DNA of 64,000 nucleotides from Christiangramia sediminis (GTDB lineage Bacteria > Bacteroidota > Bacteroidia > Flavobacteriales > Flavobacteriaceae): assembly GCF_020552705.1 (NCBI RefSeq), contig NZ_JAJBZG010000002.1, positions 124,001-188,000 on the forward strand, written 5' to 3'. The notes under the pieces are model-generated. The model was not told where the DNA came from and did not search any database. It saw only the letters and a list, made by a program, of their open reading frames with translations. A program made the position numbers and the translations under genes. Numbering within the stretch: the first letter of the stretch is position 1; each line of letters starts with the position of its first letter. Shown here piece by piece: positions 1 to 64,000 of the stretch.

Positions 1-1581
1 ATTTCCCATAGCGCCAGCTTCCAGAACTAACTGGCAGGCTTCAGGAATGGTCATGAAGTATCTTATGATATCAGGATGGGTTATAGTTACAGGCCCTCCT
101 GCTTCAATTTGCTTTTTAAATAAAGGAACGACGGAACCATTAGATCCTAAAACGTTACCAAATCTTGTGGTAATAAATTTAGTACCATTAGGATTGACCT
201 TTATATTTTCATGATATAGAGATTGTACATACATTTCTGCAGTTCTCTTGGACGCACCCATTACATTACTTGGGTTTACCGCTTTGTCGGTGGAAACCAT
301 CACGAAATGTCCTACATGATACTTTACCGCTAAATCTGCAAGATTCTTTGTTCCCTGAATATTTACAAAAATTGCTTCGTGAGGATTACTTTCCATTAGG
401 GGAACATGCTTGTAGGCAGCAGCATGATATACCACGTCGATATTCTGATTTTGAAACATCAGTTCTAAACGCTTTTGATTACCCACATCACAGATAATAG
501 CCTTGAAGTTTAAATCTGGAAATTTTGATTCTATTTCCAATTGTAAATTATGAAGCGGTGTTTCCGCCTGATCCAGTATAATCAGCTTTTTAGGATTATA
601 TTCTGCTACCTGTCGTACGATTTCACTTCCTATTGAGCCAGCAGCGCCAGTAACTAAAATAGTTTTTCCGGTTAATTGATCAATTTTATTTTGTACTTCT
701 AGCTGTATAGGTTCTCTTTCAAGAAGATCTTCAATTTGTAATGTTTTTACTTTCTTAGCAATGGGTTGATTTTCATCCCAGGATGATACCAGGGGTGCAT
801 TATAAACCGCTATATCATGTTCAAGACATTCCTCTACGAGTTTAAATTTTTCTTCAGGAGTAAAACTATTTTCTGAAAAGATAATAGCCTTGGCTCCAAG
901 AGAATGTACTTCTTTATGAATCTTTTGAGTATGCTTTAATACTGGCTTATCTAAGATTCTTAACCTTTTGTGAGAATTTTGAGTTAGAAAACCGACAATT
1001 TTAAAACGTTTGGGATGTTCAATATCCAATGCCCCGGCTATAGATATCGCATTTTCATCTACTCCCAGAATGACAGCCTTAATTAAAGCTTCATTTTTTT
1101 GAACTATTTTAAAGTATTCATATACCTGCTTAACTCCTAGTCGGAATAAAAATAAAAGAGAAAAAGAGATCCAAAGATTAATCAGTAAGCCACCGATTAA
1201 AAATATTTTTTCGCCAATTATAAAATAGGTCGCATAATTAATAATCAGTAAACTTATAAACGACCCAATGGTCGCAAGTAAAAGTTTTAGGGCATCGATA
1301 TTCGAGGAATATCGAATTATACCCGCATAGGTTTTAAAAATATAAAAGAAAACAACATGCGTGGCGATTATGATAATCCCTTTATCAAAGAAACTTAATA
1401 AAGTATATTGAAACGGAGATAAATCAAGTAAAATAAAGATGGTAAGAACTGTAGAAATAGTTACCAGCCCTATATCAATCAAAAATACCGCCCAACGAGG
1501 AAGATATTTTAAATTACGAATATCTAAAGCGTTGTCGGGACCGGTAAGAATATTCTCAAGGGCTCTGTTTATTCTACCCAT
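1..1581 (-). CDS. pglF: Membrane-bound UDP-GlcNAc 4,6-dehydratase, PglF/WbpM/CapD family (3' end outside window)
   Basis: Makes the UDP-4-keto-6-deoxy-HexNAc that PglE then aminates, the first step to UDP-N,N'-diacetylbacillosamine. The frame is open from an ATG at 1581 to the left edge (527 codons visible; the family is about 640 residues), so the C-terminus is missing. Residues 30-150 contain about four hydrophobic segments, as in WbpM/PglF. A first nucleotide-binding domain follows (about 165-290). The SDR domain has the Gly-rich loop TGAAGSIGSE at 311-320, the STDKAVNP segment at 430-437 and MGASKR at 441-446. In this family the catalytic Tyr is replaced, and the SDR Lys lies in this last motif. 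It starts 4 nt after the pglE stop, so they are probably cotranscribed. Family assignment is firm. The exact product (bacillosamine versus QuiNAc/FucNAc precursor) is inferred from the pglE/D/C neighbours. Confidence 0.9.
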   Translation of the reverse strand, partial: MGRINRALENILTGPDNALDIRNLKYLPRWAVFLIDIGLVTISTVLTIFILLDLSPFQYTLLSFFDKGIIIIATHVVFFYIFKTYAGIIRYSSNIDALKLLLATIGSFISLLIINYATYFIIGEKIFLIGGLLINLWISFSLLFLFRLGVKQVYEYFKIVQKNEALIKAVILGVDENAISIAGALDIEHPKRFKIVGFLTQNSHKRLRILDKPVLKHTQKIHKEVHSLGAKAIIFSENSFTPEEKFKLVEECLEHDIAVYNAPLVSSWDENQPIAKKVKTLQIEDLLEREPIQLEVQNKIDQLTGKTILVTGAAGSIGSEIVRQVAEYNPKKLIILDQAETPLHNLQLEIESKFPDLNFKAIICDVGNQKRLELMFQNQNIDVVYHAAAYKHVPLMESNPHEAIFVNIQGTKNLADLAVKYHVGHFVMVSTDKAVNPSNVMGASKRTAEMYVQSLYHENIKVNPNGTKFITTRFGNVLGSNGSVVPLFKKQIEAGGPVTITHPDIIRYFMTIPEACQLVLEAGAMGN

Positions 1582-1585
1582 AATT

Positions 1586-2746
1586 TTAAACTATATTTTT
1601 CAAACAGTTTAAGATTGCCTGCTCTATTCTGCTCCTATCATTATCAGAAAGGTTAGAGCCACTTGGCAAACATAAACCATTTTTGAACATCTCTTCGGCA
1701 ATTCCCGTGCCGTAATACGGATATTTATTAAAAACTGGTTGCATATGCATAGGTTTCCATAGTGGTCGGCATTCAATATTTTCAGATTCCATGCACTTTC
1801 TCAAGTCCTCCCTATTTACTCCCCCTGTTTTGGTTTCATCAATATTAATAACACTTAACCAGTGATTACTGTGAAAATCATCGTTTGGTTCAGTAAATAC
1901 CTTTATTCCGTCAATATCGCGGAATAAATTTACGTAAAATTGAAACATATTACGTCTGCCCTGTACTCTTTTATCCAGAACCTCCATTTGTCCCCTACCA
2001 ATTCCTGCTGAAATATTACTCAATCGATAATTATAGCCAATCTCGCTATGCTGATAATGCGGTGCGTCATCCCTGGCCTGAGTGGCCAGAAAAATCGCTT
2101 TTTTCTTAGTTTCAGAATTTTTAGTGATCATCGCACCACCTCCGGAGGTTGTAATAATCTTATTTCCGTTAAAAGAAAGTATAGAAAAATCCCCGAAAGT
2201 TCCACATTTTCTACCTTTATAAGTACTCCCAAGAGATTCGGCACTATCCTCTATTATGGCAATACCATATTTATCAGCAATCGCTTTTATTTGATCTACC
2301 TTATAAGGCATTCCGTAGAGATGAACCGCAATAATCGCTTTAGGTTTCTTTCCTTTTGAAATTCTATCTTTAATAGCAATTTCCAGTTGATCCGGACAAA
2401 TATTCAGAGTTTCCTCTTCACTATCAATAAAAATAGGAGTGGCACCCAGATAAACGATGGGATTAGCAGAGGCTGCAAAGGTCATGCTTTGACAAATTAC
2501 TTCATCTCCTCTTTCCACACCAGATAAAATCAAAGCCAAATGTAAGGCGGCTGTGCCTGAACTCAATGCTGCTACTTCTAACGAACCAATTTCTTCAGAC
2601 GTCAAATATTCTTTAATATCTGCTTCAAAACCGGTTACATTAGGACCTAAGGGAGCGATCCAGTTTTCTGCAAAAGCCTCGTTAATATATTTTAGCTCAT
2701 TACCTCCCATGTGCGGGGATGAAAGCCATATTTTTTCGTTATTCAT
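1586..2746 (-). CDS. pglE: PLP-dependent UDP-4-keto-sugar aminotransferase, PglE/EpsN-like (DegT/DnrJ/EryC1/StrS family)
   Basis: Transfers an amino group from glutamate to C4 of the UDP-4-keto-6-deoxy sugar made by the preceding dehydratase. Read from the ATG at 2746 it is 386 aa and opens with IWLSSPHMGGNELKYINEAF, the typical PglE/EpsN N-terminus. The frame is open a further 23 codons upstream, but that extension is hydrophobic, lies inside pglD and has no family counterpart. The PLP lysine is K196 in SFNGNKIITTSGGG, and the cofactor-binding EDSAESLGS lies at 166-174. It overlaps the end of pglD by 8 nt, which points to translational coupling. One of three DegT-family aminotransferases in the cluster; the other two fit legionaminic acid (27103-28245) and Fuc4N (32217-33359) better. 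Confidence 0.88.
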   Translation of the reverse strand: MNNEKIWLSSPHMGGNELKYINEAFAENWIAPLGPNVTGFEADIKEYLTSEEIGSLEVAALSSGTAALHLALILSGVERGDEVICQSMTFAASANPIVYLGATPIFIDSEEETLNICPDQLEIAIKDRISKGKKPKAIIAVHLYGMPYKVDQIKAIADKYGIAIIEDSAESLGSTYKGRKCGTFGDFSILSFNGNKIITTSGGGAMITKNSETKKKAIFLATQARDDAPHYQHSEIGYNYRLSNISAGIGRGQMEVLDKRVQGRRNMFQFYVNLFRDIDGIKVFTEPNDDFHSNHWLSVINIDETKTGGVNREDLRKCMESENIECRPLWKPMHMQPVFNKYPYYGTGIAEEMFKNGLCLPSGSNLSDNDRSRIEQAILNCLKNIV

Positions 2747-3353
2747 TTTTAATAGTATTAAACTTAATGACCTTTCCAGGAGTTCCAACAACCACTGCAA
2801 AATCTGGTATATCATTAATAATTACAGCTCCGGCACCAATAGTTACCCATTTTCCAATCTTAATTCCGGGAATTATAGTCGCAGCGGCTCCAATATGGCT
2901 ACCTTCTCCAATTTTAACATTACCGGTTACCGTCGCTGATGGTGAAACATGAACATAATTATCAATAACAACATCATGCTCTATCACTGAGCCGGTATTA
3001 ATAATACAATGCACTCCAATTTTTGAAGCAGAATTGATTACTGCATTTGGCATTATCACCGTACCTTTTCCAATTTCTGTATTTTCAGAAATAACAGCAG
3101 ACTTATGAACCAGAGCCTCACAAAACAGCCTTTGAATTTTATTAGCGACCACCTTTCTTGTTAAATTATTTCCAATGGCAATAACAGCTATTTGATCGAC
3201 CATCTCTTGAGTCAAATCATGAGTCACCTTAAAATCAAGAAGTTTATTTATAGACCTGTCGTCGTCAATTATAAAGTCTATAGAGTCATAATCCTGAGAA
3301 ATGATAATATCTATTATTACCTTGGCATGACCACTAGCACCGTATATAATCAT
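2739..3353 (-). CDS. pglD: UDP-4-amino-sugar N-acetyltransferase, PglD/NeuD family
   Basis: Acetyl-CoA-dependent N-acetyltransferase (204 aa) expected to acetylate the C4 amine made by PglE, giving UDP-diNAcBac. The N-terminal 70 residues form the small nucleotide-sugar-binding domain with [17 protein letters not shown]. From about residue 90 there are left-handed parallel beta-helix hexapeptide repeats (I-G-K-G-T-V, I-G-V-H-C-I, I-G-E-G-S-H-I-G, I-G-K-W-V-T-I-G). The His in the IEHDVVI segment matches the catalytic His of PglD-type enzymes. The start overlaps the pglC stop by 1 nt and the 3' end overlaps pglE by 8 nt. A second NeuD-family enzyme at 26490 is placed in the legionaminic operon, so pairing by position is the basis for this call. 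Confidence 0.88.
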   Translation of the reverse strand: MIIYGASGHAKVIIDIIISQDYDSIDFIIDDDRSINKLLDFKVTHDLTQEMVDQIAVIAIGNNLTRKVVANKIQRLFCEALVHKSAVISENTEIGKGTVIMPNAVINSASKIGVHCIINTGSVIEHDVVIDNYVHVSPSATVTGNVKIGEGSHIGAAATIIPGIKIGKWVTIGAGAVIINDIPDFAVVVGTPGKVIKFNTIKNE

Positions 3354-3958
3354 TAATTGTTTCCGTTAAATGGTTCTGTTGTTGCCATATTCTGTGTGTT
3401 TATTCCTTCTGATATCAATACTTTTTTTATTGTCTTAAATAATATTTTCAGGTCCAACCCAAAAGAAATATTTTCAACATACCAGATATCATATTCAAAC
3501 TTTTGCGTCCAACTTATTGCATTTCTACCATTTACCTGTGCCCAGCCGGTAATACCAGGCCTAACTTCGTGTCTTCTCCCCTGTCTTTTTGAATATAATT
3601 TCAAATATTGTGGCAACAAGGGCCTCGGTCCAATAATGCTCATATCACCTTTTAAAACATTAAATAGCTGCGGGATTTCATCAATTGATGTCTTTCTAAC
3701 AAATTTTCCTATCGTGGTCAATCTCAATTCATCAGATAAAGGTTCCCCATCTTTATCTACAGCATCGGTCATCGTTTTAAATTTAACAATTTTAAAGTTT
3801 TTACCGAATTTACCGGGTCGATTCTGAAAAAAGAAAGGTTTACCCTTATTTGCCAAGCTCAGTAAAATTGTAATTAGAATTAGTAACGGACTAAGGATAA
3901 TCAAGCCGATAAGGGAGACAATAAAATCTGAAACTGGCTTAATAATCTTACTATACAT
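3353..3958 (-). CDS. pglC: Initiating phosphoglycosyl transferase, PglC-like bacterial sugar transferase
   Basis: Small monotopic phosphoglycosyl transferase (201 aa) that moves phospho-sugar from a UDP-sugar to undecaprenyl phosphate and so starts the lipid-linked glycan. The single N-terminal re-entrant hydrophobic segment (residues about 10-35) is followed by [14 protein letters not shown] and the catalytic Asp-Glu pair in [21 protein letters not shown], then RPLLPQY. The short length with one membrane segment is the PglC type, not the longer WbaP/CpsE type with four extra helices. Together with pglD, pglE and pglF it suggests that diNAcBac is the first sugar. Starts with ATG at 3958, 45 nt after the next GT gene. 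Confidence 0.9.
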
Positions 3959-4003
3959 TAACTAATTGTAAAAATGAACCTGATTTTAACTGCGGCCGCG
4001 AAT

Positions 4004-5167
4004 TTAATCATGTTTATTTAGGGCTTCTAATTCTTTGTATTCTTTTAACAAATTTTCCCAAAATAGCCCGCGCTCATAATTCATTTGGATCAATTTACGT
4101 GCGTTTTGAGCTAATTTAGACCTTAGAACGGTATTTTCTATAATTTCTGACATTGAATTCAGCAAAGCGTTTCTATCTTTTACGGGGATAATCATACCGT
4201 TGATTCCTTCTTCGATTATCTCATTACATCCATTAATATCAGACACAATCGCAGGTAGTCCCATCGCATTGGCCTGCATAACCACGTTCGGGAATCCTTC
4301 CCGATAACTTGGAAATGCTAGCACATCTGAAATAGAAAAATAAGCCCTAACATCCTGTTGATAGCCAGTGGTGAAAATTTTTGGGTGAGATTTAATATTC
4401 TGGAAAACTTGGTGATCTAATGGATCTAATTCCTGTTCAAAAGGCCCCACCAATAATAAAGAAATATCAGGTTTACTTTTCTGAAGTTCTATAAACGATA
4501 AAACCAACTCGTTAATTCCTTTTTCAGAAACCAGACGCCCCACAAATATAAAAGTGAAGTCTTCCCGTGGGATTCCCAACTCACTTTTAAGTTTAAATTT
4601 TTCCTCCTGGTTAAATTGTGAGGGATCAAAGTAACCTGTATCTATGCCATTAGAGCTACCCTTCCCCAATACTTTTAATTTCTGTGGTTTTGCATAGCCA
4701 TGGTCTACAATGATTTTTCTTAATTCAAAAGAGTTTGGATAAACCCGTGTAGCAAGCCTATAGGTAAAAGCCTCTACCCAATCCAGAATTTTTCTTTTAT
4801 TCCCCTTAGTTTCAAGCAAGGGAAGACCGGCAACAGTATGCAGTCTAATGGGAACACCCGCTAGTTTTCCAGCTAATATGCCTACAATACCAGCTTTTGG
4901 AGTATGCGTGTGTACAATAAGTGGCTTTTCCTGCTTAAAGAACCTGTAAAGCTTCACTAATGCCTTAATATCCTCTAAAGGCGTAATAGCCCTGGTCATT
5001 TCAACCCAGAAAGTTCGAACTTTATTATTGGTCCCGTATTGAGCTAACCTCTCCTTTTCTGCGGAAACGGCAATAACCTCATAATACTGATTCATGAATG
5101 TTAACTGACCTTCTAAAAGTTTCTCTAAAGAGAGAGGAATGGTGGTAATCCTGACTAATTTCTGCAC
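4004..5167 (-). CDS. GT4-family glycosyltransferase (WecA/PglC-adjacent, PglA-like)
   Basis: GT-B glycosyltransferase of 387 aa. The N-terminal acceptor domain contains the HTHTPKAGIVG segment (86-96), and the C-terminal donor domain has FVGRLVSEKGINEL (208-221). The usual E-x7-E signature reads E290-GFPNVVM-Q298, so the second Glu is a Gln; NAMGLP and DINGCNEII follow. This E-to-Q form is, to my knowledge, common in Bacteroidetes relatives that sit beside pglC-type genes. The position next to the initiating transferase suggests that it adds the second sugar, as PglA does, but donor and acceptor cannot be read from the sequence. ATG start at 5167; a 75-nt gap separates it from the frameshifted gene upstream. 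Confidence 0.82.
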   Translation of the reverse strand: MQKLVRITTIPLSLEKLLEGQLTFMNQYYEVIAVSAEKERLAQYGTNNKVRTFWVEMTRAITPLEDIKALVKLYRFFKQEKPLIVHTHTPKAGIVGILAGKLAGVPIRLHTVAGLPLLETKGNKRKILDWVEAFTYRLATRVYPNSFELRKIIVDHGYAKPQKLKVLGKGSSNGIDTGYFDPSQFNQEEKFKLKSELGIPREDFTFIFVGRLVSEKGINELVLSFIELQKSKPDISLLLVGPFEQELDPLDHQVFQNIKSHPKIFTTGYQQDVRAYFSISDVLAFPSYREGFPNVVMQANAMGLPAIVSDINGCNEIIEEGINGMIIPVKDRNALLNSMSEIIENTVLRSKLAQNARKLIQMNYERGLFWENLLKEYKELEALNKHD

Positions 5168-5242
5168 TAATTTAGAATGGTTTTTGCTGGCAAATTTAAA
5201 GTTTTAAGTTTGGAAAAAATTCCATTTCGATAAATATAAATA

Positions 5243-6471
5243 TTATATTTTAAATGCTTTATTTGAAGCGGAAAGGCTTAATCTTTCTAATTTCATTTTT
5301 ACTTCATTAGATTTCTCATAAGCCAGGAAATAGCAGATCACAAAAAACATAAAATACATAATCATAGTTTTCTGTCTAATCATTATTCCCAGATTTGACA
5401 TTATAAAGGTCATCGCAAAAGAAGTAAGAATAAAAATCATTAGACATGATTTAACCTGAGAAGGAGCATTCTTCCAGAATTTAAAGAAATTTAATCTTAG
5501 AATTTTTCCGAAGAGAAGTAAATATATAAGATTTTCAATAGAAACAATAACTCCTAAAATCCCCGGTGCATCTATAAATAAGGGTCTAAACCAAAACGTG
5601 AATATTTTTTCCGGTAAGCTATAACCGGCCATATTCACTCCCGAAGTTGCCGAACTCAAATCTTCTGATCTAGTCTTAGAGAAAGAAAGAAAATCTGAGA
5701 TCATGTTGCTGGATTGATCCAAACTAACCACTGCTAAAATTTTATCCTGTAAAACAAAAAGGCATAATAATATTATTCCCGCAGCGTATATTTTTTTCCT
5801 TTTAGAAATAAGATTCTTTCCGAAGAACAATCCATATAAGGATCCAACAGAAATCAATAGGAACATATGGGGTCTTACAGAAAATATTAAAACAGAAGCT
5901 ATAATTAATCCCCATTTTCTTCGAAATGGCTTAGCAAATGAAAATACAAAAAGCATAAGTCCGAAGAAAATTAATGGTCCTTTTCCTAAGGAAGCCGTCC
6001 AGAAATGCATATTTGGCAAGAATAGGATCAATGCCAGCAAATTAACCTTCCTGAACACCCTTACCTTTTGTGGTATATTTTCTTTAAAGAATAAGAATCC
6101 AAAAACGAATCTCCAAAAACCTATCCAGGTAAACGATAGCATCATTATCTCGTAGGTAAATCCAAAATACTGGATAAATGGATATGCGAAAAAATCTATA
6201 AAAGATGTTTCTAAGCCGAAAATATCCAGCCAGCAACCCTGAAATTCTGAAACCCTTTGGAAATATTGAACGCTATCTGATGGATTGTTGAGAGCGAACA
6301 GTAGTAGATTATTCCGAATATGAGATGGTAGAAGAAAAGACAATTGACTTTTCTAGAATTCTCCTTCAATTGTTTCGATCCAATCAAATTGTAAATACTT
6401 TGATTTAAGTCGAATAATAAAGGAATTAAAATTAAGCTATCAAGAATTTTTAATATTAAATCTATTTCCAA
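5243..6471 (-). pseudogene. Frameshifted polytopic membrane protein, EpsG/Wzy-like, paralogue of 8687-9892
   Basis: The main frame (5243-about 6310) encodes a hydrophobic polytopic protein that aligns along its length with the intact protein at 8687-9892: both have LFLPNMHFWTASLGKG, the RPHMFL/RPHVFL segment, TFWFRPLFIDAPGILG versus TFWFRPLFFDAPGIFG, and MSNLGIMIRQK versus MSNLGIIMRQK. The matching N-terminus (LFFYHLIFGIIYY, matching YFYHIFFFIVYY) lies in a different frame, 6471-about 6305. The frames join near 6303-6310, where one extra T in the T-pair of the coding-strand TGTTCG would give an uninterrupted YYCFALNNPSDS. No ATG is seen: the upstream frame opens at TTG 6471 and the downstream one only at TTG 6343. 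The function would be glycan polymerase or similar. Either a real broken copy or a sequencing error. Confidence 0.72.
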
Positions 6472-6710
6472 AATAAATAATTTACCTTACAAAGTTCAAA
6501 AATTCTGTCTTAGCAACATTAACTATTGCAAACCTGATGAAGGCGCGCAATCAGTAACGAATCTTTAATGTTTTGAAATTTCAATAACTGTTGATATATA
6601 CAATTTTTATTTATAACTGTGGATTTTATTCCTAACGATAAATAATCGTCTAATAAAATGGAATTTTTCGAGTTTAGGTTAATAGTAAACACTTAAACAG
6701 AATTTTTAAG

Positions 6711-6718
6711 TATTTTTG
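6711..6718 (+). promoter_or_regulatory. Candidate Bacteroidetes -7 box (TATTTTTG)
   Basis: Matches TAnnTTTG exactly and ends 23 nt before the ATG of the plus-strand GT2 gene. No clear TTG is seen at the expected -33 spacing, so this is tentative. It lies in a 270-nt A+T-rich gap between two divergent genes (6472-6741) in which I see no coding sequence. Confidence 0.35.
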
Positions 6719-6741
6719 AATCAGAAATGTGAAGCATATAA

Positions 6742-7710
6742 ATGACTTTTGAAGAATTCCAGAGAAAATTTCAAAGAATTGAAGTAGAAGAAGTTGATAA
6801 TTGTGTTGCAGCTGAAATTATGGTATCTGTTTGTATTCAAACTTACAATCAGGAAAACTATATTTCACAATGTCTTGAAAGTATTTTGAGCCAAAAAACT
6901 TCTTTTAAAATTGAGATTTTAATTGGTGAAGACTCCTCTAGCGATAATACTAGAGAAATTTGTATTGAATATGCGAAGAAGTACCCAGATAAAATTAGAC
7001 TTTTTCTTCATCATAGGGCTAATAACATACTTGTTCAGGGAAGAAATACTGGACTTTTCAATTCTTTTTTCAATGTTTTCTCTTCAAAAGGAAAATATAT
7101 TGCGTATTGTGACGGAGATGACTACTGGACTGATGAATTAAAATTAGAAAAGCAAGTTAGCTTTTTAGAGAATAATGCTAATTATTCCCTTTGTTACCAT
7201 GATGTAAGTACTATAGATGAGAATGGGGAAAAAATTTTTAAAACATATTTTGAGGAAGTAAAGAGAGATTTCAATTCAGAAGATCTAAAAAGGGTATTAG
7301 TACAACCTCCAATTTCTACCTGGTGCTTTAGAAATATTATTAATGAAATTCCTTTTGAAATGACACAAACCATTAATGCTGATAATTTCTGGATAAGTCT
7401 GTTAGGTTTTCATGGTGCCGGTAAATATTTAAATTCAATAAAACCGTCTTTTTATAGAATACATTCTAAAGGGATTTGGAGTTTAATTGATAGAGAGGCT
7501 CAAATAATTTCCAAGAGAAGGACTTATGAACTCTTATCTAAGTTTTACCAGGAAAGAGACGATAAAGAATTAAGTGATTTTTTTAAAAACAGGTCTCTTA
7601 AATTTCTAAAAATGCTAATTTTTGGCCGAATAAAGAAACTTAATTTTCAATACGTCCTGATAAATATTCCAAAGTATTTGCGATTAAAATACCAAAAATC
7701 ACAAATTTAG
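6742..7710 (+). CDS. GT2-family glycosyltransferase
   Basis: GT-A glycosyltransferase, 322 aa. The N-terminal nucleotide-binding region is VSVCIQTYNQENYI, followed by ILIGEDSSSDNT, and the metal-binding DxD-type motif is YCDGDDYW near residue 127. No long hydrophobic segment, so it is cytoplasmic. It is the only plus-strand gene within the first 38 kb and has its own candidate promoter at 6711-6718. Its last 4 nt overlap the convergent deacetylase gene. It is very A+T-rich by eye, with many AAA and ATT codons. The isolated orientation suggests a separate acquisition or an inversion. The sugar transferred is unknown. Confidence 0.85.
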   Translation: MTFEEFQRKFQRIEVEEVDNCVAAEIMVSVCIQTYNQENYISQCLESILSQKTSFKIEILIGEDSSSDNTREICIEYAKKYPDKIRLFLHHRANNILVQGRNTGLFNSFFNVFSSKGKYIAYCDGDDYWTDELKLEKQVSFLENNANYSLCYHDVSTIDENGEKIFKTYFEEVKRDFNSEDLKRVLVQPPISTWCFRNIINEIPFEMTQTINADNFWISLLGFHGAGKYLNSIKPSFYRIHSKGIWSLIDREAQIISKRRTYELLSKFYQERDDKELSDFFKNRSLKFLKMLIFGRIKKLNFQYVLINIPKYLRLKYQKSQI

Positions 7711-8675
7711 GAAAGTTCGGTGCATTGATCGTCCATACTAAATGAATTAAAGCCATGTCTATTTTTTAGAAATTTAAAGTGATTTAATATAATTTCTAAA
7801 TCCTCAATATTCTTTATAGAGTTTTCACCAAAGTTGTGCGGATGCCACCATAAGTGATAAATTTCTCCACCAATAGCAGCTTTTTCCATCTCAGATAGTA
7901 TTCTCTTCATCCTCAATTTATTTAAATTCATATTGCTTCCATGAGGCCTCAAAAATCTACTCGCCTTTTGTAGATTATACCCATCTGAATGACTTTGAAG
8001 AATTGCGCTTTTATAGGACTTATCATGAATTCCCAGGTAAGCATCTCCAGTTCTGAAAACTTTTTGAATCAAATTATTTTTCTCGGTATTTTTCCAATAC
8101 CAATTATCTGGATTTGTACGGATATTTTCTAAACCAAATTCAGTGCATACCTTAAGGTAATCTGGATTGAATTGATTTCTAGGAAATACTAAAGATTTTA
8201 AATTTACGTCAAATTTTGATGATAGCTCCTTAGCCTTTTTAAGATCTTCCCCAAACTGACTGATAGTCTGCCCATTCTCCAAACAGTAATAATGAGAATA
8301 AGTATGCGTAGCCATTTCCTGGTCTTTGGTTGATATAATTTCTCTAATTAATTCAGGAGCAAAACATAGATTCTCAGTATCCTTATTTTGAATAGAATTC
8401 CCGAAATTATATGCACATAACTTTTTATTAGAATAAGTTGGTATTTCTTCTGGAATATTACTATTCCATTCATCCCAATCACTATTAAATAACATCCCTA
8501 CCGTCGCCCAGGTAGCTTTAATATCATTCCGTTCGAACTGCTTGAGTATTTCGGCAATGATTTCCCGGGTATTAGAGAAGTACGCTCTTTTATCTTCCAA
8601 ATTCACTTTATCAAAAACTCCCCATAATAACTCAAAATCAAGAGAAATCACCAAGCCGCCGGTATCTTTAGACAT
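7707..8675 (-). CDS. Polysaccharide deacetylase family protein (NodB/CE4)
   Basis: 322 aa, no signal peptide. The NodB-type metal site is visible: SLDFELLW near residue 11 (D13), then ATHTYSHYY with H124 and H128 forming the HxxxH pair. FPRNQFN and a late WWHPHNFG supply further expected residues. The family removes N-acetyl (or O-acetyl) groups from sugars using a divalent metal. The predicted cytoplasmic location suggests action on a nucleotide- or lipid-linked precursor rather than on finished polymer. It ends 4 nt into the convergent GT2 gene and starts 11 nt after the stop of the membrane protein gene at 8687. The ATG at 8675 fits. The substrate is unknown. Confidence 0.82.
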   Translation of the reverse strand: MSKDTGGLVISLDFELLWGVFDKVNLEDKRAYFSNTREIIAEILKQFERNDIKATWATVGMLFNSDWDEWNSNIPEEIPTYSNKKLCAYNFGNSIQNKDTENLCFAPELIREIISTKDQEMATHTYSHYYCLENGQTISQFGEDLKKAKELSSKFDVNLKSLVFPRNQFNPDYLKVCTEFGLENIRTNPDNWYWKNTEKNNLIQKVFRTGDAYLGIHDKSYKSAILQSHSDGYNLQKASRFLRPHGSNMNLNKLRMKRILSEMEKAAIGGEIYHLWWHPHNFGENSIKNIEDLEIILNHFKFLKNRHGFNSFSMDDQCTELS

Positions 8676-8686
8676 CGAAATTTAAT

Positions 8687-9892
8687 TTAAGTATAACTAA
8701 TTTGGTTTTTTAAAGCATTTTCCTTTTTCCTTCTAAGGGCCATTATTTTGTCATATTTCTCCTGTGCGAGGAAGTAATAAATCACGAAAAACAAGAAATA
8801 CATTACCATCGATTTTTGTCGCATTATAATTCCCAAATTAGACATAATGAAAGTCATTGCTAAGGAAGAAAGAAAAAACACAGTGAGACTCATTTTCACC
8901 ACAATTGTAGATTTTTTTAAAAATTTAAAAAATGATTTCCTGCAAATTTTTAAAAATAGAATTAGATAGATTAAATTTTCTACGGAAACAATAAGTCCAA
9001 AAATACCTGGAGCATCAAAAAAAAGTGGTCTGAACCAAAATGTGAATAATTTTAAAGGTAAAGGATACGATGACATATCTACTCCTGAACCTGAGCTGGA
9101 TAAATCATCAGACCTATCTTCTGAAAAACTTTCAAAATCGGAAACAAGATCGTCAGAGCCCTGAAGACCAGCAACACCAAGAATTGCATCTTGCGCTAAA
9201 ACCAGACCTCCAATCATGGCGACGTACACCATTGCTTTCTTCCAAAAACTAATTTTCTCTTTACCAGTCATAAATCCTAACACGGCTCCTATGGCCACGA
9301 ATAAGAAAACATGAGGACGAATTTGATAAATAATAATCGAAGAAAAAATAAGGGTGAAAATTCTCGCTTTTGGTTTATTTATGGCGTATGCAAAAATCAT
9401 TAAACCCATAAATATAGGAGCTCCTTTGCCTAATGAAGCTGTCCAAAAATGCATATTCGGTAGAAAGAGTACTAGTGTTAAAAAATCAATGTTTTTGAAA
9501 ACATTGATCTTAATAGGAATATTTTCCCTGAAAAATAAATATGCATATACAAATCCAATATATCCAAACCATGCATACAAAACCATCATCATTTCATAAT
9601 TGAAATTCAGAATATTTACAAAAGGCCAGGATAAAAAATTAATAAAAGTTGTGCTTGTTCCAAAATGATCAAACCATTGCATATTTGGATCCTGAGGATG
9701 CTCGAAATAGGCCTTAGAGTCTGAGTTATTTGAAAGAGCATATACATAATAAACTATGAAGAAAAAAATATGATAGAAATAAAGAATATTCATCAATTTC
9801 TTAGAGAAAAAAGGGTGCTTTGATTCAAGCCCTGAAAAAAGAGCCTGATTAATTATGAACAGTAAGAAAATAATAAATATAGCTCCTATCAT
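8687..9892 (-). CDS. Polytopic membrane protein, EpsG/Wzy-like (candidate glycan polymerase)
   Basis: 401 aa with about ten hydrophobic segments and few polar loops. A large loop at roughly 240-280 is rich in D and S and is followed by TFWFRPLFFDAPGIFG and MSNLGIIMRQK. It is the intact relative of the frameshifted gene at 5243-6471. Proteins of this shape in the middle of glycan clusters, between glycosyltransferases, are usually Wzy/EpsG-type polymerases, but such proteins have little sequence conservation and I see no diagnostic motif. Starts with ATG at 9892, one base after the stop of the GNAT gene, so it is probably cotranscribed. It could alternatively be a lipid-linked sugar ligase or a transporter. 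Confidence 0.65.
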   Translation of the reverse strand: MIGAIFIIFLLFIINQALFSGLESKHPFFSKKLMNILYFYHIFFFIVYYVYALSNNSDSKAYFEHPQDPNMQWFDHFGTSTTFINFLSWPFVNILNFNYEMMMVLYAWFGYIGFVYAYLFFRENIPIKINVFKNIDFLTLVLFLPNMHFWTASLGKGAPIFMGLMIFAYAINKPKARIFTLIFSSIIIYQIRPHVFLFVAIGAVLGFMTGKEKISFWKKAMVYVAMIGGLVLAQDAILGVAGLQGSDDLVSDFESFSEDRSDDLSSSGSGVDMSSYPLPLKLFTFWFRPLFFDAPGIFGLIVSVENLIYLILFLKICRKSFFKFLKKSTIVVKMSLTVFFLSSLAMTFIMSNLGIIMRQKSMVMYFLFFVIYYFLAQEKYDKIMALRRKKENALKNQISYT

Positions 9893-9893
9893 T

Positions 9894-10796
9894 CTAGAAT
9901 AATTCTAAGTCTCCTAAACTATTGTTCCAATAATTTATATTCTTTAATAACTTTTTTTCTGTAGTACTTAAATTTAAATCTTTTAAAGTTAAGACCGGAC
10001 CAATTTTCTTCTGTACACCAATTTTAAAAATACTTTGAGAAGATGTAATTAAAAATGTTTTAGATTCTTTAGCCCAATTTGATATCTGTTTTAATGCAGA
10101 CGGGTCATTTGTATTTCCAATAAATTCTGAAATACGCAATTCTTTGAAATATTTATGTTTTTTTACATAAGCTGCAACAAACAGATCTTCACGTTCAAAA
10201 ATTAAATAATCCTGGAGTATACAATTTTTGTATCGCCAATCTAAGAAATGAGAATCTTTTGGTGTAAAAATCAGACCTTCTTCCCTTTTAATCTTTAGAT
10301 TTTCTTCCAGGAAATCAGCTAATATTGTTTGAGATTTAATCTCATTAATTTTACCAAATGGCATAAAAGGAGTTAATACTACTGGGATTCTATCTACAAT
10401 TTCCCATCCCATTTTCAAATAGCCCGGCTTACTCTGCTCATTCGGAGTATTAAAAACAAAATCGTCTCCTTCTTCAATTCCTAAATCCAGTGCTTTTAAT
10501 GTTAATTTCTTGAAAATGCCTCTACCTTGAAATTTTGGATCTGTAGCAGTATCTACCGCTCTAAATGATAAATACACCTTTTCTGCTTTCTGCCATTTCC
10601 AGCGCATGAATGCTCTTACGCCAACAATGACTCCCTCTTCTTCTGCTACAAGCACCAATGATTTTCCAAACGGATTATCTATATGCTTATATCTCCAAAC
10701 AGCTTCCGTTTTTTGGGAAGAAGTTTCTCCGAGACTAAGTCTTAGCACATTTAGAATTTGAGGTATATCTGCTTCGCTGGCTTGCCGTATTTTCAT
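9894..10796 (-). CDS. GNAT-family N-acetyltransferase
   Basis: 300 aa. The N-terminal half is a GNAT domain: MKIRQASEADIPQILNVLRL at the start, LVLVAEEEGVIVGVRAF as the beta-hairpin region, and DPKFQGRGIFKKLT as the acetyl-CoA-binding motif (Q/R-x-x-G-x-G/A). NTPNEQSKPGYLKMGW completes motif B. The C-terminal 150 residues have no feature I recognise. It is probably an amino-sugar acyltransferase that decorates the glycan. It lies between a GT4 gene (18 nt upstream) and the membrane protein (1 nt downstream). Confidence 0.78.
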   Translation of the reverse strand: MKIRQASEADIPQILNVLRLSLGETSSQKTEAVWRYKHIDNPFGKSLVLVAEEEGVIVGVRAFMRWKWQKAEKVYLSFRAVDTATDPKFQGRGIFKKLTLKALDLGIEEGDDFVFNTPNEQSKPGYLKMGWEIVDRIPVVLTPFMPFGKINEIKSQTILADFLEENLKIKREEGLIFTPKDSHFLDWRYKNCILQDYLIFEREDLFVAAYVKKHKYFKELRISEFIGNTNDPSALKQISNWAKESKTFLITSSQSIFKIGVQKKIGPVLTLKDLNLSTTEKKLLKNINYWNNSLGDLELF

Positions 10797-10814
10797 AAAT
10801 TCACAAATTCGAAA

Positions 10815-11924
10815 TTAATTAATAACGATTTCGGAATAATTCTTTTCAAGTTCATCTACCATATTCCTTAAACTAAAAGAGTTCACCACGCGTAATCTAG
10901 CAGCTTTTTTAAAATTTGTAAGTATACCATGATCATTTATTAAGATGTTGACATGTTCTGGAATGGATTTCCAGTTTGCAACATCTACAATAATTCCGTC
11001 TTCATTATTGCGAATGACCTCTTTAATCCCTCCTGCACTTGTAGCTACGATTGCACACTCCATACTCATAGCCTCGAGCATCGCTATAGGTAAACCTTCA
11101 AAGGAAGATGTCATCATGAAAACATCCATCGCTTCAAAATATGGCTTCACATTAGTTTGTAGTCCCGTAAAAAAAACATTCTCCTGTAGACCTAACTTTT
11201 CCCATTCTGCTCTTATTTCATTTTCCAAAGGACCTGCCCCAACAATAACGCCAAAAACATTAGGGTTCGCTTTTACAATGTCAGACATCACTCTTAACCA
11301 TTCCACAAGTCTTTTTTGAAAACGAAATACAGCTACATTTCCTATTAAAATAGCATTTTCAGGAATTCCTAATTCCTGTCTTATATTTGATTCATTACCT
11401 GGCTTATAGTGATTAGTATTAACGCCATTTAATAGAGTTTCTACTTTTATATTTGGCTTAATATTCTCTATAATTGATTTTGTAACCTCTTGAGAAACTC
11501 CGAAAGCAATATTCTGAAAATTAAAGCTAATTTTATTTAATAGTTTAGTAGCCAAATGGTATCGTTCCTGCATGTTATGTTCTGTATATAACACCGGGAT
11601 TTTTGTTTTGAAATGAACAATTCTACCAACAAAACCAGCCCATGGCAAATGGCAATGAATTAGGTCAATTTTATTTACCTTACAGAAATCAATAATTTCT
11701 CTATACTTCAATATAAGTTCAATATTGTTTTTAGCATCAAGACAAATAACTTTCCCGCCTGCTTTTTCAATATCATCGACTAATTGATCCTTCCATGGTA
11801 AAAAATAGATATAAAAAAACTCAAATTCTGATTGAGAATGAATTTTTAGAGTCTCAGGCAGCAAAGTTTCAGCTCCACCACGGCCGAGAGATTTTATAAT
11901 ATGTAAAACTTTAATTTTACTCAT
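10815..11924 (-). CDS. GT4-family glycosyltransferase
   Basis: 369 aa GT-B enzyme. It starts MSKIKVLHIIKSLGRGGAET with the Gly-rich acceptor-side loop. CHLPWAGFVGR and LYTEHNMQERYH follow, and the donor domain ends with SSFEGLPIAMLEAMSMECAI, which keeps both glutamates of E-x7-E, then TSAGGIKEVI. Cytoplasmic, acting on a lipid-linked acceptor. The ATG at 11924 is preceded by a 113-nt gap without coding sequence. Donor sugar not identifiable. Confidence 0.87.
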   Translation of the reverse strand: MSKIKVLHIIKSLGRGGAETLLPETLKIHSQSEFEFFYIYFLPWKDQLVDDIEKAGGKVICLDAKNNIELILKYREIIDFCKVNKIDLIHCHLPWAGFVGRIVHFKTKIPVLYTEHNMQERYHLATKLLNKISFNFQNIAFGVSQEVTKSIIENIKPNIKVETLLNGVNTNHYKPGNESNIRQELGIPENAILIGNVAVFRFQKRLVEWLRVMSDIVKANPNVFGVIVGAGPLENEIRAEWEKLGLQENVFFTGLQTNVKPYFEAMDVFMMTSSFEGLPIAMLEAMSMECAIVATSAGGIKEVIRNNEDGIIVDVANWKSIPEHVNILINDHGILTNFKKAARLRVVNSFSLRNMVDELEKNYSEIVIN

Positions 11925-12037
11925 AACATTAAATTGTCACCTTACAGATTTCTAAAAGTTCATACTTTTTGAAGTTGTCATACAATTCTTGAAAATTGCT
12001 ATTTATAGGAATTTATTATAAAATAATTGTCAACGAA

Positions 12038-13132
12038 TTATTTTATAATTAATTCAGTATAAGCATTCAAGAATCTCTTTGCTATGATTCCATTAAGAAA
12101 TTTTTCATGAACCATTTGTTTAGCGTTCGATAGTTTATTTAGGACGGAAGGATCCTTCATTAGAGCATCTTTAGTATATTCAATAAATTTCGATTCATCA
12201 TTCTTTTCTGTAATGAAGCCAGTATTTGAATTCACAATTTCGGAAACGCCTCCAACATTATACGCAACAACCGGGGTCTCACAAAACATTGCCTCTAATA
12301 TAACTCCAGGTAAACCTTCAATTAAACTCGGTAATACAAATGCGTCTGAATGCTTTAAAATCTCAAGAACATCTGTTCTATAACCCAGAAAATGAAAGTT
12401 TGAAGCAAGTCCCTTATCTTTAATTAACTCAAGAATTTCCTCTTCTTTATTTCCTTTACCAATTAATAATACTATTAAATCAGGAAATTCTATAGCTAGT
12501 TGCTGTACAATATTTACTAATCCCTCATGATTCTTTTCAGTTACAAAACTACCAATATGTGTAATAACTTTAGAATCTTTGAATTTCTCCTCTAAATCAT
12601 TAGGTAATTTCGTAATAGCTACATCTTCAACGCCTATTTCAATAGTTTCAATATTATGTTGATTAAAATTAAAGGTTCTGGAAAAATCATATTCACACTC
12701 CTTGCTAACTGATATTACGTAATCTAATTTACCTACTAAAAAATTATTTAAATGCCACTTCAGCTTGCTATTGATAAAATCACCCATTTTATTAGCATTC
12801 CTAAAAACTAATTTAGAATCAGCAAGACCATAGAGTAATTTTGCGCTTATTAAAAATTTTAAGGTGTCTGCAGCATTAGCTTGTATAATATCAGGCTTAA
12901 AATTCTTGACAATTTGTGAAAACATTTTCCAGCCTTTAAGATCAAAAAATCTTTTTTCGATGGGTCTATCCAGATGTATAATTTTGCCATTAAACGGCAA
13001 TTTTGATTGACCGAAAAAAATAGAAACAACAATTACTTCATGTCCCAGTTGAAGTAAATGATTTGAAAGTTGACAAGCAAATAATTCTGCTCCTCTGAAT
13101 TGAGGTTTCTGGATTAAGTTAATTATTTTCAT
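12038..13132 (-). CDS. GT4-family glycosyltransferase
   Basis: 364 aa when started at the ATG at 13132. The frame is open to 13195, but the extra 21 residues lie inside the upstream gene and look unlike a glycosyltransferase, whereas MKIINLIQKPQFRGAELFAC is the usual first strand and loop. The donor domain has SFVTEKNHEGLV, then PSLIEGLPGVILEAMFCET (E-x7-E intact) and YNVGGVSEIV. It overlaps the upstream GT gene by 14 nt. Substrate unknown. Confidence 0.85.
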   Translation of the reverse strand: MKIINLIQKPQFRGAELFACQLSNHLLQLGHEVIVVSIFFGQSKLPFNGKIIHLDRPIEKRFFDLKGWKMFSQIVKNFKPDIIQANAADTLKFLISAKLLYGLADSKLVFRNANKMGDFINSKLKWHLNNFLVGKLDYVISVSKECEYDFSRTFNFNQHNIETIEIGVEDVAITKLPNDLEEKFKDSKVITHIGSFVTEKNHEGLVNIVQQLAIEFPDLIVLLIGKGNKEEEILELIKDKGLASNFHFLGYRTDVLEILKHSDAFVLPSLIEGLPGVILEAMFCETPVVAYNVGGVSEIVNSNTGFITEKNDESKFIEYTKDALMKDPSVLNKLSNAKQMVHEKFLNGIIAKRFLNAYTELIIK

Positions 13133-14279
13133 CAAATTTCTTTTTAATAATTTGCAAAATATTAGCGGCATTAGAGTCCCATCCGTAATTTTCACGTACC
13201 TTAATATTTCCAGTAGAAGCGATTCTCTTCCTTTCCATCTTATTCTCTAGTAAAAATATCATCTTCGCTGTTAAATCATCTTGAGATTTCTTTACTAATA
13301 ATAAATCTTCTCCATCTTCAAAAATTTCTCTTACAGATGGTATATCGGGACCTATTACCGCAACACCAACTGCCATATACTCGAAAATTTTCAAAGGACT
13401 CATGTAAGGATTTGCAGAATGGTGTATTGCTATGTCTAATTCACTTAAATTATCTGCGACCTTTTTATGATCAACCCATCCAGCAAGATGAACTGCTTTA
13501 TCTAAATTTAAAGAATATATATAATCCTTCAAATCTTTATACATTGGACCATCTCCGAAAATTTTTAAAGAGACTTTATCTCCATGTATCGCATGCACAT
13601 TATTAAATGCATTTATTAAGCTCAGTAAATTTTTATGGTAATCTAAAGTACCCACATACCCAAAAGTGGTTCTTGAAGGGTCCACGTCAAAATGCATTTT
13701 GGTTGGAAAGGAATCTAAGGCAACACCATTATGAACTACAAAATCTCTAGAACTTTTCGTTTCTGTCATTATAGTCTCCTTTAAGTATTCGGAAACGAAG
13801 AAATTAGCGTCGGCTTCTTGTAAACACTTCTTCTCTGCATTTTTATAATAATCTCGAAAGGCAATATTTTGAAAATTTTCGTCAAATGGAGATGCATTAA
13901 CTTCCGTTGTTATAATGAGTTCTGGAAATCGTTTTTTTAACTTTGGAATAATTAAAAAATTAGAATCTACTCTGATATGTAAAACATCAATTTTAGACTC
14001 ACTTTTATTAAGAACTTCTACGATTTCCTTATAACTATTAAAATTTCTTCGGTAGAAGAAAAAAGCTTGGAGCAATGAATTCTCTTTTAATTTTTTTTTT
14101 AGTCCCTTATTAACTACTTTATCTCCAGAAGTATTTACAATCTCAGGAGATGGATAAGGTTCTATATTTGATACACTTGGATGTAGGGAAGCTTCTTTTA
14201 AAAAAGCTTCTGAATGAAGCCTTCCCCCGTGATTGGCAATAAAAGCATTAGAATAGTACAAAAGGTTTAGCTCAATCAT
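13119..14279 (-). CDS. GT4-family glycosyltransferase
   Basis: 386 aa. Typical GT-B architecture: an N-terminal HGGRLHSEAFLKEA loop, then FGYVGTLDYHKNLLSLINAF as the linker into the donor domain, and MSPLKIFEYMAVGVAVIGP with PSVREIF near the C-terminus. The motif region is of the SPLKIFEYMA kind, not the EGLP kind, as seen in a large GT4 subgroup. It overlaps both neighbours (8 nt with the GT29-like gene, 14 nt with the next GT4 gene), so it is part of a tight block. Donor not identifiable. Confidence 0.84.
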   Translation of the reverse strand: MIELNLLYYSNAFIANHGGRLHSEAFLKEASLHPSVSNIEPYPSPEIVNTSGDKVVNKGLKKKLKENSLLQAFFFYRRNFNSYKEIVEVLNKSESKIDVLHIRVDSNFLIIPKLKKRFPELIITTEVNASPFDENFQNIAFRDYYKNAEKKCLQEADANFFVSEYLKETIMTETKSSRDFVVHNGVALDSFPTKMHFDVDPSRTTFGYVGTLDYHKNLLSLINAFNNVHAIHGDKVSLKIFGDGPMYKDLKDYIYSLNLDKAVHLAGWVDHKKVADNLSELDIAIHHSANPYMSPLKIFEYMAVGVAVIGPDIPSVREIFEDGEDLLLVKKSQDDLTAKMIFLLENKMERKRIASTGNIKVRENYGWDSNAANILQIIKKKFDENN

Positions 14280-15015
14280 TATTTTCTGAATTAATAATTT
14301 CAGTTAGCTTTTCATCTAGAACAATTGACTTACATAATGACGTTTTTAATTCATTTTTAAAAAGTTGATATTCCAAATCTGCATCATGCACTCCTTGTTT
14401 TTTAAAGTGTTTTTTATTTTCTTCTAAATCTATTACATGATCTCTATAACCTTTAGCATAAGGTGTTTTCCAGAATGTAAAGCCCGTAATATATAATTCC
14501 TTACATTCAGAATTCAAAGCAGAGTATAATCCTGAAAACCCTATAGTTGGCTTTAAAACATTCCCAAATGATCTATCTCGTTGAGCACAATGCTTGTTTG
14601 ACAAGTGGTAGGTTCTATACGACTTATTATATTTCTTATAAAAATTAAATGTTCGTCTGTAGGCATCAAAATCATTTCTTGGATTAATCAAATAATTAAC
14701 ACCCATTTTATTATACAACAAAATATCAAGTGGACCACCACCTCCACTATCGTTATTTTCAAAAAAATTATGAAATAAGATATCTGTTTTACTACCTATG
14801 AATTTTGACTTCTCAATATTCCACGTATGAATGGCCCTATTTATTCTGATCACAATATCAAATTTATTAATGTAATCCCCATTAGGCTCAGAAAATGCAG
14901 AATCTGCACCACCAATTATGGCTACTCTTTTATTATGCAGAACACCATTAATATCTAATTTTTGAACATTCTGCAACATTAGGACTCCACCTTTAATTGA
15001 TCTTATTAAACGCAT
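14272..15015 (-). CDS. GT29-type glycosyltransferase with sialylmotifs (copy 1)
   Basis: 247 aa. It carries in order the features of eukaryote-type sialyltransferases. Motif L: RVAIIGGADSA at 30-40, then INKFDIVIRINRA (49-61) and FIGSKTD (72-78). Motif S: KPTIGFSGLYSAL at 155-167 with LYITGF. Motif VS: H-x4-E as H210-DADL-E215. GT29 enzymes move sialic acid from CMP-sialic acid, and a CMP-sugar donor is expected here too, fitting the three cytidylyltransferases nearby. There is no clear signal or anchor, so it probably works on the cytoplasmic face. Overlaps the HAD gene by 10 nt. Annotation pipelines may label such genes hypothetical. The acceptor, and which of the possible ulosonic acids it uses, are unknown. 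Confidence 0.75.
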   Translation of the reverse strand: MRLIRSIKGGVLMLQNVQKLDINGVLHNKRVAIIGGADSAFSEPNGDYINKFDIVIRINRAIHTWNIEKSKFIGSKTDILFHNFFENNDSGGGGPLDILLYNKMGVNYLINPRNDFDAYRRTFNFYKKYNKSYRTYHLSNKHCAQRDRSFGNVLKPTIGFSGLYSALNSECKELYITGFTFWKTPYAKGYRDHVIDLEENKKHFKKQGVHDADLEYQLFKNELKTSLCKSIVLDEKLTEIINSENND

Positions 15016-15638
15016 ATTTCACTGAATTTATCAATATAACTTTCAAACTTTAATAATTCAGGATTATTATATCCAATAAAATCTATGCCATTATATTCTG
15101 CAGCATCGAAATCATTTATAGAATCACCAATTAATACGCAATCATCAGGACTATAATTTTTTTCAGATAAAAGTTGGTTTACTAATTCTTTTTTTGCAAC
15201 CGGAGAACCATTAATGGTAATAAAAAAGATATCAATGTTCATTTTTTCACATAAGTATCGAAGTTCCTCTTGATCTGATCCTGATACAATATGCATTTCA
15301 AAATCATTCTTATGCGCTATTACAAAATCTAAAGAATCCCTAATCAATAATTTTGATGAAATGAGTTGCTTTTTCATTATTAAGGAAAATTCTTTGGCAA
15401 GTGCATCTACTTCGTGATTCGTTATAGATTCCTGTCTTATAATCTCAAAAAAATATCTGAATTTTACATATCTAGATAATCCCCCATTTGCACTATGGTA
15501 CTCCATTAATAAATCTACCTCATCTACGGGATAATTCTTTAAGACTTCTCTAAAACCGTTATCTCTAACAGGCATCGAATTCATTAAAACCCCATCAAAA
15601 TCCCATAAAATAACTTTCTTTTTTTTCAACAATAACAT
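15006..15638 (-). CDS. HAD-superfamily phosphatase
   Basis: 210 aa. HAD motif I is ILWDFDGVLMN with D13 (nucleophile) and D15. Motif II is HIVSGSD, the motif III Lys is in PVAKKEL, and motif IV is GDSINDFDAAE. The cap inserted after motif I is helical, as in the beta-phosphoglucomutase/Gph group. It lies between the two GT29-type genes and just downstream of the CMP-sugar synthetases. A likely job is dephosphorylating a phosphorylated ulosonic acid, like KdsC or NANP, but the substrate is inferred only from position. ATG at 15638. Confidence 0.8.
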   Translation of the reverse strand: MLLLKKKKVILWDFDGVLMNSMPVRDNGFREVLKNYPVDEVDLLMEYHSANGGLSRYVKFRYFFEIIRQESITNHEVDALAKEFSLIMKKQLISSKLLIRDSLDFVIAHKNDFEMHIVSGSDQEELRYLCEKMNIDIFFITINGSPVAKKELVNQLLSEKNYSPDDCVLIGDSINDFDAAEYNGIDFIGYNNPELLKFESYIDKFSEICV

Positions 15639-15653
15639 ATAAATTTTTGTGAA

Positions 15654-16409
15654 TTATTTTTGTGAATTTAAATTTTCCTCTACAATGATTTTTAATTTCG
15701 AGTCATAGATTAATTCCGCATCGGAATTTCTAATTAATTTCAAAAAATTGGAAAATTCTATTTCTGGATTATGAGCACCTCTTTCCTTCATATGTTTCGA
15801 GTTAACCTCCATATCTTTTAATTGATCGCGGTAACCATCAGCATAAGGTGTTTTATAAAAAGTAAATCCAGTAATAAAAACCTTTTTCGGTTTTGAATTT
15901 AATACCATGTGAATAGCTCTAAATCCATTAGTAGGACCATATCCATCAAATAACTCCTCACATTTTTTTGCCATGCTTTTTTGAAGAATATATATTCTAT
16001 TCCATTTCAGGTACTTTTTATAGACATTAAAAACATTGCGGTGATTAGTTATGTCATGCTTCGCATTAACTAGGTATTTAACATTGTGCTTTTGAAATAA
16101 ATCAAAATCAATTGGACCACCGCCCGTAAAATCTGATTCCAAAAATGAATGTATTAATACATCTGTTCTTTTCCCTAAAAACTTTTCATTATGACTCTTC
16201 CAAGTGGTAATCGCTTTATTAATCCTAATAACATAATCAAATTGATCAATGAAAAAACCATTTTCCATATCGTATGCCGAATCAGCTGGTCCGACGATTG
16301 CGACGCTTTTTTCTGTAAAAAGTTTTTCAGGTTTAAAGATCTTAACACGTAATAACATTAGGCATAAACCTACAATAGATCTGGGTACTCTAGTTAATTT
16401 ATTCAGCAT
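15654..16409 (-). CDS. GT29-type glycosyltransferase with sialylmotifs (copy 2)
   Basis: 251 aa, paralogous to the gene at 14272. Motif L: VAIVGPADSA at 36-45, FFIDQFDYVIRINKA (52-66), FLGKRTD (77-83). Motif S: GPTNGFRAIHMVL at 158-170 followed by VFITGF. Motif VS: H213-NPEI-E218, the H-x4-E pattern. The two copies also share TPYA-x-GYRD and GGGP. The hydrophobic stretch near residues 12-21 is short and may be a membrane contact. The upstream kdsB-like gene overlaps by 11 nt, so this transferase and that CMP-sugar synthetase are probably coupled. Two non-identical copies suggest two linkages or two donors. Confidence 0.75.
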   Translation of the reverse strand: MLNKLTRVPRSIVGLCLMLLRVKIFKPEKLFTEKSVAIVGPADSAYDMENGFFIDQFDYVIRINKAITTWKSHNEKFLGKRTDVLIHSFLESDFTGGGPIDFDLFQKHNVKYLVNAKHDITNHRNVFNVYKKYLKWNRIYILQKSMAKKCEELFDGYGPTNGFRAIHMVLNSKPKKVFITGFTFYKTPYADGYRDQLKDMEVNSKHMKERGAHNPEIEFSNFLKLIRNSDAELIYDSKLKIIVEENLNSQK

Positions 16410-17154
16410 TTAAATTTTCATTTAAAAATTTTTCAACTTTCAATACATCCTCTGGATGATCAACCGGTATTGACTGAGAAGATAATTCAATCATATTAAC
16501 CTTATAGCCCAATTCTAAAAATCTTAAAATCTCAATATCTTCCTGTTCCTCAAGAGGTGTTTTTTTTATTTTACTAAAATTCTTTAGCGCTTCATTTGGA
16601 AAAGCATAAATACAAACCTGCCTCCAAGCTTTTATAAATTTAGATGACTTATTTCCTGGAATAGGGGAACGAGACATATATAACAATTCACCATTTGGTT
16701 TAAATACCACCTTAGGAACTGAAACACTATTGTATTCCGAAAAATTTTTAATTGATGTATAACCATTAATTATAGTAGATTCATCTTTAATAGAATCTAA
16801 TTTCCGTAATACTACTTTTATATCATCAGGATTAAACACCGGTTCATCCCCCTGCACGTTAATATAATACTTGGCTTCAATTTGTTCTGCAACTTCACAT
16901 ACCCGATCTGTACCAGTTAAGACATCCTTTGAAGTCATTAATACATTCATATTTAATGCCTTACAATGGTCATATATTCTAATACTATCCGTTGCAATAT
17001 AGATTAATTCCTTCTTTACCGCCTTTAAACATTGCTCATAAGTCCTTTGTATAATGGACTTACCTTTAATTAGAATTAAGGGTTTTTCTGGCAATCTTGT
17101 AGATTGTAATCTTGCAGGTATGACTATAATAAACTCTTTCATATTACTTTTCAT
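16399..17154 (-). CDS. CMP-Kdo synthetase-like cytidylyltransferase (KdsB family)
   Basis: Couples CTP with a 3-deoxy-2-ulosonic acid. 251 aa (247 if the second ATG at 17142 is used). KdsB hallmarks: VIPARLQSTRLPEKPL at 11-26, IYIATDS, LTGTDRVCEVAE and the metal-binding YYINVQGDEPVFNPDD. The family's normal substrate is Kdo. Because lipid A Kdo genes are not usually found inside an O-glycan cluster, this copy more likely activates a Kdo-like sugar for the neighbouring GT29-type enzymes; that part is inference. It overlaps the GT29 gene by 11 nt and lies 21 nt after the NeuA-like gene. Confidence 0.85.
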   Translation of the reverse strand: MKSNMKEFIIVIPARLQSTRLPEKPLILIKGKSIIQRTYEQCLKAVKKELIYIATDSIRIYDHCKALNMNVLMTSKDVLTGTDRVCEVAEQIEAKYYINVQGDEPVFNPDDIKVVLRKLDSIKDESTIINGYTSIKNFSEYNSVSVPKVVFKPNGELLYMSRSPIPGNKSSKFIKAWRQVCIYAFPNEALKNFSKIKKTPLEEQEDIEILRFLELGYKVNMIELSSQSIPVDHPEDVLKVEKFLNENLNAE

Positions 17155-17175
17155 GCATTTTAAAATATAGGTTTT

Positions 17176-17877
17176 TCAATCTTCAAATTTTTCCTGATTA
17201 AAGGATTGAAAAATTGCTTCAGCAAGTTTGAAGTCTCTTTTCCAATCTACATCAACAGAAGTAATTTTATCCATTTCATACAAATAGGGGTTTGCACCTA
17301 CTCTATCGATCTTAGTTCTATATATTTCAATTGGACTTATGAAAACTGCACTGTTTAACTCATAGATTTTTTTTAAATTTTGAGTTTTAGGCCATCTTTC
17401 GTCTCCTATTCTGTTGATAATATCATTTGATTGAATATCCCATAAAAAATTTTGAATTGTGGTTACAGACATTAATGAATCGTACCCATTATTTAAAGCA
17501 TTAATATAGGTCTTAATACAATCTTTATAAACAGATGTACTGACCATAGGTGAAGTAACATGCGTCCATAAAATATTATCACTTGTAGTTAAATCTGCAG
17601 CATACTTTATAAGATCACTTAAATTGGTATTACTTGAAGCCAAAAAATCAGGTCGAATATCAATTTTTAATCGGGGAAAAACAGGCATTATTTTCTTTGC
17701 TATTTCAATCGATTGCTCATCGTTTGTCGATAAAATCACCTCATCAACATTTAAAGTTGATAGCTGCTTCAATTTTAATTCCAGCAAGCCTCCATCATAC
17801 CCCGAGAACTTTCTGGTATTTTTATTTTTAACTCTTTCACTTCCTTTTCGAGTCGGTAAAAAAACTGCTATAGACAT
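17176..17877 (-). CDS. NeuA-like acylneuraminate cytidylyltransferase family protein (divergent)
   Basis: 233 aa. The N-terminal nucleotide-binding loop reads FLPTRKGSERVKNKNTRKF, a variant of the usual PARGGSKGIP-x-KN loop. VILSTNDEQSIEIAKK, HVTSPMVS and the metal-site-like SVDVDWKRDFKLAE near the C-terminus are as expected for NeuA/PseF/LegF enzymes. A second, canonical NeuA-type gene sits at 22599 in the legionaminic operon. This divergent copy directly follows the aldolase gene (10-nt gap), so it probably activates that enzyme's product. Which ulosonic acid it uses is unknown. Confidence 0.8.
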   Translation of the reverse strand: MSIAVFLPTRKGSERVKNKNTRKFSGYDGGLLELKLKQLSTLNVDEVILSTNDEQSIEIAKKIMPVFPRLKIDIRPDFLASSNTNLSDLIKYAADLTTSDNILWTHVTSPMVSTSVYKDCIKTYINALNNGYDSLMSVTTIQNFLWDIQSNDIINRIGDERWPKTQNLKKIYELNSAVFISPIEIYRTKIDRVGANPYLYEMDKITSVDVDWKRDFKLAEAIFQSFNQEKFED

Positions 17878-17887
17878 ACATTATTTA

Positions 17888-19426
17888 CTAGATTAAAGAA
17901 AAAACTGAGCGAGAATCTAAACTTTCGTATAAAGAAGGTGTAATAGAATTTATAGAAAGATTATGATTCCTTTTTAAACTTTCAATGACATATTCATTTT
18001 CATTAAATAATTCCAGTTCCTGCGGTTTAATATCTTCTTTGTAACCATCATAGCCAGCAAAATAAAAATTCTCCACACCTAAATGTAATGCAGTCTCAAT
18101 TGCAAGTGAAGTAACAGATTCATGATATTTATCTGTGAAAGTTATATCCGTTAACTGAAATGCAACCGGCTCTAAACCTTTAGGAATATAAGTCCCCATA
18201 GTTCTTGGATAAGGCGGAAGTATTACTAATTTGTCTTTGATAATTATATCTTCATAAATCTCTTCTAACCTATGCCCTTCATTCCCCGCCAGACAATGAA
18301 TTTGAAGATTCTTTATATCTTTATACTCTTGAGCATTTTTTGAACTAACATGAATAACACATAGTTCTTCATGCTTTTTGATAAACTCTTTAATAGCCTT
18401 AGAGTGCATTTTACCAGTTGGACCACCTCCAATAATCAAGGCTGATTTATATTTTTTATCCTCATCAAGATTTTTCAAATCAATATTATCTTTTAAGCCT
18501 TTTGATTGATTAGATAGAGCACGAATGATACTATTTAGAGAATAGAATCTTTTTGTTACCCAGGACATTACATCTTTTTGAGGTAACGAATTAGCCCCGG
18601 AAACCATGTAAGGTAAATTTGTCCCCCACTCATAGTCTTTTTGCATCTCGGCGAAGGGATCCACAACTTTACTTAAGGAATTAAAATCGAGATCTAAACC
18701 ATTTTTGGCATTTAAAGCAGTTAATAAAAGTTCAGTCTGAAGATTTCCAGCACCCCTTCCCATTCCCGTCACAGTAGCATCAACGATGCTTGCTCCACAA
18801 TCAATTGCAGTAAGCGTATTAATCAAAGCTAATTGTAAGTTATTATGACCATGAAATCCTATAGCTGTATTAGTTTGATTTCTTACAATATCATAGGTTT
18901 TCCTTACATCTTCAGGATAGACTCCTCCAAAAGAATCAACCATATAAAAATAATCTGCTATGCCATCTACCTCCTTGATTTGACCCAAAAATTCTTTCTC
19001 AGATTCCCAGTTAGACATGTACATTACATTAAAACCAACTTCAAAGCCTAATTTTTTTACAGCAGTGGCCAGAGATAAGGCTCTCTTGAAATTTTGGGGA
19101 TCGATAGCTATTCTTACTAAATGAATATATCCAACACATGGCCCCAATAGATCTGGTACATGTTCAGCTCTCACATCCTTTTCATTGAGAATGATTACTA
19201 ATTTTTTATTACTTAAAGAACTAGATTCTTCCAGAACATATTGAGGACAATAAAAATATTCTCCTAAATAACTATTCATAGGACTAGATCGGTAACCTAT
19301 TTCTAAATAGTCAACCGGAAGATTATTAAAAGCTTCAAAATAGGTCCTAACCAAATTTTTATCAAAATCCCAATTAGTATAATATCCACCGTCTCTAAGT
19401 GTACAGTCTAAAATCTTAAAATTCAT
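17888..19426 (-). CDS. HMGL/HOA-type aldolase domain fused to an unrecognised C-terminal domain
   Basis: 512 aa in two parts. Residues 1-300 are a DRE-TIM metallolyase of the 4-hydroxy-2-oxovalerate aldolase group: DCTLRDGGYYTNWDF at 7-21 (R11 and D12), and GFHGHNNLQLALIN with metal ligands H192 and H194, then GMGRGAGNLQTE. Such aldolases join or split pyruvate and an aldehyde, and a 4-hydroxy-2-oxo acid is exactly the skeleton of a 3-deoxy-2-ulosonic sugar. Residues about 340-512 begin YKSALIIGGGPTGKMHSKAI and include LHLGVENFYFAGYDGY; the fold looks alpha/beta but I cannot name it. The neighbours are a NeuA-like enzyme, a KdsB-like enzyme, a HAD protein and two GT29-type enzymes. Proposed role: making an alternative ulosonic acid. 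Confidence 0.75.
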   Translation of the reverse strand: MNFKILDCTLRDGGYYTNWDFDKNLVRTYFEAFNNLPVDYLEIGYRSSPMNSYLGEYFYCPQYVLEESSSLSNKKLVIILNEKDVRAEHVPDLLGPCVGYIHLVRIAIDPQNFKRALSLATAVKKLGFEVGFNVMYMSNWESEKEFLGQIKEVDGIADYFYMVDSFGGVYPEDVRKTYDIVRNQTNTAIGFHGHNNLQLALINTLTAIDCGASIVDATVTGMGRGAGNLQTELLLTALNAKNGLDLDFNSLSKVVDPFAEMQKDYEWGTNLPYMVSGANSLPQKDVMSWVTKRFYSLNSIIRALSNQSKGLKDNIDLKNLDEDKKYKSALIIGGGPTGKMHSKAIKEFIKKHEELCVIHVSSKNAQEYKDIKNLQIHCLAGNEGHRLEEIYEDIIIKDKLVILPPYPRTMGTYIPKGLEPVAFQLTDITFTDKYHESVTSLAIETALHLGVENFYFAGYDGYKEDIKPQELELFNENEYVIESLKRNHNLSINSITPSLYESLDSRSVFSLI

Positions 19427-19428
19427 AA

Positions 19429-21273
19429 TTATTTCAATTTATTAATATAATTTTCCTTCTCAATACTCATGCCTTGAAGTGAGATCATTTCTCTAAAACT
19501 CTCTGAAATATCTAGAAGTTCTAAAAATGAGCCTATAGCCTCAATTTCTCCATCTTTTAATAATATTATTTTATCTGCATTGATTATAGTCGCTAATCTG
19601 TGAGCAATCATAAATATTGTGTACTTGCCTTTTAGTTGGTCAATATTAGACTGTATTGCCCTTTCTGTTTCACCATCCAAAGCTGAGGTAGCCTCATCCA
19701 TGAATAAAAAATCGACATCCTTGAATAATTCTCTCGCTATTGATAATCGTTGTCTTTGCCCCCCGCTAATATTAATTCCATTATTCCCAAGAAATTCATT
19801 TTCCTTATTTTCAAGAGTATATACAAAATCAAAAATTTCGGCTTGTTTTAAAACCATATTAAATTTCTCCAAATTATCACTAGATTTTGTAGCCCATAAA
19901 GTAACATTATTATAAATGCTGTCATTAAACATAGGAGCCTCTTGAGATATATAGCCTATCCTTTTTCTATAGCTATATAAATCCAAATCTCTAGTTGAAA
20001 CACCATCAATATAAAGTTCTCCTCTTTCTGGAATAATTAAACCAGCTAAAATATTTATTAATGTTGTTTTACCAGACCCGCTTTCGCCAATTATTGCTAC
20101 ACTTTCATTTTTAAAAATCTCAAAATTTATATTTTTTAAAATTATATGAGAATCATAATGAAAGGTTACATTATCCAATTTCATTTCCTTTTTTAATCTA
20201 TCAAATCTTTTATCTCCATTTTTCTCCTTTTTCAAACGTAGCTGTTTTGTAAAGTCTTTTAAATTATCCAGAGCACCTGAAGAGGCCAGAAATTTATTCC
20301 AATGTTCTTGTAAAGACATTAAAAACGTCATCGCTCGATATAAAAAAAGTAGACTTAAAATTATTAAACCAATATCCGGATTAAAATACTTAACCTGAAT
20401 TAGAATCGCTATAACAACAATCATAATGGTTATTGGCTCCCTTAAAGCTTTTAATGTTGAGTCAACTATCCCTAGTTTTTTCTGCACCTCCTCTAACTCA
20501 TCAATTTGATCTATAAGCTTGCCTCCATAACTTTTATTATAACCAGTAGCTTTCAAGTATTTATAAATTGCCACATGTTGAATTAAAAACCCCTGAAACC
20601 TATGTGCAATCAAAGTATATTTTTTAGAGAAAAATTTTGTTCTTTTAAATAACCACTTGAAAAGAAAATTACTTATTGTCCCTCCTATAGCTACAATGAG
20701 TGCAAATTCTGCATTGGCAGTAAATGCTAAAATTACATACACCAAAACTAGAACACCATATTCTATAGCTCGAAAATAACTTTTGTACGCCATATTTACT
20801 CTTCCCACTTCAGCACTCAAAGTATTCTGAATTCTTCCCGGATCGGATTTTAGGAAGGACTTAAATGAATAGGTATTAAGAAGCTTTATATTAGTGATCC
20901 GAATATCTCTCATGAATAATTGCTGGTACAAGACTTTCAAATAACTCTCAATAAATGTTATAACACCCTTAAGAATAAAGAATGCAAGTATTATTAATAA
21001 AACATTAATAAGATTTAACGGAAAACCAATTTGTTCAAAGAAATCTGGGAGAAAGCTCAACCTACCTAAGTCATCGTTATCATTATCCATATCATTTGAC
21101 GTCGTAGCCGAATTTGATATTCTAAGTAAAGGTATGAACATAGCTAGACCAAAACCATCTAAAGTTCCCTTTAGAATACTTAACCCGAAGGATATGAATA
21201 TTCTATACTTTAAATAACTATAAAAGTATATGAAGTATTGGAAATTATTCCTTAACAAGGATTTTAAATTCAT
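19429..21273 (-). CDS. ABC exporter (fused permease-ATPase), candidate lipid-linked glycan flippase, PglK/MsbA-like
   Basis: 614 aa half-transporter: an N-terminal membrane domain with about six helices (to about residue 330) and a C-terminal ATPase. Walker A is IGESGSGKTTLIN, the Q-loop region is YISQEAPMF, the signature is NISGGQRQRLSIARELF, Walker B is VDFLFMDEATSALD and the switch His is in FMIAHRL. No Wzx-type flippase is seen in the window, so this is the best candidate for moving the undecaprenyl-linked glycan across the inner membrane, as PglK does in Campylobacter; that role is inferred. It ends 2 nt before the aldolase ATG. Confidence 0.83.
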   Translation of the reverse strand: MNLKSLLRNNFQYFIYFYSYLKYRIFISFGLSILKGTLDGFGLAMFIPLLRISNSATTSNDMDNDNDDLGRLSFLPDFFEQIGFPLNLINVLLIILAFFILKGVITFIESYLKVLYQQLFMRDIRITNIKLLNTYSFKSFLKSDPGRIQNTLSAEVGRVNMAYKSYFRAIEYGVLVLVYVILAFTANAEFALIVAIGGTISNFLFKWLFKRTKFFSKKYTLIAHRFQGFLIQHVAIYKYLKATGYNKSYGGKLIDQIDELEEVQKKLGIVDSTLKALREPITIMIVVIAILIQVKYFNPDIGLIILSLLFLYRAMTFLMSLQEHWNKFLASSGALDNLKDFTKQLRLKKEKNGDKRFDRLKKEMKLDNVTFHYDSHIILKNINFEIFKNESVAIIGESGSGKTTLINILAGLIIPERGELYIDGVSTRDLDLYSYRKRIGYISQEAPMFNDSIYNNVTLWATKSSDNLEKFNMVLKQAEIFDFVYTLENKENEFLGNNGINISGGQRQRLSIARELFKDVDFLFMDEATSALDGETERAIQSNIDQLKGKYTIFMIAHRLATIINADKIILLKDGEIEAIGSFLELLDISESFREMISLQGMSIEKENYINKLK

Positions 21274-21312
21274 TCAAAAAAACTTTTAAATTTCTATTAA
21301 TATTGTTGGAAA

Positions 21313-22584
21313 CTAACTGTTCGAACTATTAGGATCGCTAAAATTATTTAAATAATTAGATATTTTTGAAACCCCATCCACATCACCTTTATAAGATGCA
21401 TCATAAAATGATAATAATTCTTTATTAAATTGATAATTTTGAAAATTACTTTTAATAAAAGGGATTAGCTCTCCTAATTCAGATATAAATGGACAAACAT
21501 TCTTAATCCGGAAGCCGTATAAATCTTGAAATGGAGAATCTGATAGATTTTTTAAAAAAACATTTGTTTCCAATAGTGCTGCTTCTAAAACAATATTTGA
21601 ATCTCCTGAAATTAAAAATTTAATTCTCTTAAGAAAATCCACAGAACTCTCTAATGCTGGATTAGACATTTCAGTCCTTGTATGATCTATTTCTAAAAAA
21701 TTGGTAATACTTGGATGTGGTCTAAGTACTATTGAATAATGGTCAAATATAGAATTAGACAGCAGATCATCCACTAATTTTTTTACTACAAAACTGGAGT
21801 CTAGCGTATTATAAGTAACACCGATTATTAATTTATTATTCTTAACAGAGCCATTGTTCAAATTTCTATAATAATTAGTTTTATAATTTCCTGCCAGTAC
21901 AATTTCAGTTTTATTTTCATAGCTCCAATTCTCTGCGATTTTCTCATACTTATTTTTCATATCCATACCCTCCAAAAATGCAACATCCATTTCAAGAGGG
22001 GGAAAAATCTCACTAACTGACGCATGAGGAATATATGCTGTTGGAACATTACAATGCTTCGCAGCAAATAATAAAGCTCTATTTTTATAAGAGTGATCAG
22101 TAAAAATCACAACTACATCAATCTCATTAGACCTAAATATTTCGAGATAATGTTCATATAATAGAATTCCATTAATCACAATTGGGAGATTGTTTTTGAA
22201 AACTATGGATTTACCATGCTTTTCATACTCAATAAAAATCCTGAAATATTTAACTAATTTTATATAACTGGAAAAAATCCCATTAGAAATATTTATTTCT
22301 TTCCCTCCCTTAATAATTTGATCGGTATTATTATGATAGATTGCATTATGCACATTTGGAATTAAAAGTTCAGCTTGGCTGGCATGTCTTGTATTATCAA
22401 TGTAAAATAATGCTCCTTTATAAAAATTTGTAGGTTTTTTTCTTAAAAATGAAATCAATATATTCATCAAAAGCTTGAAATACACCCAAATTCTATTTTC
22501 TCTAGATTTATTTGGCTGCCGCATATATGCTTTATCATATACAAGCCAGTCAATATTTCTATTTTTTAAATCATCTAATATCAT
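21313..22584 (-). CDS. Putative GT-B surface-glycan transferase, function unassigned
   Basis: 423 aa, no signal peptide. I do not recognise a named family with certainty. The C-terminal half resembles the donor domain of CDP-glycerol/polysialyltransferase-like GT-B proteins: SIVLRPHPSI, then a Gly-Asp-Ser turn in KFLISGDSNIVLEAALLET, and CPFISELGEL. The N-terminal half has VVVIFTDHSYKNRALLFAA followed by VPTAYIPHAS, which resembles the acceptor-side pattern of those enzymes. The position between the CMP-sugar synthetase legF and the ABC exporter fits a transferase for a CMP-activated sugar or a phosphopolyol. Could also be a capsule-modifying enzyme. Confidence 0.55.
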   Translation of the reverse strand: MILDDLKNRNIDWLVYDKAYMRQPNKSRENRIWVYFKLLMNILISFLRKKPTNFYKGALFYIDNTRHASQAELLIPNVHNAIYHNNTDQIIKGGKEINISNGIFSSYIKLVKYFRIFIEYEKHGKSIVFKNNLPIVINGILLYEHYLEIFRSNEIDVVVIFTDHSYKNRALLFAAKHCNVPTAYIPHASVSEIFPPLEMDVAFLEGMDMKNKYEKIAENWSYENKTEIVLAGNYKTNYYRNLNNGSVKNNKLIIGVTYNTLDSSFVVKKLVDDLLSNSIFDHYSIVLRPHPSITNFLEIDHTRTEMSNPALESSVDFLKRIKFLISGDSNIVLEAALLETNVFLKNLSDSPFQDLYGFRIKNVCPFISELGELIPFIKSNFQNYQFNKELLSFYDASYKGDVDGVSKISNYLNNFSDPNSSNS

Positions 22585-22598
22585 AAGGACTTTATAAT

Positions 22599-23276
22599 TT
22601 ATAGACGTGATTTAATTGTTTCCGCCATTATCCAATCAAATTCCGTATCAATATCTACAGATGAAATATCATCCATTATATATTTTTTGATCTTTTTTAA
22701 TGCGCCTATTGAATTTTCCTTAATTGAGCTTATACGTATAATATAGATTGCTCCATTATATTCCCAAACTTTGGGGCAATCCTGTCTTCTATCAAAAACG
22801 CCCTCTTTGGAAGGATGTAAAAATCCATACTCATCTTCCTCAAATAAAATATAGTATGGGTTCGCTTTTGTTTCTTTTACCGAAACTACCATATCAACAT
22901 CACTATTCTTAAAGATCTCCAGAGCTTCACTTATATGCTCGGAATTTCGAAATGGTGAAGTAGGCTGTAAGATCATAATGTCTGTATACATCCTACCAAG
23001 ATTTTCCATATGCTGAATGGCATGTAAAATCACCTCATAAGAACTTGAAGTATCTGTTGCAAGATTTTCAGGTCTTAAAAAAGGTACAGAAAGACCAGAT
23101 TTTTGTACTATATCCTTAATTTTTAAATCATCTGTACTTACTAAAATATCTTTATCATCGAACAATTCTCTTGCTGCTTCAAGAGTATAATAAATTAAGG
23201 GTTTACCATTTAAAAGCTTAATATTTTTACCTGGCACTCCCTTAGAGCCACCTCTTGCAGGAATTAGTACTAACAT
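22599..23276 (-). CDS. legF: CMP-legionaminic acid synthetase, LegF/NeuA family
   Basis: Activates N,N'-diacetyllegionaminic acid with CTP. 225 aa. Canonical loop: LIPARGGSKGVPGKNIKLLNGKPL. DILVSTDD, RPENLATD, MILQPTSPFR and the C-terminal SSVDIDTEFDWIMAE metal-site segment are all as in NeuA/LegF/PseF. It overlaps ptmE by 1 nt and is the last gene of the seven-gene legionaminic run. Legionaminic rather than sialic or pseudaminic acid follows from the PtmE and LegB/C/H/G neighbours. Confidence 0.87.
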   Translation of the reverse strand: MLVLIPARGGSKGVPGKNIKLLNGKPLIYYTLEAARELFDDKDILVSTDDLKIKDIVQKSGLSVPFLRPENLATDTSSSYEVILHAIQHMENLGRMYTDIMILQPTSPFRNSEHISEALEIFKNSDVDMVVSVKETKANPYYILFEEDEYGFLHPSKEGVFDRRQDCPKVWEYNGAIYIIRISSIKENSIGALKKIKKYIMDDISSVDIDTEFDWIMAETIKSRL

Positions 23277-24319
23277 TATTCAATATGTTTAATGAATTCT
23301 TGGGCCTGCTTATAATCAATTGGCTTACCAATATCTATCCAATATCCTAAAATTGGATTATGGATTAGTTTGCCCCCTTCATTTACCAAATTCTCCATTA
23401 AATCCGTAATATCATAATAAGAATTTTTAGGTATTCGATCTATCAAAGACTTTTTCAAAATATAAATACCAGCGTTAGAATGATATACATAAGTTGGTTT
23501 TTCCTTAAAATTAACAACTTTATCGTTTTTAGTTTCAAAAACTGCATAGGGAACATCGATTTTATATTCAGTAGAAGCTACAGCCATATCCGCACCATTC
23601 TTTACTAATTCTAAGTATAAGTCTTCAAAATCAACGTCAGTAAACAAATCACTGTTCATTAGTAGAATATTTTCAGTCTCAAAATTCTCAACTAAGGATA
23701 GTGCTCCAGCAGTTCCTAATGGTTCATCTTCCCATATATATTCAATTTTTATACCTTTATTTTCACCATCTCCAAAATAATCCTGGATCTGTTCTCCAAG
23801 GTACTTCACCGATATATATATTTTTTTGATTCCAAAGGATATTAATCTATCGATATTATGTTCAATGATTGGCTTACTTCCTAGTAGTAACATCGGTTTA
23901 GGAACAGTGTCTGTCAAAGGACTTAATCTTTTCCCGCGTCCACCTGCCATTATCATGCATTCCAACGGTAGAACGGATTTGATTCTTTCAAGATCAATAA
24001 TCCGAATTAATTGTCCATTCACATCCAAAATTGGCAAGATCTGAATATCCTTTTTTTTGAAAGATTTTAGATCTAGAAAACTTTCTTTTTCAATTTGATA
24101 AACAAAATTTTTATTGCAAATATCCTTTACCTTGATATTTAAATCTCCATCTTTCGCCAAGGACCTTCTAATATCTCCATCTGTCAATGATCCAATGATT
24201 TTTCCATTAGAATCTGATACAAATAATATTAATCTACTTACATCACGAATAGCATTTAATTTGACTAGAGCTTTTCTAATTGATTGTTCGGAGTCAATTA
24301 CAATATTTTTTATATCCAT
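23276..24319 (-). CDS. ptmE: Glucosamine-1-phosphate guanylyltransferase-like, CBS + nucleotidyltransferase, PtmE family
   Basis: 347 aa. Residues 1 to about 115 are a pair of CBS domains (LILFVSDSNGKIIGSLTDGDIRR, then ILPILDVNGQLIRI). From about 118 comes a sugar-phosphate nucleotidyltransferase: LECMIMAGGRGKRLSPLTD, PKPMLLLGSKPIIEHN, ILLMNSDLFTDVDF. The same domain order is found in Campylobacter PtmE, which makes GDP-GlcN and so commits material to legionaminic acid through GDP-linked intermediates. Gaps to neighbours are -1 and 2 nt. The base specificity (GTP) is taken from the family and operon, not from the sequence. Confidence 0.83.
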   Translation of the reverse strand: MDIKNIVIDSEQSIRKALVKLNAIRDVSRLILFVSDSNGKIIGSLTDGDIRRSLAKDGDLNIKVKDICNKNFVYQIEKESFLDLKSFKKKDIQILPILDVNGQLIRIIDLERIKSVLPLECMIMAGGRGKRLSPLTDTVPKPMLLLGSKPIIEHNIDRLISFGIKKIYISVKYLGEQIQDYFGDGENKGIKIEYIWEDEPLGTAGALSLVENFETENILLMNSDLFTDVDFEDLYLELVKNGADMAVASTEYKIDVPYAVFETKNDKVVNFKEKPTYVYHSNAGIYILKKSLIDRIPKNSYYDITDLMENLVNEGGKLIHNPILGYWIDIGKPIDYKQAQEFIKHIE

Positions 24320-24321
24320 TT

Positions 24322-25479
24322 CTAAAAATTAATGTCGTGAAATTTCTTTTTCAAATCTTTAATCTCCACCTTAGATAGAATATCAATTATTTTTGATGAA
24401 GAATTTCCGTCGCCGTAGATTTGTTTTTGATTTTTGATTTTTACTCTGAAGTCATCACTTAATGCTAATTTTATACCTTGTAGGATAGAGTTCTCATCAT
24501 TTTTTGTATGAATAACGCTTTCTGCAGCTATTCGACCTTTTTGACGATCCCCAATATTAATTGTTGGAATATTAAAAAATGGCGCTTCAAGAATTCCGCT
24601 GGATGAATTTCCAAGTACACAATTCACATATTTTAATGCTGATAAATAGCGTAAATGCCCCAAAGAATTATAAACGACAGCTCTTTCACTATTTTGAGAT
24701 ACAAATTCTTCAATCATTTCATTAATAATCCGTCCATCTTTATCTGAATTAGCGTAGGTAAAAATGAATTTCCCACCTTCAATTTTGTTTAAAATATTTA
24801 AAATAGTTTTAAACTGATCTTTAGCCGTTTCAGACTCTAATGTTACAGGGTGATAAGTAATCAAAAAATTGATAGGACCCAATTTGAAATCTATCGATTT
24901 TTCAAATTCAACCTTATTCATTAATTCCAATTCATTCACAGAATCCAAGCCCATTGCTCCTACATTAAAAACTCGATTTGGAGATTCACCTAATTGAATT
25001 ACTCTTCTCTTATAAATCTCCGTGGATGTAAAATGCAAATAGCTCATTTTAGTTATTGCATGCCGTAAACTTTCATCATAGGCACCTTCAGTAGTTTCTC
25101 CACCATGGATATGAGCAATAGGAATGTTTGCTATGGTTGCAGCTGTTGCCGCAGCTAACATCTCAGATCTATCTCCTAATATAATAATAAGATCTGGAGA
25201 AATTTCATCAAAGGCTTCTGCAAAACTTATAAGGGCTAAACCTATAGATTTTGAAACTCCTACAGCAGTATCTGAAGACAATAGGCATTCTATTTTTTTA
25301 TCAACTTTAAATCCAGAAGCTTCTATATCCTTTATGGTGTATCCAAACTCAGGTGACAGGTGCATTGCGCAGGCTACAATCTGTAATTCTAATTCTGGTT
25401 GATTATTTATCTTCTTGAGCAATGGAGTCAAAATTCCAAACTCAGCTCTTGTTCCTGTTATGACTGCAACTTTTTTCAA
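24322..25479 (-). CDS. legG: Hydrolysing NDP-sugar 2-epimerase, LegG/NeuC family
   Basis: 385 aa. Opens KKVAVITGTRAEFGILTPLL, the N-terminus of the UDP-GlcNAc 2-epimerase (hydrolysing) family. LIIILGDRSEMLAAA, IPIAHIHGGETTEGAYDESLRH and GNSSSGILEAPFFNIPTI supply the catalytic Asp, His and Glu regions. In this operon the predicted reaction is release of 2,4-diacetamido-2,4,6-trideoxymannose from the GDP sugar. Lies 2 nt from ptmE and 3 nt from legI. Confidence 0.87.
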   Translation of the reverse strand: MKKVAVITGTRAEFGILTPLLKKINNQPELELQIVACAMHLSPEFGYTIKDIEASGFKVDKKIECLLSSDTAVGVSKSIGLALISFAEAFDEISPDLIIILGDRSEMLAAATAATIANIPIAHIHGGETTEGAYDESLRHAITKMSYLHFTSTEIYKRRVIQLGESPNRVFNVGAMGLDSVNELELMNKVEFEKSIDFKLGPINFLITYHPVTLESETAKDQFKTILNILNKIEGGKFIFTYANSDKDGRIINEMIEEFVSQNSERAVVYNSLGHLRYLSALKYVNCVLGNSSSGILEAPFFNIPTINIGDRQKGRIAAESVIHTKNDENSILQGIKLALSDDFRVKIKNQKQIYGDGNSSSKIIDILSKVEIKDLKKKFHDINF

Positions 25480-25482
25480 ACC

Positions 25483-26493
25483 TTAGATTTCTATCAATTC
25501 ATCTTCTTTAAAATCCCTAGAAGCAGTCTCGCCTAACACCTTGTCCCATTTCATCGGACTAATTCCATTTCCTGGGCGTTTTACGGTTAAGTTATCCTCA
25601 GTAAGTTTATCCCCCTTTTTAATCTCCTTTGAGGCAATAATACTCTTCCTTGCAATATCTTTATTTTTCATTTCAGATTTGGAAGGTTCCTTTTTTCCAC
25701 TTCCAGAAATGGCTTTTTCTATATTTCTTATAGACTCAACCATCAACTTTAATTCCTCGGGCTCCAATGAAGCTCTATGGTCTGGGCCCGGTAAATTCCT
25801 ATCCAACGTAAAATGCTTTTCTATCACTTTTGCTCCCAAGGCTACAGCAGCAATAGGAACTTCAATTCCTAGGGTGTGATCTGAATAGCCGATTTCAACA
25901 TCCAGTTCCTTTCCTATTCTATTCATCGCCCTTAAATTCACATCATCCATAGGAGTTGGATACTCCGTATTACAATGCACAATTGTGATGTTTTCCTTTT
26001 TCAATCCTGCATTTACAAGTACATCAAAAGCCTCAGTTACCTCCTGCATACTAGCCATTCCTGTTGACATAATTACAGGTTTTTTGAAACTAGCAATCTT
26101 TCTTAAATAAGGTAGATTAGTGATTTCTCCGGAAGGTATTTTAAATAACTCAATATTCAGTTTATTAAGAAACTCAAGAGTATCTAAATCGAATCCGGTC
26201 GAAAGAAACTTAATTCCCTTAGACTTACAATATTCAATTAAAATATTATGAGCATCCTCCGAAAGTTCCAGTTTCTTCAACATTTCATATTGAGAATCGC
26301 TATTTTCAGTATTATAGTTTTGGTATGCTGCTCTTTCTGCAGATTTAGTAACAAGCCCGCTGGCTTTAAAAGTTTGAAATTTTACAAAGTCAGCACCTGC
26401 AATAGATGCCTTATCAACTAATTCCTTAGCTGTTTCTAAATTACCATTATGGTTCACTCCTGCCTCTGCGATAATCAAAACTTGATTTTTCAT
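25483..26493 (-). CDS. legI: N,N'-diacetyllegionaminic acid synthase, LegI/NeuB family
   Basis: Condenses phosphoenolpyruvate with the 6-deoxy-mannosamine derivative from LegG. 336 aa in two domains: a TIM barrel with LIIAEAGVNHNGNLETAKEL, IPSGEITNLPYLRKIA, IVHCNTEYPTP and IGYSDHTLG, then VIEKHFTLDRNLPGPDHRAS; and a C-terminal SAF (antifreeze-like) domain from about 280, KSIIASKEIKKGDKLTEDNL to the end. Overlaps legH by 4 nt. All NeuB-type catalytic segments look intact. Confidence 0.9.
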   Translation of the reverse strand: MKNQVLIIAEAGVNHNGNLETAKELVDKASIAGADFVKFQTFKASGLVTKSAERAAYQNYNTENSDSQYEMLKKLELSEDAHNILIEYCKSKGIKFLSTGFDLDTLEFLNKLNIELFKIPSGEITNLPYLRKIASFKKPVIMSTGMASMQEVTEAFDVLVNAGLKKENITIVHCNTEYPTPMDDVNLRAMNRIGKELDVEIGYSDHTLGIEVPIAAVALGAKVIEKHFTLDRNLPGPDHRASLEPEELKLMVESIRNIEKAISGSGKKEPSKSEMKNKDIARKSIIASKEIKKGDKLTEDNLTVKRPGNGISPMKWDKVLGETASRDFKEDELIEI

Positions 26494-27113
26494 ATTTCTT
26501 TACCTGGATTACCTACAATTTTTTTATTATCGGGAATATCATTTAGAACCACAGATCCCGCACCTACAATTACATTCTTTCCTATTTTAACTCCTTGTTT
26601 TATTATAGAATTTGCTCCAATAAAACTATTCTCTCCAACTTGCACATTCCCGGCTAATACCGCCCCGGGAGCAATATGTACATTAGCTAATATTTCACAT
26701 TCATGTTCAATTATAGCTCCCGTATTAATTATGCAATTTTCGCTGACAGTAACAAGAGGATTTATAATAACATTGGCCGATATGAAAGTTCCCCTTCCGA
26801 TAGTTGCTATTTTTGAAATACAGACACTAGGGTGAAAAATGCTTATTAACTGTCCTCCTTTCTTACATATCATCGAAGCCAATTTACTTCTCAATGCATT
26901 ATCCCCAATACCAATAATGAAATTATATGGTTCTTTCCAGAACATATCGGACAGATTATTTTCTGTACCTAAATATTGTAATCCAAAAGGATTCTTTTCT
27001 TTTTTCTCTAAATCTATATAACCCTGTAATAAAAGGTCAGATTCGTTAATTGCATCTGCCACAACTAGCCCATGTCCTGAATAACCGCATAATATGATTC
27101 TACTATTTAACAC
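26490..27113 (-). CDS. legH: GDP-4-amino-sugar N-acetyltransferase, LegH (NeuD/PglD family)
   Basis: 207 aa. Small N-terminal domain starting IILCGYSGHGLVVADAI, then hexapeptide left-handed beta-helix repeats from about residue 95 (IGRGTFISANVIINP, VGENSFIGANSIIKQGVKIG) with the catalytic His in TGAIIEHECEI. Expected to acetylate the C4 amine put on by LegC. Overlaps legC by 11 nt and legI by 4 nt. Parallel in fold and role to the pglD product at 2739. Confidence 0.86.
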   Translation of the reverse strand: MLNSRIILCGYSGHGLVVADAINESDLLLQGYIDLEKKEKNPFGLQYLGTENNLSDMFWKEPYNFIIGIGDNALRSKLASMICKKGGQLISIFHPSVCISKIATIGRGTFISANVIINPLVTVSENCIINTGAIIEHECEILANVHIAPGAVLAGNVQVGENSFIGANSIIKQGVKIGKNVIVGAGSVVLNDIPDNKKIVGNPGKEI

Positions 27114-28245
27114 TGCTAGGTATATTTACAATTCGGTCCTCAAGAAATTCAGCGTTTTTTTGATGGTCTCTAAAGCAATTTTCATACATAGGTAGTTTGT
27201 ACATTAGTTTCCAAATAGGCCGTGTCATTACCTTAGACTCATTAGTGTATTTCAAAAATGCATCTCTTTCTTTTTTGTCATTTAATTGAACACACATCAA
27301 CCAATAGTTTGCTTTTGCTTCTTTTTCCTCTGTTCTAAACTGGACATCTGAATTCTTAAAATGCATTTGGTAATTATCCGCCAATTTTCTTTTAGCGTCT
27401 ATAAACTTCTCCAGACTTTCTAATTGTGCACAAGCCAGAGCAGCATTTAAGTTAGGCATTCTATAATTATAACCTAACTCATCATGTACATATTCATATT
27501 CGTGAGGTTTCTTAGCTGTTGTAGTAATATATTTGGCCATTACACCTAACTCTCGATCATTGGTCACGATAGTGCCACCACCACCACTTGTGACGATCTT
27601 ATTACCGTTAAACGAAAAAACTCCTATTTTCCCAAAAGATCCAGTTTGTTCTCCCATATATTTGCTACCAAGTGATTCCGCTGCATCTTCAACTACCGGT
27701 ATTTGCCATTTAGAGCAAATATCTAATAAGTCTTTAATTTTTACGGGGAAACCAAAAGTATGCATCGGTAGACATGCTGAAATTCGTCTTCCAGTTTTTT
27801 TATTATAACATCCATCATCTCTTAACTCCCCATGTTCTTCTAAAAAATTATTAACTGCAACAGGAGATAAACCCATGGTGCCTAAATCCACATCCAAGAA
27901 AACCGGATGAGCATTATTGTATTTAATCGCGTTAGCAGTTGCAACAAATGTTAGAGCCTGGGTTAATACCTCATCATTCGATTTTACACCAACGAGTCTT
28001 AGAGCTACTTGAATTCCAGCAGTTCCATTTACAACGGCAACCGCTTTATTCGTAGAAGTAATACTCTCCATCATCACCTCAAATTTGTCAACATACTTTC
28101 CAACGGATGAAACAAAGGTAGAATCAATTGTTTCTAAGACATATTTCTTTTCGTTACCTCTAAAACGTGGCTCATGCAAAGGAATAAATTCCCTCGTATT
28201 ATAATAATCCTGTATAAAGGAAATTGAACTTTTTACTATATCCAT
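27103..28245 (-). CDS. legC: GDP-4-keto-sugar aminotransferase, LegC (DegT family)
   Basis: 380 aa. LegC-type N-terminus (IPLHEPRFRGNEKKYVLE), substrate loop VVNGTAGIQVALRL, EDAAESLGSKY at 186-196 and PLP lysine K216 in FSFNGNKIVTSGGGG. Adds the 4-amino group to the LegB product. Start and stop are coupled with the neighbours (1-nt overlap with legB, 11 nt with legH). LegC is distinguished from PglE by the N-terminal extension and by its neighbours. Confidence 0.88.
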   Translation of the reverse strand: MDIVKSSISFIQDYYNTREFIPLHEPRFRGNEKKYVLETIDSTFVSSVGKYVDKFEVMMESITSTNKAVAVVNGTAGIQVALRLVGVKSNDEVLTQALTFVATANAIKYNNAHPVFLDVDLGTMGLSPVAVNNFLEEHGELRDDGCYNKKTGRRISACLPMHTFGFPVKIKDLLDICSKWQIPVVEDAAESLGSKYMGEQTGSFGKIGVFSFNGNKIVTSGGGGTIVTNDRELGVMAKYITTTAKKPHEYEYVHDELGYNYRMPNLNAALACAQLESLEKFIDAKRKLADNYQMHFKNSDVQFRTEEKEAKANYWLMCVQLNDKKERDAFLKYTNESKVMTRPIWKLMYKLPMYENCFRDHQKNAEFLEDRIVNIPSSVK

Positions 28246-29429
28246 TACATTTTTGAGTCTAAATATTTTCCAGTCTCCTTGTGTGCAAAATCTGGAATCA
28301 TTTTAAAAAACAATTCAACTATCTCATCTTTTGACCAAGACCCCTTTTCCCTCATCCTCTTAATTTCATTCTCAAACAATGCGAGTTCTGTAAAAACATT
28401 ATATTGATTTTTTATTATTCCGAGATTAGAAAATTTATCTAAATCAATTGTCTCATTATCAGTATAGAACTCTTCGTAGTCCTTTTCTCCTGTAGTATCA
28501 CTAGCTGTAAATAAACAAGGCCATTTTTTTTGTTCTGGAAGCGTATCAATCAATTCTCTAGCTTCGTCCTCATTTTCGCATTGATATGCCTCAAATCCTC
28601 TTTCCTTCAAGTATCTTACGGCAATATCCGCAAACGATATTAAATGAAGTGATTCACTCAATTTTGGAAAGAATATATCTCTATTCTCACCAAAGATACA
28701 TGACATTAAGCATAACTCTCCACTCTCCTGAGGCGTTACGAAATACCTTTTTACATCGTGAGGAGCAACGATTGGTTGCCTTTTTAATATACGTTGATTA
28801 AAACCATGTAACAGCGATCCATCAGAAAAAGCCACATTAGCAAAGCGTGCAGTAGAAATTGTAATATCTTTACTTGAACGCATTATAAACATTTCCATGA
28901 TTCGCTTTGAAGCTCCCATCATGTTTACAGGGTTTGCCGCTTTATCGGTAGAAACGCAAAAATATTTTTTAGTTCCATATTCAATAGACTGAAGCAAAGT
29001 TTTGTCAGTATTAAAAATATTCACATCAATCATTCGCATTAAAGTAAAGGGATCCTTTTCGCTCCTTACATGCTTTAGGGCGGATAAATTGAGTACATAA
29101 TCAAAATTACCGTCAGACTCTATAAATGCGTCATATTCTTTAGATCCTATATCTAATGCAAATGTTTTAAAATCTCCATCGATATAACCAAAAGAGCTTC
29201 TAATATCTCTGACAAGCTCTACCATATTGTTCTCACTGATATCTACTACATGTAGTTTCTTCGGTTTTCTTTTAAAAATTTCTTTAGTAACAGCTTGACC
29301 AATAGAGCCAGCGCCACCTAAAACTAAGAATGAAGATTGGGAAATAATATTAATCAGTTCCTCATTATATTTTTCCACATCCTGGGAGAAAAGTTGATTT
29401 CTTCTTCCTATTAACTCAAGTATGTTCAT
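28245..29429 (-). CDS. legB: NDP-GlcNAc 4,6-dehydratase, LegB family (soluble)
   Basis: 394 aa, no membrane domain, unlike the PglF at the left edge. Nucleotide-binding LVLGGAGSIGQAVTKEIF, then LNLSALKHVRSEKDP, CVSTDKAANPVNMMGASKR and a long C-terminal extension (FTASDTTGEKDYEEFY) typical of LegB. Expected to act on GDP-GlcNAc. First gene of the seven-gene legionaminic set (22599-29429), 7 nt after the UDP-glucose dehydrogenase stop. Confidence 0.87.
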   Translation of the reverse strand: MNILELIGRRNQLFSQDVEKYNEELINIISQSSFLVLGGAGSIGQAVTKEIFKRKPKKLHVVDISENNMVELVRDIRSSFGYIDGDFKTFALDIGSKEYDAFIESDGNFDYVLNLSALKHVRSEKDPFTLMRMIDVNIFNTDKTLLQSIEYGTKKYFCVSTDKAANPVNMMGASKRIMEMFIMRSSKDITISTARFANVAFSDGSLLHGFNQRILKRQPIVAPHDVKRYFVTPQESGELCLMSCIFGENRDIFFPKLSESLHLISFADIAVRYLKERGFEAYQCENEDEARELIDTLPEQKKWPCLFTASDTTGEKDYEEFYTDNETIDLDKFSNLGIIKNQYNVFTELALFENEIKRMREKGSWSKDEIVELFFKMIPDFAHKETGKYLDSKM

Positions 29430-29436
29430 AAAATTT

Positions 29437-30831
29437 TTAATTCCCTATAGCGTAAAATTCAAATCCTATCTTTTCTTTTTCTTTTCTATCCAAGAGACGT
29501 CTACCATCAAAAAGAAAAGCTGGTTTCAACATATTTTTATAGATATCGTCCCAGTTAAGTTCTACAAACTCATCCCATTCAGTTAAGACCGCTACAGCAT
29601 GAGCCTTATCTCCAGCTTCATATGGACTATTGACTACCTTGACTCTCTTACGGTTTTCCTCCTCTGGCCGGGAATTCAAATAATCCAGGTCTGCATATAC
29701 CTGTTCCGCTTTCACCTTAGGATCATAAACAGTTATTTCAGCCTGTTCATTCAAAAGGTAATCTGTAACATAAATAGCCGCTGACTCTCTGGTATCATTA
29801 GTATCTTTCTTAAAAGCCCAGCCTAGAACGCCAATTTTCTTTCCAGAAACAGTATTAAATAAGGTTTTGACAATATTGGCTGCAAATCTTCTTTTCTGAT
29901 GATCATTCATTAAAATCACCTGTTCCCAATAATCGGCTACCTCATTAAGGCCTAATGACTTAGAAATATACACTAAATTTAAAATATCCTTTTGAAAACA
30001 AGATCCTCCAAATCCAACTGAAGACTTAAGGAACTTAGAACCAATTCTGGAATCCATCCCCACCGCCTTGGCAACTTCATTTACATCAGCACCGGTCTTC
30101 TCACAAAGTTCAGACATTGCATTAATGCTTGAAACTCTTTGGGCCAGAAAAGCATTAGCTGTTAACTTAGATAATTCCGAAGACCAAACATTCGTAGTTA
30201 GAATTCTCTCCTTCGGAATCCAGTTTGCATAAATCTCCACTAAAGAACTAACTGCTTCCTTTCCTTCCGTAGAATCAATATCTCCACCAATTAACACACG
30301 GTCTGGATTTAGTAAATCGTCCACTGCTGTTCCTTCTGCTAAGAACTCAGGATTCGAAAGAATTTGAAAATTCACCCCGTTCCCGGTGTTTTCAAGAATG
30401 TTTTTTAAAGCTTGAGCTGTTCTAACCGGAAGAGTTGATTTTTCAACAACGATTTTATCGCTTTTCGCTACCCTGGCTATTTGCCTTGCACAAAGCTCAA
30501 TAAACTTCAAATCTGCTGCCATTCCTTTTCCTATTCCATAGGTCTTGGTTGGCGTGTTAACGGAAATGAAAATCATATCAGCTTTATCAATAGCTTCATC
30601 AACATCCGTAGAAAAGAAAAGGTTTCTATCTCTAGCTTCAGCAACTATTTCGGAAAGACCCGGCTCATAAATTGGAATGTTATTTACATCCTCATCGTTC
30701 CAGGCTGCGATCCTATTTTCATTTATATCTACTACTGTCACATTGATTTCTGGACATTTCTGCGCAATAACAGCCATTGTTGGACCTCCAACGTAACCAG
30801 CACCAATGCAACAAATATTTTTAATCTTCAT
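29437..30831 (-). CDS. ugd: UDP-glucose 6-dehydrogenase, eukaryote-like type
   Basis: Oxidises UDP-glucose to UDP-glucuronate with two NAD+. 464 aa. N-terminal [19 protein letters not shown], then [10 protein letters not shown] and [10 protein letters not shown]. The catalytic cysteine is C278 in [30 protein letters not shown] is in the C-terminal domain. The GGPT and [10 protein letters not shown] segments match the animal/plant-like subgroup that many Bacteroidetes also have. Only 2 nt separate it from the next dehydrogenase gene. Confidence 0.9.
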
Positions 30832-30833
30832 TA

Positions 30834-32111
30834 TTATAATTTACGATCACATTTATCTCCAAGCACGCCTTTTACGTCATAAACAACAGCACCTGGCTTT
30901 TTTAGTTCAGATAAATCAATATCCAGAAACTGGATATGAGCTACAGTTAGAACAATAGCATCGAATTTATCTTCAGGATTGTTTTTAGTAGTTTCCAATC
31001 CATATTCATGCTTTACCTCTGAAGGGTTGGCAAGTGGATCGAATACAGTTACCTCTACCCCGTAGTCTTTTAAACTTTTAATAACATCAACAACCTTGGT
31101 ATTTCTAACATCAGGACAATTTTCTTTAAAGGTTATACCTAAAATTAAAATTTTCGCACCCTTTACCTTGATATCGTTCTGTAACATAAGTTTTACAACT
31201 TCTGCCGCTACATATTGCCCCATAGAATCATTCATTCTTCGGCCAGCCAGAATAATTTCAGGATGATATCCAATTTCCTGTGCTTTTTGAGCTAGGTAAT
31301 AGGGATCAACTCCAATGCAATGACCTCCTACAAGACCTGGCTTAAATGGTAAAAAATTCCATTTTGTGCCGGCAGCTTCCAATACATCCTGAGTATCTAT
31401 ACCCATCATATTGAATATTTTGGCAAGCTCGTTTACGAAGGCAATATTAATATCTCGCTGAGAATTCTCTATTACTTTTGCAGCTTCTGCCACTTTGATA
31501 GTAGGAGCTAAATGGGTACCTGCAGTAATTACCTCAGCATATAATTCATCTACTTTTTTGCCTATTTCTGGTGTTGAGCCAGCAGTGACTTTTAAAATTT
31601 TATCTACAGAATGTTCTTTATCGCCTGGATTAATTCTTTCGGGAGAATACCCAACAAAGAAATCTTCATTAAATTTCAAGCCACTAACTCTTTCCAATAC
31701 GGGCACACACTCATCTTCCGTAACCCCTGGATAAACAGTAGATTCGTAAACAACGATATCTCCCTTTTTTAAAACTTTACCCACAGTTTCACTGCTTTTA
31801 TATAAAGGAGTTAAATCTGGTCTATTATTTTTATCTACTGGTGTGGGAACTGTTATAATATAATAATTACAATCTTTTATTTCTTTTAAATCGGAAGAAC
31901 AATACAATCCATTCTCACTATTATTTTCAGTTTTCAGAACTGTTTTTAGCACATCATTCTCCACCTCTAAGGTAGAATCAATCCCACCCATTAGTTCCTT
32001 GATTCTAGCTTCATTAATATCAAATCCAACAACCGGATATTTTGTAGCGAATAATCTAGCTAAAGGTAAACCAACATAGCCCAAACCTATTGTGGCGATT
32101 TTTTTACTCAT
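30834..32111 (-). CDS. UDP-HexNAc 6-dehydrogenase, TviB/WbpO-like
   Basis: 425 aa nucleotide-sugar dehydrogenase. [20 protein letters not shown] at the N-terminus, [23 protein letters not shown], and C265 in [32 protein letters not shown] is in the third domain. This subgroup oxidises UDP-GalNAc or UDP-GlcNAc to the uronic acid. With the WbpP/TviC-like epimerase at 34092 the predicted product is UDP-GalNAcA. A 105-nt non-coding gap with a candidate -7 box precedes it. Specificity is inferred. Confidence 0.85.
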
Positions 32112-32140
32112 TATTATTGGTAATAATTATTTAGGAACTG

Positions 32141-32148
32141 CAAAATTA
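32141..32148 (-). promoter_or_regulatory. Candidate internal -7 box (TAATTTTG on the minus strand)
   Basis: Exact TAnnTTTG match 29 nt upstream of the ATG at 32111, in one of the few gaps of the cluster. A -33 TTG is not evident. It may start a transcript for the two dehydrogenases and the legionaminic genes. Confidence 0.3.
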
Positions 32149-32216
32149 GTTTTTAAATGCTAGATATTCTTAAAATAGGGTTAAAAATGAATCTAACCTT
32201 TATTCTTAGAAGTAGG

Positions 32217-33359
32217 TTAATTGAAATTTTCGAGAACTACTTCTCTGGTATTGGAGATGATGTAAGTTAATTCTTCATCAGTCATATCAGGATATATTGG
32301 CATCCGTACAATTTTTGATGAAAGCTCATCTGTAACTGGCAAATACTCTGTATTAACTTTTAAGCTTTTACCCATTTTAGAGGAATGAAGAGGTACGTAA
32401 CCAATATATGCGGGTATTCCTCTATCACTCATTTTTTCCATAAATAGTTTTCTATCCGCATTAGAGTGCATATGTATCCAAAATGAATGATAGTTCACCT
32501 TCATGAATTCTTCGATTTTGGAAGTGCGAATAATGAAGGATTTTAAATCTGAATTAAATAATTCGTGATAAGCATTGTAAATTATTTTTCGCTTTGCTAT
32601 GATAAGCTTTTCTTTTTCAAATTGCGCAAGTAATATTGCTGCCAATATATCAGATAGAATATAACTAGACCCATTAGAAATCCAACTGTATCTATCCTGA
32701 AGTCCTTCTAACATTCTCTTTCTGTCTGTCCCTTTTTCCTGAATGAAAGCAGCCTTTTCAAACCATTCTTTTCGATTAACCAGTAAAGCACCGCCTTCAC
32801 CACAACTCAGGTTTTTGGTTTCATGAAAGCTAAAGCAAACTAAATCAGCTTTTTCACCAACTGGTTTATCAAATAAATAAGATCCATATGATTGAGCGGC
32901 GTCCAGCATTATAATTATTCCATGCTTCTTTGCAAGTGTGGATATCTCATCCATATCACAAGGAATACCAGCATAATCTATAGGAATGATCATTTTGGTT
33001 TTCGAGGTTATGAATTGCTCTACTGAAACCGGGTCTAAATTCATAGTTTCAGGATTTATATCACAAAATACCGGTATACCACCAAATACTAAAACTGCGT
33101 TAGCGGTAGAACTAAATGTGTAGGACGGCATTATTACCTCATCTCCCGGCTTAATACCACTGAGCATAACGCCCATTTCCAAAGCCGCACTACAAGATGG
33201 AGTTAAAAATACATGGCTATTGGGATACTTTTGATTAATTCTGGATTTTAGCTTTCTGGAAAATTCCTTATTCCCTGAATGATTACCAGACTGAAGAGCT
33301 TTTCTAACACTATTAAGCTCCTTATCATCGAAATATGGCTTATTAAAGCTTATCTTCAT
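32217..33359 (-). CDS. wecE: dTDP-4-amino-4,6-dideoxygalactose transaminase, WecE/RffA
   Basis: Aminates dTDP-4-keto-6-deoxyglucose at C4 to dTDP-Fuc4N. 380 aa from the ATG at 33359; an upstream in-frame extension to 33422 would lie inside the preceding gene and is not family-like. WecE hallmarks: LTPSCSAALEMGVML, DEVIMPSYTFSSTANA, DYAGIPCDMDEI, LDAAQSYGS and PLP lysine K182 in FSFHETKN. EKGTDR and YIPLHSS are also retained. Overlaps wecD by 17 nt. Confidence 0.9.
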   Translation of the reverse strand: MKISFNKPYFDDKELNSVRKALQSGNHSGNKEFSRKLKSRINQKYPNSHVFLTPSCSAALEMGVMLSGIKPGDEVIMPSYTFSSTANAVLVFGGIPVFCDINPETMNLDPVSVEQFITSKTKMIIPIDYAGIPCDMDEISTLAKKHGIIIMLDAAQSYGSYLFDKPVGEKADLVCFSFHETKNLSCGEGGALLVNRKEWFEKAAFIQEKGTDRKRMLEGLQDRYSWISNGSSYILSDILAAILLAQFEKEKLIIAKRKIIYNAYHELFNSDLKSFIIRTSKIEEFMKVNYHSFWIHMHSNADRKLFMEKMSDRGIPAYIGYVPLHSSKMGKSLKVNTEYLPVTDELSSKIVRMPIYPDMTDEELTYIISNTREVVLENFN

Positions 33360-34083
33360 ACAAAACCTTTTTGAAGTCCTTTTTCCAAAAATGATAGACA
33401 TAAATACCTTTACCAAATTCACATCCCCACCTCTCGTAAATTTTAAGTGCCTTGCGATTCACTTCCTGTGTAGAAGAGACTAAAAACTCACAACCATGAT
33501 CGTACATTTCAGATTCAACCGCGTCCATAATAGCAAAAGACACCCCTAAGCCTTCAAATTTTCTATTTACAGCCAATAAAGGAGCATAACCAATATTACC
33601 ATCTATTGATATTGTTGCAAAACCTATAATTTTCTCCTCTTCTTTATAAACAAGAACTTTTGATGCCATTTCTCCACTAACAGATTTCTCAATCCAAACT
33701 TTAAATAATTCATTAAACTTTTCCTCACTAATTCTAGGATCAACTTTAAATCGGGTATGGCTTCCTGCTAATTGTGCCAGCTGAACCAGTTCCTCATTGG
33801 CCTTTTCCTCGGAATAAACTGAAATCTTAGGGTTGACTTTTTTTCGGGTGAGTGTTTTCTTAACCGGAATTTTTAGATCAACCAATAAATACTCGTAAAA
33901 TTTCGAGGAAAAATCTTCTGATAATGGCTCCTGACTGTAGTAGTAAATTAGATCAATTTTTTTACTAAAGAGCTCTTTTAATAAATCTTCCTGGTCACCA
34001 AGTGGTTTATCCGCGGTTAATTTACCAACTTGAATTCCAAAGAAATTTGAGTCCCAACTCAAAAATTCAAAATTATTTACCAT
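33343..34083 (-). CDS. wecD: dTDP-Fuc4N acetyltransferase-like GNAT, WecD/RffC family
   Basis: 246 aa. Begins with a WecD-like LSWDSNFFGIQVGKL segment, then a GNAT domain with VLVYKEEEKIIGFATIS, GYAPLLAVNRKFEGLGVSFAIM (acetyl-CoA loop) and STQEVNRKALKIYERWGCEFG. Expected to convert dTDP-Fuc4N to dTDP-Fuc4NAc. The 17-nt overlap with wecE and the presence of rfbA and rfbB nearby support this. It could instead acylate another amino sugar. Confidence 0.8.
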   Translation of the reverse strand: MVNNFEFLSWDSNFFGIQVGKLTADKPLGDQEDLLKELFSKKIDLIYYYSQEPLSEDFSSKFYEYLLVDLKIPVKKTLTRKKVNPKISVYSEEKANEELVQLAQLAGSHTRFKVDPRISEEKFNELFKVWIEKSVSGEMASKVLVYKEEEKIIGFATISIDGNIGYAPLLAVNRKFEGLGVSFAIMDAVESEMYDHGCEFLVSSTQEVNRKALKIYERWGCEFGKGIYVYHFWKKDFKKVLYEDKL

Positions 34084-34091
34084 AAGCTAGC

Positions 34092-35093
34092 CTATTTCAA
34101 ATTATCCCAATACCAGTTTACAGCTTCCTTAAGCCCGGCATCAATCTTATGAGTTGGTTTATACCCCAAGAGTTTTTCAGCTTTTTCTACCGAAGCTAAT
34201 GAATGAGGTATGTCTCCTGGACGATTTGGGCCATGCTTTACTTCGACTTTTGCAATTTCAGAATCATATTCTGAAAGGTGCTTTTTCAAAAGCTCAGTAA
34301 GCTCTACGAGATTTGTTCTATCACCCACAGCTGTATTATAAATCTGGTTTACAGCTTCAGGATTATCGGTTAACATTGCTAGTAAATTCATCTGAATCAC
34401 ATTATCAATGTAAGTAAAGTCACGAGAATAGGTGCCGTCACCGTTTATCAAAGGGCTTTCGTGCTTCATGAATTGCATAACAAACTTGGGTATTACTGCT
34501 GCGTATGCTCCATTTGGATCCTGCTTTCTTCCAAAAACATTAAAATACCTTAATCCAATGCTGTCAAAATCATAAGATTTCTTGAAATTACCTGCATATA
34601 ATTCGTTTACATATTTTGTAATTGCATATGGAGATAATGGTTTACCTATCTTATCCTCCACTTTTGGCAAAGCTTCTGAATCTCCGTAGGTTGATGAACT
34701 GGCTGCATAAACAAAACGCTTCACGCCGGCATCTCTACTAGCTATAAGCATATTCAAAAATCCAGATACATTTACCTCGTTACTAGTTGCGGGATCTTTA
34801 AGTGATCTTGGAACAGATCCAAGAGCTGCTTCATGAAAAACATAATCAATATCTTTGCATGCTGCATTACAGGTATCAGCATCCCTTATATCGCCTTCCA
34901 CTAATTCAAAAGAAGAATGCTCCATAATAGCCTCGAGATTTTTCTTGTGGCCAGTAGCAAAATTATCCAGGCAGCGCACTTTGCCGCCAAGAGATATTAA
35001 AGTTTCACAGAGGTTGGAGCCAATAAAACCTGCTCCACCAGTTACTAATATTTTTAATTTTTTAATTTTTTCTTTCTGAGGTTCAGTAATCAA
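34092..35093 (-). CDS. UDP-GlcNAc 4-epimerase, WbpP/TviC-like SDR
   Basis: 333 aa extended SDR. ILVTGGAGFIGSNLCETL, EGDIRDADTC, HEAALGSVPRSLKDP, AASSSTYGDS and catalytic SPYAITKYVNELYA. The AALGSVPRS loop is characteristic of the WbpP/TviC group that interconverts UDP-GlcNAc and UDP-GalNAc. No ATG lies near the 5' end; TTG at 35093 is the only reasonable start and leaves a 13-residue lead before the first beta strand. With the dehydrogenase at 30834 it would supply UDP-GalNAcA. Confidence 0.86.
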   Translation of the reverse strand: MITEPQKEKIKKLKILVTGGAGFIGSNLCETLISLGGKVRCLDNFATGHKKNLEAIMEHSSFELVEGDIRDADTCNAACKDIDYVFHEAALGSVPRSLKDPATSNEVNVSGFLNMLIASRDAGVKRFVYAASSSTYGDSEALPKVEDKIGKPLSPYAITKYVNELYAGNFKKSYDFDSIGLRYFNVFGRKQDPNGAYAAVIPKFVMQFMKHESPLINGDGTYSRDFTYIDNVIQMNLLAMLTDNPEAVNQIYNTAVGDRTNLVELTELLKKHLSEYDSEIAKVEVKHGPNRPGDIPHSLASVEKAEKLLGYKPTHKIDAGLKEAVNWYWDNLK

Positions 35094-35122
35094 GATGTGA
35101 ATTTTTATGAATTTGCAGTGCG

Positions 35123-35130
35123 CAAATATA
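35123..35130 (-). promoter_or_regulatory. Candidate -7 box (TATATTTG on the minus strand)
   Basis: Exact TAnnTTTG, 29 nt upstream of the TTG start at 35093, in the 103-nt gap between the epimerase and rfbA. No clear -33 TTG. Possible internal promoter of the cluster. Confidence 0.35.
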
Positions 35131-35196
35131 AAATATCTCTATGAAGTTTTGTTAATGCCATTCTTAAAGAATTGCCAAAATAGAAATGAGATAATT

Positions 35197-36066
35197 TCAA
35201 TACATATCCAATAAATACTTTCCATATTCACTTGAGGCCAATCCGGCAGCAAGATTTTGCAATTCTTCTTTGGAAATAAAATTCTTTCTGTAAGCAATTT
35301 CCTCAAGACAAGCCACTTTTAAACCCTGGCGTTTTTCAATTGTCTGTATAAAATTAGATGCTTCCAATAATGAATCATGTGTCCCCGTATCCAGCCAGGC
35401 ATAGCCCCTACCCATCAATTCCACGTTCAATTCGTTTAACTCTAAATATTTCTGGTTAACGCTGGTAATTTCAAGTTCTCCACGTTTACTTGGTTGGCAG
35501 TTTTTTGCAATTTCGATCACAGAATTAGGGTAAAAATAGAGTCCTGTAACTGCATATTTACTTTTTGGGTGTGTAGGCTTTTCTTCAATACTTAAGGCTT
35601 TTCCATGCTTATCAAAATCTACCACTCCATATCTCTCAGGATCTTTCACATAATATCCAAATACAGTTGCCTTTTTATCAGTTTCACAAACATCAACTGC
35701 ATTTTTTAAAAGTGAACTCATGCCCTGCCCATAAAATATATTATCCCCCAATACAAGACATACATTTTCATCTCCAATAAATTCTTCACCAATTATAAAC
35801 GCTTCCGCCAGACCATTTGGGCTCTCTTGCTCCTTATACTTGAACTTCAAACCTAATTTCGAACCATCTCCAAGCAGCTTTTTAAAATTTGGCAAATCAT
35901 TAGGGGTGGAGATTATTAATATATCTCTGATTCCCGCCAACATCAAAACAGAAATCGGATAATAAATCATTGGTTTATCGTAAACGGCTAGCAATTGTTT
36001 TGAGATACTTCGGGTAAGGGGAAATAACCTTGAACCAGTACCTCCTGCTAAAATAATTCCTTTCAT
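35197..36066 (-). CDS. rfbA: Glucose-1-phosphate thymidylyltransferase, RfbA/RmlA
   Basis: Makes dTDP-glucose. 289 aa, the usual length. [68 protein letters not shown] and [17 protein letters not shown] are all present. It overlaps the P-loop gene by 4 nt. No rfbC or rfbD lies in the cluster, so the dTDP sugar is expected to go to Fuc4NAc, not rhamnose. Confidence 0.93.
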
Positions 36067-36797
36067 ATATTGTAATTCAAAATTTCATTAATCCTTTGGT
36101 TTATATTTATTAAATCATTTATACGATTAGAATTTGTCCGGTTAAGCTTAATGACAGGAACATTAGCCTTTTCTAAAAAATTAATTTTATCTTGTGTATG
36201 TGAATTTTTCTTTTGCAAATAATCTCTTATCTCTTTCGGCGAAAATAAACTAAATGATTTCATCCCTCTTGATTCAAAACTATTGGAGTTTTTTATTTCA
36301 TTAGCTACTTCTAAGACGTCTGCCTCTAAATAAACTACCAATTTTGGGAAAAAATAATTGTGCTCAATAAAATTTTGTAAATCTATATTCTTGGAATAAC
36401 TGTTATAAATTATACCTTCATCCAAAAAAATAGGTTTTGAGAGATAAAGGTTTGAGTATTTCGAAACTTTAGTAATTAAATTTGAATAAAATAAAATTAA
36501 TTTAAACTTAAATTCAGTGGGCAGTTCTAATGAATTTACTCCCTCTCGATGTATTCTAATTAATTCCTTCCATTTTTGTTCTTCATCAAACTTTTGATTT
36601 GACAAAAATTTAGCTTGAAGTAATTTATTCGACAATTGAAAATTACCTAGTTTTATATTTTTAATTATTCCACACTTTACTGTTTCTTCAGCATACCAGG
36701 TTTCTTTTGTGTCATTCTTAATGGAACTACTTTTTAAATTTTTTAATAAAGTAGATTTCCCAGCACCTGGTATCCCTAAAATTTCTATCCATTCCAT
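36063..36797 (-). CDS. P-loop NTPase/kinase-like protein of unknown role
   Basis: 244 aa. Walker A is [17 protein letters not shown] at 5-21. A possible Walker B-like strand is [14 protein letters not shown], and a [16 protein letters not shown] segment resembles the lid region of nucleoside or shikimate kinase-like P-loop proteins. No other motif names it. It sits exactly between rfbA (4-nt overlap) and rfbB (1-nt gap), so it must be expressed with them. Similar P-loop proteins occur in glycan clusters as sugar or lipid kinases, but its substrate cannot be inferred. A+T-rich relative to rfbA/rfbB by eye. Confidence 0.6.
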
Positions 36798-36798
36798 A

Positions 36799-37857
36799 TT
36801 AGGAATATTGCTTTTTATAATATTCTATATAACTTCCTTTAACTACATTCTGTATCCATTCCGGATTTTTTAAATACCATTCAATCGTCTTAATTAGACC
36901 TTCCCGAAAGTTAATTGAGGGTTTCCAGCCTAATTCTTTTGCGATCTTTGTAGAATCTATAGCATAGCGCCTGTCATGCCCCGGTCTGTCTTTAATAAAA
37001 TAGATTAATTTTTCCGAAGATCCTTTTTCCCGATCTAATTTATCGTCGAGAATCTCACAAAGCAAACTAATCACCTCTATATTTTTCCACTCATTGAGTC
37101 CGCCAATATTATAAGTTTCTCCTTTGCGGGCTTTATGAAAGATTAAATCTATTGCTTCTACATGATCCTCAACATATAACCAGTCCCTGGTATACTTACC
37201 ATCCCCATATACTGGCAATTCCTTTTGCTCAATGATATTATTGATCATTAGGGGTATTAGTTTTTCAGGAAACTGAAAAGGTCCGTAGTTATTAGAACAA
37301 TTAGAAACAACATATGGAATTCCATAGGTTTCACCATATGCTCTTACAAAGTGATCTGAGCCGGCCTTTGATGCTGAATAAGGAGAATTTGGCGAATAAG
37401 AGGTGGTTTCCTTAAAGAGTCCGGTTTCTCCCAGGCTACCATATACTTCATCTGTACTCACGTGGTAGAATAATTTACCTTCAAAATTATCCTTCCATAT
37501 AGATTTAAAAGCATTTAATAAATTAAGCGTTCCTATAATATTAGTTTTTACAAATGCTAATGGATTTGAAATTGATCTATCCACATGAGATTCAGCCGCT
37601 AAATGGATTACCTTATCGAACTGATATTTATGAAAAAGTTCAGCTATCATTGTTTCATCGGTGATATCTGCCTTGATAAACTCATAATTTGAAAGCTCTT
37701 CTATATCCTTTAAATTCTCAAGATTGCCTGCATAAGTCAAACTGTCTAAATTATAGATTTTATAATCGGGATATTTTTTTACAAAATGACGAACTAAATG
37801 AGAGCCTATAAACCCTGCACCTCCCGTAACTAATATAGATTTACTAACCTTATTCAT
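36799..37857 (-). CDS. rfbB: dTDP-glucose 4,6-dehydratase, RfbB/RmlB
   Basis: 352 aa. ILVTGGAGFIGSHLVRHFV, the NLDSLTYAGNLENL loop, LAAESHVDRSI, STDEVYGSLG and catalytic SPYSASKAGSDHFVRAY, with RDWLYVEDHVEAI. Produces dTDP-4-keto-6-deoxyglucose, the substrate of WecE. Starts 9 nt after the LacI-type regulator stop, suggesting one transcript. Confidence 0.93.
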   Translation of the reverse strand: MNKVSKSILVTGGAGFIGSHLVRHFVKKYPDYKIYNLDSLTYAGNLENLKDIEELSNYEFIKADITDETMIAELFHKYQFDKVIHLAAESHVDRSISNPLAFVKTNIIGTLNLLNAFKSIWKDNFEGKLFYHVSTDEVYGSLGETGLFKETTSYSPNSPYSASKAGSDHFVRAYGETYGIPYVVSNCSNNYGPFQFPEKLIPLMINNIIEQKELPVYGDGKYTRDWLYVEDHVEAIDLIFHKARKGETYNIGGLNEWKNIEVISLLCEILDDKLDREKGSSEKLIYFIKDRPGHDRRYAIDSTKIAKELGWKPSINFREGLIKTIEWYLKNPEWIQNVVKGSYIEYYKKQYS

Positions 37858-37866
37858 TTTTTATTA

Positions 37867-38874
37867 TTAAAACCTCGTCGACTCCAAATGCATCAAAGTC
37901 GTGGAGATTATTTTTTCTTCGAATTTTCCTGACTCATATTTACCGTCCAGGCGATTGTTTAAAACCTCCACAGCGGTAGAACCCAATTCCTGGGGATGTT
38001 GCTCAATATAACTTAAAGAAGGAGTTAAAAATTCAGCAATATCCTTACTTATATAGCCTATTAATTTTAGGTCTTCCGGGATTTTTATTTTCTCTTCATA
38101 AGCCACCCGTGTCGCCATAATAGCACTTTCAAAATCTGTACAGAGTAAGGCCTCCACTTTTTTACCCGCTATTAGTTCTTTGATTTTTCGTTTTAATTCT
38201 GAAGGTTTGGTACTGGTCGCCATTAAGGCAGAATATTCATTATTCAGTGCTTTTTCGTAGCCTTTTATTCTTAACTTTCCTATACCAACATGATGAATCG
38301 CTGAGGCAAGACCAATCTTTTCTAATCCCTTTGCCTTAAAGTACCTAGTAGCATCATAAAAGCTCTTTTCATCATCAACTCCCACCTTATCTGCAGGTAA
38401 TCCCAAATTTATCCGATCATATATCACAACCGGAATATCATAATCCAGCAGCGCAAAAAGATGATCATATTCCTGTTTTTTCTGAGTTTCTTCTGAAACG
38501 GCAATTAATACCCCATCTACAAATCCGGAGGTAAGCATGTCACAGATTTGCTTTTCTCTTTCAATAGATTCATTGGAAATATAAGTGATCACCTGCTGTC
38601 CATGCTTCTGAGCTTCCGCTTCCATTCCTGAAAGAACGCGGGCGAAAAAACTATTCGAGATATTGGGGATCACCACTCCTATGGTCTCCGTCTTGCTTTT
38701 TTTAAGATTAACAGCTACAGGATTTGGCCTGTAATTATGTAAAGTAGCCAGTTCCTTAACTCTTTCGGCAGTTTTAGGACTTATCTCCGGACTGTCATGT
38801 AAGGCCTTAGAAACCGTGGAAACACTCACATTCAGCAACTTTGCCAATTCTTTTAAAGTTATTTTACTTTTCAT
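37867..38874 (-). CDS. LacI-family transcriptional regulator at the head of the glycan cluster
   Basis: 335 aa. N-terminal helix-turn-helix ITLKELAKLLNVSVSTVSKA followed by the hinge helix region YRPNPVAVNLKKSKTETIG, then a periplasmic-binding-protein-like effector domain with VVIPNISNSFFARVLSGME. Being first in the run with a 9-nt gap to rfbB, it is probably cotranscribed with the cluster and may control it. The ligand is unknown; LacI proteins in this phylum usually sense sugars. A candidate operator lies just upstream at 38889-38905. Confidence 0.88.
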   Translation of the reverse strand: MKSKITLKELAKLLNVSVSTVSKALHDSPEISPKTAERVKELATLHNYRPNPVAVNLKKSKTETIGVVIPNISNSFFARVLSGMEAEAQKHGQQVITYISNESIEREKQICDMLTSGFVDGVLIAVSEETQKKQEYDHLFALLDYDIPVVIYDRINLGLPADKVGVDDEKSFYDATRYFKAKGLEKIGLASAIHHVGIGKLRIKGYEKALNNEYSALMATSTKPSELKRKIKELIAGKKVEALLCTDFESAIMATRVAYEEKIKIPEDLKLIGYISKDIAEFLTPSLSYIEQHPQELGSTAVEVLNNRLDGKYESGKFEEKIISTTLMHLESTRF

Positions 38875-38888
38875 AGGCCATAGGGAAA

Positions 38889-38905
38889 TTAACCATAAAG
38901 GTTAA
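38889..38905. promoter_or_regulatory. Inverted repeat TTAACC-N5-GGTTAA, candidate LacI-type operator
   Basis: Perfect 6-bp arms around ATAAA, 15 nt upstream of the regulator ATG. A near-match to a -7 box (TTTATTTG, minus strand, 38925-38932) lies just upstream, so the repeat would cover the start of the transcript, a usual place for a repressor site. Autoregulation is inferred. Confidence 0.45.
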
Positions 38906-38991
38906 AAAAATTCCTGAATTGGCACAAATAAAGATTTTAGATTTGATGTACCCCATTTTTTTCAGTCCTTTACTATTAAAAGAATTTCAAC

Positions 38992-39456
38992 TTGTTTAAA
39001 AAAATTCAATATACCCAGCATCCACCTTCCAGTAATATATTGATCTGGGATGGTGACTGCGGATTTTGTAAATTCTGGAAAACCAGATGGCAAGCCAAAA
39101 CAAAAGGAAAGGTTGAATTTAAAACCTATCAGGATTATGCACAAAATTTTTCAGATATCCCGATTAAAGAATTTAAAAAGGCTAGCAGACTTATAGAGAC
39201 CGATGGAAAAGTTTATAGCGGTCCAGATTCTGCATACCGCAGTATTTGGCATGCCGGGAATAAACTATGGCATCAAATGTATGCTTCAAATCCTATTTTT
39301 CAATCTTTAAGCGACCATGGTTATAACCATATTGCTAAAAACAGATCTTTCTTCTTTAAACTGACTAAACTTTTCTTCGGAAGAGATCCTCTTAACCTTA
39401 AACCCTACTGGCTGCTATATTTGATCCTTCTTGTTATTATAATTAGTATCCTATGA
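38992..39456 (+). CDS. DCC-family (DUF393) thiol-disulfide oxidoreductase-like protein
   Basis: 154 aa. The family signature D-G-x-C-x-x-C is present as LIWDGDCGFCKFWK with C23 and C26. The middle (YSGPDSAYRSIW) matches the family. A C-terminal hydrophobic segment (about 136-154) should anchor it in the membrane. An in-frame stop lies at 38977-38979 and no ATG follows, so TTG at 38992 is the likely start. It overlaps the next small gene by ATGA. Divergent from the lacI-type gene, sharing a 117-nt gap. Redox role is inferred from the motif. Confidence 0.78.
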   Translation: MFKKIQYTQHPPSSNILIWDGDCGFCKFWKTRWQAKTKGKVEFKTYQDYAQNFSDIPIKEFKKASRLIETDGKVYSGPDSAYRSIWHAGNKLWHQMYASNPIFQSLSDHGYNHIAKNRSFFFKLTKLFFGRDPLNLKPYWLLYLILLVIIISIL

Positions 39457-39590
39457 AACTTCCAAAATCATACTGGTTTTATATAATTGCCGCCTTTGTA
39501 ACAATAATTGGAATAATAACAGGTTGGTATTTCTTTCTATTATTGGTTTTTCCACTCGGTATTTTCGGTTCTAAATCCAGGGACCAATAA
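39453..39590 (+). CDS. 45-residue single-span membrane peptide
   Basis: Short frame coupled to the DCC gene by a 4-nt ATGA overlap. The peptide starts MKLPKSYWFYIIAAFVTIIG, continues with a hydrophobic stretch to about residue 38 and ends in a charged GSKSRDQ tail, typical of a small inner-membrane protein with one hairpin or one long helix. The coupling and clean end make it likely to be real. I do not recognise a family. A hairpin (39653-39668) follows 62 nt downstream. Confidence 0.6.
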   Translation: MKLPKSYWFYIIAAFVTIIGIITGWYFFLLLVFPLGIFGSKSRDQ

Positions 39591-39652
39591 GCGCTCAACA
39601 TCCTATACTAGCGAGTTAAACTTATCCTAAACCGCCCTTAGTTTTTGCTTAA

Positions 39653-39668
39653 ACGCTGCTTTCAGCGT
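39653..39668. terminator. Hairpin ACGCTG-CTTT-CAGCGT
   Basis: 6-bp perfect stem followed on the plus strand by AATTTGATTTTAATT, between the 45-aa peptide and the next gene. The T tract is weak, so it may be a terminator of the DCC pair or part of the next leader. Confidence 0.4.
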
Positions 39669-39698
39669 AATTTGATTTTAATTAAAAATTGAACTAAA

Positions 39699-40019
39699 AT
39701 GAAAGATTACGGTACATTATCGCAAGCGATAAATAAATTGAAATTAGAAGAAGGTTACGAAGAGGATTTTAATTTACTTGATGAAAAAATTGAGCTGAAA
39801 TCTAAAAAAGAAACTTTTGGAGTAGAAGAGTTTGAAGTAGATAAGGTATTGCGTTTTGAAGGGATGAGTAATCCAGATGATAATGCCATACTTTATGCCA
39901 TTACAACTTCTAAAAATCATAAAGGTATTCTTGTAGATGGTTACGGAATTTCCAGCGGTCAGATTTCCAAGGAAATGATGAAAAAGCTTGATTTAAAAGA
40001 TCATCGCGCTCTGGATTAA
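39699..40019 (+). CDS. Small conserved-type hypothetical protein
   Basis: 106 aa, acidic, no signal or membrane segment. Starts MKDYGTLSQAINKLKLEEGY. I cannot assign a domain; proteins of this size and start are, as I recall, frequent next to stress genes in Flavobacteriia. Codon use looks like the neighbours and the ATG has an AT-rich leader. It precedes dps by 98 nt. Confidence 0.65.
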   Translation: MKDYGTLSQAINKLKLEEGYEEDFNLLDEKIELKSKKETFGVEEFEVDKVLRFEGMSNPDDNAILYAITTSKNHKGILVDGYGISSGQISKEMMKKLDLKDHRALD

Positions 40020-40117
40020 CCAAAGTTAAACTTCTATTAAATCCATACTCCGCTTTGGGCAACCCAGCCCATGATTGTATTTTTGAATTGAATTAAAAAA
40101 AACAATAAATAAAAACT

Positions 40118-40615
40118 ATGAATTATTTAGGTTTAGACTCCAAGAAAACAAAGACCACCGTTGAAGAACTTAATATACTTTTAGCTGATTATCATTTATA
40201 TTATCAAAAACTAAGGAATTTCCACTGGAATGTAATTGGAAAAAATTTCTTTGATCTTCATGAAAAATTTGAAGAATTATATGATGACGCCAAACTGAAA
40301 GTTGATGAGATTGCAGAAAGAATTCTTACCTTAAGATATCAGCCCACCAGTAATTTAAGCGAATATCTTAAAGCTTCAAATCTTGAAGAATCCCCATCGG
40401 ATATTTCAGATAGTAAAATGATCGAACTGCTATTAAAAGATCACGGCTTGCTTCTTAAGCAAATGAGGAAAGTTGTGGAAGTTGCTGATGCAGGCGGGGA
40501 TGAGGGAACTATTGATCTTATTGGAGCTTATATTAGAGAATTAGAGAAAACGAGCTGGATGTTGGATTCGTGGAAAATGAAAACCAGCGAACAACATAAA
40601 CCCGTAAAAAAATAA
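40118..40615 (+). CDS. dps: Dps-family ferritin-like DNA/iron protection protein
   Basis: 165 aa four-helix-bundle protein. The ferroxidase site shared between subunits is visible: LRNFHWNVIGKNFFDLHEKFEELYDD (quoted in two parts: LRNFHWNVIG, KNFFDLHEKFEELYDD) with the His and Asp/Glu ligands, then DEIAERI. LTLRYQPTSNLSEYL and LLKDHGLLLKQMRKV follow as expected. Stores iron and protects DNA under oxidative or starvation stress. Followed 12 nt later by an MscS channel gene, probably cotranscribed. Confidence 0.9.
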   Translation: MNYLGLDSKKTKTTVEELNILLADYHLYYQKLRNFHWNVIGKNFFDLHEKFEELYDDAKLKVDEIAERILTLRYQPTSNLSEYLKASNLEESPSDISDSKMIELLLKDHGLLLKQMRKVVEVADAGGDEGTIDLIGAYIRELEKTSWMLDSWKMKTSEQHKPVKK

Positions 40616-40627
40616 TTTCAATAAAGC

Positions 40628-41509
40628 ATGCAAGACTTCAACATTCAGGATTCAATAAAAGGTATCTGGGATAAATTAGAAGGTTGGATGGACACTATAA
40701 TCTTAGGTCTCCCCAACTTTCTTTTGGCTATCCTGGTTTTCATCATATTTATTTTTATAGCAAAATATGTTGGGAAAATATTCGATAAAATTTTCCACAG
40801 AAGTATAAAACAGGACTCCATTCGTCAAATGGCTGTAAAAGTCATTAAAGCAATTGTAGTATTAATCGGATTTTTTATCGCTCTGGGCTTATTAAATCTG
40901 GACACTGTGCTCACTTCAGTACTGGGAGCTGCCGGTGTGGTTGGTCTGGCAATAGGACTTGCTTTGCAAGGGACATTAAATAATACTTTTTCCGGGTTAA
41001 TTCTAAGTTTCCTCCCAGAACTCCAAATTGGTGACTGGGTAGAAACTAATGGCTTTGCTGGTTCAGTAATGGAGATCAACCTTAGGAACATCGTTATAAA
41101 ACAGTCTGATAACAACTACGTGATAATTCCAAATGGAAAGATCATTGAAGAGCCTTTTAAGAATTTCACCAGGACAGCCAGATCCAGGGTTTTTGTGAAT
41201 TGCGGAGTTGGATATTCTTCAGATCTTGAAATGGTGAGAGATCTTACTATTAAAACTATTGAAGATATCTTTCCGCAAAGAGGAAATGAAGAAGTTGAGC
41301 TAATGTTTCAGGAATTTGGGGATAGTTCTATCAACTATGTACTTAGATTCTGGACAGACGTAAGTAAAAACCGGGATATTTTAATAGCCCAGAATACTGC
41401 AATTATTGCAATTAAGAAGGCTTACGATGCTAAAGGAATCAACATCCCATTCCCTATTAGAACTATTGATTTCACTAATAAACTATCAATTAATAAGAAT
41501 TCAGATTAA
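40628..41509 (+). CDS. MscS-family small-conductance mechanosensitive channel
   Basis: 293 aa. About three N-terminal membrane helices; the pore-lining third helix is GAAGVVGLAIGLALQGTLNN with Gly/Ala packing, followed by the beta domain LQIGDWVETNGFAGSVMEIN and a C-terminal alpha/beta domain. Releases solutes on hypo-osmotic shock. Inner membrane. Ends just before the bidirectional terminator at 41527. Confidence 0.92.
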   Translation: MQDFNIQDSIKGIWDKLEGWMDTIILGLPNFLLAILVFIIFIFIAKYVGKIFDKIFHRSIKQDSIRQMAVKVIKAIVVLIGFFIALGLLNLDTVLTSVLGAAGVVGLAIGLALQGTLNNTFSGLILSFLPELQIGDWVETNGFAGSVMEINLRNIVIKQSDNNYVIIPNGKIIEEPFKNFTRTARSRVFVNCGVGYSSDLEMVRDLTIKTIEDIFPQRGNEEVELMFQEFGDSSINYVLRFWTDVSKNRDILIAQNTAIIAIKKAYDAKGINIPFPIRTIDFTNKLSINKNSD

Positions 41510-41526
41510 ACAATTTCTGATCTAAT

Positions 41527-41562
41527 AAAAAAAGCCGGTTTCAATTGAAACCGGCTTTTTTT
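41527..41562. terminator. Bidirectional rho-independent terminator
   Basis: Perfect 9-bp G+C-rich stem GCCGGTTTC/GAAACCGGC with an AATT loop, flanked by seven A and seven T, so it works for both converging genes (MscS and the large lipoprotein). Confidence 0.93.
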
Positions 41563-41582
41563 ATTATCAATAATATTGTTTA

Positions 41583-44500
41583 TTAAAACTTTAGACCCAG
41601 GGCAAACTGGAGTCTTGGACCTTCACTCCCGGCAAACATACTTAGTTTCCCCTGAATAGCATCAGCGCTATTTATCCAAAGACCTCCCCCATAGCTATCA
41701 TGCCATACCTTGCTATTCTCATCTTCAGTCCAAACCCTTCCCAGATCATAGCCTCCATAAACTCCTAATTGAAAAGGCAGAAAACTAGTTTTGATGGTAT
41801 TGAAAGAATAACGAAGATCAGCTCCGGTTCCAAAAGAACTTTTACCAGAATACCTTTCCAGTCTATATCCTCTTAACCCACTTTCAGCTCCCAGCTGGGC
41901 AGATTGATAGAATTCATATTCTGTTCCAATATTGATATGAGCTTCTGCGCGTGTCTTAATTACAAGTTTTCTATTACGCGTTAAAGCATTATAGAATCCC
42001 ATATAAGGTTTAAAATAACCATATTGACGATCAGCTTCTGCAGTATTCATCTTGGCGCCAAGATTTAATTCAAAAAGCATCCCCCGGGTTGGGTTCAATC
42101 GGTCATCGTAGCTTTCATACCTATACATGGCATCCAGTCCTGCAAAATATTTTCTCTCGAAAAGATCAGGATCTGTGCTAACAAAATTCTCGGTGATATA
42201 CCTTCCCTCATCATCCTGCACCTCAATTCCTTCAAAACTTGCAGTAAAACCAAAGAAACTACCAAAAGGGGTTTTGTTAACCAGGGCAACTTTCCCTGCA
42301 TATTCCTGTAAACCTACCCGGTTATAATCCATGTCCAATTCGTCATCAAAATTTTCGGTTTCATTTCCGAAACCAAAGAAATTTTCAGAATAATCGGGGC
42401 TGGCATAATTTACACCAACCAATAGATTATAATTACCTACAATATTGGCAAATTCAGCCTCATAACCTAATTCAAAGCCATTTGTTGCGGAATGATATTC
42501 CCCAGTAAATGTATACTGGGAAGTAAATGGATTCCTTTTAAACTTATTAACTGACTTTATAAACTCCAGACTAAAAGAAAATGCATCGTCTGGATTATAA
42601 CCCATTTCCGGAAGTATAGAGCCCGAAGAAAAGGTCTTTTTATCTTTATCATAAGTATTGATCTCATAATCATCAGTAAATCTCAACCTGGCATTATCAA
42701 GTTTATTCACTGTATTTGGCAATGATTTATGGTCATAAAGCTTTAGATTACTTCCATTCTCAACAGTATAAATATCATTATTCTGCCCCCCTATTACCCT
42801 AACAAATATTTTGGAAGGTCCGTTTCCTTTTACCTGAATGTTATCGTCATCATCCAGGCCATACACCCAAATCTCTTTAGTTTCATCAATATTGTAAATT
42901 TTATCACTGAGGTTTTCAGCCCTTTCACCATCTTTATTTCTGGTAATGGTTACCCTGGTGTTTCCATCTTCAAGGCGTATTACATCTATAAAATCATCCT
43001 TATCTGTTCCGGTTACAATGGCAAGTTTTGCCAGTTTACCATAATATCTTTGCGCAATATCAACGATATTATTACGTCTTCCTTTTACATTATCTATAAG
43101 TCTCTCTGTGGTTTCTCCTCTGGTTTCTTCAGGCAATTTTGAAAATGCTTCCATAATGGCTTCATCTGTAACATTCTCCTGAATATATTTGGCTTGTTCC
43201 AGCCATGTTTCTTTTCCTGTATTCTGAAGAAGAGATCTATCAAGACCCATTGCCGCTATATTGAACCATTCTACATCTTTAATATCATCACCATAAACGG
43301 CGAACTGATTGGCGAATCCGGTAAGAGCTCTTAAAGTTCCGAAGAAAGCTCCGTCAAAATTTGAAAAGACCTGATCGCGATCTCGTGGAATAGGTTCAAA
43401 ATGATGTTTTCCATCCGCATCTTCTATTTCTGCCCAGCGCCATTGGTCCTGGTGCCGGTCCCAGTCACCGATGAGCATATCGAAAATTCTCGCTCTTATA
43501 TATGCCGATTCATCCAGGACATACTTTTCATCCCTACGCAATCTTTCAAGCATATCTGAAGTACTTACAATATCATGATCTGGACTTCCAAAATATTCAT
43601 AACCTGTCCATCCCTCTTCCGGCCTTTCCACGATCATATAAATATCATCTCCATGCACCGAATTATATTTACCAAGAGCTTCCTGCTTTGGCAGATAGAA
43701 AACTTCAGGATTTGTATGATAAACTCCAGCCGCTTCACTCAGATCTGGAATTGCAAGAAATCCATAAGGATGTGCAGCCGTATAAAAATCTGTAAGGAGA
43801 TTTTCAGCAACGGTATTTTCCATTTTATTTTCTACAGGCTGGTTCTTAAAAGCTACACTCTGCAGAAACAATAAAGCATCCTTCTTTAGCCTCCTAATAT
43901 TATATTCCCTCCCCAGGCTATCTTTCACTCTTAAGGAAACTGTTTGGTGTCCTCCACCTTCTCGCACAACTTTGAGTCCGCCATATAGCGTATCCAGATC
44001 TGCTACTCTTAATTTTACATCTGTACCATACAACTCCCGATACCTTTCACCCCAGACAGTTTCATGCACCGGTCCTTTTTCGGCGTTTTCTTCGTCATAT
44101 ATAGAGGCTGTGACAGATTGAGGTAAGTTATCTGGATACTCTTTAAATTCGAAAGGCACCGGAGTTTCCAGGATCTCTTTTTGAAAAAACAACTTGGGTT
44201 TATTTTCCTCATTTCCATAAAAACTAACCCACGAAGAACCATCCTTAAAAATATCCAGAACTGCAAAACCCTGCCCGTTATAAGCGAATACTCCATCATT
44301 ACTTAATGTGGCATAAGATGCCTTGGATCCCGATCCCGAAACGATCTGTTTTACACTATCATGCTCTATATACTGAAGTGAATGTTCATGGCCCGAAGCA
44401 AATATCACTCTTTCATAGCCCTGGGCTATAACAGATAATCTATTGGCAAGGGATTTATACCTGTTATTCTGGGCATCCTGAATAGATACACCTCCGGTAG

Positions 44501-45302
44501 TCCTTATTAATGTGGCCAGTGAACCAAGAATTGGTAATGGAATTTTTTTCTGGGATGGATATATATGTCTGTCAATAGTATACTGCCCTCCATGCACGCC
44601 GTTTGTATAAACGGGATGATGCAGAGCTATCAAAACAGTCTTATTCTGATTTTTCTTAATCTCTGACTCCAATTCCAAGAACATTGCTTCCCGAGTCTTT
44701 ATTTGGGCACAGTCATCATTTATCTTAGGGTTTTTGTCCCAATCTTCAAGATACCACTGAGAATCAATTACAATAAGCTGAATATTTTCAGAAATCTCTA
44801 AAGACTCTAAACCACAGCCAATTTCCGGGCTCCATAACAAAATATCTTCAAATTTGCTTTTCAGGTAATCCTTCTGTCTTTCCAGTCCGTTCAATTTCTC
44901 ATTATACCAGTCATGGTTTCCAGGTATGAACACCACTTTTCCTTTATAATTTTCTATAGCATCAAGCTGGGCATCCAACCGATATTCTGCCGCCTCCCGT
45001 TCAGGTGATCCTTTTGGGGGCATCCCATCTGGATAGATATTATCTCCAAGGAATATGGTATAATTTTCTGTTTTATTTACTGAATCCAGAAATGTTTTAA
45101 AAGCAATGAGCCCCAAAGAAGTTCCCCCAGGTGGAGAATAACCGCCATCTCCAAGTAAATAAAAAGACTTTTCAATTTCCTTATTAACGGGATATCCAAA
45201 ATTGGACTTTGCCTCTCCATCTCTATATTTAGGCTCTACCGTAGCACAGGAAAAAACAAGGAAGAGGACAAAAAACGGGGCTAAAAGTTTAACTTTTTTC
45301 AT
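41583..45302 (-). CDS. Giant lipoprotein: metallophosphoesterase + kinase-like middle region + outer-membrane beta-barrel
   Basis: 1239 aa. Lipoprotein signal with C19 (FLVFSC-A). Calcineurin-like phosphoesterase motifs at 45-350: FLGDNIYPDG (84-93), PGNHDWY (127-133), ALHHPVYTNG and SGHEH (303-307). Middle region about 430-770: a Gly-rich VREGGGHQTVSLRV (446-459) with YNIRRLKKD, then FDMLIGDWDRHQDQWRW (607-623) and IPRDRDQVF (638-646); these resemble the ATP loop, catalytic loop and metal Asp of atypical (CotH/Fam20-like) kinases, which is my inference. From about 870 to the end, amphipathic strands and a terminal LQFALGLKF suggest a BamA/D15-type barrel. ATG at 45302; transcribed alone, terminator at 41527. 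Confidence 0.8.
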   Translation of the reverse strand: MKKVKLLAPFFVLFLVFSCATVEPKYRDGEAKSNFGYPVNKEIEKSFYLLGDGGYSPPGGTSLGLIAFKTFLDSVNKTENYTIFLGDNIYPDGMPPKGSPEREAAEYRLDAQLDAIENYKGKVVFIPGNHDWYNEKLNGLERQKDYLKSKFEDILLWSPEIGCGLESLEISENIQLIVIDSQWYLEDWDKNPKINDDCAQIKTREAMFLELESEIKKNQNKTVLIALHHPVYTNGVHGGQYTIDRHIYPSQKKIPLPILGSLATLIRTTGGVSIQDAQNNRYKSLANRLSVIAQGYERVIFASGHEHSLQYIEHDSVKQIVSGSGSKASYATLSNDGVFAYNGQGFAVLDIFKDGSSWVSFYGNEENKPKLFFQKEILETPVPFEFKEYPDNLPQSVTASIYDEENAEKGPVHETVWGERYRELYGTDVKLRVADLDTLYGGLKVVREGGGHQTVSLRVKDSLGREYNIRRLKKDALLFLQSVAFKNQPVENKMENTVAENLLTDFYTAAHPYGFLAIPDLSEAAGVYHTNPEVFYLPKQEALGKYNSVHGDDIYMIVERPEEGWTGYEYFGSPDHDIVSTSDMLERLRRDEKYVLDESAYIRARIFDMLIGDWDRHQDQWRWAEIEDADGKHHFEPIPRDRDQVFSNFDGAFFGTLRALTGFANQFAVYGDDIKDVEWFNIAAMGLDRSLLQNTGKETWLEQAKYIQENVTDEAIMEAFSKLPEETRGETTERLIDNVKGRRNNIVDIAQRYYGKLAKLAIVTGTDKDDFIDVIRLEDGNTRVTITRNKDGERAENLSDKIYNIDETKEIWVYGLDDDDNIQVKGNGPSKIFVRVIGGQNNDIYTVENGSNLKLYDHKSLPNTVNKLDNARLRFTDDYEINTYDKDKKTFSSGSILPEMGYNPDDAFSFSLEFIKSVNKFKRNPFTSQYTFTGEYHSATNGFELGYEAEFANIVGNYNLLVGVNYASPDYSENFFGFGNETENFDDELDMDYNRVGLQEYAGKVALVNKTPFGSFFGFTASFEGIEVQDDEGRYITENFVSTDPDLFERKYFAGLDAMYRYESYDDRLNPTRGMLFELNLGAKMNTAEADRQYGYFKPYMGFYNALTRNRKLVIKTRAEAHINIGTEYEFYQSAQLGAESGLRGYRLERYSGKSSFGTGADLRYSFNTIKTSFLPFQLGVYGGYDLGRVWTEDENSKVWHDSYGGGLWINSADAIQGKLSMFAGSEGPRLQFALGLKF

Positions 45303-45358
45303 AGAAAATATTGGTCAATTTTTTTTGTAATTTGGTCGAGTAATAAAGAACTTCATGT

Positions 45359-46543
45359 ATGAATAATCTCATTGAGAAAGCTGATAAATTTGTTGAAGAA
45401 TTATTTAAAGAAAAACTGCCAAATACCTTTATATACCATAACTACCAGCACACAGAGCGCGTGGTTAAAAGTACTAAAGAATTAATCGATAATTCTGAAA
45501 TTAATGTTAAAGAGGCTGAGGCATTAATACTTGCAGCCTGGTTGCATGACACCGGCTATATTCATACTTATAAAGGACATGAAGAAAAAAGTGCTGAAAT
45601 CGCTGAAACTTTTCTGAAGAAAAATAACGCTACTGAAGAACTAATAGAAAAGGTTAAACAATACATTCTTGCTACCAGGTTTTCTAATACTCCAACCTGT
45701 TTAGAAGAGAAGATTATCAGGGATGCTGATTCTTCTCATTTTGGAAAAGACTATTTTGAGGAAACCAGTGAATTTCTAAGACAGGAGCTTGAACTTCATA
45801 ATATTAAGAATTTCACCAATGCAGAATGGCTTGAAGAAAATATCCTGGTTTTTACTGAAAAACACCAATATTATACAGATCACGCCTTAGAAGAGTGGAA
45901 ACCTAAAAAGGAGGAAAATCTTTTAGAACTTATTGAAAGTAAAAATAAACAGGAAAAGAAACTTACCAAGGAAGAACATAAAGCCAGAATGAAGGCTAAA
46001 TATAAGAATGAGAATCCTGAACGAAGTATTCAAACCCTGTTTCGTGTTACCCTTAGAAACCATATAAAATTAAGTGATATTGCTGATACCAAGGCGAACA
46101 TCCTGCTTTCAGTAAACGCAATCATCATCTCTCTGGCTCTGGCAAATCTTATCCCAAAACTGGAAGCTGCATCTAATAAACATCTACTTATACCCAGTCT
46201 TATTTTGGTGCTTTTTAGTGTAGCCTCTATAATACTTTCTATAATGTCCACCCGCCCAAATGTTACCAGTGGTGAATTCACCAAGGAACAGGTGAAAAAC
46301 AGAAGTGTAAATTTATTGTTCTTCGGAAATTTTCATAAAATGCCCTTTAAACAATTTAAATGGGGAATGAATGAATTGATAAAAGACAAAGATTACGTCT
46401 ATGAAATGTTAATGCTGGACCTTCATTTACTGGGTAAAGTACTACACCGTAAATATTTTCTTTTACGTCTTACCTATACTGTTTTTATGACGGGAATAAT
46501 TATTTCGGTAATCGCATTTATACTTGCATTCTACCTAATGTAA
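45359..46543 (+). CDS. HD-domain phosphohydrolase fused to PycTM-like (DUF5706) membrane domain
   Basis: 394 aa. Residues 20-180 are an HD domain: YHNYQHTERVV (H27, H31), AAWLHDTGY (H63-D64) and RDADSSHFGK. A charged linker (about 180-220) leads to a PycTM-like domain, RSIQTLFRVTLRNHIKLSDI then ADTKANILLSVNAIIISLAL, with helices at about 246-264, 277-297 and 371-392. PycTM is the membrane effector module of Pycsar cyclic-nucleotide defence; here it is joined to an HD enzyme that may hydrolyse nucleotides. No cyclase gene is adjacent. The 3' end overlaps the convergent gene by 9 nt. Could be defence or nucleotide signalling. Confidence 0.82.
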   Translation: MNNLIEKADKFVEELFKEKLPNTFIYHNYQHTERVVKSTKELIDNSEINVKEAEALILAAWLHDTGYIHTYKGHEEKSAEIAETFLKKNNATEELIEKVKQYILATRFSNTPTCLEEKIIRDADSSHFGKDYFEETSEFLRQELELHNIKNFTNAEWLEENILVFTEKHQYYTDHALEEWKPKKEENLLELIESKNKQEKKLTKEEHKARMKAKYKNENPERSIQTLFRVTLRNHIKLSDIADTKANILLSVNAIIISLALANLIPKLEAASNKHLLIPSLILVLFSVASIILSIMSTRPNVTSGEFTKEQVKNRSVNLLFFGNFHKMPFKQFKWGMNELIKDKDYVYEMLMLDLHLLGKVLHRKYFLLRLTYTVFMTGIIISVIAFILAFYLM

Positions 46544-48901
46544 TTCTTCCATTAGATCTTCATAGGTTATAGTTTTCTCAGGATGGTTACTGTCTGGAGA
46601 GTAAAGAACATTTACTCTAATAGCCTTTAGTCCCACGACGCCCTGTACGTCTTCTAATTCCAGTAGTTCTATATCTTCACCAAAATATTTCTTGGCCTGA
46701 AGATATTTTATATACTGCAGATATTCTCTTTCATCACTGCTTTGAGAATAGACTATGGTCATTTTACCTTTTTGGGTAACACGCTCTTCGGTTCCCTTTA
46801 CAAAAGCTTTATCTATACGCTTTTTAATGATCTCATACCTGGCATTGTAAGTGCCGTCCACATCAAATTTCTTTTCATCCATTCTATATCGAATAGACAT
46901 CGTACTGTTATACACAAGAATTAGAGATGCAGCTTCTAGTTTCGTGGGTGTATTCTCCTGTAATTGATAAAAACGATTTTCCATTTCACACATCGTACTA
47001 AGCTGCCATAATCTCAAATTGAACAAATAGACTTTATTAAATGGTCTTTTGTTTGCCATGGAAGCTCCTATATACATATTGTGATCTACGCCGTCTGTTT
47101 TATATCTTTCAAAATAATGCGGATATATCTCCTGCGCCTGGATCTGCTTTTTATCTATATATCTGGACATCGTCCGGTTTATTTGCTGAACTGTTTCATC
47201 ATATTTTTTACGATGATTGTAAACCAGGCCGGTTTCAGGATTTAGCATTTCGGTATATTCCTTTACGAGTTTCCTTATATCTTCAGACTGTTTTTTTAAA
47301 TGACTCATTAAGGGATTCACTTCTTTTTTAAGAAGATTAAATACCTTTTGTTCACTGCTGGCATTAAGGTTCTCCTGGAGTTCTTCCTTAAAATCTGAAA
47401 TTCTATATTTTACCTGATCATAAATTGGTAATTCCTCAATATCATAGGCTTTTTTAATAATATCGAGAATAATCTCCAATTGATCCAGAAGATCTTTTTT
47501 AATTGCGGAATTTCTAGCTTCCGAAGAGGCCACTATATCTATTTGTCCATATAATGGATACACATCTTTAAAGGAAATATCCTTAAAAGAAGCCAATCCA
47601 TCCTTGTCATAATCCTTTATAAACTTTTTGGCTTCTTTTTCAAAAACCCAAAGTACACTAGGATGAATAGATGTACATTCACTCTGAATCACCGCTTTCA
47701 CCCTATTTTCAAAATCGTTTCGGTTTCTTTCTACGGTAGTCACTATATAAGGTAGAATATCGTCCAGCTTAATAGCATTGATACTGTTCAGTTCATTCTT
47801 TCTTTCTGAAGCAAGTTCCAGAATCCCCAGTAATTTTCCGTTTTTAGCAATTGGCGCGAGCAAACAACTTTTAACCTTATTCTTTTTAAGGTTTTTTGCC
47901 AGAAGATTATTATTGTTCTTTATATAATTATCTACATTGGATATTGTGAAGTAAGAATTATTATCAATTAGCTTCTGAAAACCTCTTTCACATATACCCG
48001 TAGCACAATCGTTCACCATTTTTTCATCCAGAATAAAGCTTTTTGCCTCTTCGTTTTCCATTCTTTCAAAAACCATATCCCGACGGTTAAAAACGGTGAA
48101 CCCAACCCGCAGATCTGGTATTTTATAAATAGATCTGAAAATTTCCTGTAATTTCTGAAGTTCTTCCGCCTCGTTCACTTCCTCAAATATGAGGGTGGTT
48201 TTTAGTTCTGAGATCGCATCGTCTATAGTTACATCGGTAAGATTTACAATAGTAAAACCTTTAAAAACATAACTATTTGGAGGTATCTTTTCCTTCCACA
48301 AGTCAAGATCATCCACATTCTGCAACAAAACATCTACATCTTTTTGAGTGATCTCCGGTGCATTATCTTTTTTAAAGATCTCCACAAAATCAGCATTCAT
48401 AGCTATTCGGTAATGCCTTTTTATTCCATCTTTATCGGGAATGTCATAATACATAGGTCTTGAGACATCTACCTCATAGTTATAATATTGACGGAGAATT
48501 TGTATACAAGCGAATATGTATAAAACTTCTTCATTCATATTTCTAAAACTGACCTCAAAATCCTCTCCGGCATTATTAAGAATTTCCTTTAGTCTTTTGG
48601 AGGAGTTAAAAAGAATATTATGAAAAGGCACCGACGCGGCTTTTATCTCATTATTGGTCAAAATACTTGGAAATAAATCGTCCAGTAGTATCTTTATTGG
48701 CTCCTTATATTTTTTTAAAAGCTTAGGATCTTCAAAACCCTCCGTTAATTCCGGATAATCAGAAATATACTCAAGCATATTTTCCATATACTGCCTGGAA
48801 ATACTACTCTCAATTTCCTTGACCTCCTGTTCATACTGGTCTATCACCTTATGAAAACTGATACGGATGTCGAAAGGAAAATCTTTTAATTGCTGCATCA
48901 T
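46535..48901 (-). CDS. Large GAF-containing protein of unknown function
   Basis: 788 aa, soluble, no signal peptide. A GAF-like domain is suggested at about 255-400: NDCATGICERGFQKLIDNN, FTISNVDNY, VKSCLLAPIAKNGKLLGILELAS. The rest is mainly helical with long charged stretches (about 440-600, possible coiled coil). No enzymatic output domain is recognisable. It converges with the HD-PycTM gene with a 9-nt overlap of 3' ends, so the two are not cotranscribed. ATG at 48901 (MM start, second ATG also possible). Confidence 0.65.
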   Translation of the reverse strand: MMQQLKDFPFDIRISFHKVIDQYEQEVKEIESSISRQYMENMLEYISDYPELTEGFEDPKLLKKYKEPIKILLDDLFPSILTNNEIKAASVPFHNILFNSSKRLKEILNNAGEDFEVSFRNMNEEVLYIFACIQILRQYYNYEVDVSRPMYYDIPDKDGIKRHYRIAMNADFVEIFKKDNAPEITQKDVDVLLQNVDDLDLWKEKIPPNSYVFKGFTIVNLTDVTIDDAISELKTTLIFEEVNEAEELQKLQEIFRSIYKIPDLRVGFTVFNRRDMVFERMENEEAKSFILDEKMVNDCATGICERGFQKLIDNNSYFTISNVDNYIKNNNNLLAKNLKKNKVKSCLLAPIAKNGKLLGILELASERKNELNSINAIKLDDILPYIVTTVERNRNDFENRVKAVIQSECTSIHPSVLWVFEKEAKKFIKDYDKDGLASFKDISFKDVYPLYGQIDIVASSEARNSAIKKDLLDQLEIILDIIKKAYDIEELPIYDQVKYRISDFKEELQENLNASSEQKVFNLLKKEVNPLMSHLKKQSEDIRKLVKEYTEMLNPETGLVYNHRKKYDETVQQINRTMSRYIDKKQIQAQEIYPHYFERYKTDGVDHNMYIGASMANKRPFNKVYLFNLRLWQLSTMCEMENRFYQLQENTPTKLEAASLILVYNSTMSIRYRMDEKKFDVDGTYNARYEIIKKRIDKAFVKGTEERVTQKGKMTIVYSQSSDEREYLQYIKYLQAKKYFGEDIELLELEDVQGVVGLKAIRVNVLYSPDSNHPEKTITYEDLMEELH

Positions 48902-49011
48902 AACCGGATAATTTAAGGTAAAATTAAAAGTTATGGAAACCTCTGAACAGGAAGCTCGTTTAAATTAACAATAATTTATAAATATTGGATTACTATGAGT
49001 CCTGAGTTCTT

Positions 49012-49019
49012 TACTTTTG
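49012..49019 (+). promoter_or_regulatory. Candidate -7 box (TACTTTTG)
   Basis: Exact TAnnTTTG 18 nt before the ATG of the thioredoxin-like lipoprotein gene. A TTG at 48985-48987 is a possible -33 element, but the spacing is longer than usual. Confidence 0.45.
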
Positions 49020-49037
49020 TATAAAATTTAAACAAAA

Positions 49038-50159
49038 ATGAAAAAAATATCTATAGCCTTTTTTGCACTCACGCTTTTATTAGCAGGATGTCAGGAGGAC
49101 AAAGGTTACTTTCTGAATGGAAAAATTTCGGGAATAGAAGACGGGAAGCAGGTTTATATTTCTGAATACGATGCAGAAACTAATTCAACCAAAGCAATCG
49201 ACACTACCACTATCGAAAATGGAAAATTTGAGTTGGATATGGAAGACCAGGATCTTCCTAAACTTAGTTTCTTAAGATTTGAAGGAGTTAACGGCAATGT
49301 TATCTTCATTTCTGAAAATCAGAAGATCAGCTTTGATATTAATAAGGATAGTCTTAGAAATACTAAGCTTAGTGGTGGTAAGGAAAATAAAGCTCTTTCA
49401 GAATATTTGAACCATTTAAACGAAATGAACCGCAAAATGGTGAATATGCAGCAGGATATGAGAGAAGCTATGACCTCAAGAGACACCGCTAAACTAGCCA
49501 GTTTACGAGAGGCTCAGCTGGAATTGAGAGATAATGATGAGAATTTCAAAAAAGAATTGTTTAATAGAAATAAAGATTCATATCTATCGGTCATGTTGCT
49601 TACAGATATGATGAAAATGAGAACTCTTTCCTCGGCGGAAGTGAGAGAAATGTACGAGGGAGTTTCAGACAGAATCAAAGAAACACCCATGGGGCAAAAT
49701 CTTAAGCAAACGCTAGAGCAATTTAAAGCTGCGGAAGTTGGAAGCAAAGCTCCTGAATTTTCAGGTCCTACCCCTGAAGGGGATGAACTTTCTCTTAAAG
49801 ATAACCTGGGAAAAGTGACTATTGTAGATTTTTGGGCCGCCTGGTGTAAACCCTGTCGTGTAGAAAATCCAAACCTTGTGAGAACTTACAATAAATATAA
49901 GGATGAGGGCCTTAATATTATTAGCGTTTCTTTAGACAGACCTGGACAAAAAGACAAATGGATTCAGGCAATTGAGGAGGATAATCTGGAGCAATGGAAT
50001 CATGTTTCTAACCTTCAATTCTGGAATGATCCAATTGCTAGAAAATATAGAATTTCAGCAATTCCGGCCACTTTCATTCTTGATGAAAATGGTGTTATAG
50101 TAGCAAAAAACTTAAGAGGAGATGCTTTGGAAAATAAGATTGGAGAACTTCTTCAATAA
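49038..50159 (+). CDS. TlpA-like thioredoxin lipoprotein with N-terminal DUF4369-type domain
   Basis: 373 aa. Lipoprotein signal ending LLLAGC with C18. The N-terminal beta-rich domain (YFLNGKISGIEDGKQVYI, then NGNVIFISENQKISFDI) is typical of DUF4369. A helical middle (120-230) follows. The C-terminal thioredoxin fold has TIVDFWAAWCKPCRVENP with the redox pair C270 and C273 and the cis-Pro in ISAIPATFI. Periplasmic or membrane-facing disulfide reductase; the partner is unknown. Own promoter candidate and own terminator. Confidence 0.88.
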   Translation: MKKISIAFFALTLLLAGCQEDKGYFLNGKISGIEDGKQVYISEYDAETNSTKAIDTTTIENGKFELDMEDQDLPKLSFLRFEGVNGNVIFISENQKISFDINKDSLRNTKLSGGKENKALSEYLNHLNEMNRKMVNMQQDMREAMTSRDTAKLASLREAQLELRDNDENFKKELFNRNKDSYLSVMLLTDMMKMRTLSSAEVREMYEGVSDRIKETPMGQNLKQTLEQFKAAEVGSKAPEFSGPTPEGDELSLKDNLGKVTIVDFWAAWCKPCRVENPNLVRTYNKYKDEGLNIISVSLDRPGQKDKWIQAIEEDNLEQWNHVSNLQFWNDPIARKYRISAIPATFILDENGVIVAKNLRGDALENKIGELLQ

Positions 50160-50181
50160 TTCAATATTATCTATAAAATAG

Positions 50182-50207
50182 AAAAGCGCCTCTCGGCGCT
50201 TTTTTTA
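50182..50207. terminator. Rho-independent terminator
   Basis: AGCGCC-TCTC-GGCGCT stem extended by flanking A and T bases, with a long T run on the plus strand. Sits between convergent genes and probably serves both, though the A tract for the minus strand is short. Confidence 0.85.
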
Positions 50208-50894
50208 TTACTTCAGCTCAAAGCCTACATTTACTTTTATCTTTATTTCCAGTTCTCCGGGTGCAATTGTTTGCTGACTTCCCTTCGCTGCACTCATTTC
50301 TACCGCCTCATCCATTCTATATACTGGCTGAAAACTATTATAATCCATTTCACTTATAGAAACTGCTTTTCCAATATCCTGTCCCAATGGTTGTGCTAAT
50401 TCTCTGGCTCTATTCTGGGCATCAAGAACTGCTAATTTTCTGGCCTCTTTCTCATATTTCTCCATCTCTGAAGATTTAAACTGAATGCCGTCAATTCTAT
50501 TTAAGCCATTTTCTAAGAGGCCTTTCATAATTTTCTCATAATCTTTTAGATCCTGCAATCTTATTGAAATGGCCTGATTAGCCACATAACTATAGGTCTT
50601 ATCATTATAATCATACCGCTTATTCAGGTTAATATATTCAGTTTTGATATCCTTTTCCTCAATCTTTTGAGATTTCAGATATTTAATAACCTTATTTACA
50701 ACCTCATCATTCTGCTTTTTCACCCCTGCCGCTGAAGGACCTTCATGTTCAATCCTGGATTTAATAAGAACTTCATCCGGCTCTACTTTTACCACACCTT
50801 CTCCCGTAACATTTACGACCGATCTTTCTAGGTTTTGCTGAGCGAAAATTGGCATTGTGGCAATTACTGCCAGTACAAAAAATAACTTTTTCAT
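50208..50894 (-). CDS. SIMPL-domain (DUF541) periplasmic protein
   Basis: 228 aa. Cleavable signal peptide MKKLFFVLAVIATMPIFAQQ. Then the SIMPL pattern VNVTGEGVVKVEPDEVLIKS at the first strand and a late KARKLAVLDAQNRARELAQPLG-like helix (residues read ARKLAVLDAQNRARELAQ). The family is poorly understood; some members affect oxidative-stress or kinase pathways. ATG at 50894, single gene. Confidence 0.85.
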   Translation of the reverse strand: MKKLFFVLAVIATMPIFAQQNLERSVVNVTGEGVVKVEPDEVLIKSRIEHEGPSAAGVKKQNDEVVNKVIKYLKSQKIEEKDIKTEYINLNKRYDYNDKTYSYVANQAISIRLQDLKDYEKIMKGLLENGLNRIDGIQFKSSEMEKYEKEARKLAVLDAQNRARELAQPLGQDIGKAVSISEMDYNSFQPVYRMDEAVEMSAAKGSQQTIAPGELEIKIKVNVGFELK

Positions 50895-50943
50895 ATTAAA
50901 TAGTTTTTAGTTTCAGTTTTAGATAACCAATAAGAATACCAAA

Positions 50944-51591
50944 CTATATATATCCGGTCCTTTGTAGGATAAAAAGTATCACAATGGGGATGGCCAGAAG
51001 CACGACCATTAAAAGATGACTTTCAAAAACCCATGGAGCAAGTAACATAGTAAGGAGATATCCACCGGTAGCTCCTCCAAAATGAGCGTCGTGACCAATA
51101 TTATCTGTTCGTCGTTTCATTCCGTAGATCGTATAAAAAAGATATCCTATCCCAAAGATATAGGCAGGGATGGGAATAATAAAGAATAGGCCTAAAGTCA
51201 TATCTGGCTGTAACAAAATAGCCGAATATAAAATTCCCATCACCGCACCACTTGCTCCTACGGCTGTGTAATTCATATCATTCTTATGAAAATAATAGGA
51301 TAGCAGATTACCCAATAACAGGCTTCCCAGGTAAATGATAAGAAATGCAGGAGCCCCCATCGCATAAATGACCACATTTGCGAAGAAATAAAGAGTTAGC
51401 ATATTCACAAATAAATGGCTCGTATCTACATGAAGGAAGCCGGAAGTTAAAATTTGAAATTTTGATCCTCTCTTTATATCACCAACATTAAATTTATATT
51501 TATTAAAAAATGCCTGATCTTTGAAACCCTTAAAAGAAATTAAAACATTTACCGCAATAACGCCAAGCGTCACAAGGCTTAATTCTCCCAT
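50944..51591 (-). CDS. Rhomboid-family intramembrane serine protease
   Basis: 215 aa with six membrane helices. Catalytic Ser S114 in YTAVGASGAVMGIL and catalytic His H170 in GHDAHFGGATGG. The family H-x4-H-x3-N region in helix 2 is present (FLHVDTSHLFVN: H54, H59, N63). Cuts membrane protein substrates within the bilayer. Short N- and C-termini; ATG at 51591. Divergent from the acyltransferase gene, 52-nt gap. Confidence 0.92.
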   Translation of the reverse strand: MGELSLVTLGVIAVNVLISFKGFKDQAFFNKYKFNVGDIKRGSKFQILTSGFLHVDTSHLFVNMLTLYFFANVVIYAMGAPAFLIIYLGSLLLGNLLSYYFHKNDMNYTAVGASGAVMGILYSAILLQPDMTLGLFFIIPIPAYIFGIGYLFYTIYGMKRRTDNIGHDAHFGGATGGYLLTMLLAPWVFESHLLMVVLLAIPIVILFILQRTGYI

Positions 51592-51643
51592 ATTTGCATA
51601 AGTTTAATTTCAAATATACCATATATTTGCGGAAAGAATTTTT

Positions 51644-52549
51644 ATGCAAGGCTTAGTTTTCTGGTTAGTTTACCCTATCCTGTGGCTTATTTCCATTTTA
51701 CCTTTTCGAATCTTTTATATGGTATCAGACATGGTATTCGTACTGGTTTATTATATAATTGGTTACAGAAAAAAAACGGTTCGTGAGAACCTTGAATTGG
51801 TCTTTCCGGAGAAATCTGACTCAGAAATAAAAAAAATCCAGAAGAAGTTTTATAGCCATATGTGCGACATGTTTCTGGAAATGATAAAAAGCATCAGTAT
51901 TACTGAAAAGGAAATAGAAAAGCGTTTCACCTTTACCAATATAGAATATCTTAGAAAGCTGGAAAGCCTGGACAAAAGTTTAGTGGTAATGTTAGGACAT
52001 TACGCCAGCTACGAATGGATAAATGCGCTGCAACTATATGGTCTGAAATACAGAACCTACGGTATTTACAAGAAAATTAAGAACAAACAATTTGATAATT
52101 TGGCGAAAAAAATTAGGGGTAGATTTGGTGGAACCCTAATTACTACCTACCAAACTACAGAAATCATAAGGCATAACCAGGAAAAAGGAGTTTTAGGTAA
52201 TTACGCGATGATTGCAGACCAGTCACCAAAACTTCGTCGGGCGAAAATATGGATTGATTTTATGGGAATTAAAGTTCCTGTATTTGATGGATCTGACAGG
52301 CTGGCGAGAAATATGGATATGGCGGTTGTATATCTTCACGTGGAAAAAGTTGGCCGCGGATATTACCAGGCTACCTTGAAACCAATTACTGAAGATGCTC
52401 CTAATGAACCTCAACACGCCATTACTAAAAAATTCGTTGGATATCTGGAAGAACAGATTCGAAAGAAACCTGAATATTATTTATGGACTCATAAACGATG
52501 GAAACACCGCAATGAGCCCATTCCTAAAAATGCTGAAATAATAGAATAA
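51644..52549 (+). CDS. Lipid A lauroyl/myristoyl acyltransferase-like, HtrB/LpxL family
   Basis: 301 aa. N-terminal membrane helix, then KKTVRENLELVFPEKS and the catalytic H-x4-E as H119-YASY-E124 in VVMLGHYASYEW. ADQSPKLRRAKIW is the conserved D-Q region. Acts at the inner-membrane face to add a secondary acyl chain to lipid A. Length and motifs are standard. Which acyl group is used is unknown. Confidence 0.9.
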   Translation: MQGLVFWLVYPILWLISILPFRIFYMVSDMVFVLVYYIIGYRKKTVRENLELVFPEKSDSEIKKIQKKFYSHMCDMFLEMIKSISITEKEIEKRFTFTNIEYLRKLESLDKSLVVMLGHYASYEWINALQLYGLKYRTYGIYKKIKNKQFDNLAKKIRGRFGGTLITTYQTTEIIRHNQEKGVLGNYAMIADQSPKLRRAKIWIDFMGIKVPVFDGSDRLARNMDMAVVYLHVEKVGRGYYQATLKPITEDAPNEPQHAITKKFVGYLEEQIRKKPEYYLWTHKRWKHRNEPIPKNAEIIE

Positions 52550-52607
52550 AAATTTCTTAAAATCGTCTATCCTCGAGGCAGGGCCATATAACTATTACGT
52601 CAGTTTA

Positions 52608-52727
52608 TTTTGACCTCTGGGTCAAAACCCGAAATTTTATATTTATCCCTCACCCGGAACTGTAAAAAAGAGTTCCGACCTCTCCCCAGGGAGAGGTAAA
52701 GCGGAAACACCGATGCGAAAGCATCGG
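52608..52727. repeat. Cluster of four hairpins in the gap between convergent genes
   Basis: Stems at 52608-52627 (TTTGACC/GGTCAAA), 52655-52677 (CGGAACT/AGTTCCG, 9-nt A-rich loop), 52679-52696 (CCTCTCCC/GGGAGAGG) and 52710-52727 (CCGATGC-GAAA-GCATCGG). This 190-nt gap holds no reading frame I would support. The last stem can terminate the minus- or plus-strand gene; the set may be a repeat element or a structured RNA. Confidence 0.6.
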
Positions 52728-52739
52728 AAAATTATTAGA

Positions 52740-54125
52740 TTAGGCTATTATTGATTCTATTTCCCTGATCATTTTTTGTGCAAGATCATCAGCTTCCTGC
52801 TGAGATTTTGCTTCTGTATAAATTCTAATAATAGGTTCTGTATTAGACTTTCTTAAATGCACCCAGTTTTCTGGGAAGTCAATCTTAACACCATCAACCG
52901 TAGATATTTCTTCTTCAGAATGTCTCTTTTCAACAGCCTTGAGTACTCCATCAACATCAAGATCTGGGGTTAACTGTATTTTATTTTTACTCATAAAGTA
53001 AGCCGGATATTCATTTCTGATCTCTGAAACCTTCTTTCCTTTTTCAGCTAAATGAGTAAGAAACAGAGCTGTTCCAACAAGACTATCTCTTCCGTAATGA
53101 GATTCAGGATAGATAATTCCACCGTTACCTTCGCCTCCAATGATCGCTTTATTATCTTTCATTAGTTGCACTACATTCACTTCCCCAACCGCACTAGCTT
53201 CGTAATTCCCATTGTGCCTCTTGGTTATATCCCGTAGCGCTCTGGAAGATGACAGGTTGCTAACCGTATTACCCGGAGTTTTGGAAAGCACATAATCTGC
53301 ACAGGCTACCAGGGTATATTCTTCCCCGAACATTTCTCCTTTTTCATCTATAAATGCCAACCTATCCACATCTGGGTCTACCACAATACCGAAATCGGCT
53401 TTTTCTTTCTTTACAAGCTCGCAGATATCAGTTAAATGTTCTTTCAAGGGTTCAGGGTTATGCGGAAAATGTCCGTTAGGATCACAGTAAAGTTCAATGA
53501 CCTCAACACCCATTTTCTTTAATAACGCGGGAATTGCGATTCCCCCTGTAGAATTTACGGCATCTACGGCAACTTTCAAATTCGCTTTGGCTACTTTATC
53601 TGCATCTACCAGTTTTAGTTTTAAAACTTCTTCAATATGCCTGTCTATATAATCTTCTATAGTCGAAATCTCTCCAAGATCATCAACTTCTGAAAATTCA
53701 AAACCTTCACTTTCTGCAATCTTAAGAATTTCTGCTCCCGCTTCACCATCTAAAAATTCACCTTTACTATTTAATAGTTTAAGAGCGTTCCATTGTTTTG
53801 GATTATGGCTAGCGGTTAGAATAATTCCACCATCTGCATTCTCCAATGGGACTGCTATTTCAACTGTAGGAGTAGTAGACAGACCAAGATCTATGACATC
53901 AATCCCCAATCCAGTCAAAGTATTCATGGTTAGATCCTGGATCATTCTGCCAGATATTCTGGCATCTCTACCCACTACCACTTTTAATTTCTTCTTACCC
54001 GATTCTTTTTTCAACCAGGTCCCGTATGCAGCGGCAAACTTTACAGTATCTAATGGCGTTAGGTTATCACCGGTTTTTCCTCCTATGGTTCCTCTTATTC
54101 CGGAAATTGATTTTATTAATGTCAT
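52740..54125 (-). CDS. glmM: Phosphoglucosamine mutase (GlmM-type phosphohexomutase)
   Basis: 461 aa. The phospho-serine loop is LTASHNPKQWNALK with S106, the metal site is VVDPDVDRLAF with D250, D252 and D254, the sugar loop is GEGNGGII, and the phosphate-binding loop is RKSNTEPIIRIY. Converts glucosamine-6-P to glucosamine-1-P, feeding UDP-GlcNAc and the GlcN-1-P that PtmE uses. Four-domain length is normal. Some homologues act on mannose or glucose phosphates, so specificity is by family habit. Confidence 0.88.
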   Translation of the reverse strand: MTLIKSISGIRGTIGGKTGDNLTPLDTVKFAAAYGTWLKKESGKKKLKVVVGRDARISGRMIQDLTMNTLTGLGIDVIDLGLSTTPTVEIAVPLENADGGIILTASHNPKQWNALKLLNSKGEFLDGEAGAEILKIAESEGFEFSEVDDLGEISTIEDYIDRHIEEVLKLKLVDADKVAKANLKVAVDAVNSTGGIAIPALLKKMGVEVIELYCDPNGHFPHNPEPLKEHLTDICELVKKEKADFGIVVDPDVDRLAFIDEKGEMFGEEYTLVACADYVLSKTPGNTVSNLSSSRALRDITKRHNGNYEASAVGEVNVVQLMKDNKAIIGGEGNGGIIYPESHYGRDSLVGTALFLTHLAEKGKKVSEIRNEYPAYFMSKNKIQLTPDLDVDGVLKAVEKRHSEEEISTVDGVKIDFPENWVHLRKSNTEPIIRIYTEAKSQQEADDLAQKMIREIESIIA

Positions 54126-54249
54126 ATTACTTCTTAATATTTAAATCTAAGTCACTTTTAATATGTAGCAAATATACAGGGCTGTATATCTTCTGTCCAA
54201 AACTTAACAAAAATTAACCCTGGTATTCTATTATTTGTATCTTCCCATA

Positions 54250-54843
54250 ATGAACTTTTTGGCGCATATTTATTTATCTGGTGATAATGAACAGGTGAAA
54301 ATTGGTAATTTTATGGCCGACTCCATTAAAGGCAAAAAATACCTGAAATATCCTGAAGATATTCAAAGGGGAATTATTCTTCATCGGGCTATAGATTATT
54401 ATACGGACACCCACCCAGTTTTTAAACAAAGTACCCAACGATTATTTTCCGGCTATAGTCATTATAGTGGAATTATCGCCGATATATTCTATGATCATTT
54501 TCTGGCAGCTAACTGGGAAAATTATTCCGATATTCCTTTAAAAGAATATACCCTCGAATTTTATGATCTTCTAAAGAACAATTTTGAGGTATTGCCACCC
54601 AAGGTGAAAAACTTTTTACCTTATATGGTAAATGATAACTGGTTATTAAGTTATGCAGATATTGGAGGTATTGAAAAAGTACTTTCAGGCATGAACAGGC
54701 GAACTGGTAGAAAGTCCAATATGCATTTAGCGGTTAAAGAATTGAAGGATTATTATGAGGAATTTGAACAGGAATTTGAACTCTTCTTTAAGGATATTAT
54801 TGAATTCAGCAGAATAAAAATTAAAGAGATTGAGGTGAAATAA
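54250..54843 (+). CDS. Acyl carrier protein phosphodiesterase-like (AcpH/DUF479)
   Basis: 197 aa from ATG at 54250. An in-frame TTG at 54235 is open but adds only five residues, and MNFLAHIYLSGDNEQVKIGN is the usual start. GNFMADSIKG, GIILHRAIDYYTDTHPVFKQ and SGIIADIFYDHFLA supply the conserved His and Asp positions of this HD-like family. The family removes the phosphopantetheine arm from ACP. Followed by an imperfect hairpin at 54846-54870. Confidence 0.85.
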   Translation: MNFLAHIYLSGDNEQVKIGNFMADSIKGKKYLKYPEDIQRGIILHRAIDYYTDTHPVFKQSTQRLFSGYSHYSGIIADIFYDHFLAANWENYSDIPLKEYTLEFYDLLKNNFEVLPPKVKNFLPYMVNDNWLLSYADIGGIEKVLSGMNRRTGRKSNMHLAVKELKDYYEEFEQEFELFFKDIIEFSRIKIKEIEVK

Positions 54844-54845
54844 AA

Positions 54846-54870
54846 AAAGACCGGATTACACCGGCCTTTC
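54846..54870. terminator. Imperfect hairpin (AAAGACCGG/CCGGCCTTT)
   Basis: Stem CCGG/CCGG extended by one mismatch to AAAG/CTTT, just after the AcpH-like stop and before the convergent astacin gene. Short T run; probable weak bidirectional terminator. Confidence 0.55.
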
Positions 54871-54890
54871 TATTAAACTAAAATTCCATC

Positions 54891-55997
54891 TTATTTAACA
54901 AATCTCCATCGTCCATTAATTAATTCAACTTCCTTAAGGTTCTTGCCTTTTTCTACCCACCATTTATCATCTTTTCTCAAAACCATTACACCTTCAATCA
55001 CATAATATTCTCCATTGATATATTCTGGCTCTGGATTAGTAGGTTCCGGCTCGGTAGGCTCTGGTTCAGTAGGCTCCGGCTCAGTAGGTTCTGGTTCAGG
55101 TTCAGTTACCGAACCTGGATACATTACATTTACCCCTTCAATATCTCCATTTGAAAGTTCAGAACGCTGAACTGAATAAAGAGAACCATCTTTTTTGGTT
55201 ATAGTTGGTTGACCAGTTGCAGAAAATGAATAAGGACTATACATCATAATTGATCCAAGGTCCAAACCAGCTGTATAATCTGCACCGTCCCAACCAGCTT
55301 CTTCATAGGTATAGAAATTATGTTCTCTGCCTGAAAGAATATTATCAAAATGAACTGTAATAGTTTGATCTCTGTCTGCTCTACTTTGCTCGTGCCATAA
55401 TCCTACTGCATGACCAATTTCATGAATCGTGTTACCGGTTGAACAGGCATCTGCTAAAGTAATTGGCTGTCTTCCTCCAACCATACCTACATAAGAAGAA
55501 CATCCTCCTCCTGGAGTAAAGTAAATGTAATTAGACTCAGCAGAGCGCTGTATGAACTTTACCGCTGTATTACTTTCCCAGTGATTAATAGCATCTAATA
55601 CACGTTGCTGATTAGGTAGCGATGAATCTATTTCGTAATAAACTATATTGTCTGGCCAGAAATACTGTGTTCTTCCCACACTTTTATTAAGCGTACCAAG
55701 ATCTTCATTAGGTTCCAGGATCAAATCTACCGGGCTTTTTGAAATATTAGATTCAGGTAGAAAAATATCTCCTTGATATACATATTTACCATTCAATTCT
55801 TCAACCGGAAGTTTTCTTCCTGCAAAGTAGATGTCAGAAACATTACCAGTTTCACCGGGAAAGGCAATTTCTGTAAAATTATCATTTAAAGAAGATTTGG
55901 TTTGATTTCCCTCAATGGAAGAATCAGAGATACTATCTTCACTACAGGAAATAAATGCCAGTAGCGGAACTGCTAAAAGATACTTTAGGTTTTTCAT
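54891..55997 (-). CDS. Astacin-family (M12A) zinc metalloprotease lipoprotein with Pro/Glu linker
   Basis: 368 aa. Lipoprotein Cys C18 followed by SEDS, an acidic stretch that in Bacteroidetes favours export to the cell surface. The zinc site is TIHEIGHAVGLWHEQSRADR with H192, E193, H196 and H202, and the Met-turn is SIMMYSPYSF. Four Cys are visible in the catalytic part (SSYVG and ADACST regions). A repeat linker of Glu-Pro-Glu-Pro-Thr units joins it to a C-terminal module, INGEYYVIEGVMVLRKDDKW. Paralogue of the next gene; degrades extracellular protein by family habit. Confidence 0.9.
   Translation of the reverse strand: MKNLKYLLAVPLLAFISCSEDSISDSSIEGNQTKSSLNDNFTEIAFPGETGNVSDIYFAGRKLPVEELNGKYVYQGDIFLPESNISKSPVDLILEPNEDLGTLNKSVGRTQYFWPDNIVYYEIDSSLPNQQRVLDAINHWESNTAVKFIQRSAESNYIYFTPGGGCSSYVGMVGGRQPITLADACSTGNTIHEIGHAVGLWHEQSRADRDQTITVHFDNILSGREHNFYTYEEAGWDGADYTAGLDLGSIMMYSPYSFSATGQPTITKKDGSLYSVQRSELSNGDIEGVNVMYPGSVTEPEPEPTEPEPTEPEPTEPEPTNPEPEYINGEYYVIEGVMVLRKDDKWWVEKGKNLKEVELINGRWRFVK
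55024..55105. repeat. 15-bp tandem repeat coding for EPEPT linker
   Basis: About four to five copies of a 15-nt unit inside the astacin gene, encoding Glu-Pro-Glu-Pro-Thr. The copies are not identical at third positions. The paralogue at 56209 lacks it, having a short Gly-rich linker instead. Copy number could vary between strains. Confidence 0.75.
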
Positions 55998-56132
55998 AAG
56001 TAGGTTATTTGATTTAATTTGAATTGACAGTTTAAATTAGATTTGGTTTAGAACCCAAACTGTGTTTTGTTACTTGGTCGACAATAATTACCGTTCATCG
56101 ATTTTAGAATTTATCAGCTGTTTTGATGTTAA

Positions 56133-56198
56133 AAAATTAACTGTGTAAATAATCCTCAGAACTTGTGAATTTAACATTTTATTTACACAGTTAATTTT
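56133..56198. repeat. 20-bp perfect inverted repeat, 26-nt loop
   Basis: Arms at 56133-56152 and 56179-56198 match with no mismatch (AAAATTAACTGTGTAAATAA and its complement). It begins 10 nt beyond the stop of the second astacin gene. A+T-rich and long-looped, so not a classic terminator; a 3' stability stem or remnant of a small mobile element are both possible. The rest of the 211-nt gap holds nothing else I can identify. Confidence 0.7.
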
Positions 56199-56208
56199 AG
56201 CTATTTAC

Positions 56209-57252
56209 CTAAAAAACATATCGCCATCTTCCATCCACTAGCTCTACTTGCATCCAACCAATCGTTGAATTATAGAACCATCTGTCCCAGTTTCTAAGAA
56301 CCCTAAGACCTTGTATGGTGTAATATTCTCCATTTATATAAGTAGACGTACCTCCTCCACCATCAGCAGGATACATAGAATTAATTCCCTGTACATCTCC
56401 ACTAGACAATGCTGATCTCTGTACTCCGTAAGTAGATCCATCTCTCTTTGTAATAGTAGGTTGTCCATTTCTAGAGAAAGCATATGGGCTATACATCATG
56501 ATAGATCCAAAGTCAAGATTAGTAGTGAACTCTTTTCCATCATAATTGTTTTCTGCATAGGTCTCGAAATTATATTCTCTTCCACTCTGTATATTTTCAA
56601 AATGTATGGTGATATGATTATCTCTATCCACACGACTTTGTTCGTGCCATAGCCCCATCGCGTGACCTATCTCGTGAATAGTATTACCAGTAGAACAAGC
56701 ATCAGCAAGCGTAATATTTTGTCTTCCGCCAACCATCCCTACATAAGAGGAACAACCTGATCCAGGTGTGAAATAAATATAATTTGACTGTCCGGAACGT
56801 TTTACAAATTCAATATTCGTTTTCGACTCCCAGTGATTAATCGCATCGTAAACTCTGTCTGTATTGGACAAACTTCCATCTATATCATAATAGACGGTGT
56901 TATCTGGCCAGTAATGAGAAGTTCTTCCGACACTTTTCTGTGGAGGAGTTTCTCCTTTTTCGTAAACTAATTTTACCGGGCTTTTGGTAGCTTTAGATTT
57001 AGGGATAATGATATCACCTTCAAAAACGTATTGTCCATTTACACTTTCAACGGGCATTTTAATACCTGTATAATAAACATCTGTTACGCTCCCTTTTTCG
57101 TTTGGAAAGGCAATCTCAGTAATATCATCACTTGGAGTTGTAATTTGGCTTTGTGTTTCATTTTCGTTGTCGATTTGATCTGAAATAGGGTCTTCGCTAC
57201 AACCAATAAAAATAAGAGAGGGTAGCAAGAGGATCAACTTCAATTTTTTCAT
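56209..57252 (-). CDS. Astacin-family (M12A) zinc metalloprotease lipoprotein
   Basis: 347 aa. Lipoprotein Cys C18 with SEDP. The zinc site is IHEIGHAMGLWHEQSRVDR with H193, E194, H197 and H203, then SIMMYSPYAF. Same pro-region, catalytic domain and C-terminal NGEYYTIQGLRVLRNW module as the neighbour, so the pair arose by duplication. The linker here is DGGGGTS. Both genes share the leader AAGTAGGTT just upstream of the ATG. Predicted cell-surface protease. Confidence 0.9.
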   Translation of the reverse strand: MKKLKLILLLPSLIFIGCSEDPISDQIDNENETQSQITTPSDDITEIAFPNEKGSVTDVYYTGIKMPVESVNGQYVFEGDIIIPKSKATKSPVKLVYEKGETPPQKSVGRTSHYWPDNTVYYDIDGSLSNTDRVYDAINHWESKTNIEFVKRSGQSNYIYFTPGSGCSSYVGMVGGRQNITLADACSTGNTIHEIGHAMGLWHEQSRVDRDNHITIHFENIQSGREYNFETYAENNYDGKEFTTNLDFGSIMMYSPYAFSRNGQPTITKRDGSTYGVQRSALSSGDVQGINSMYPADGGGGTSTYINGEYYTIQGLRVLRNWDRWFYNSTIGWMQVELVDGRWRYVF

Positions 57253-57582
57253 AAGTAGGTTTTTTAATCTAATTTTTAAATATTATTTTTTTAGTTCGCT
57301 CAGTGATTTGCAAAGTCTATTCCACAAATATTAACTAAAATTAAATTTAAAATTTTAATAATCAATTTCTTACAATTTTCTTATTAGTAAGGAATCGATT
57401 AAGATTTGGGTTTCTAACTTTACCTTCTTTTTAAATCTTAAGAACTTCTGAAACCATTATATTTTTCAATGTTTTCTAATATAAAGCCTGGCTTCAATCA
57501 CTTACAAATTACTGGCAAACAGCATCTAACATATCATTTTTTTTAAATCATATACAAATTTTTCTTTTTTTAAATAAAAAAA

Positions 57583-57608
57583 GGCTGTCTGGAAAGATCC
57601 AGACAGCC
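57583..57608 (-). terminator. Rho-independent terminator of the 57706 lipoprotein gene
   Basis: Perfect 11-bp stem GGCTGTCTGGA/TCCAGACAGCC with an AAGA loop and a long A tract on the plus strand (T tract for the minus transcript). Two further stems lie between it and the stop codon: 57616-57634 (CATTCTC/GAGAATG) and 57641-57690 (TTAACCCGA/TCGGGTTAA, long loop). The rest of the 453-nt gap 57253-57705 looks non-coding and A+T-rich. Confidence 0.9.
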
Positions 57609-57705
57609 CATACAACATTCTCAATAAGAGAATGAGTAAATTAACCCGATAAATTAGTCACCCCCCGGTTTAATAATTCATTCGGGTTAATATTTTTCAA
57701 ATTAG

Positions 57706-59283
57706 TTATTGAGGAGTACAAACATTTCCTGTTACTCTAATATAAATTGGATAAGTGAAGGTTCCTTCTACCGTACTGTTAGGATCATTTTGATCTACAC
57801 AAAATACATCTCCATTCTCACTATCCTTAATTTCAACTAGATATTCAGGCACTGTCGCACTTCCAGAATTCCAATTATACTCTATTCCCGCACCTGTTAA
57901 GGTAATGCCAAATGTAGCTGCATCAATTAAAGGTTGAGAAGCATCAACTATTGGAATTCCGGTATTTTGATTTACCTCTGCATAAGAACTGGCTGTTTGA
58001 TCTAATACAATTGCTCTAAAGCATCCAGTTGAAGGATCTGAAATTGTCAAATCACAAGCTGTCGGCTCCACAGTTCCACAGTCTGGGCTAGGATTATTTA
58101 CACAACCACTCGCTTCCTGTCCATTAGGAATGTCATCTCCATCACAATCAAAACCTGCATAATTAGGATTATCTGTATCACATTTATTTAGAGTATCATC
58201 ATCATCACAATCCGCTTCTGGATTCGAAGGATTACAACCACTTCCATTTCCTCCACCGCCTATAGTCTCATCACCTTCCAAAGCATCTTCACATTCACCA
58301 ACAAGTAAATGTAGATATTCATTGGTAGAGCCATCAGAGTTAAGTAATTCTTCCACGGCTTCCCAAGTCAATAATACGGGAACAGGAGTATTATCTATAT
58401 TACCAGTTCCATCCCAGTCTTGAGGATAAACAATTAAATATAAATAAGGCTCGTCATCATCAAGATTTGCAGGGGGACCTGGAATTACCAGACATAGAGG
58501 ATCAGCATAATATTCACCATCTCCATAATCTCCGGTAGTAGCCATTGCACTTGCATCATCCTCATGGTCGTATAATTGAATACCTGTATCATCAGTACCG
58601 AAGTAAAGATCAACAGAGTAATCAGCTACATAATGTCTACCGTTTTCATCACAATAATTCACAAAAAGACATAGTGGATAAATTGTTTCTGGTAGTATAT
58701 CAAAGAATACATATCCATATTCATTTACCATACGGCGATCAAAACAAAGTACTTCAACACTTATATAAGGTTTAGTACCATCTTCTACCTCAAAGTCAAA
58801 AGGCAATGATCGATCTACATATCCATCAAATTGGTCAAGAGGAGCACCCTCTGTTCTTTTTGGAGCAATCCAAATTAAGTCACCATCTCCCTCTGGATCT
58901 CCATCATATACCATAAATCCATTCAGAGTTACTGTGACAGAACTATTATTTGCTACTGGTATTTTTAAAACTTCAGAATAATCTGTAAAATATCCGTTTT
59001 CATCTTCCAGGATATCAACCACTGCGGTGTAATCGCTTCCTCCATAGGAAAAATCAACTACCGCAACAGCGGGCTCTCCTTCTGAACAGTCTGGGATTTG
59101 ATCAAAATGAGCTTTATTCATACCCCTGTTGGCCAGATCATTCAGCAGTGCTCCAAAACTTAGGTCTACTGAAGTAGCCTCCGGATCGTCAGAAGCGACA
59201 GGACTTGTTTCATCCTTGCTACAGGAGGTAAATAGCAAAGCTACAATTGCAACAATTGCTAAATATTTATTGATAATTTTCAT
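57706..59283 (-). CDS. Surface lipoprotein of a tandem family, copy 1 (Asp-rich repeat, unique C-terminus)
   Basis: 525 aa. Lipoprotein signal ending FTSCSKDE. Residues about 30-345 are a domain shared with the next two genes (FGALLNDLANRGMNKAHF, VLCFDRRMVNEYGYVFFD, GRHYVADYSVDLY). The C-terminal part is specific: an Asp-rich TSP3-like segment (ADCDDDDTLNKCDTDNPNY, then CDGDDIPNGQEASGCVN) that should bind calcium, and a beta-rich tail of about 120 aa with paired Cys. I do not recognise the shared domain. Probably a cell-surface adhesin- or matrix-type protein. Own leader motif and terminator. Confidence 0.75.
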   Translation of the reverse strand: MKIINKYLAIVAIVALLFTSCSKDETSPVASDDPEATSVDLSFGALLNDLANRGMNKAHFDQIPDCSEGEPAVAVVDFSYGGSDYTAVVDILEDENGYFTDYSEVLKIPVANNSSVTVTLNGFMVYDGDPEGDGDLIWIAPKRTEGAPLDQFDGYVDRSLPFDFEVEDGTKPYISVEVLCFDRRMVNEYGYVFFDILPETIYPLCLFVNYCDENGRHYVADYSVDLYFGTDDTGIQLYDHEDDASAMATTGDYGDGEYYADPLCLVIPGPPANLDDDEPYLYLIVYPQDWDGTGNIDNTPVPVLLTWEAVEELLNSDGSTNEYLHLLVGECEDALEGDETIGGGGNGSGCNPSNPEADCDDDDTLNKCDTDNPNYAGFDCDGDDIPNGQEASGCVNNPSPDCGTVEPTACDLTISDPSTGCFRAIVLDQTASSYAEVNQNTGIPIVDASQPLIDAATFGITLTGAGIEYNWNSGSATVPEYLVEIKDSENGDVFCVDQNDPNSTVEGTFTYPIYIRVTGNVCTPQ

Positions 59284-59305
59284 AATATATATTTTTGTTT
59301 AATTT

Positions 59306-59322
59306 TTAAAATGGTTAAAAAA
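59306..59322 (-). promoter_or_regulatory. Leader motif copy 1 (weaker match)
   Basis: Related to TTTATTAACCATTCTAA as read on the minus strand, 22 nt upstream of the ATG of the first lipoprotein copy. It directly abuts the terminator stem of the next gene. Promoter function is inferred. Confidence 0.45.
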
Positions 59323-59323
59323 T

Positions 59324-59359
59324 CCCACCCTGGAAGTTAATAATACCTTCCAGGATGGG
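59324..59359 (-). terminator. Terminator of the 59372 lipoprotein gene
   Basis: CCCACCCTGGAAG/CTTCCAGGATGGG with one mismatch, 12 nt after the stop codon, followed on the minus strand by a T-rich stretch. Confidence 0.85.
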
Positions 59360-59371
59360 ATAAGTTTTAAT

Positions 59372-61096
59372 CTAATAACAAGCTACTCCGTGAACAATTA
59401 TCCAAAAACTGGTATCGTCACTGGTACGCTCTAAAGTGAAATCTAAATCACTTGAACTAACTTCGTCATTTCTATTATACTGACCTGGACTTTTTGCTGT
59501 ATTTCCAGGGTTATCTTCACTTAAATAAACGTGAAGATCATCCAAACTAACTCCTGATTCAAGATCAATATCAAAATTCACCTCGTCTCCATCAACAGTA
59601 ATTGTTACAGTTCCTACAAGTTCTCCTTTGCTAGTATCATTTTGACCAGCTCCAGCCCAGAAATTGAAAGTTTTACTATTACCATCAATTGTGGTGTCAA
59701 AGTTTTCAGCCCATCCCCAACGGTTGGCATTTGAAATGTCATTGATTTGTGTATCTCCAAACATGAATGCTGTTTCACATGTATCACCACCATTATCTTC
59801 TGGACAACCATCATTATCTTCTGGACCCTGTGTATCTGGACACAGATCATCACAATCTACTACACCATCATTATCAGTATCAGTGGTACAATCATCTAGG
59901 GGACAACCAAAATTATCAGCTGTACCAGCTTCATTAGGACAATCATCACAATCGCCAAATAAACCATCTCCGTCAGGATCGGTTCCTGGGCACTCATCAT
60001 CAGGACATCCAAAATTATCAACAGTACCTGGTTCATCAGGACACTGATCATCTGGCACACAGTCACCATCTGGATCTGAAGGTGTTGGAACACCTGGGCA
60101 CTCATCTATAGGAGTATCACAACCTATAAACAAATGGATATATTCCGCTGTTTCTCCATCTGCATTCAAGAGACCATTCACATCATTCCAGCTTAAACCA
60201 ACTTCTATTAGCGGAGTATTATCAATATCTCCATAACTACCTGGCCAATCTAATGGTGTAATCACGTAGAATAAGTAATCTGTATCTGGATTCTCAAAAG
60301 GTGATCCCGGTACTACCAAACAAAGTGGATCGGCAGAGTTATTATCATCATTAGTATTAGGACTTGAACCCGCATCTGCACTATTATATAATTGTACTCT
60401 GGTTTCTCCATCATCATAATAAAGATCTACAGCATAATTACCTACATAATGTCTACCATCCACGCTTGGGCAATAGTTTGCAAAGAAACACAGTGGGTAC
60501 AACTCTCCTGGAACCAGATCAAAGAATGGATATCCATATTCATTCACCATTCGGCGATCAAAACAGAGTACCTCTACATCTATATATGGTTTTGTTCCGT
60601 CCCGAACTTCGAAATCATATGGAAGAGGGTTGGTTACATACCCGTCAAATTCTCCTTCAACACTTTCAATTGGAGCAATCCATATTAAATTATCATTACT
60701 ATCATAAACCATAAAGCTTTCCAGAGTCACTGTTGTAAATCCTTCATCCTCTACAGGAATTTTTAATAGCTCAGAATACTCAGTGAAATAACCATCACTA
60801 TCTGAAAGAATATCCAATGTAATAGGACCTTCAGTATTTGCTGGCTGACCGTCATAACTGATTTCTAATACCACATAAGATGGCGGCTCTGCAGAGCAAT
60901 CAGGGATATCATCAAAATGATCTTTATTAACAGAGGCTGCCCTGTTTACTAAATCGTTCAAAGCGGCTCCAAATGTAATTTCTACAGATTGTAGATTTGG
61001 ATCATCTCCCGGAGAAGTTGTCTCCTCTTTGCTACATGAAGTGAAAAGCAATGCGAAGATCGCAAACACACTTATGCTAATTTTTAATTTTTTCAT
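59372..61096 (-). CDS. Surface lipoprotein of a tandem family, copy 2 (TSP3-like calcium repeats, unique C-terminus)
   Basis: 574 aa. Lipoprotein signal ending FTSCSKEE. N-terminal domain as in its neighbours: ALNDLVNRAASVNKDHF, VEVLCFDRRMVNEYGYPFFD. Residues about 330-440 hold at least five TSP3-type Asp-rich repeats (DPDGDCVPDDQCPDEPG, then DPDGDGLFGDCDDCPNEAG, DTDNDGVVDCDDLCPDTQG) with regular Cys spacing, suggesting calcium binding and a rigid stalk. The last about 130 residues begin CETAFMFGDTQINDISNANR and end WIIVHGVACY; I do not know this module. Predicted outer-surface protein. Confidence 0.77.
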   Translation of the reverse strand: MKKLKISISVFAIFALLFTSCSKEETTSPGDDPNLQSVEITFGAALNDLVNRAASVNKDHFDDIPDCSAEPPSYVVLEISYDGQPANTEGPITLDILSDSDGYFTEYSELLKIPVEDEGFTTVTLESFMVYDSNDNLIWIAPIESVEGEFDGYVTNPLPYDFEVRDGTKPYIDVEVLCFDRRMVNEYGYPFFDLVPGELYPLCFFANYCPSVDGRHYVGNYAVDLYYDDGETRVQLYNSADAGSSPNTNDDNNSADPLCLVVPGSPFENPDTDYLFYVITPLDWPGSYGDIDNTPLIEVGLSWNDVNGLLNADGETAEYIHLFIGCDTPIDECPGVPTPSDPDGDCVPDDQCPDEPGTVDNFGCPDDECPGTDPDGDGLFGDCDDCPNEAGTADNFGCPLDDCTTDTDNDGVVDCDDLCPDTQGPEDNDGCPEDNGGDTCETAFMFGDTQINDISNANRWGWAENFDTTIDGNSKTFNFWAGAGQNDTSKGELVGTVTITVDGDEVNFDIDLESGVSLDDLHVYLSEDNPGNTAKSPGQYNRNDEVSSSDLDFTLERTSDDTSFWIIVHGVACY

Positions 61097-61120
61097 TTTT
61101 AAATTGTTTTAGTTAAATAA

Positions 61121-61137
61121 TTAGAATGGTTAATAAA
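61121..61137 (-). promoter_or_regulatory. Leader motif copy 2 (TTTATTAACCATTCTAA)
   Basis: Seen on the minus strand 24 nt before the ATG of the second lipoprotein copy, next to the terminator stem of the gene above. Shared with copies at 62661 and 62805. Confidence 0.5.
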
Positions 61138-61141
61138 TAAT

Positions 61142-61169
61142 ATGACTGCCCGGTTTAACGGGCAGTCAT
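61142..61169 (-). terminator. Terminator of the 61177 lipoprotein gene
   Basis: Perfect 11-bp stem ATGACTGCCCG/CGGGCAGTCAT with a 6-nt loop, 7 nt after the stop codon, followed by a T-rich run on the minus strand that merges with leader motif copy 2. Confidence 0.9.
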
Positions 61170-61176
61170 TAAAGTT

Positions 61177-62634
61177 CTATTCTACTAATTCAAGTTCACC
61201 GCAAGCGACCGGTCTAGTTGGATCGCCAGGAACACCATGCACTACAATCACTTTTTCATCCAGCGTTGTTAGCGCAGCTTTTTGAGTAGCGTCAAGTGTA
61301 AATGTTCTATTATATAAATAAGTACCAGAACCACTAGGCGTTGGAAAATCTCCTCCAACATTATCTAAAGCCAATTGTACTCCTCCATAGAATGGAATTC
61401 CTTCGGTTAAACTGATTATTCCATCATCATTGGTATCAGCTTCATCCGGAGGACAAGTAGCATCTCCTGTATCAAATCCATGAATATGTTGCAGGTGTTG
61501 CATTCCGGTAGCTATATTCATCGCTATAATACTTACTTCCAATTTAGATCCTTCAATACTCGCTGCTGCCAAAGCCACAACTCCTGAATCATTCAATCCC
61601 TTTGCGCAGGTTTTGTATGTCATTTTATTATCTCTTGGATCATCAAAAATTGGAGGGGTATCTGGTTCGTCGCATCCTTCAAAGAAGTGGAAGTATTCCA
61701 GGTTATCATCTCCGTCGAAGAAAGTACGAACCTCCTCATCAGATAAAATAGTTGTTCTAATAAGCTCTCCATCATTAGCATTATAGTTTGGTCCGTCCTG
61801 AATTCTAATTTCAATTCTATAACGGTCTTCTTCGCCAATTCTGTCTGGTAATACGATACATAACGGATCTGCTGCTAATTCACCGGCCTCATTCTCGCCA
61901 ACCTCTCTGGTTAAATCATCATATAATTGATCTACATTTTGATCATTCTCATCAACTGTCCATACGTCCACACTATAGGAAGCAACATAATGCCTACCGC
62001 TTGGAGGACAGAAGTTTCCGAAAATACAGAACTCTATAAGTTCGGTATTTTCAAGATCGAAGAATACATAACCATATTCATTGACCATACGTCTATCATA
62101 ACAAAGAACCTCTACTGGTATATAAGGTTTTGTTCCGTCTCTTACTTCAATTGGTAGTGGTAGTGGATTATCAACATATCCATCAAACTGGCCTACTTCA
62201 GAAGAGATAGGCGCAATCCAGATTTCCTCACCCTCAGCATTAAAAACTATAAATTCATTTAAAGTAACCACGGTCATACCACCATTATCAACTGGTATCT
62301 TCAAATCTTCAGAATAATCTGTGAAATAAACGGTTCCATCAAAAAGAATGTCAATAGTTATGATATCATCCGGATCACTTTCCTGTCCGGCATAAGAGAT
62401 CTTTAACTCAACATAAGCTGGAGTTGTGCTGGAACAATCAGGAATTTGATTAAAATGATTTTTGTTCACAGAGGCGGCTCTGTTCACCAGGTCATTTAAT
62501 GCGGCCTCAAAAGAAAGTTCCGCATAGGCTATAGTATCCGGATCTTGAGTTGAGGAAGCTTCATCTTTACTACACCCGGCCAGGAGAAGCGCGAAAATTG
62601 CGCAAAATGCCAGATAATGATTAATTTTTTTCAT
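61177..62634 (-). CDS. Surface lipoprotein of a tandem family, copy 3 (CHRD-like C-terminal part)
   Basis: 485 aa. Lipoprotein signal ending LLAGCSKDE. N-terminal shared domain: EAALNDLVNRAASVNKNHF, VEVLCYDRRMVNEYGYVFFD, GRHYVASYSVDVW. No TSP3 repeats. The last about 150 residues contain LEVSIIAMNIATGMQHLQHI then HGFD and a late EKVIVVHG, a pattern that resembles CHRD-type domains; this is tentative. A single EF-hand-like TNDDGIISLTE loop is also present. Predicted cell-surface protein of unknown function. First of the three in transcription direction. Confidence 0.73.
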   Translation of the reverse strand: MKKINHYLAFCAIFALLLAGCSKDEASSTQDPDTIAYAELSFEAALNDLVNRAASVNKNHFNQIPDCSSTTPAYVELKISYAGQESDPDDIITIDILFDGTVYFTDYSEDLKIPVDNGGMTVVTLNEFIVFNAEGEEIWIAPISSEVGQFDGYVDNPLPLPIEVRDGTKPYIPVEVLCYDRRMVNEYGYVFFDLENTELIEFCIFGNFCPPSGRHYVASYSVDVWTVDENDQNVDQLYDDLTREVGENEAGELAADPLCIVLPDRIGEEDRYRIEIRIQDGPNYNANDGELIRTTILSDEEVRTFFDGDDNLEYFHFFEGCDEPDTPPIFDDPRDNKMTYKTCAKGLNDSGVVALAAASIEGSKLEVSIIAMNIATGMQHLQHIHGFDTGDATCPPDEADTNDDGIISLTEGIPFYGGVQLALDNVGGDFPTPSGSGTYLYNRTFTLDATQKAALTTLDEKVIVVHGVPGDPTRPVACGELELVE

Positions 62635-62660
62635 AATACAAAGTTTTGGTTAATAAAAAT

Positions 62661-62677
62661 TTAGAATGGATAATAAA
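62661..62677 (-). promoter_or_regulatory. Leader motif copy 3 (one base different)
   Basis: TTTATTATCCATTCTAA as read on the minus strand, 26 nt upstream of the ATG of the third lipoprotein copy. Conserved spacing to the start codon argues for a promoter or shared 5' leader. Confidence 0.5.
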
Positions 62678-62804
62678 CTGTCTGTTCCAATCATGGCACA
62701 TAAGTCCACAAGGAATAAGTTTCAATAAGAAAATCGGATTGCTACACTGGGCAGCCGTTGGGAGTGACTAAGTTTTCATAATTAGTAGTGTTAGTTAATA
62801 TTAT

Positions 62805-62821
62805 TTAGAATGGTTAATAAA
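62805..62821 (-). promoter_or_regulatory. Orphan leader motif copy 4 before a broken start
   Basis: Identical to copy 2, and 25 nt before a minus-strand ATG at 62779 whose frame is ATG-AAA-ACT-TAG. It looks like the leader of a lost fourth lipoprotein gene. The surrounding gap 62635-63029 has no frame I support; it also holds a short CTCCC/GGGAG hairpin at 62836-62848. Confidence 0.45.
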
Positions 62822-62970
62822 TTATATATACAGACCTCCCCTAGGGAGAAATTATGTATCAATTCAAAAAACTAAAAAGATTCGGGGGCCATGTGTAGGT
62901 TCAATATAGAGAAGGGGGGAATTATTTATATTGAATGAAGTAAATGTATAAAAGACTGTGGCTATTGCTT

Positions 62971-62988
62971 ATAGGGGATTTCCCCTAT
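62971..62988. repeat. Inverted repeat ATAGGGGA-TT-TCCCCTAT
   Basis: 8-bp perfect arms with a 2-nt centre, 42 nt after the stop of the LuxR-type gene. No T tract follows, so a protein-binding site is as likely as a terminator. Confidence 0.45.
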
Positions 62989-63029
62989 ATTACACAAATA
63001 AACTTCTAATTAACAGTGATTTAATATTT

Positions 63030-64000
63030 TTACGACATTGGGAAATCAACCAATTTATGATTAATCGCATAAATCACACTTTCTAAAATTGTTTCAGAAT
63101 TAGTTCTTTTTATAATGTTAGACCGGTGTTTTTCAATTGTTTTTGGGGAGATAAATAGCGCCTCAGATATTTCCTTGGTTTTATATCCTTTACATAAAAG
63201 CGCCATGATCTCCTTCTCTCTTTTAGTGAAACTAAAATCGGTTAATTCACTATTATCTTTAAAACATTTTTCTATCTGGTCTGCATGACTACCAATTTTT
63301 TCGTCGATGAAATATTCATCTCCGGAAAAATCAATAAGCATGATAAATTGATCTGATATATTACGACTTAGCTTAGAAAAACTTATTCGGGCATTTCTTA
63401 ATTTATCCTTATTAATTAATAATGAAGTCGTGGTTACAGCTTTCAAATGTTTTCCACGGGCAAAATTTCGGAGGCTGGTTTTAACTTTGGCTTTATTTTC
63501 TATATTAACCAAATCCGTTAATTTTAAACCTTCAGACTTTTCAATTTTAAAAGTCTTTTTGAATGCGTCATTCATCGCAATTATATTATTTTGCTGAAGT
63601 AAAACGATGGGCTGAGCCATTAAGTTAAATAAGCCCATAAAACAGTCATGCCAATAATTAAAATTTTTAGGAGGACTCTTTTTCAAAATCAGGGAAGCAA
63701 TATGTTCCAGGCTTAATCGCTCCGGTAGATATTCATCGATCAATGAATTATATTTCTTCTTCATGATCGTTAAATCTGTACTTCTACCATATACTATCAG
63801 GAAGCTTTTGGTGAGAAAATGGGTGGCTTTAAAATTTTTAAGGTTTCTAAAATCAGAAATTTTAGTATAGGAAGTCTTATCAAAAAAAATAGTATCGGGC
63901 AACAGATTAAGGGCGATATTATAGGCCACATGAATAGATTTTTCAGAAGTAACCTCAAAATTCACACTAACTTTTTCAATAAGTTTATCTATAAAATCCT
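63030..64000 (-). CDS. LuxR-type regulator with PAS-like sensor region (5' end outside window)
   Basis: The C-terminal 65 residues are a LuxR/GerE helix-turn-helix: FSFTKREKEIMALLCKGYKT then KEISEALFISPKTIEKHRSNI. The upstream part has a PAS-like segment (LFNLMAQPIVLLQQNNIIAM, then NDAFKKTFKI) and no phospho-receiver Asp pattern. The frame stays open beyond a GTG at 63965 to the right edge (reading ...DFIDKLIEKVS before it), so the true start is probably outside the window. Cytoplasmic sensor-regulator; its proximity to the lipoprotein array, on the same strand and upstream of it, suggests but does not prove control of those genes. Confidence 0.82.
   Translation of the reverse strand, partial: DFIDKLIEKVSVNFEVTSEKSIHVAYNIALNLLPDTIFFDKTSYTKISDFRNLKNFKATHFLTKSFLIVYGRSTDLTIMKKKYNSLIDEYLPERLSLEHIASLILKKSPPKNFNYWHDCFMGLFNLMAQPIVLLQQNNIIAMNDAFKKTFKIEKSEGLKLTDLVNIENKAKVKTSLRNFARGKHLKAVTTTSLLINKDKLRNARISFSKLSRNISDQFIMLIDFSGDEYFIDEKIGSHADQIEKCFKDNSELTDFSFTKREKEIMALLCKGYKTKEISEALFISPKTIEKHRSNIIKRTNSETILESVIYAINHKLVDFPMS

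Follow-up and report, generated by a model that had tools for sequence, protein, structure and literature searches.

A two-domain aldolase of the DRE-TIM type, one CMP-sugar synthetase and a HAD phosphatase form a conserved unit across the loci compared here, and it is fairly probable (roughly 0.6) that they constitute a module supplying a surface polysaccharide with a CMP-activated 3-deoxy-2-ulosonic acid, i.e., a sialic-acid-like sugar that is probably started by a step unlike that of known pathways. The window, meaning the whole stretch of DNA that was analysed, comprises 64,000 nt of Christiangramia sediminis (GCF_020552705.1, contig NZ_JAJBZG010000002.1, positions 124,001-188,000), and the coordinates below refer to it. 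The earlier note on this DNA had described an aldolase, a NeuA-like and a KdsB-like enzyme, a HAD phosphatase and two GT29-type transferases in a single run, and all six genes are indeed there, nearly touching and on the same strand:

17888-19426, minus strand, two-domain DRE-TIM aldolase (512 aa; Pfam HMGL-like, 84.6 bits, cut-off 29)
17176-17877, minus strand, NeuA-like CMP-sugar synthetase (CTP_transf_3, 30.7 bits, cut-off 22.6)
16399-17154, minus strand, KdsB-like CMP-sugar synthetase (CTP_transf_3, 144.9 bits, cut-off 22.6)
15654-16409, minus strand, GT29-family transferase a (PF00777 Glyco_transf_29, 34.9 bits, cut-off 23)
15006-15638, minus strand, HAD phosphatase (HAD_2, 61.3 bits, cut-off 23.8)
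14272-15015, minus strand, GT29-family transferase b (PF00777 Glyco_transf_29, 42.0 bits, cut-off 23)

From the aldolase to GT29 b, the intergenic gaps are 10, 21, -11, 15 and -10 bases.

The conservation of this unit was evaluated in the loci of the best 80 of 166 relatives of the aldolase plus those of seven further relatives; 85 were used, since L024 and L026 duplicate the records L030 and L037. A CMP-sugar synthetase lies at most four genes downstream of the aldolase, on the same strand, in 84 of the 85 loci, directly next to it in 71 (median gap -1 base), and within four genes upstream in none of the 85. The sole locus without it is L060, whose contig ends just after the aldolase. By comparison, the 425 genes of these loci that lie more than five genes away from the aldolase include eight CMP synthetases, a local background that the linkage greatly exceeds. 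Because L038 and L039 have identical aldolases, the count is also given after thinning at 90% identity, which leaves the linkage in 74/74 representatives besides the window (the truncated L060 is lost in the thinning). The HAD phosphatase follows the synthetase in 78 of the 85 loci, and the HAD cluster of the window is present in 79; the six loci with no HAD are L060 and L047, at a contig edge, and L052, L077, L093 and L107, where the sequence continues but a profile search revealed no HAD. An even sample of the phylum (296 genomes) contains nine full-length aldolase places in eight genomes, the window's included, and the five of these places that had not been encountered before all have both a CMP synthetase and a HAD. 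The idea that the aldolase has a conserved link to cytidylyltransferases, whose lack the earlier note had named as grounds for giving up its proposal, thus holds almost universally in the loci examined.

The same aldolase-synthetase-HAD order is repeated on three plasmids of the alphaproteobacterium Leisingera, with an aldolase about 27% identical and, on one of them, a KdsB-like protein 54% identical to a cassette KdsB-like enzyme. These plasmids amount to about two observations, since two of the three aldolases are identical in the compared part, and they come from 10 records examined of 15 listed among 262 matches, with incomplete plasmid gene tables; the matches from Niallia and Streptomyces carry no annotation.

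The earlier note had listed all six genes together. The conserved part is the aldolase, one CMP synthetase and the HAD, while the second synthetase and the second GT29 are extras of the window. This doubling at the activation and transfer steps suggests either two activated acids or a single one with two activating enzymes. Genes for GT29 proteins are found in 21 of the 85 loci, always alongside a NeuA-like synthetase, and a polysialyltransferase-like cluster, whose tested member matches PF07388, lies downstream in 14 others; as neither is present in the other 50, the transfer step is recognised in a minority of the loci. Both families are of the CMP-sialic-acid type. Fisher's p for such co-occurrence counts takes no account of relatedness. 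The neighbouring genes vary, and so do not allow the aldehyde substrate to be inferred from them.

Regarding the activation step, the window NeuA-like protein belongs to the cluster that provides the synthetase after the aldolase in 47 of the 85 loci. It keeps intact the stretches RKGSERVKNKN and DVDWKRDF, which we take to be the NeuA motifs, and matches the PseF equivalog weakly, missing the cut-off (54 of 206 bits). For the KdsB-like protein, the score on the subfamily model PRK13368 (283 bits) exceeds the cut-off of 255, and that on the kdsB equivalog TIGR00466 reaches 130 of 155 bits. The window carries both types, but none of the 85 loci does, so the idea of the two synthetases as the cassette core was dropped. 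On the aldolase tree the synthetase type switches 15 times, at least 10 of these switches being forced by starred branches, and judging from the tree both types act as if filling one slot.

The cassette KdsB-like enzymes are, by their sequences, distinct from the housekeeping KdsB: 28 of their 33 rows, including that of the window, group in a starred branch that excludes the 21 housekeeping rows. The rows of L044, L050, L052 and L057 form a long branch, with which a second KdsB-like gene of L079 stands and to which a long-branch warning applies, and the two of them that were tested (L044 and the second L079 gene) match KdsB models with 190 and 266 bits. A KdsB over the curated cut-off is found elsewhere in 20/20 KdsB-like genomes tested, out of 31 such loci; these 20, like the 36 genomes from the 85 loci mentioned below, were hand-picked and are mostly named isolates. 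The window's genome likewise has KdsA and a housekeeping KdsB located elsewhere, and a search of 23 further genomes from the genus gave only 32-36% identical matches to the window KdsB-like protein. Given this separate housekeeping copy, the KdsB-like gene was dropped as a candidate for the Kdo synthetase of the genome.

No PEP-dependent synthase (KdsA or NeuB) is encoded within 14272-19426, which agrees with the earlier claim of a route lacking a NeuB-type enzyme as far as the cassette is concerned, but not for the genome, which in addition to KdsA has one NeuB in the window (25483-26493) and a further one at a second locus. The NeuB cluster lies inside the flank of only 15 of the 85 loci. 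A NeuB over the cut-off is present in 26 of the 36 cassette genomes tested and absent from 10, three of which hold a NeuA-like synthetase, although the absence could reflect missing sequence, as genome completeness is not given. The synthetases could receive their substrates from KdsA or, in genomes that have it, from NeuB, which counts against the aldolase route. In that case they would activate Kdo or NeuB sugars, whereas the aldolase and the HAD would make some other small 4-hydroxy-2-oxo acid or modify the sugar, and the genes would travel together on account of the residue to which all of them contribute. The KdsA and NeuB genes of the genome, the 26 cassette genomes with NeuB and the good scores of the KdsB-like proteins on Kdo synthetase models fit this explanation. 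Nonetheless, it is unlikely, since all the KdsB-like genomes tested already have their own KdsB, the NeuA-like synthetase adjoins the aldolase in the three genomes without a NeuB match, and the fixed aldolase-synthetase-HAD order, kept in a second phylum too, fits one linear pathway.

The first step depends on what the aldolase does. Its residues 1 to ~310 are a DRE-TIM barrel like that of the HOA aldolases, and its closest relative among solved structures is 3dxi (E 1e-120). The predicted model (pLDDT 91.8, replacing a poorer one made from eight sequences, with pLDDT 74.8) superimposes on 3dxi with Z 43.7 and an rmsd of 1.1 over 299 residues (58% identity), followed in the structure comparison by the HOA aldolases 4jn6, 1nvm, 8ih7 and 4lrt (Z 29.7-30.8) and, further away, by homocitrate- and isopropylmalate-type synthases (Z 26.4 and lower). 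The residues R11-D12 and H192-x-H194 described earlier are exactly there, the latter as H192-G-H194, and together with N228 they are invariant in 86/86 aldolases. Equally invariant is Tyr15, at the position where the two DmpG rows have a His; that residue, H21 of DmpG after RDG-x, is the catalytic base of HOA aldolases. Of the HOA-type assignment made earlier, the fold and the metal-site residues hold, but with its catalytic His replaced by Tyr and an extra domain the enzyme is no plain HOA aldolase. It also misses the cut-off of the HOA equivalog TIGR03217 (96.4 of 286 bits), and this result and Tyr15 speak, on the basis of sequence, against a pyruvate aldolase. In the tree, the cassette aldolases form their own branch, separate from the two DmpG-type and the isopropylmalate-type enzymes, so that the clustering with characterised catabolic or unrelated enzymes considered in the earlier note is not seen there. 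The group labelled 'single' includes L161 and L184, ORFs longer than one domain, with a long-branch warning; the contigs of L160 and L161 are no longer than 5.8 kb and 3.5 kb, respectively.

The extra domain, which is absent from the earlier note, is C-terminal and spans ~190 aa (residues ~320-512). With E-values of 0.1 or below, 53 of 86 members match the MptE-like model (the best has 2.8e-6), the match of the window being weak (20 of 34.6 bits), and the profile of the domain matches GT29 with 51% probability across 32 columns. Against PDB profiles there was no significant match (best E 0.35); the structure-comparison rows mostly cover residues 1-415, and the missing C-terminal fold match there carries no information. 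The domain may be a transferase or bind nucleotides.

Both this domain and Tyr15 would also suit an aldolase that runs another DRE-TIM reaction, such as an acyl-CoA Claisen-type condensation or a lyase reaction, with the C-terminal domain performing a second step, so that the CMP-activated acid would not be a pyruvate-aldol 3-deoxy-2-ulosonic acid. In 10 of the 85 loci, and in both copies of G188, an HpcH/HpaI-family aldolase comes directly after the DRE-TIM aldolase; where it does, the ulosonate could really be formed by that second aldolase, which counts against that role for the DRE-TIM enzyme. Such an alternative reaction seems slightly less probable than activation of Kdo or NeuB sugars, given that the fold is closer to HOA aldolases than to the synthases, that the metal site is intact and that its partners belong to ulosonate pathways. 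Finally, characterised DmpG-type relatives are catabolic, and two plasmid examples examined have an acetaldehyde dehydrogenase annotated beside them, but a degradative or salvage aldolase located in polysaccharide loci by chance is very improbable, as no acylating acetaldehyde dehydrogenase is found among 20 genes scanned around the window aldolase (10815-32111) and an activating enzyme accompanies the aldolase almost everywhere.

The HAD phosphatase has its DFDGV and GDSIND motifs intact, and shows weak matches to several phosphatases, with 23 of 107 bits for the KdsC model. GT29 a contains HNPEIE, corresponding to HxxxxE, and GPADSAY, and GT29 b contains HDADLE and GGADSAF. The HxxxxE motif is kept in 21/21 GT29 locus proteins and both window GT29s, with conserved sialylmotif L and S blocks, and the protein closest to GT29 b (58% identical, from L022) is encoded after the HAD. 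GT29 enzymes can serve ulosonates besides sialic acid, RCKT1 of Arabidopsis being reported as necessary for Kdo on RG-II (PMC11288761).

In the ulosonate module that we favour, the aldolase would stand in for the PEP-using KdsA or NeuB. A pyruvate enolate held by the metal at D12, H192 and H194 and by R11 would attack an aldose phosphate, yielding the phosphate of a 4-hydroxy-2-oxo acid that we infer to be a 3-deoxy-2-ulosonic acid. The HAD would then take off the phosphate, thereby also drawing the reversible aldol reaction towards its product, and the NeuA-like or the KdsB-like enzyme would convert the resulting acid to its CMP-sugar, to be added to a glycan by a CMP-dependent transferase (GT29 here, of the polysialyltransferase family in some other loci). 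A wider proposal, to which we give about even odds, is that this is a modular, PEP-independent de novo route to CMP-ulosonic acids, common to Bacteroidota and Alphaproteobacteria, in which the place of KdsA/NeuB is taken by a pyruvate aldolase of DRE-TIM type with a new domain fused to it, KdsB-like and NeuA-like enzymes are interchangeable in the activation and the product is an undescribed ulosonic acid. To our knowledge, the known CMP-ulosonic acids (Kdo, sialic, legionaminic and pseudaminic) all begin with a PEP-dependent synthase, and no description of the aldolase/CMP synthetase/HAD gene set was found in the titles and abstract openings of the open-access papers listed. If true, a widespread aldolase-based start would represent a separate way to this class of compounds, new acidic sugars of surface polysaccharides could be predicted from gene content in a large phylum, and the cassette would offer an enzyme set for synthesis.

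Among known systems, 3dxi, the N-terminal domain of the putative aldolase BVU_2661 from Bacteroides vulgatus, is of the same family; that domain alone was solved, and the entry title gives only 'putative aldolase' as function. The 4-hydroxy-2-oxovalerate aldolases DmpG/BphI share the fold and the metal-site residues but, unlike them, the cassette aldolase has Tyr for His, a different C-terminal domain, no dehydrogenase partner and a polysaccharide neighbourhood. With the nonulosonic acid pathways (NeuB/LegI/Kdn-9-P synthase and NeuA) the cassette has in common the NeuA-like CMP activation and the transfer by a sialyltransferase-family enzyme. The Kdn route also passes through a phosphorylated intermediate and uses a phosphatase (PMC6200933). 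However, the cassette has no NeuB, nor do the 10 genomes mentioned above have one over the cut-off. The Kdo pathway consists of KdsA, KdsC, KdsB and a Kdo transferase, that is, carbon-carbon bond formation, phosphatase, CMP activation and transfer. The cassette follows the same step logic, and the curated subfamily model places the window KdsB-like enzyme in the KdsB family, but a DRE-TIM aldolase occupies the place of the PEP-dependent KdsA, the phosphatase falls far below the KdsC model and the housekeeping Kdo genes of the genome are separate.

The gene run that an earlier note had pointed out (an aldolase, a NeuA-like enzyme, a KdsB-like enzyme, a HAD phosphatase and two GT29 transferases) is present in full, with intergenic gaps of -11 to 21 bases. 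The window belongs to an assembly of 3.25 Mb, and its features are as follows.

14272-19426, minus strand: the run, in order of transcription a 512-aa aldolase (17888-19426), NeuA-like synthetase, KdsB-like synthetase, GT29 transferase, HAD phosphatase and second GT29 transferase
2 bases upstream of the aldolase: ABC transporter gene
21313-22584, mid polysaccharide locus: 423-aa protein with no match in Pfam (E 0.01) or NCBIfam (E 0.001)
24322-25479: NeuC, in a nonulosonic-acid set farther upstream of the aldolase
25483-26493: NeuB, in the same set

A genome-neighbourhood search, proposed in that note, found the link between aldolase and CMP-sugar synthetase to be conserved. Of the 85 loci covered, 5 came from relatives of the window's genome and the others from scanned genome contigs, as the best 80 of 166 relatives. 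In 84 of the 85 a synthetase is encoded on the same strand within four genes downstream of the aldolase (immediately adjoining it in 71), with none within four genes upstream in any of the 85. The sole locus without a synthetase, L060, is a sequence without any gene after the aldolase; thinning at 90% aldolase identity removes it and leaves a synthetase in 74 of 74 representatives besides the window. As local background, CMP synthetases make up 8 of the 425 genes lying more than five genes away in the same loci. A HAD protein follows the synthetase in 78/85 loci, and the examined flank has none in six, of which L060 and L047 end early and L052, L077, L093 and L107 extend on. Among 296 genomes drawn evenly from the phylum, full-length aldolases occupy nine places in eight genomes, which indicates a patchy distribution of the gene set; of the nine, one is the window, three overlap the set above, and the other five, all new, carry synthetase and HAD.

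The synthetase is NeuA-like in 47 loci, KdsB-like in 31 and LegF-type alone in 6, with NeuA-like and KdsB-like types never together in the examined flanks of the 85 loci. The type switches 15 times over the aldolase tree, with at least 10 switches forced by starred branches, and such swapping is expected if the enzymes share one job on one product class. Transferases behave similarly: GT29 is found in 21 loci, a PF07388-type (polysialyltransferase family) cluster in 14, an assignment that rests on the tested member L040, both together in none, and neither in 50. GT29 is absent from all 14 loci with this alpha-2,8-polysialyltransferase-like cluster (L040, L041, L046, L048, L063, L080, L088, L095, L097, L101, L103, L104, L105, L108), and a scan of 112 downstream proteins gave 11 matches to PF07388. 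With kinship ignored, GT29 co-occurs with the NeuA-like type in 21/21 loci and with the KdsB-like type in 0/31. The window is the exception, combining a NeuA-like enzyme, a cassette-clade KdsB-like enzyme and two GT29 transferases; no close copy of its KdsB-like protein was found in 23 other searched genomes of the genus (best matches, 32-36% identity). As for GT29 itself, bacterial members have been reported from several proteobacteria (PMC5811610), and Arabidopsis RCKT1, a GT29 protein, is reported to be needed for Kdo on RG-II (PMC11288761), so that, on the latter account, membership need not imply sialic acid.

The cassette also appears separate from the Kdo and NeuB pathways. All 20 tested genomes with a KdsB-like cassette encode a KdsB above the curated cut-off elsewhere, and the genome of the window, too, encodes a KdsA and a KdsB of its own. 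The KdsB tree places 28 of the 33 cassette rows, the window's included, in one starred branch (99), from which five long cassette rows stand apart, and the 21 housekeeping rows in another (92, not starred). NeuB is above cut-off in 26 of 36 tested cassette genomes and not in 10 (assemblies of unstated completeness), three of which have a NeuA-like enzyme adjoining the aldolase, with HAD in L082 and L084 and without it in L077. The window's own genome holds, beyond the window, a second NeuB-NeuC-LegF-type set on contig C4 (L163:5332-8299), and thus two loci of PEP-dependent type for nonulosonic acids plus the aldolase cassette.

The N-terminal half of the window aldolase is 58% identical to 3dxi, entitled 'N-terminal domain of a putative aldolase (BVU_2661)'. 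A structure model built from 86 sequences (mean pLDDT 91.8) compares best with 3dxi (Z 43.7), next with HOA aldolases (Z 29.7-30.8), and below these with homocitrate and isopropylmalate synthases (Z at most 26.4). R11, D12, H192, H194 and N228 are invariant in 86/86 aldolases; so is Tyr15, at the position of the catalytic His of DmpG. Arg46, kept in 84/86 (the two exceptions carry the cassette too) and in three Leisingera proteins, was not found in the compared DmpG, isopropylmalate-type and other homologues; it may have a part in binding of the sugar aldehyde or of the phosphate on it. Among named records, the window protein groups in the tree with a Salegentibacter salinarum aldolase, so that Salegentibacter or a close relative is the likely source. 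The C-terminal domain (about 320-512; window 17888-18470) is some 190 aa long, has GGG and GYDGY as conserved motifs and weakly resembles MptE-like proteins. When its profile was searched against the ORFs of the 85 loci, no further clear carrier turned up, and the one weak match was in L089 (E 0.003).

Beyond the phylum, the same order recurs on three plasmids of Leisingera (Alphaproteobacteria), at an aldolase identity of about 27%: amid polysaccharide genes, an annotated aldolase catalytic domain-containing protein is followed by a 3-deoxy-manno-octulosonate cytidylyltransferase and a HAD family hydrolase. Two of the three plasmid aldolases are identical over the compared part, and the synthetase of one plasmid (L176) shares 54% identity with a cassette KdsB-like protein. 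Shorter homologues in other settings have an adjoining cytidylyltransferase in none of five cases (L159, L160, and Priestia, Mesorhizobium and Paraburkholderia, whose gene tables are incomplete), and those of Mesorhizobium and Paraburkholderia have a HAD-IA hydrolase nearby.

In 10/85 loci (L031, L037, L043, L054, L055, L064, L068, L080, L086, L106) an HpcH/HpaI-family aldolase, the family having been tested with Pfam on L086, lies immediately 3' of the DRE-TIM aldolase, making a tandem of two aldolases from pyruvate-using families. One sampled genome (G188) has two cassettes about 20 kb apart (L152:4583-8143, L153:4966-9746), whose synthetases are NeuA-like in one and LegF-type in the other; both likewise have HpcH/HpaI immediately 3' of the DRE-TIM aldolase.

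What do these data mean for the earlier interpretation of an aldolase-based route to a CMP-ulosonate? Its main line holds and is strengthened far beyond the evidence of a single window, and its chemistry is something that we infer. Against such a route count Tyr15 in place of the catalytic His, the 50 loci with neither transferase type, and the HpcH/HpaI protein adjoining in 10 loci, whose conserved columns presumably form the active site. We found no description of the aldolase, CMP synthetase and HAD gene set in the open-access literature. A phosphatase acting after the aldolase would drive the reversible aldol step forward, and this pull could account for the constancy of HAD. In the simplest reading, a pyruvate aldolase would be the first enzyme of a pathway otherwise analogous to KdsA-KdsC-KdsB or to the Kdn-9-phosphate route (PMC6200933).
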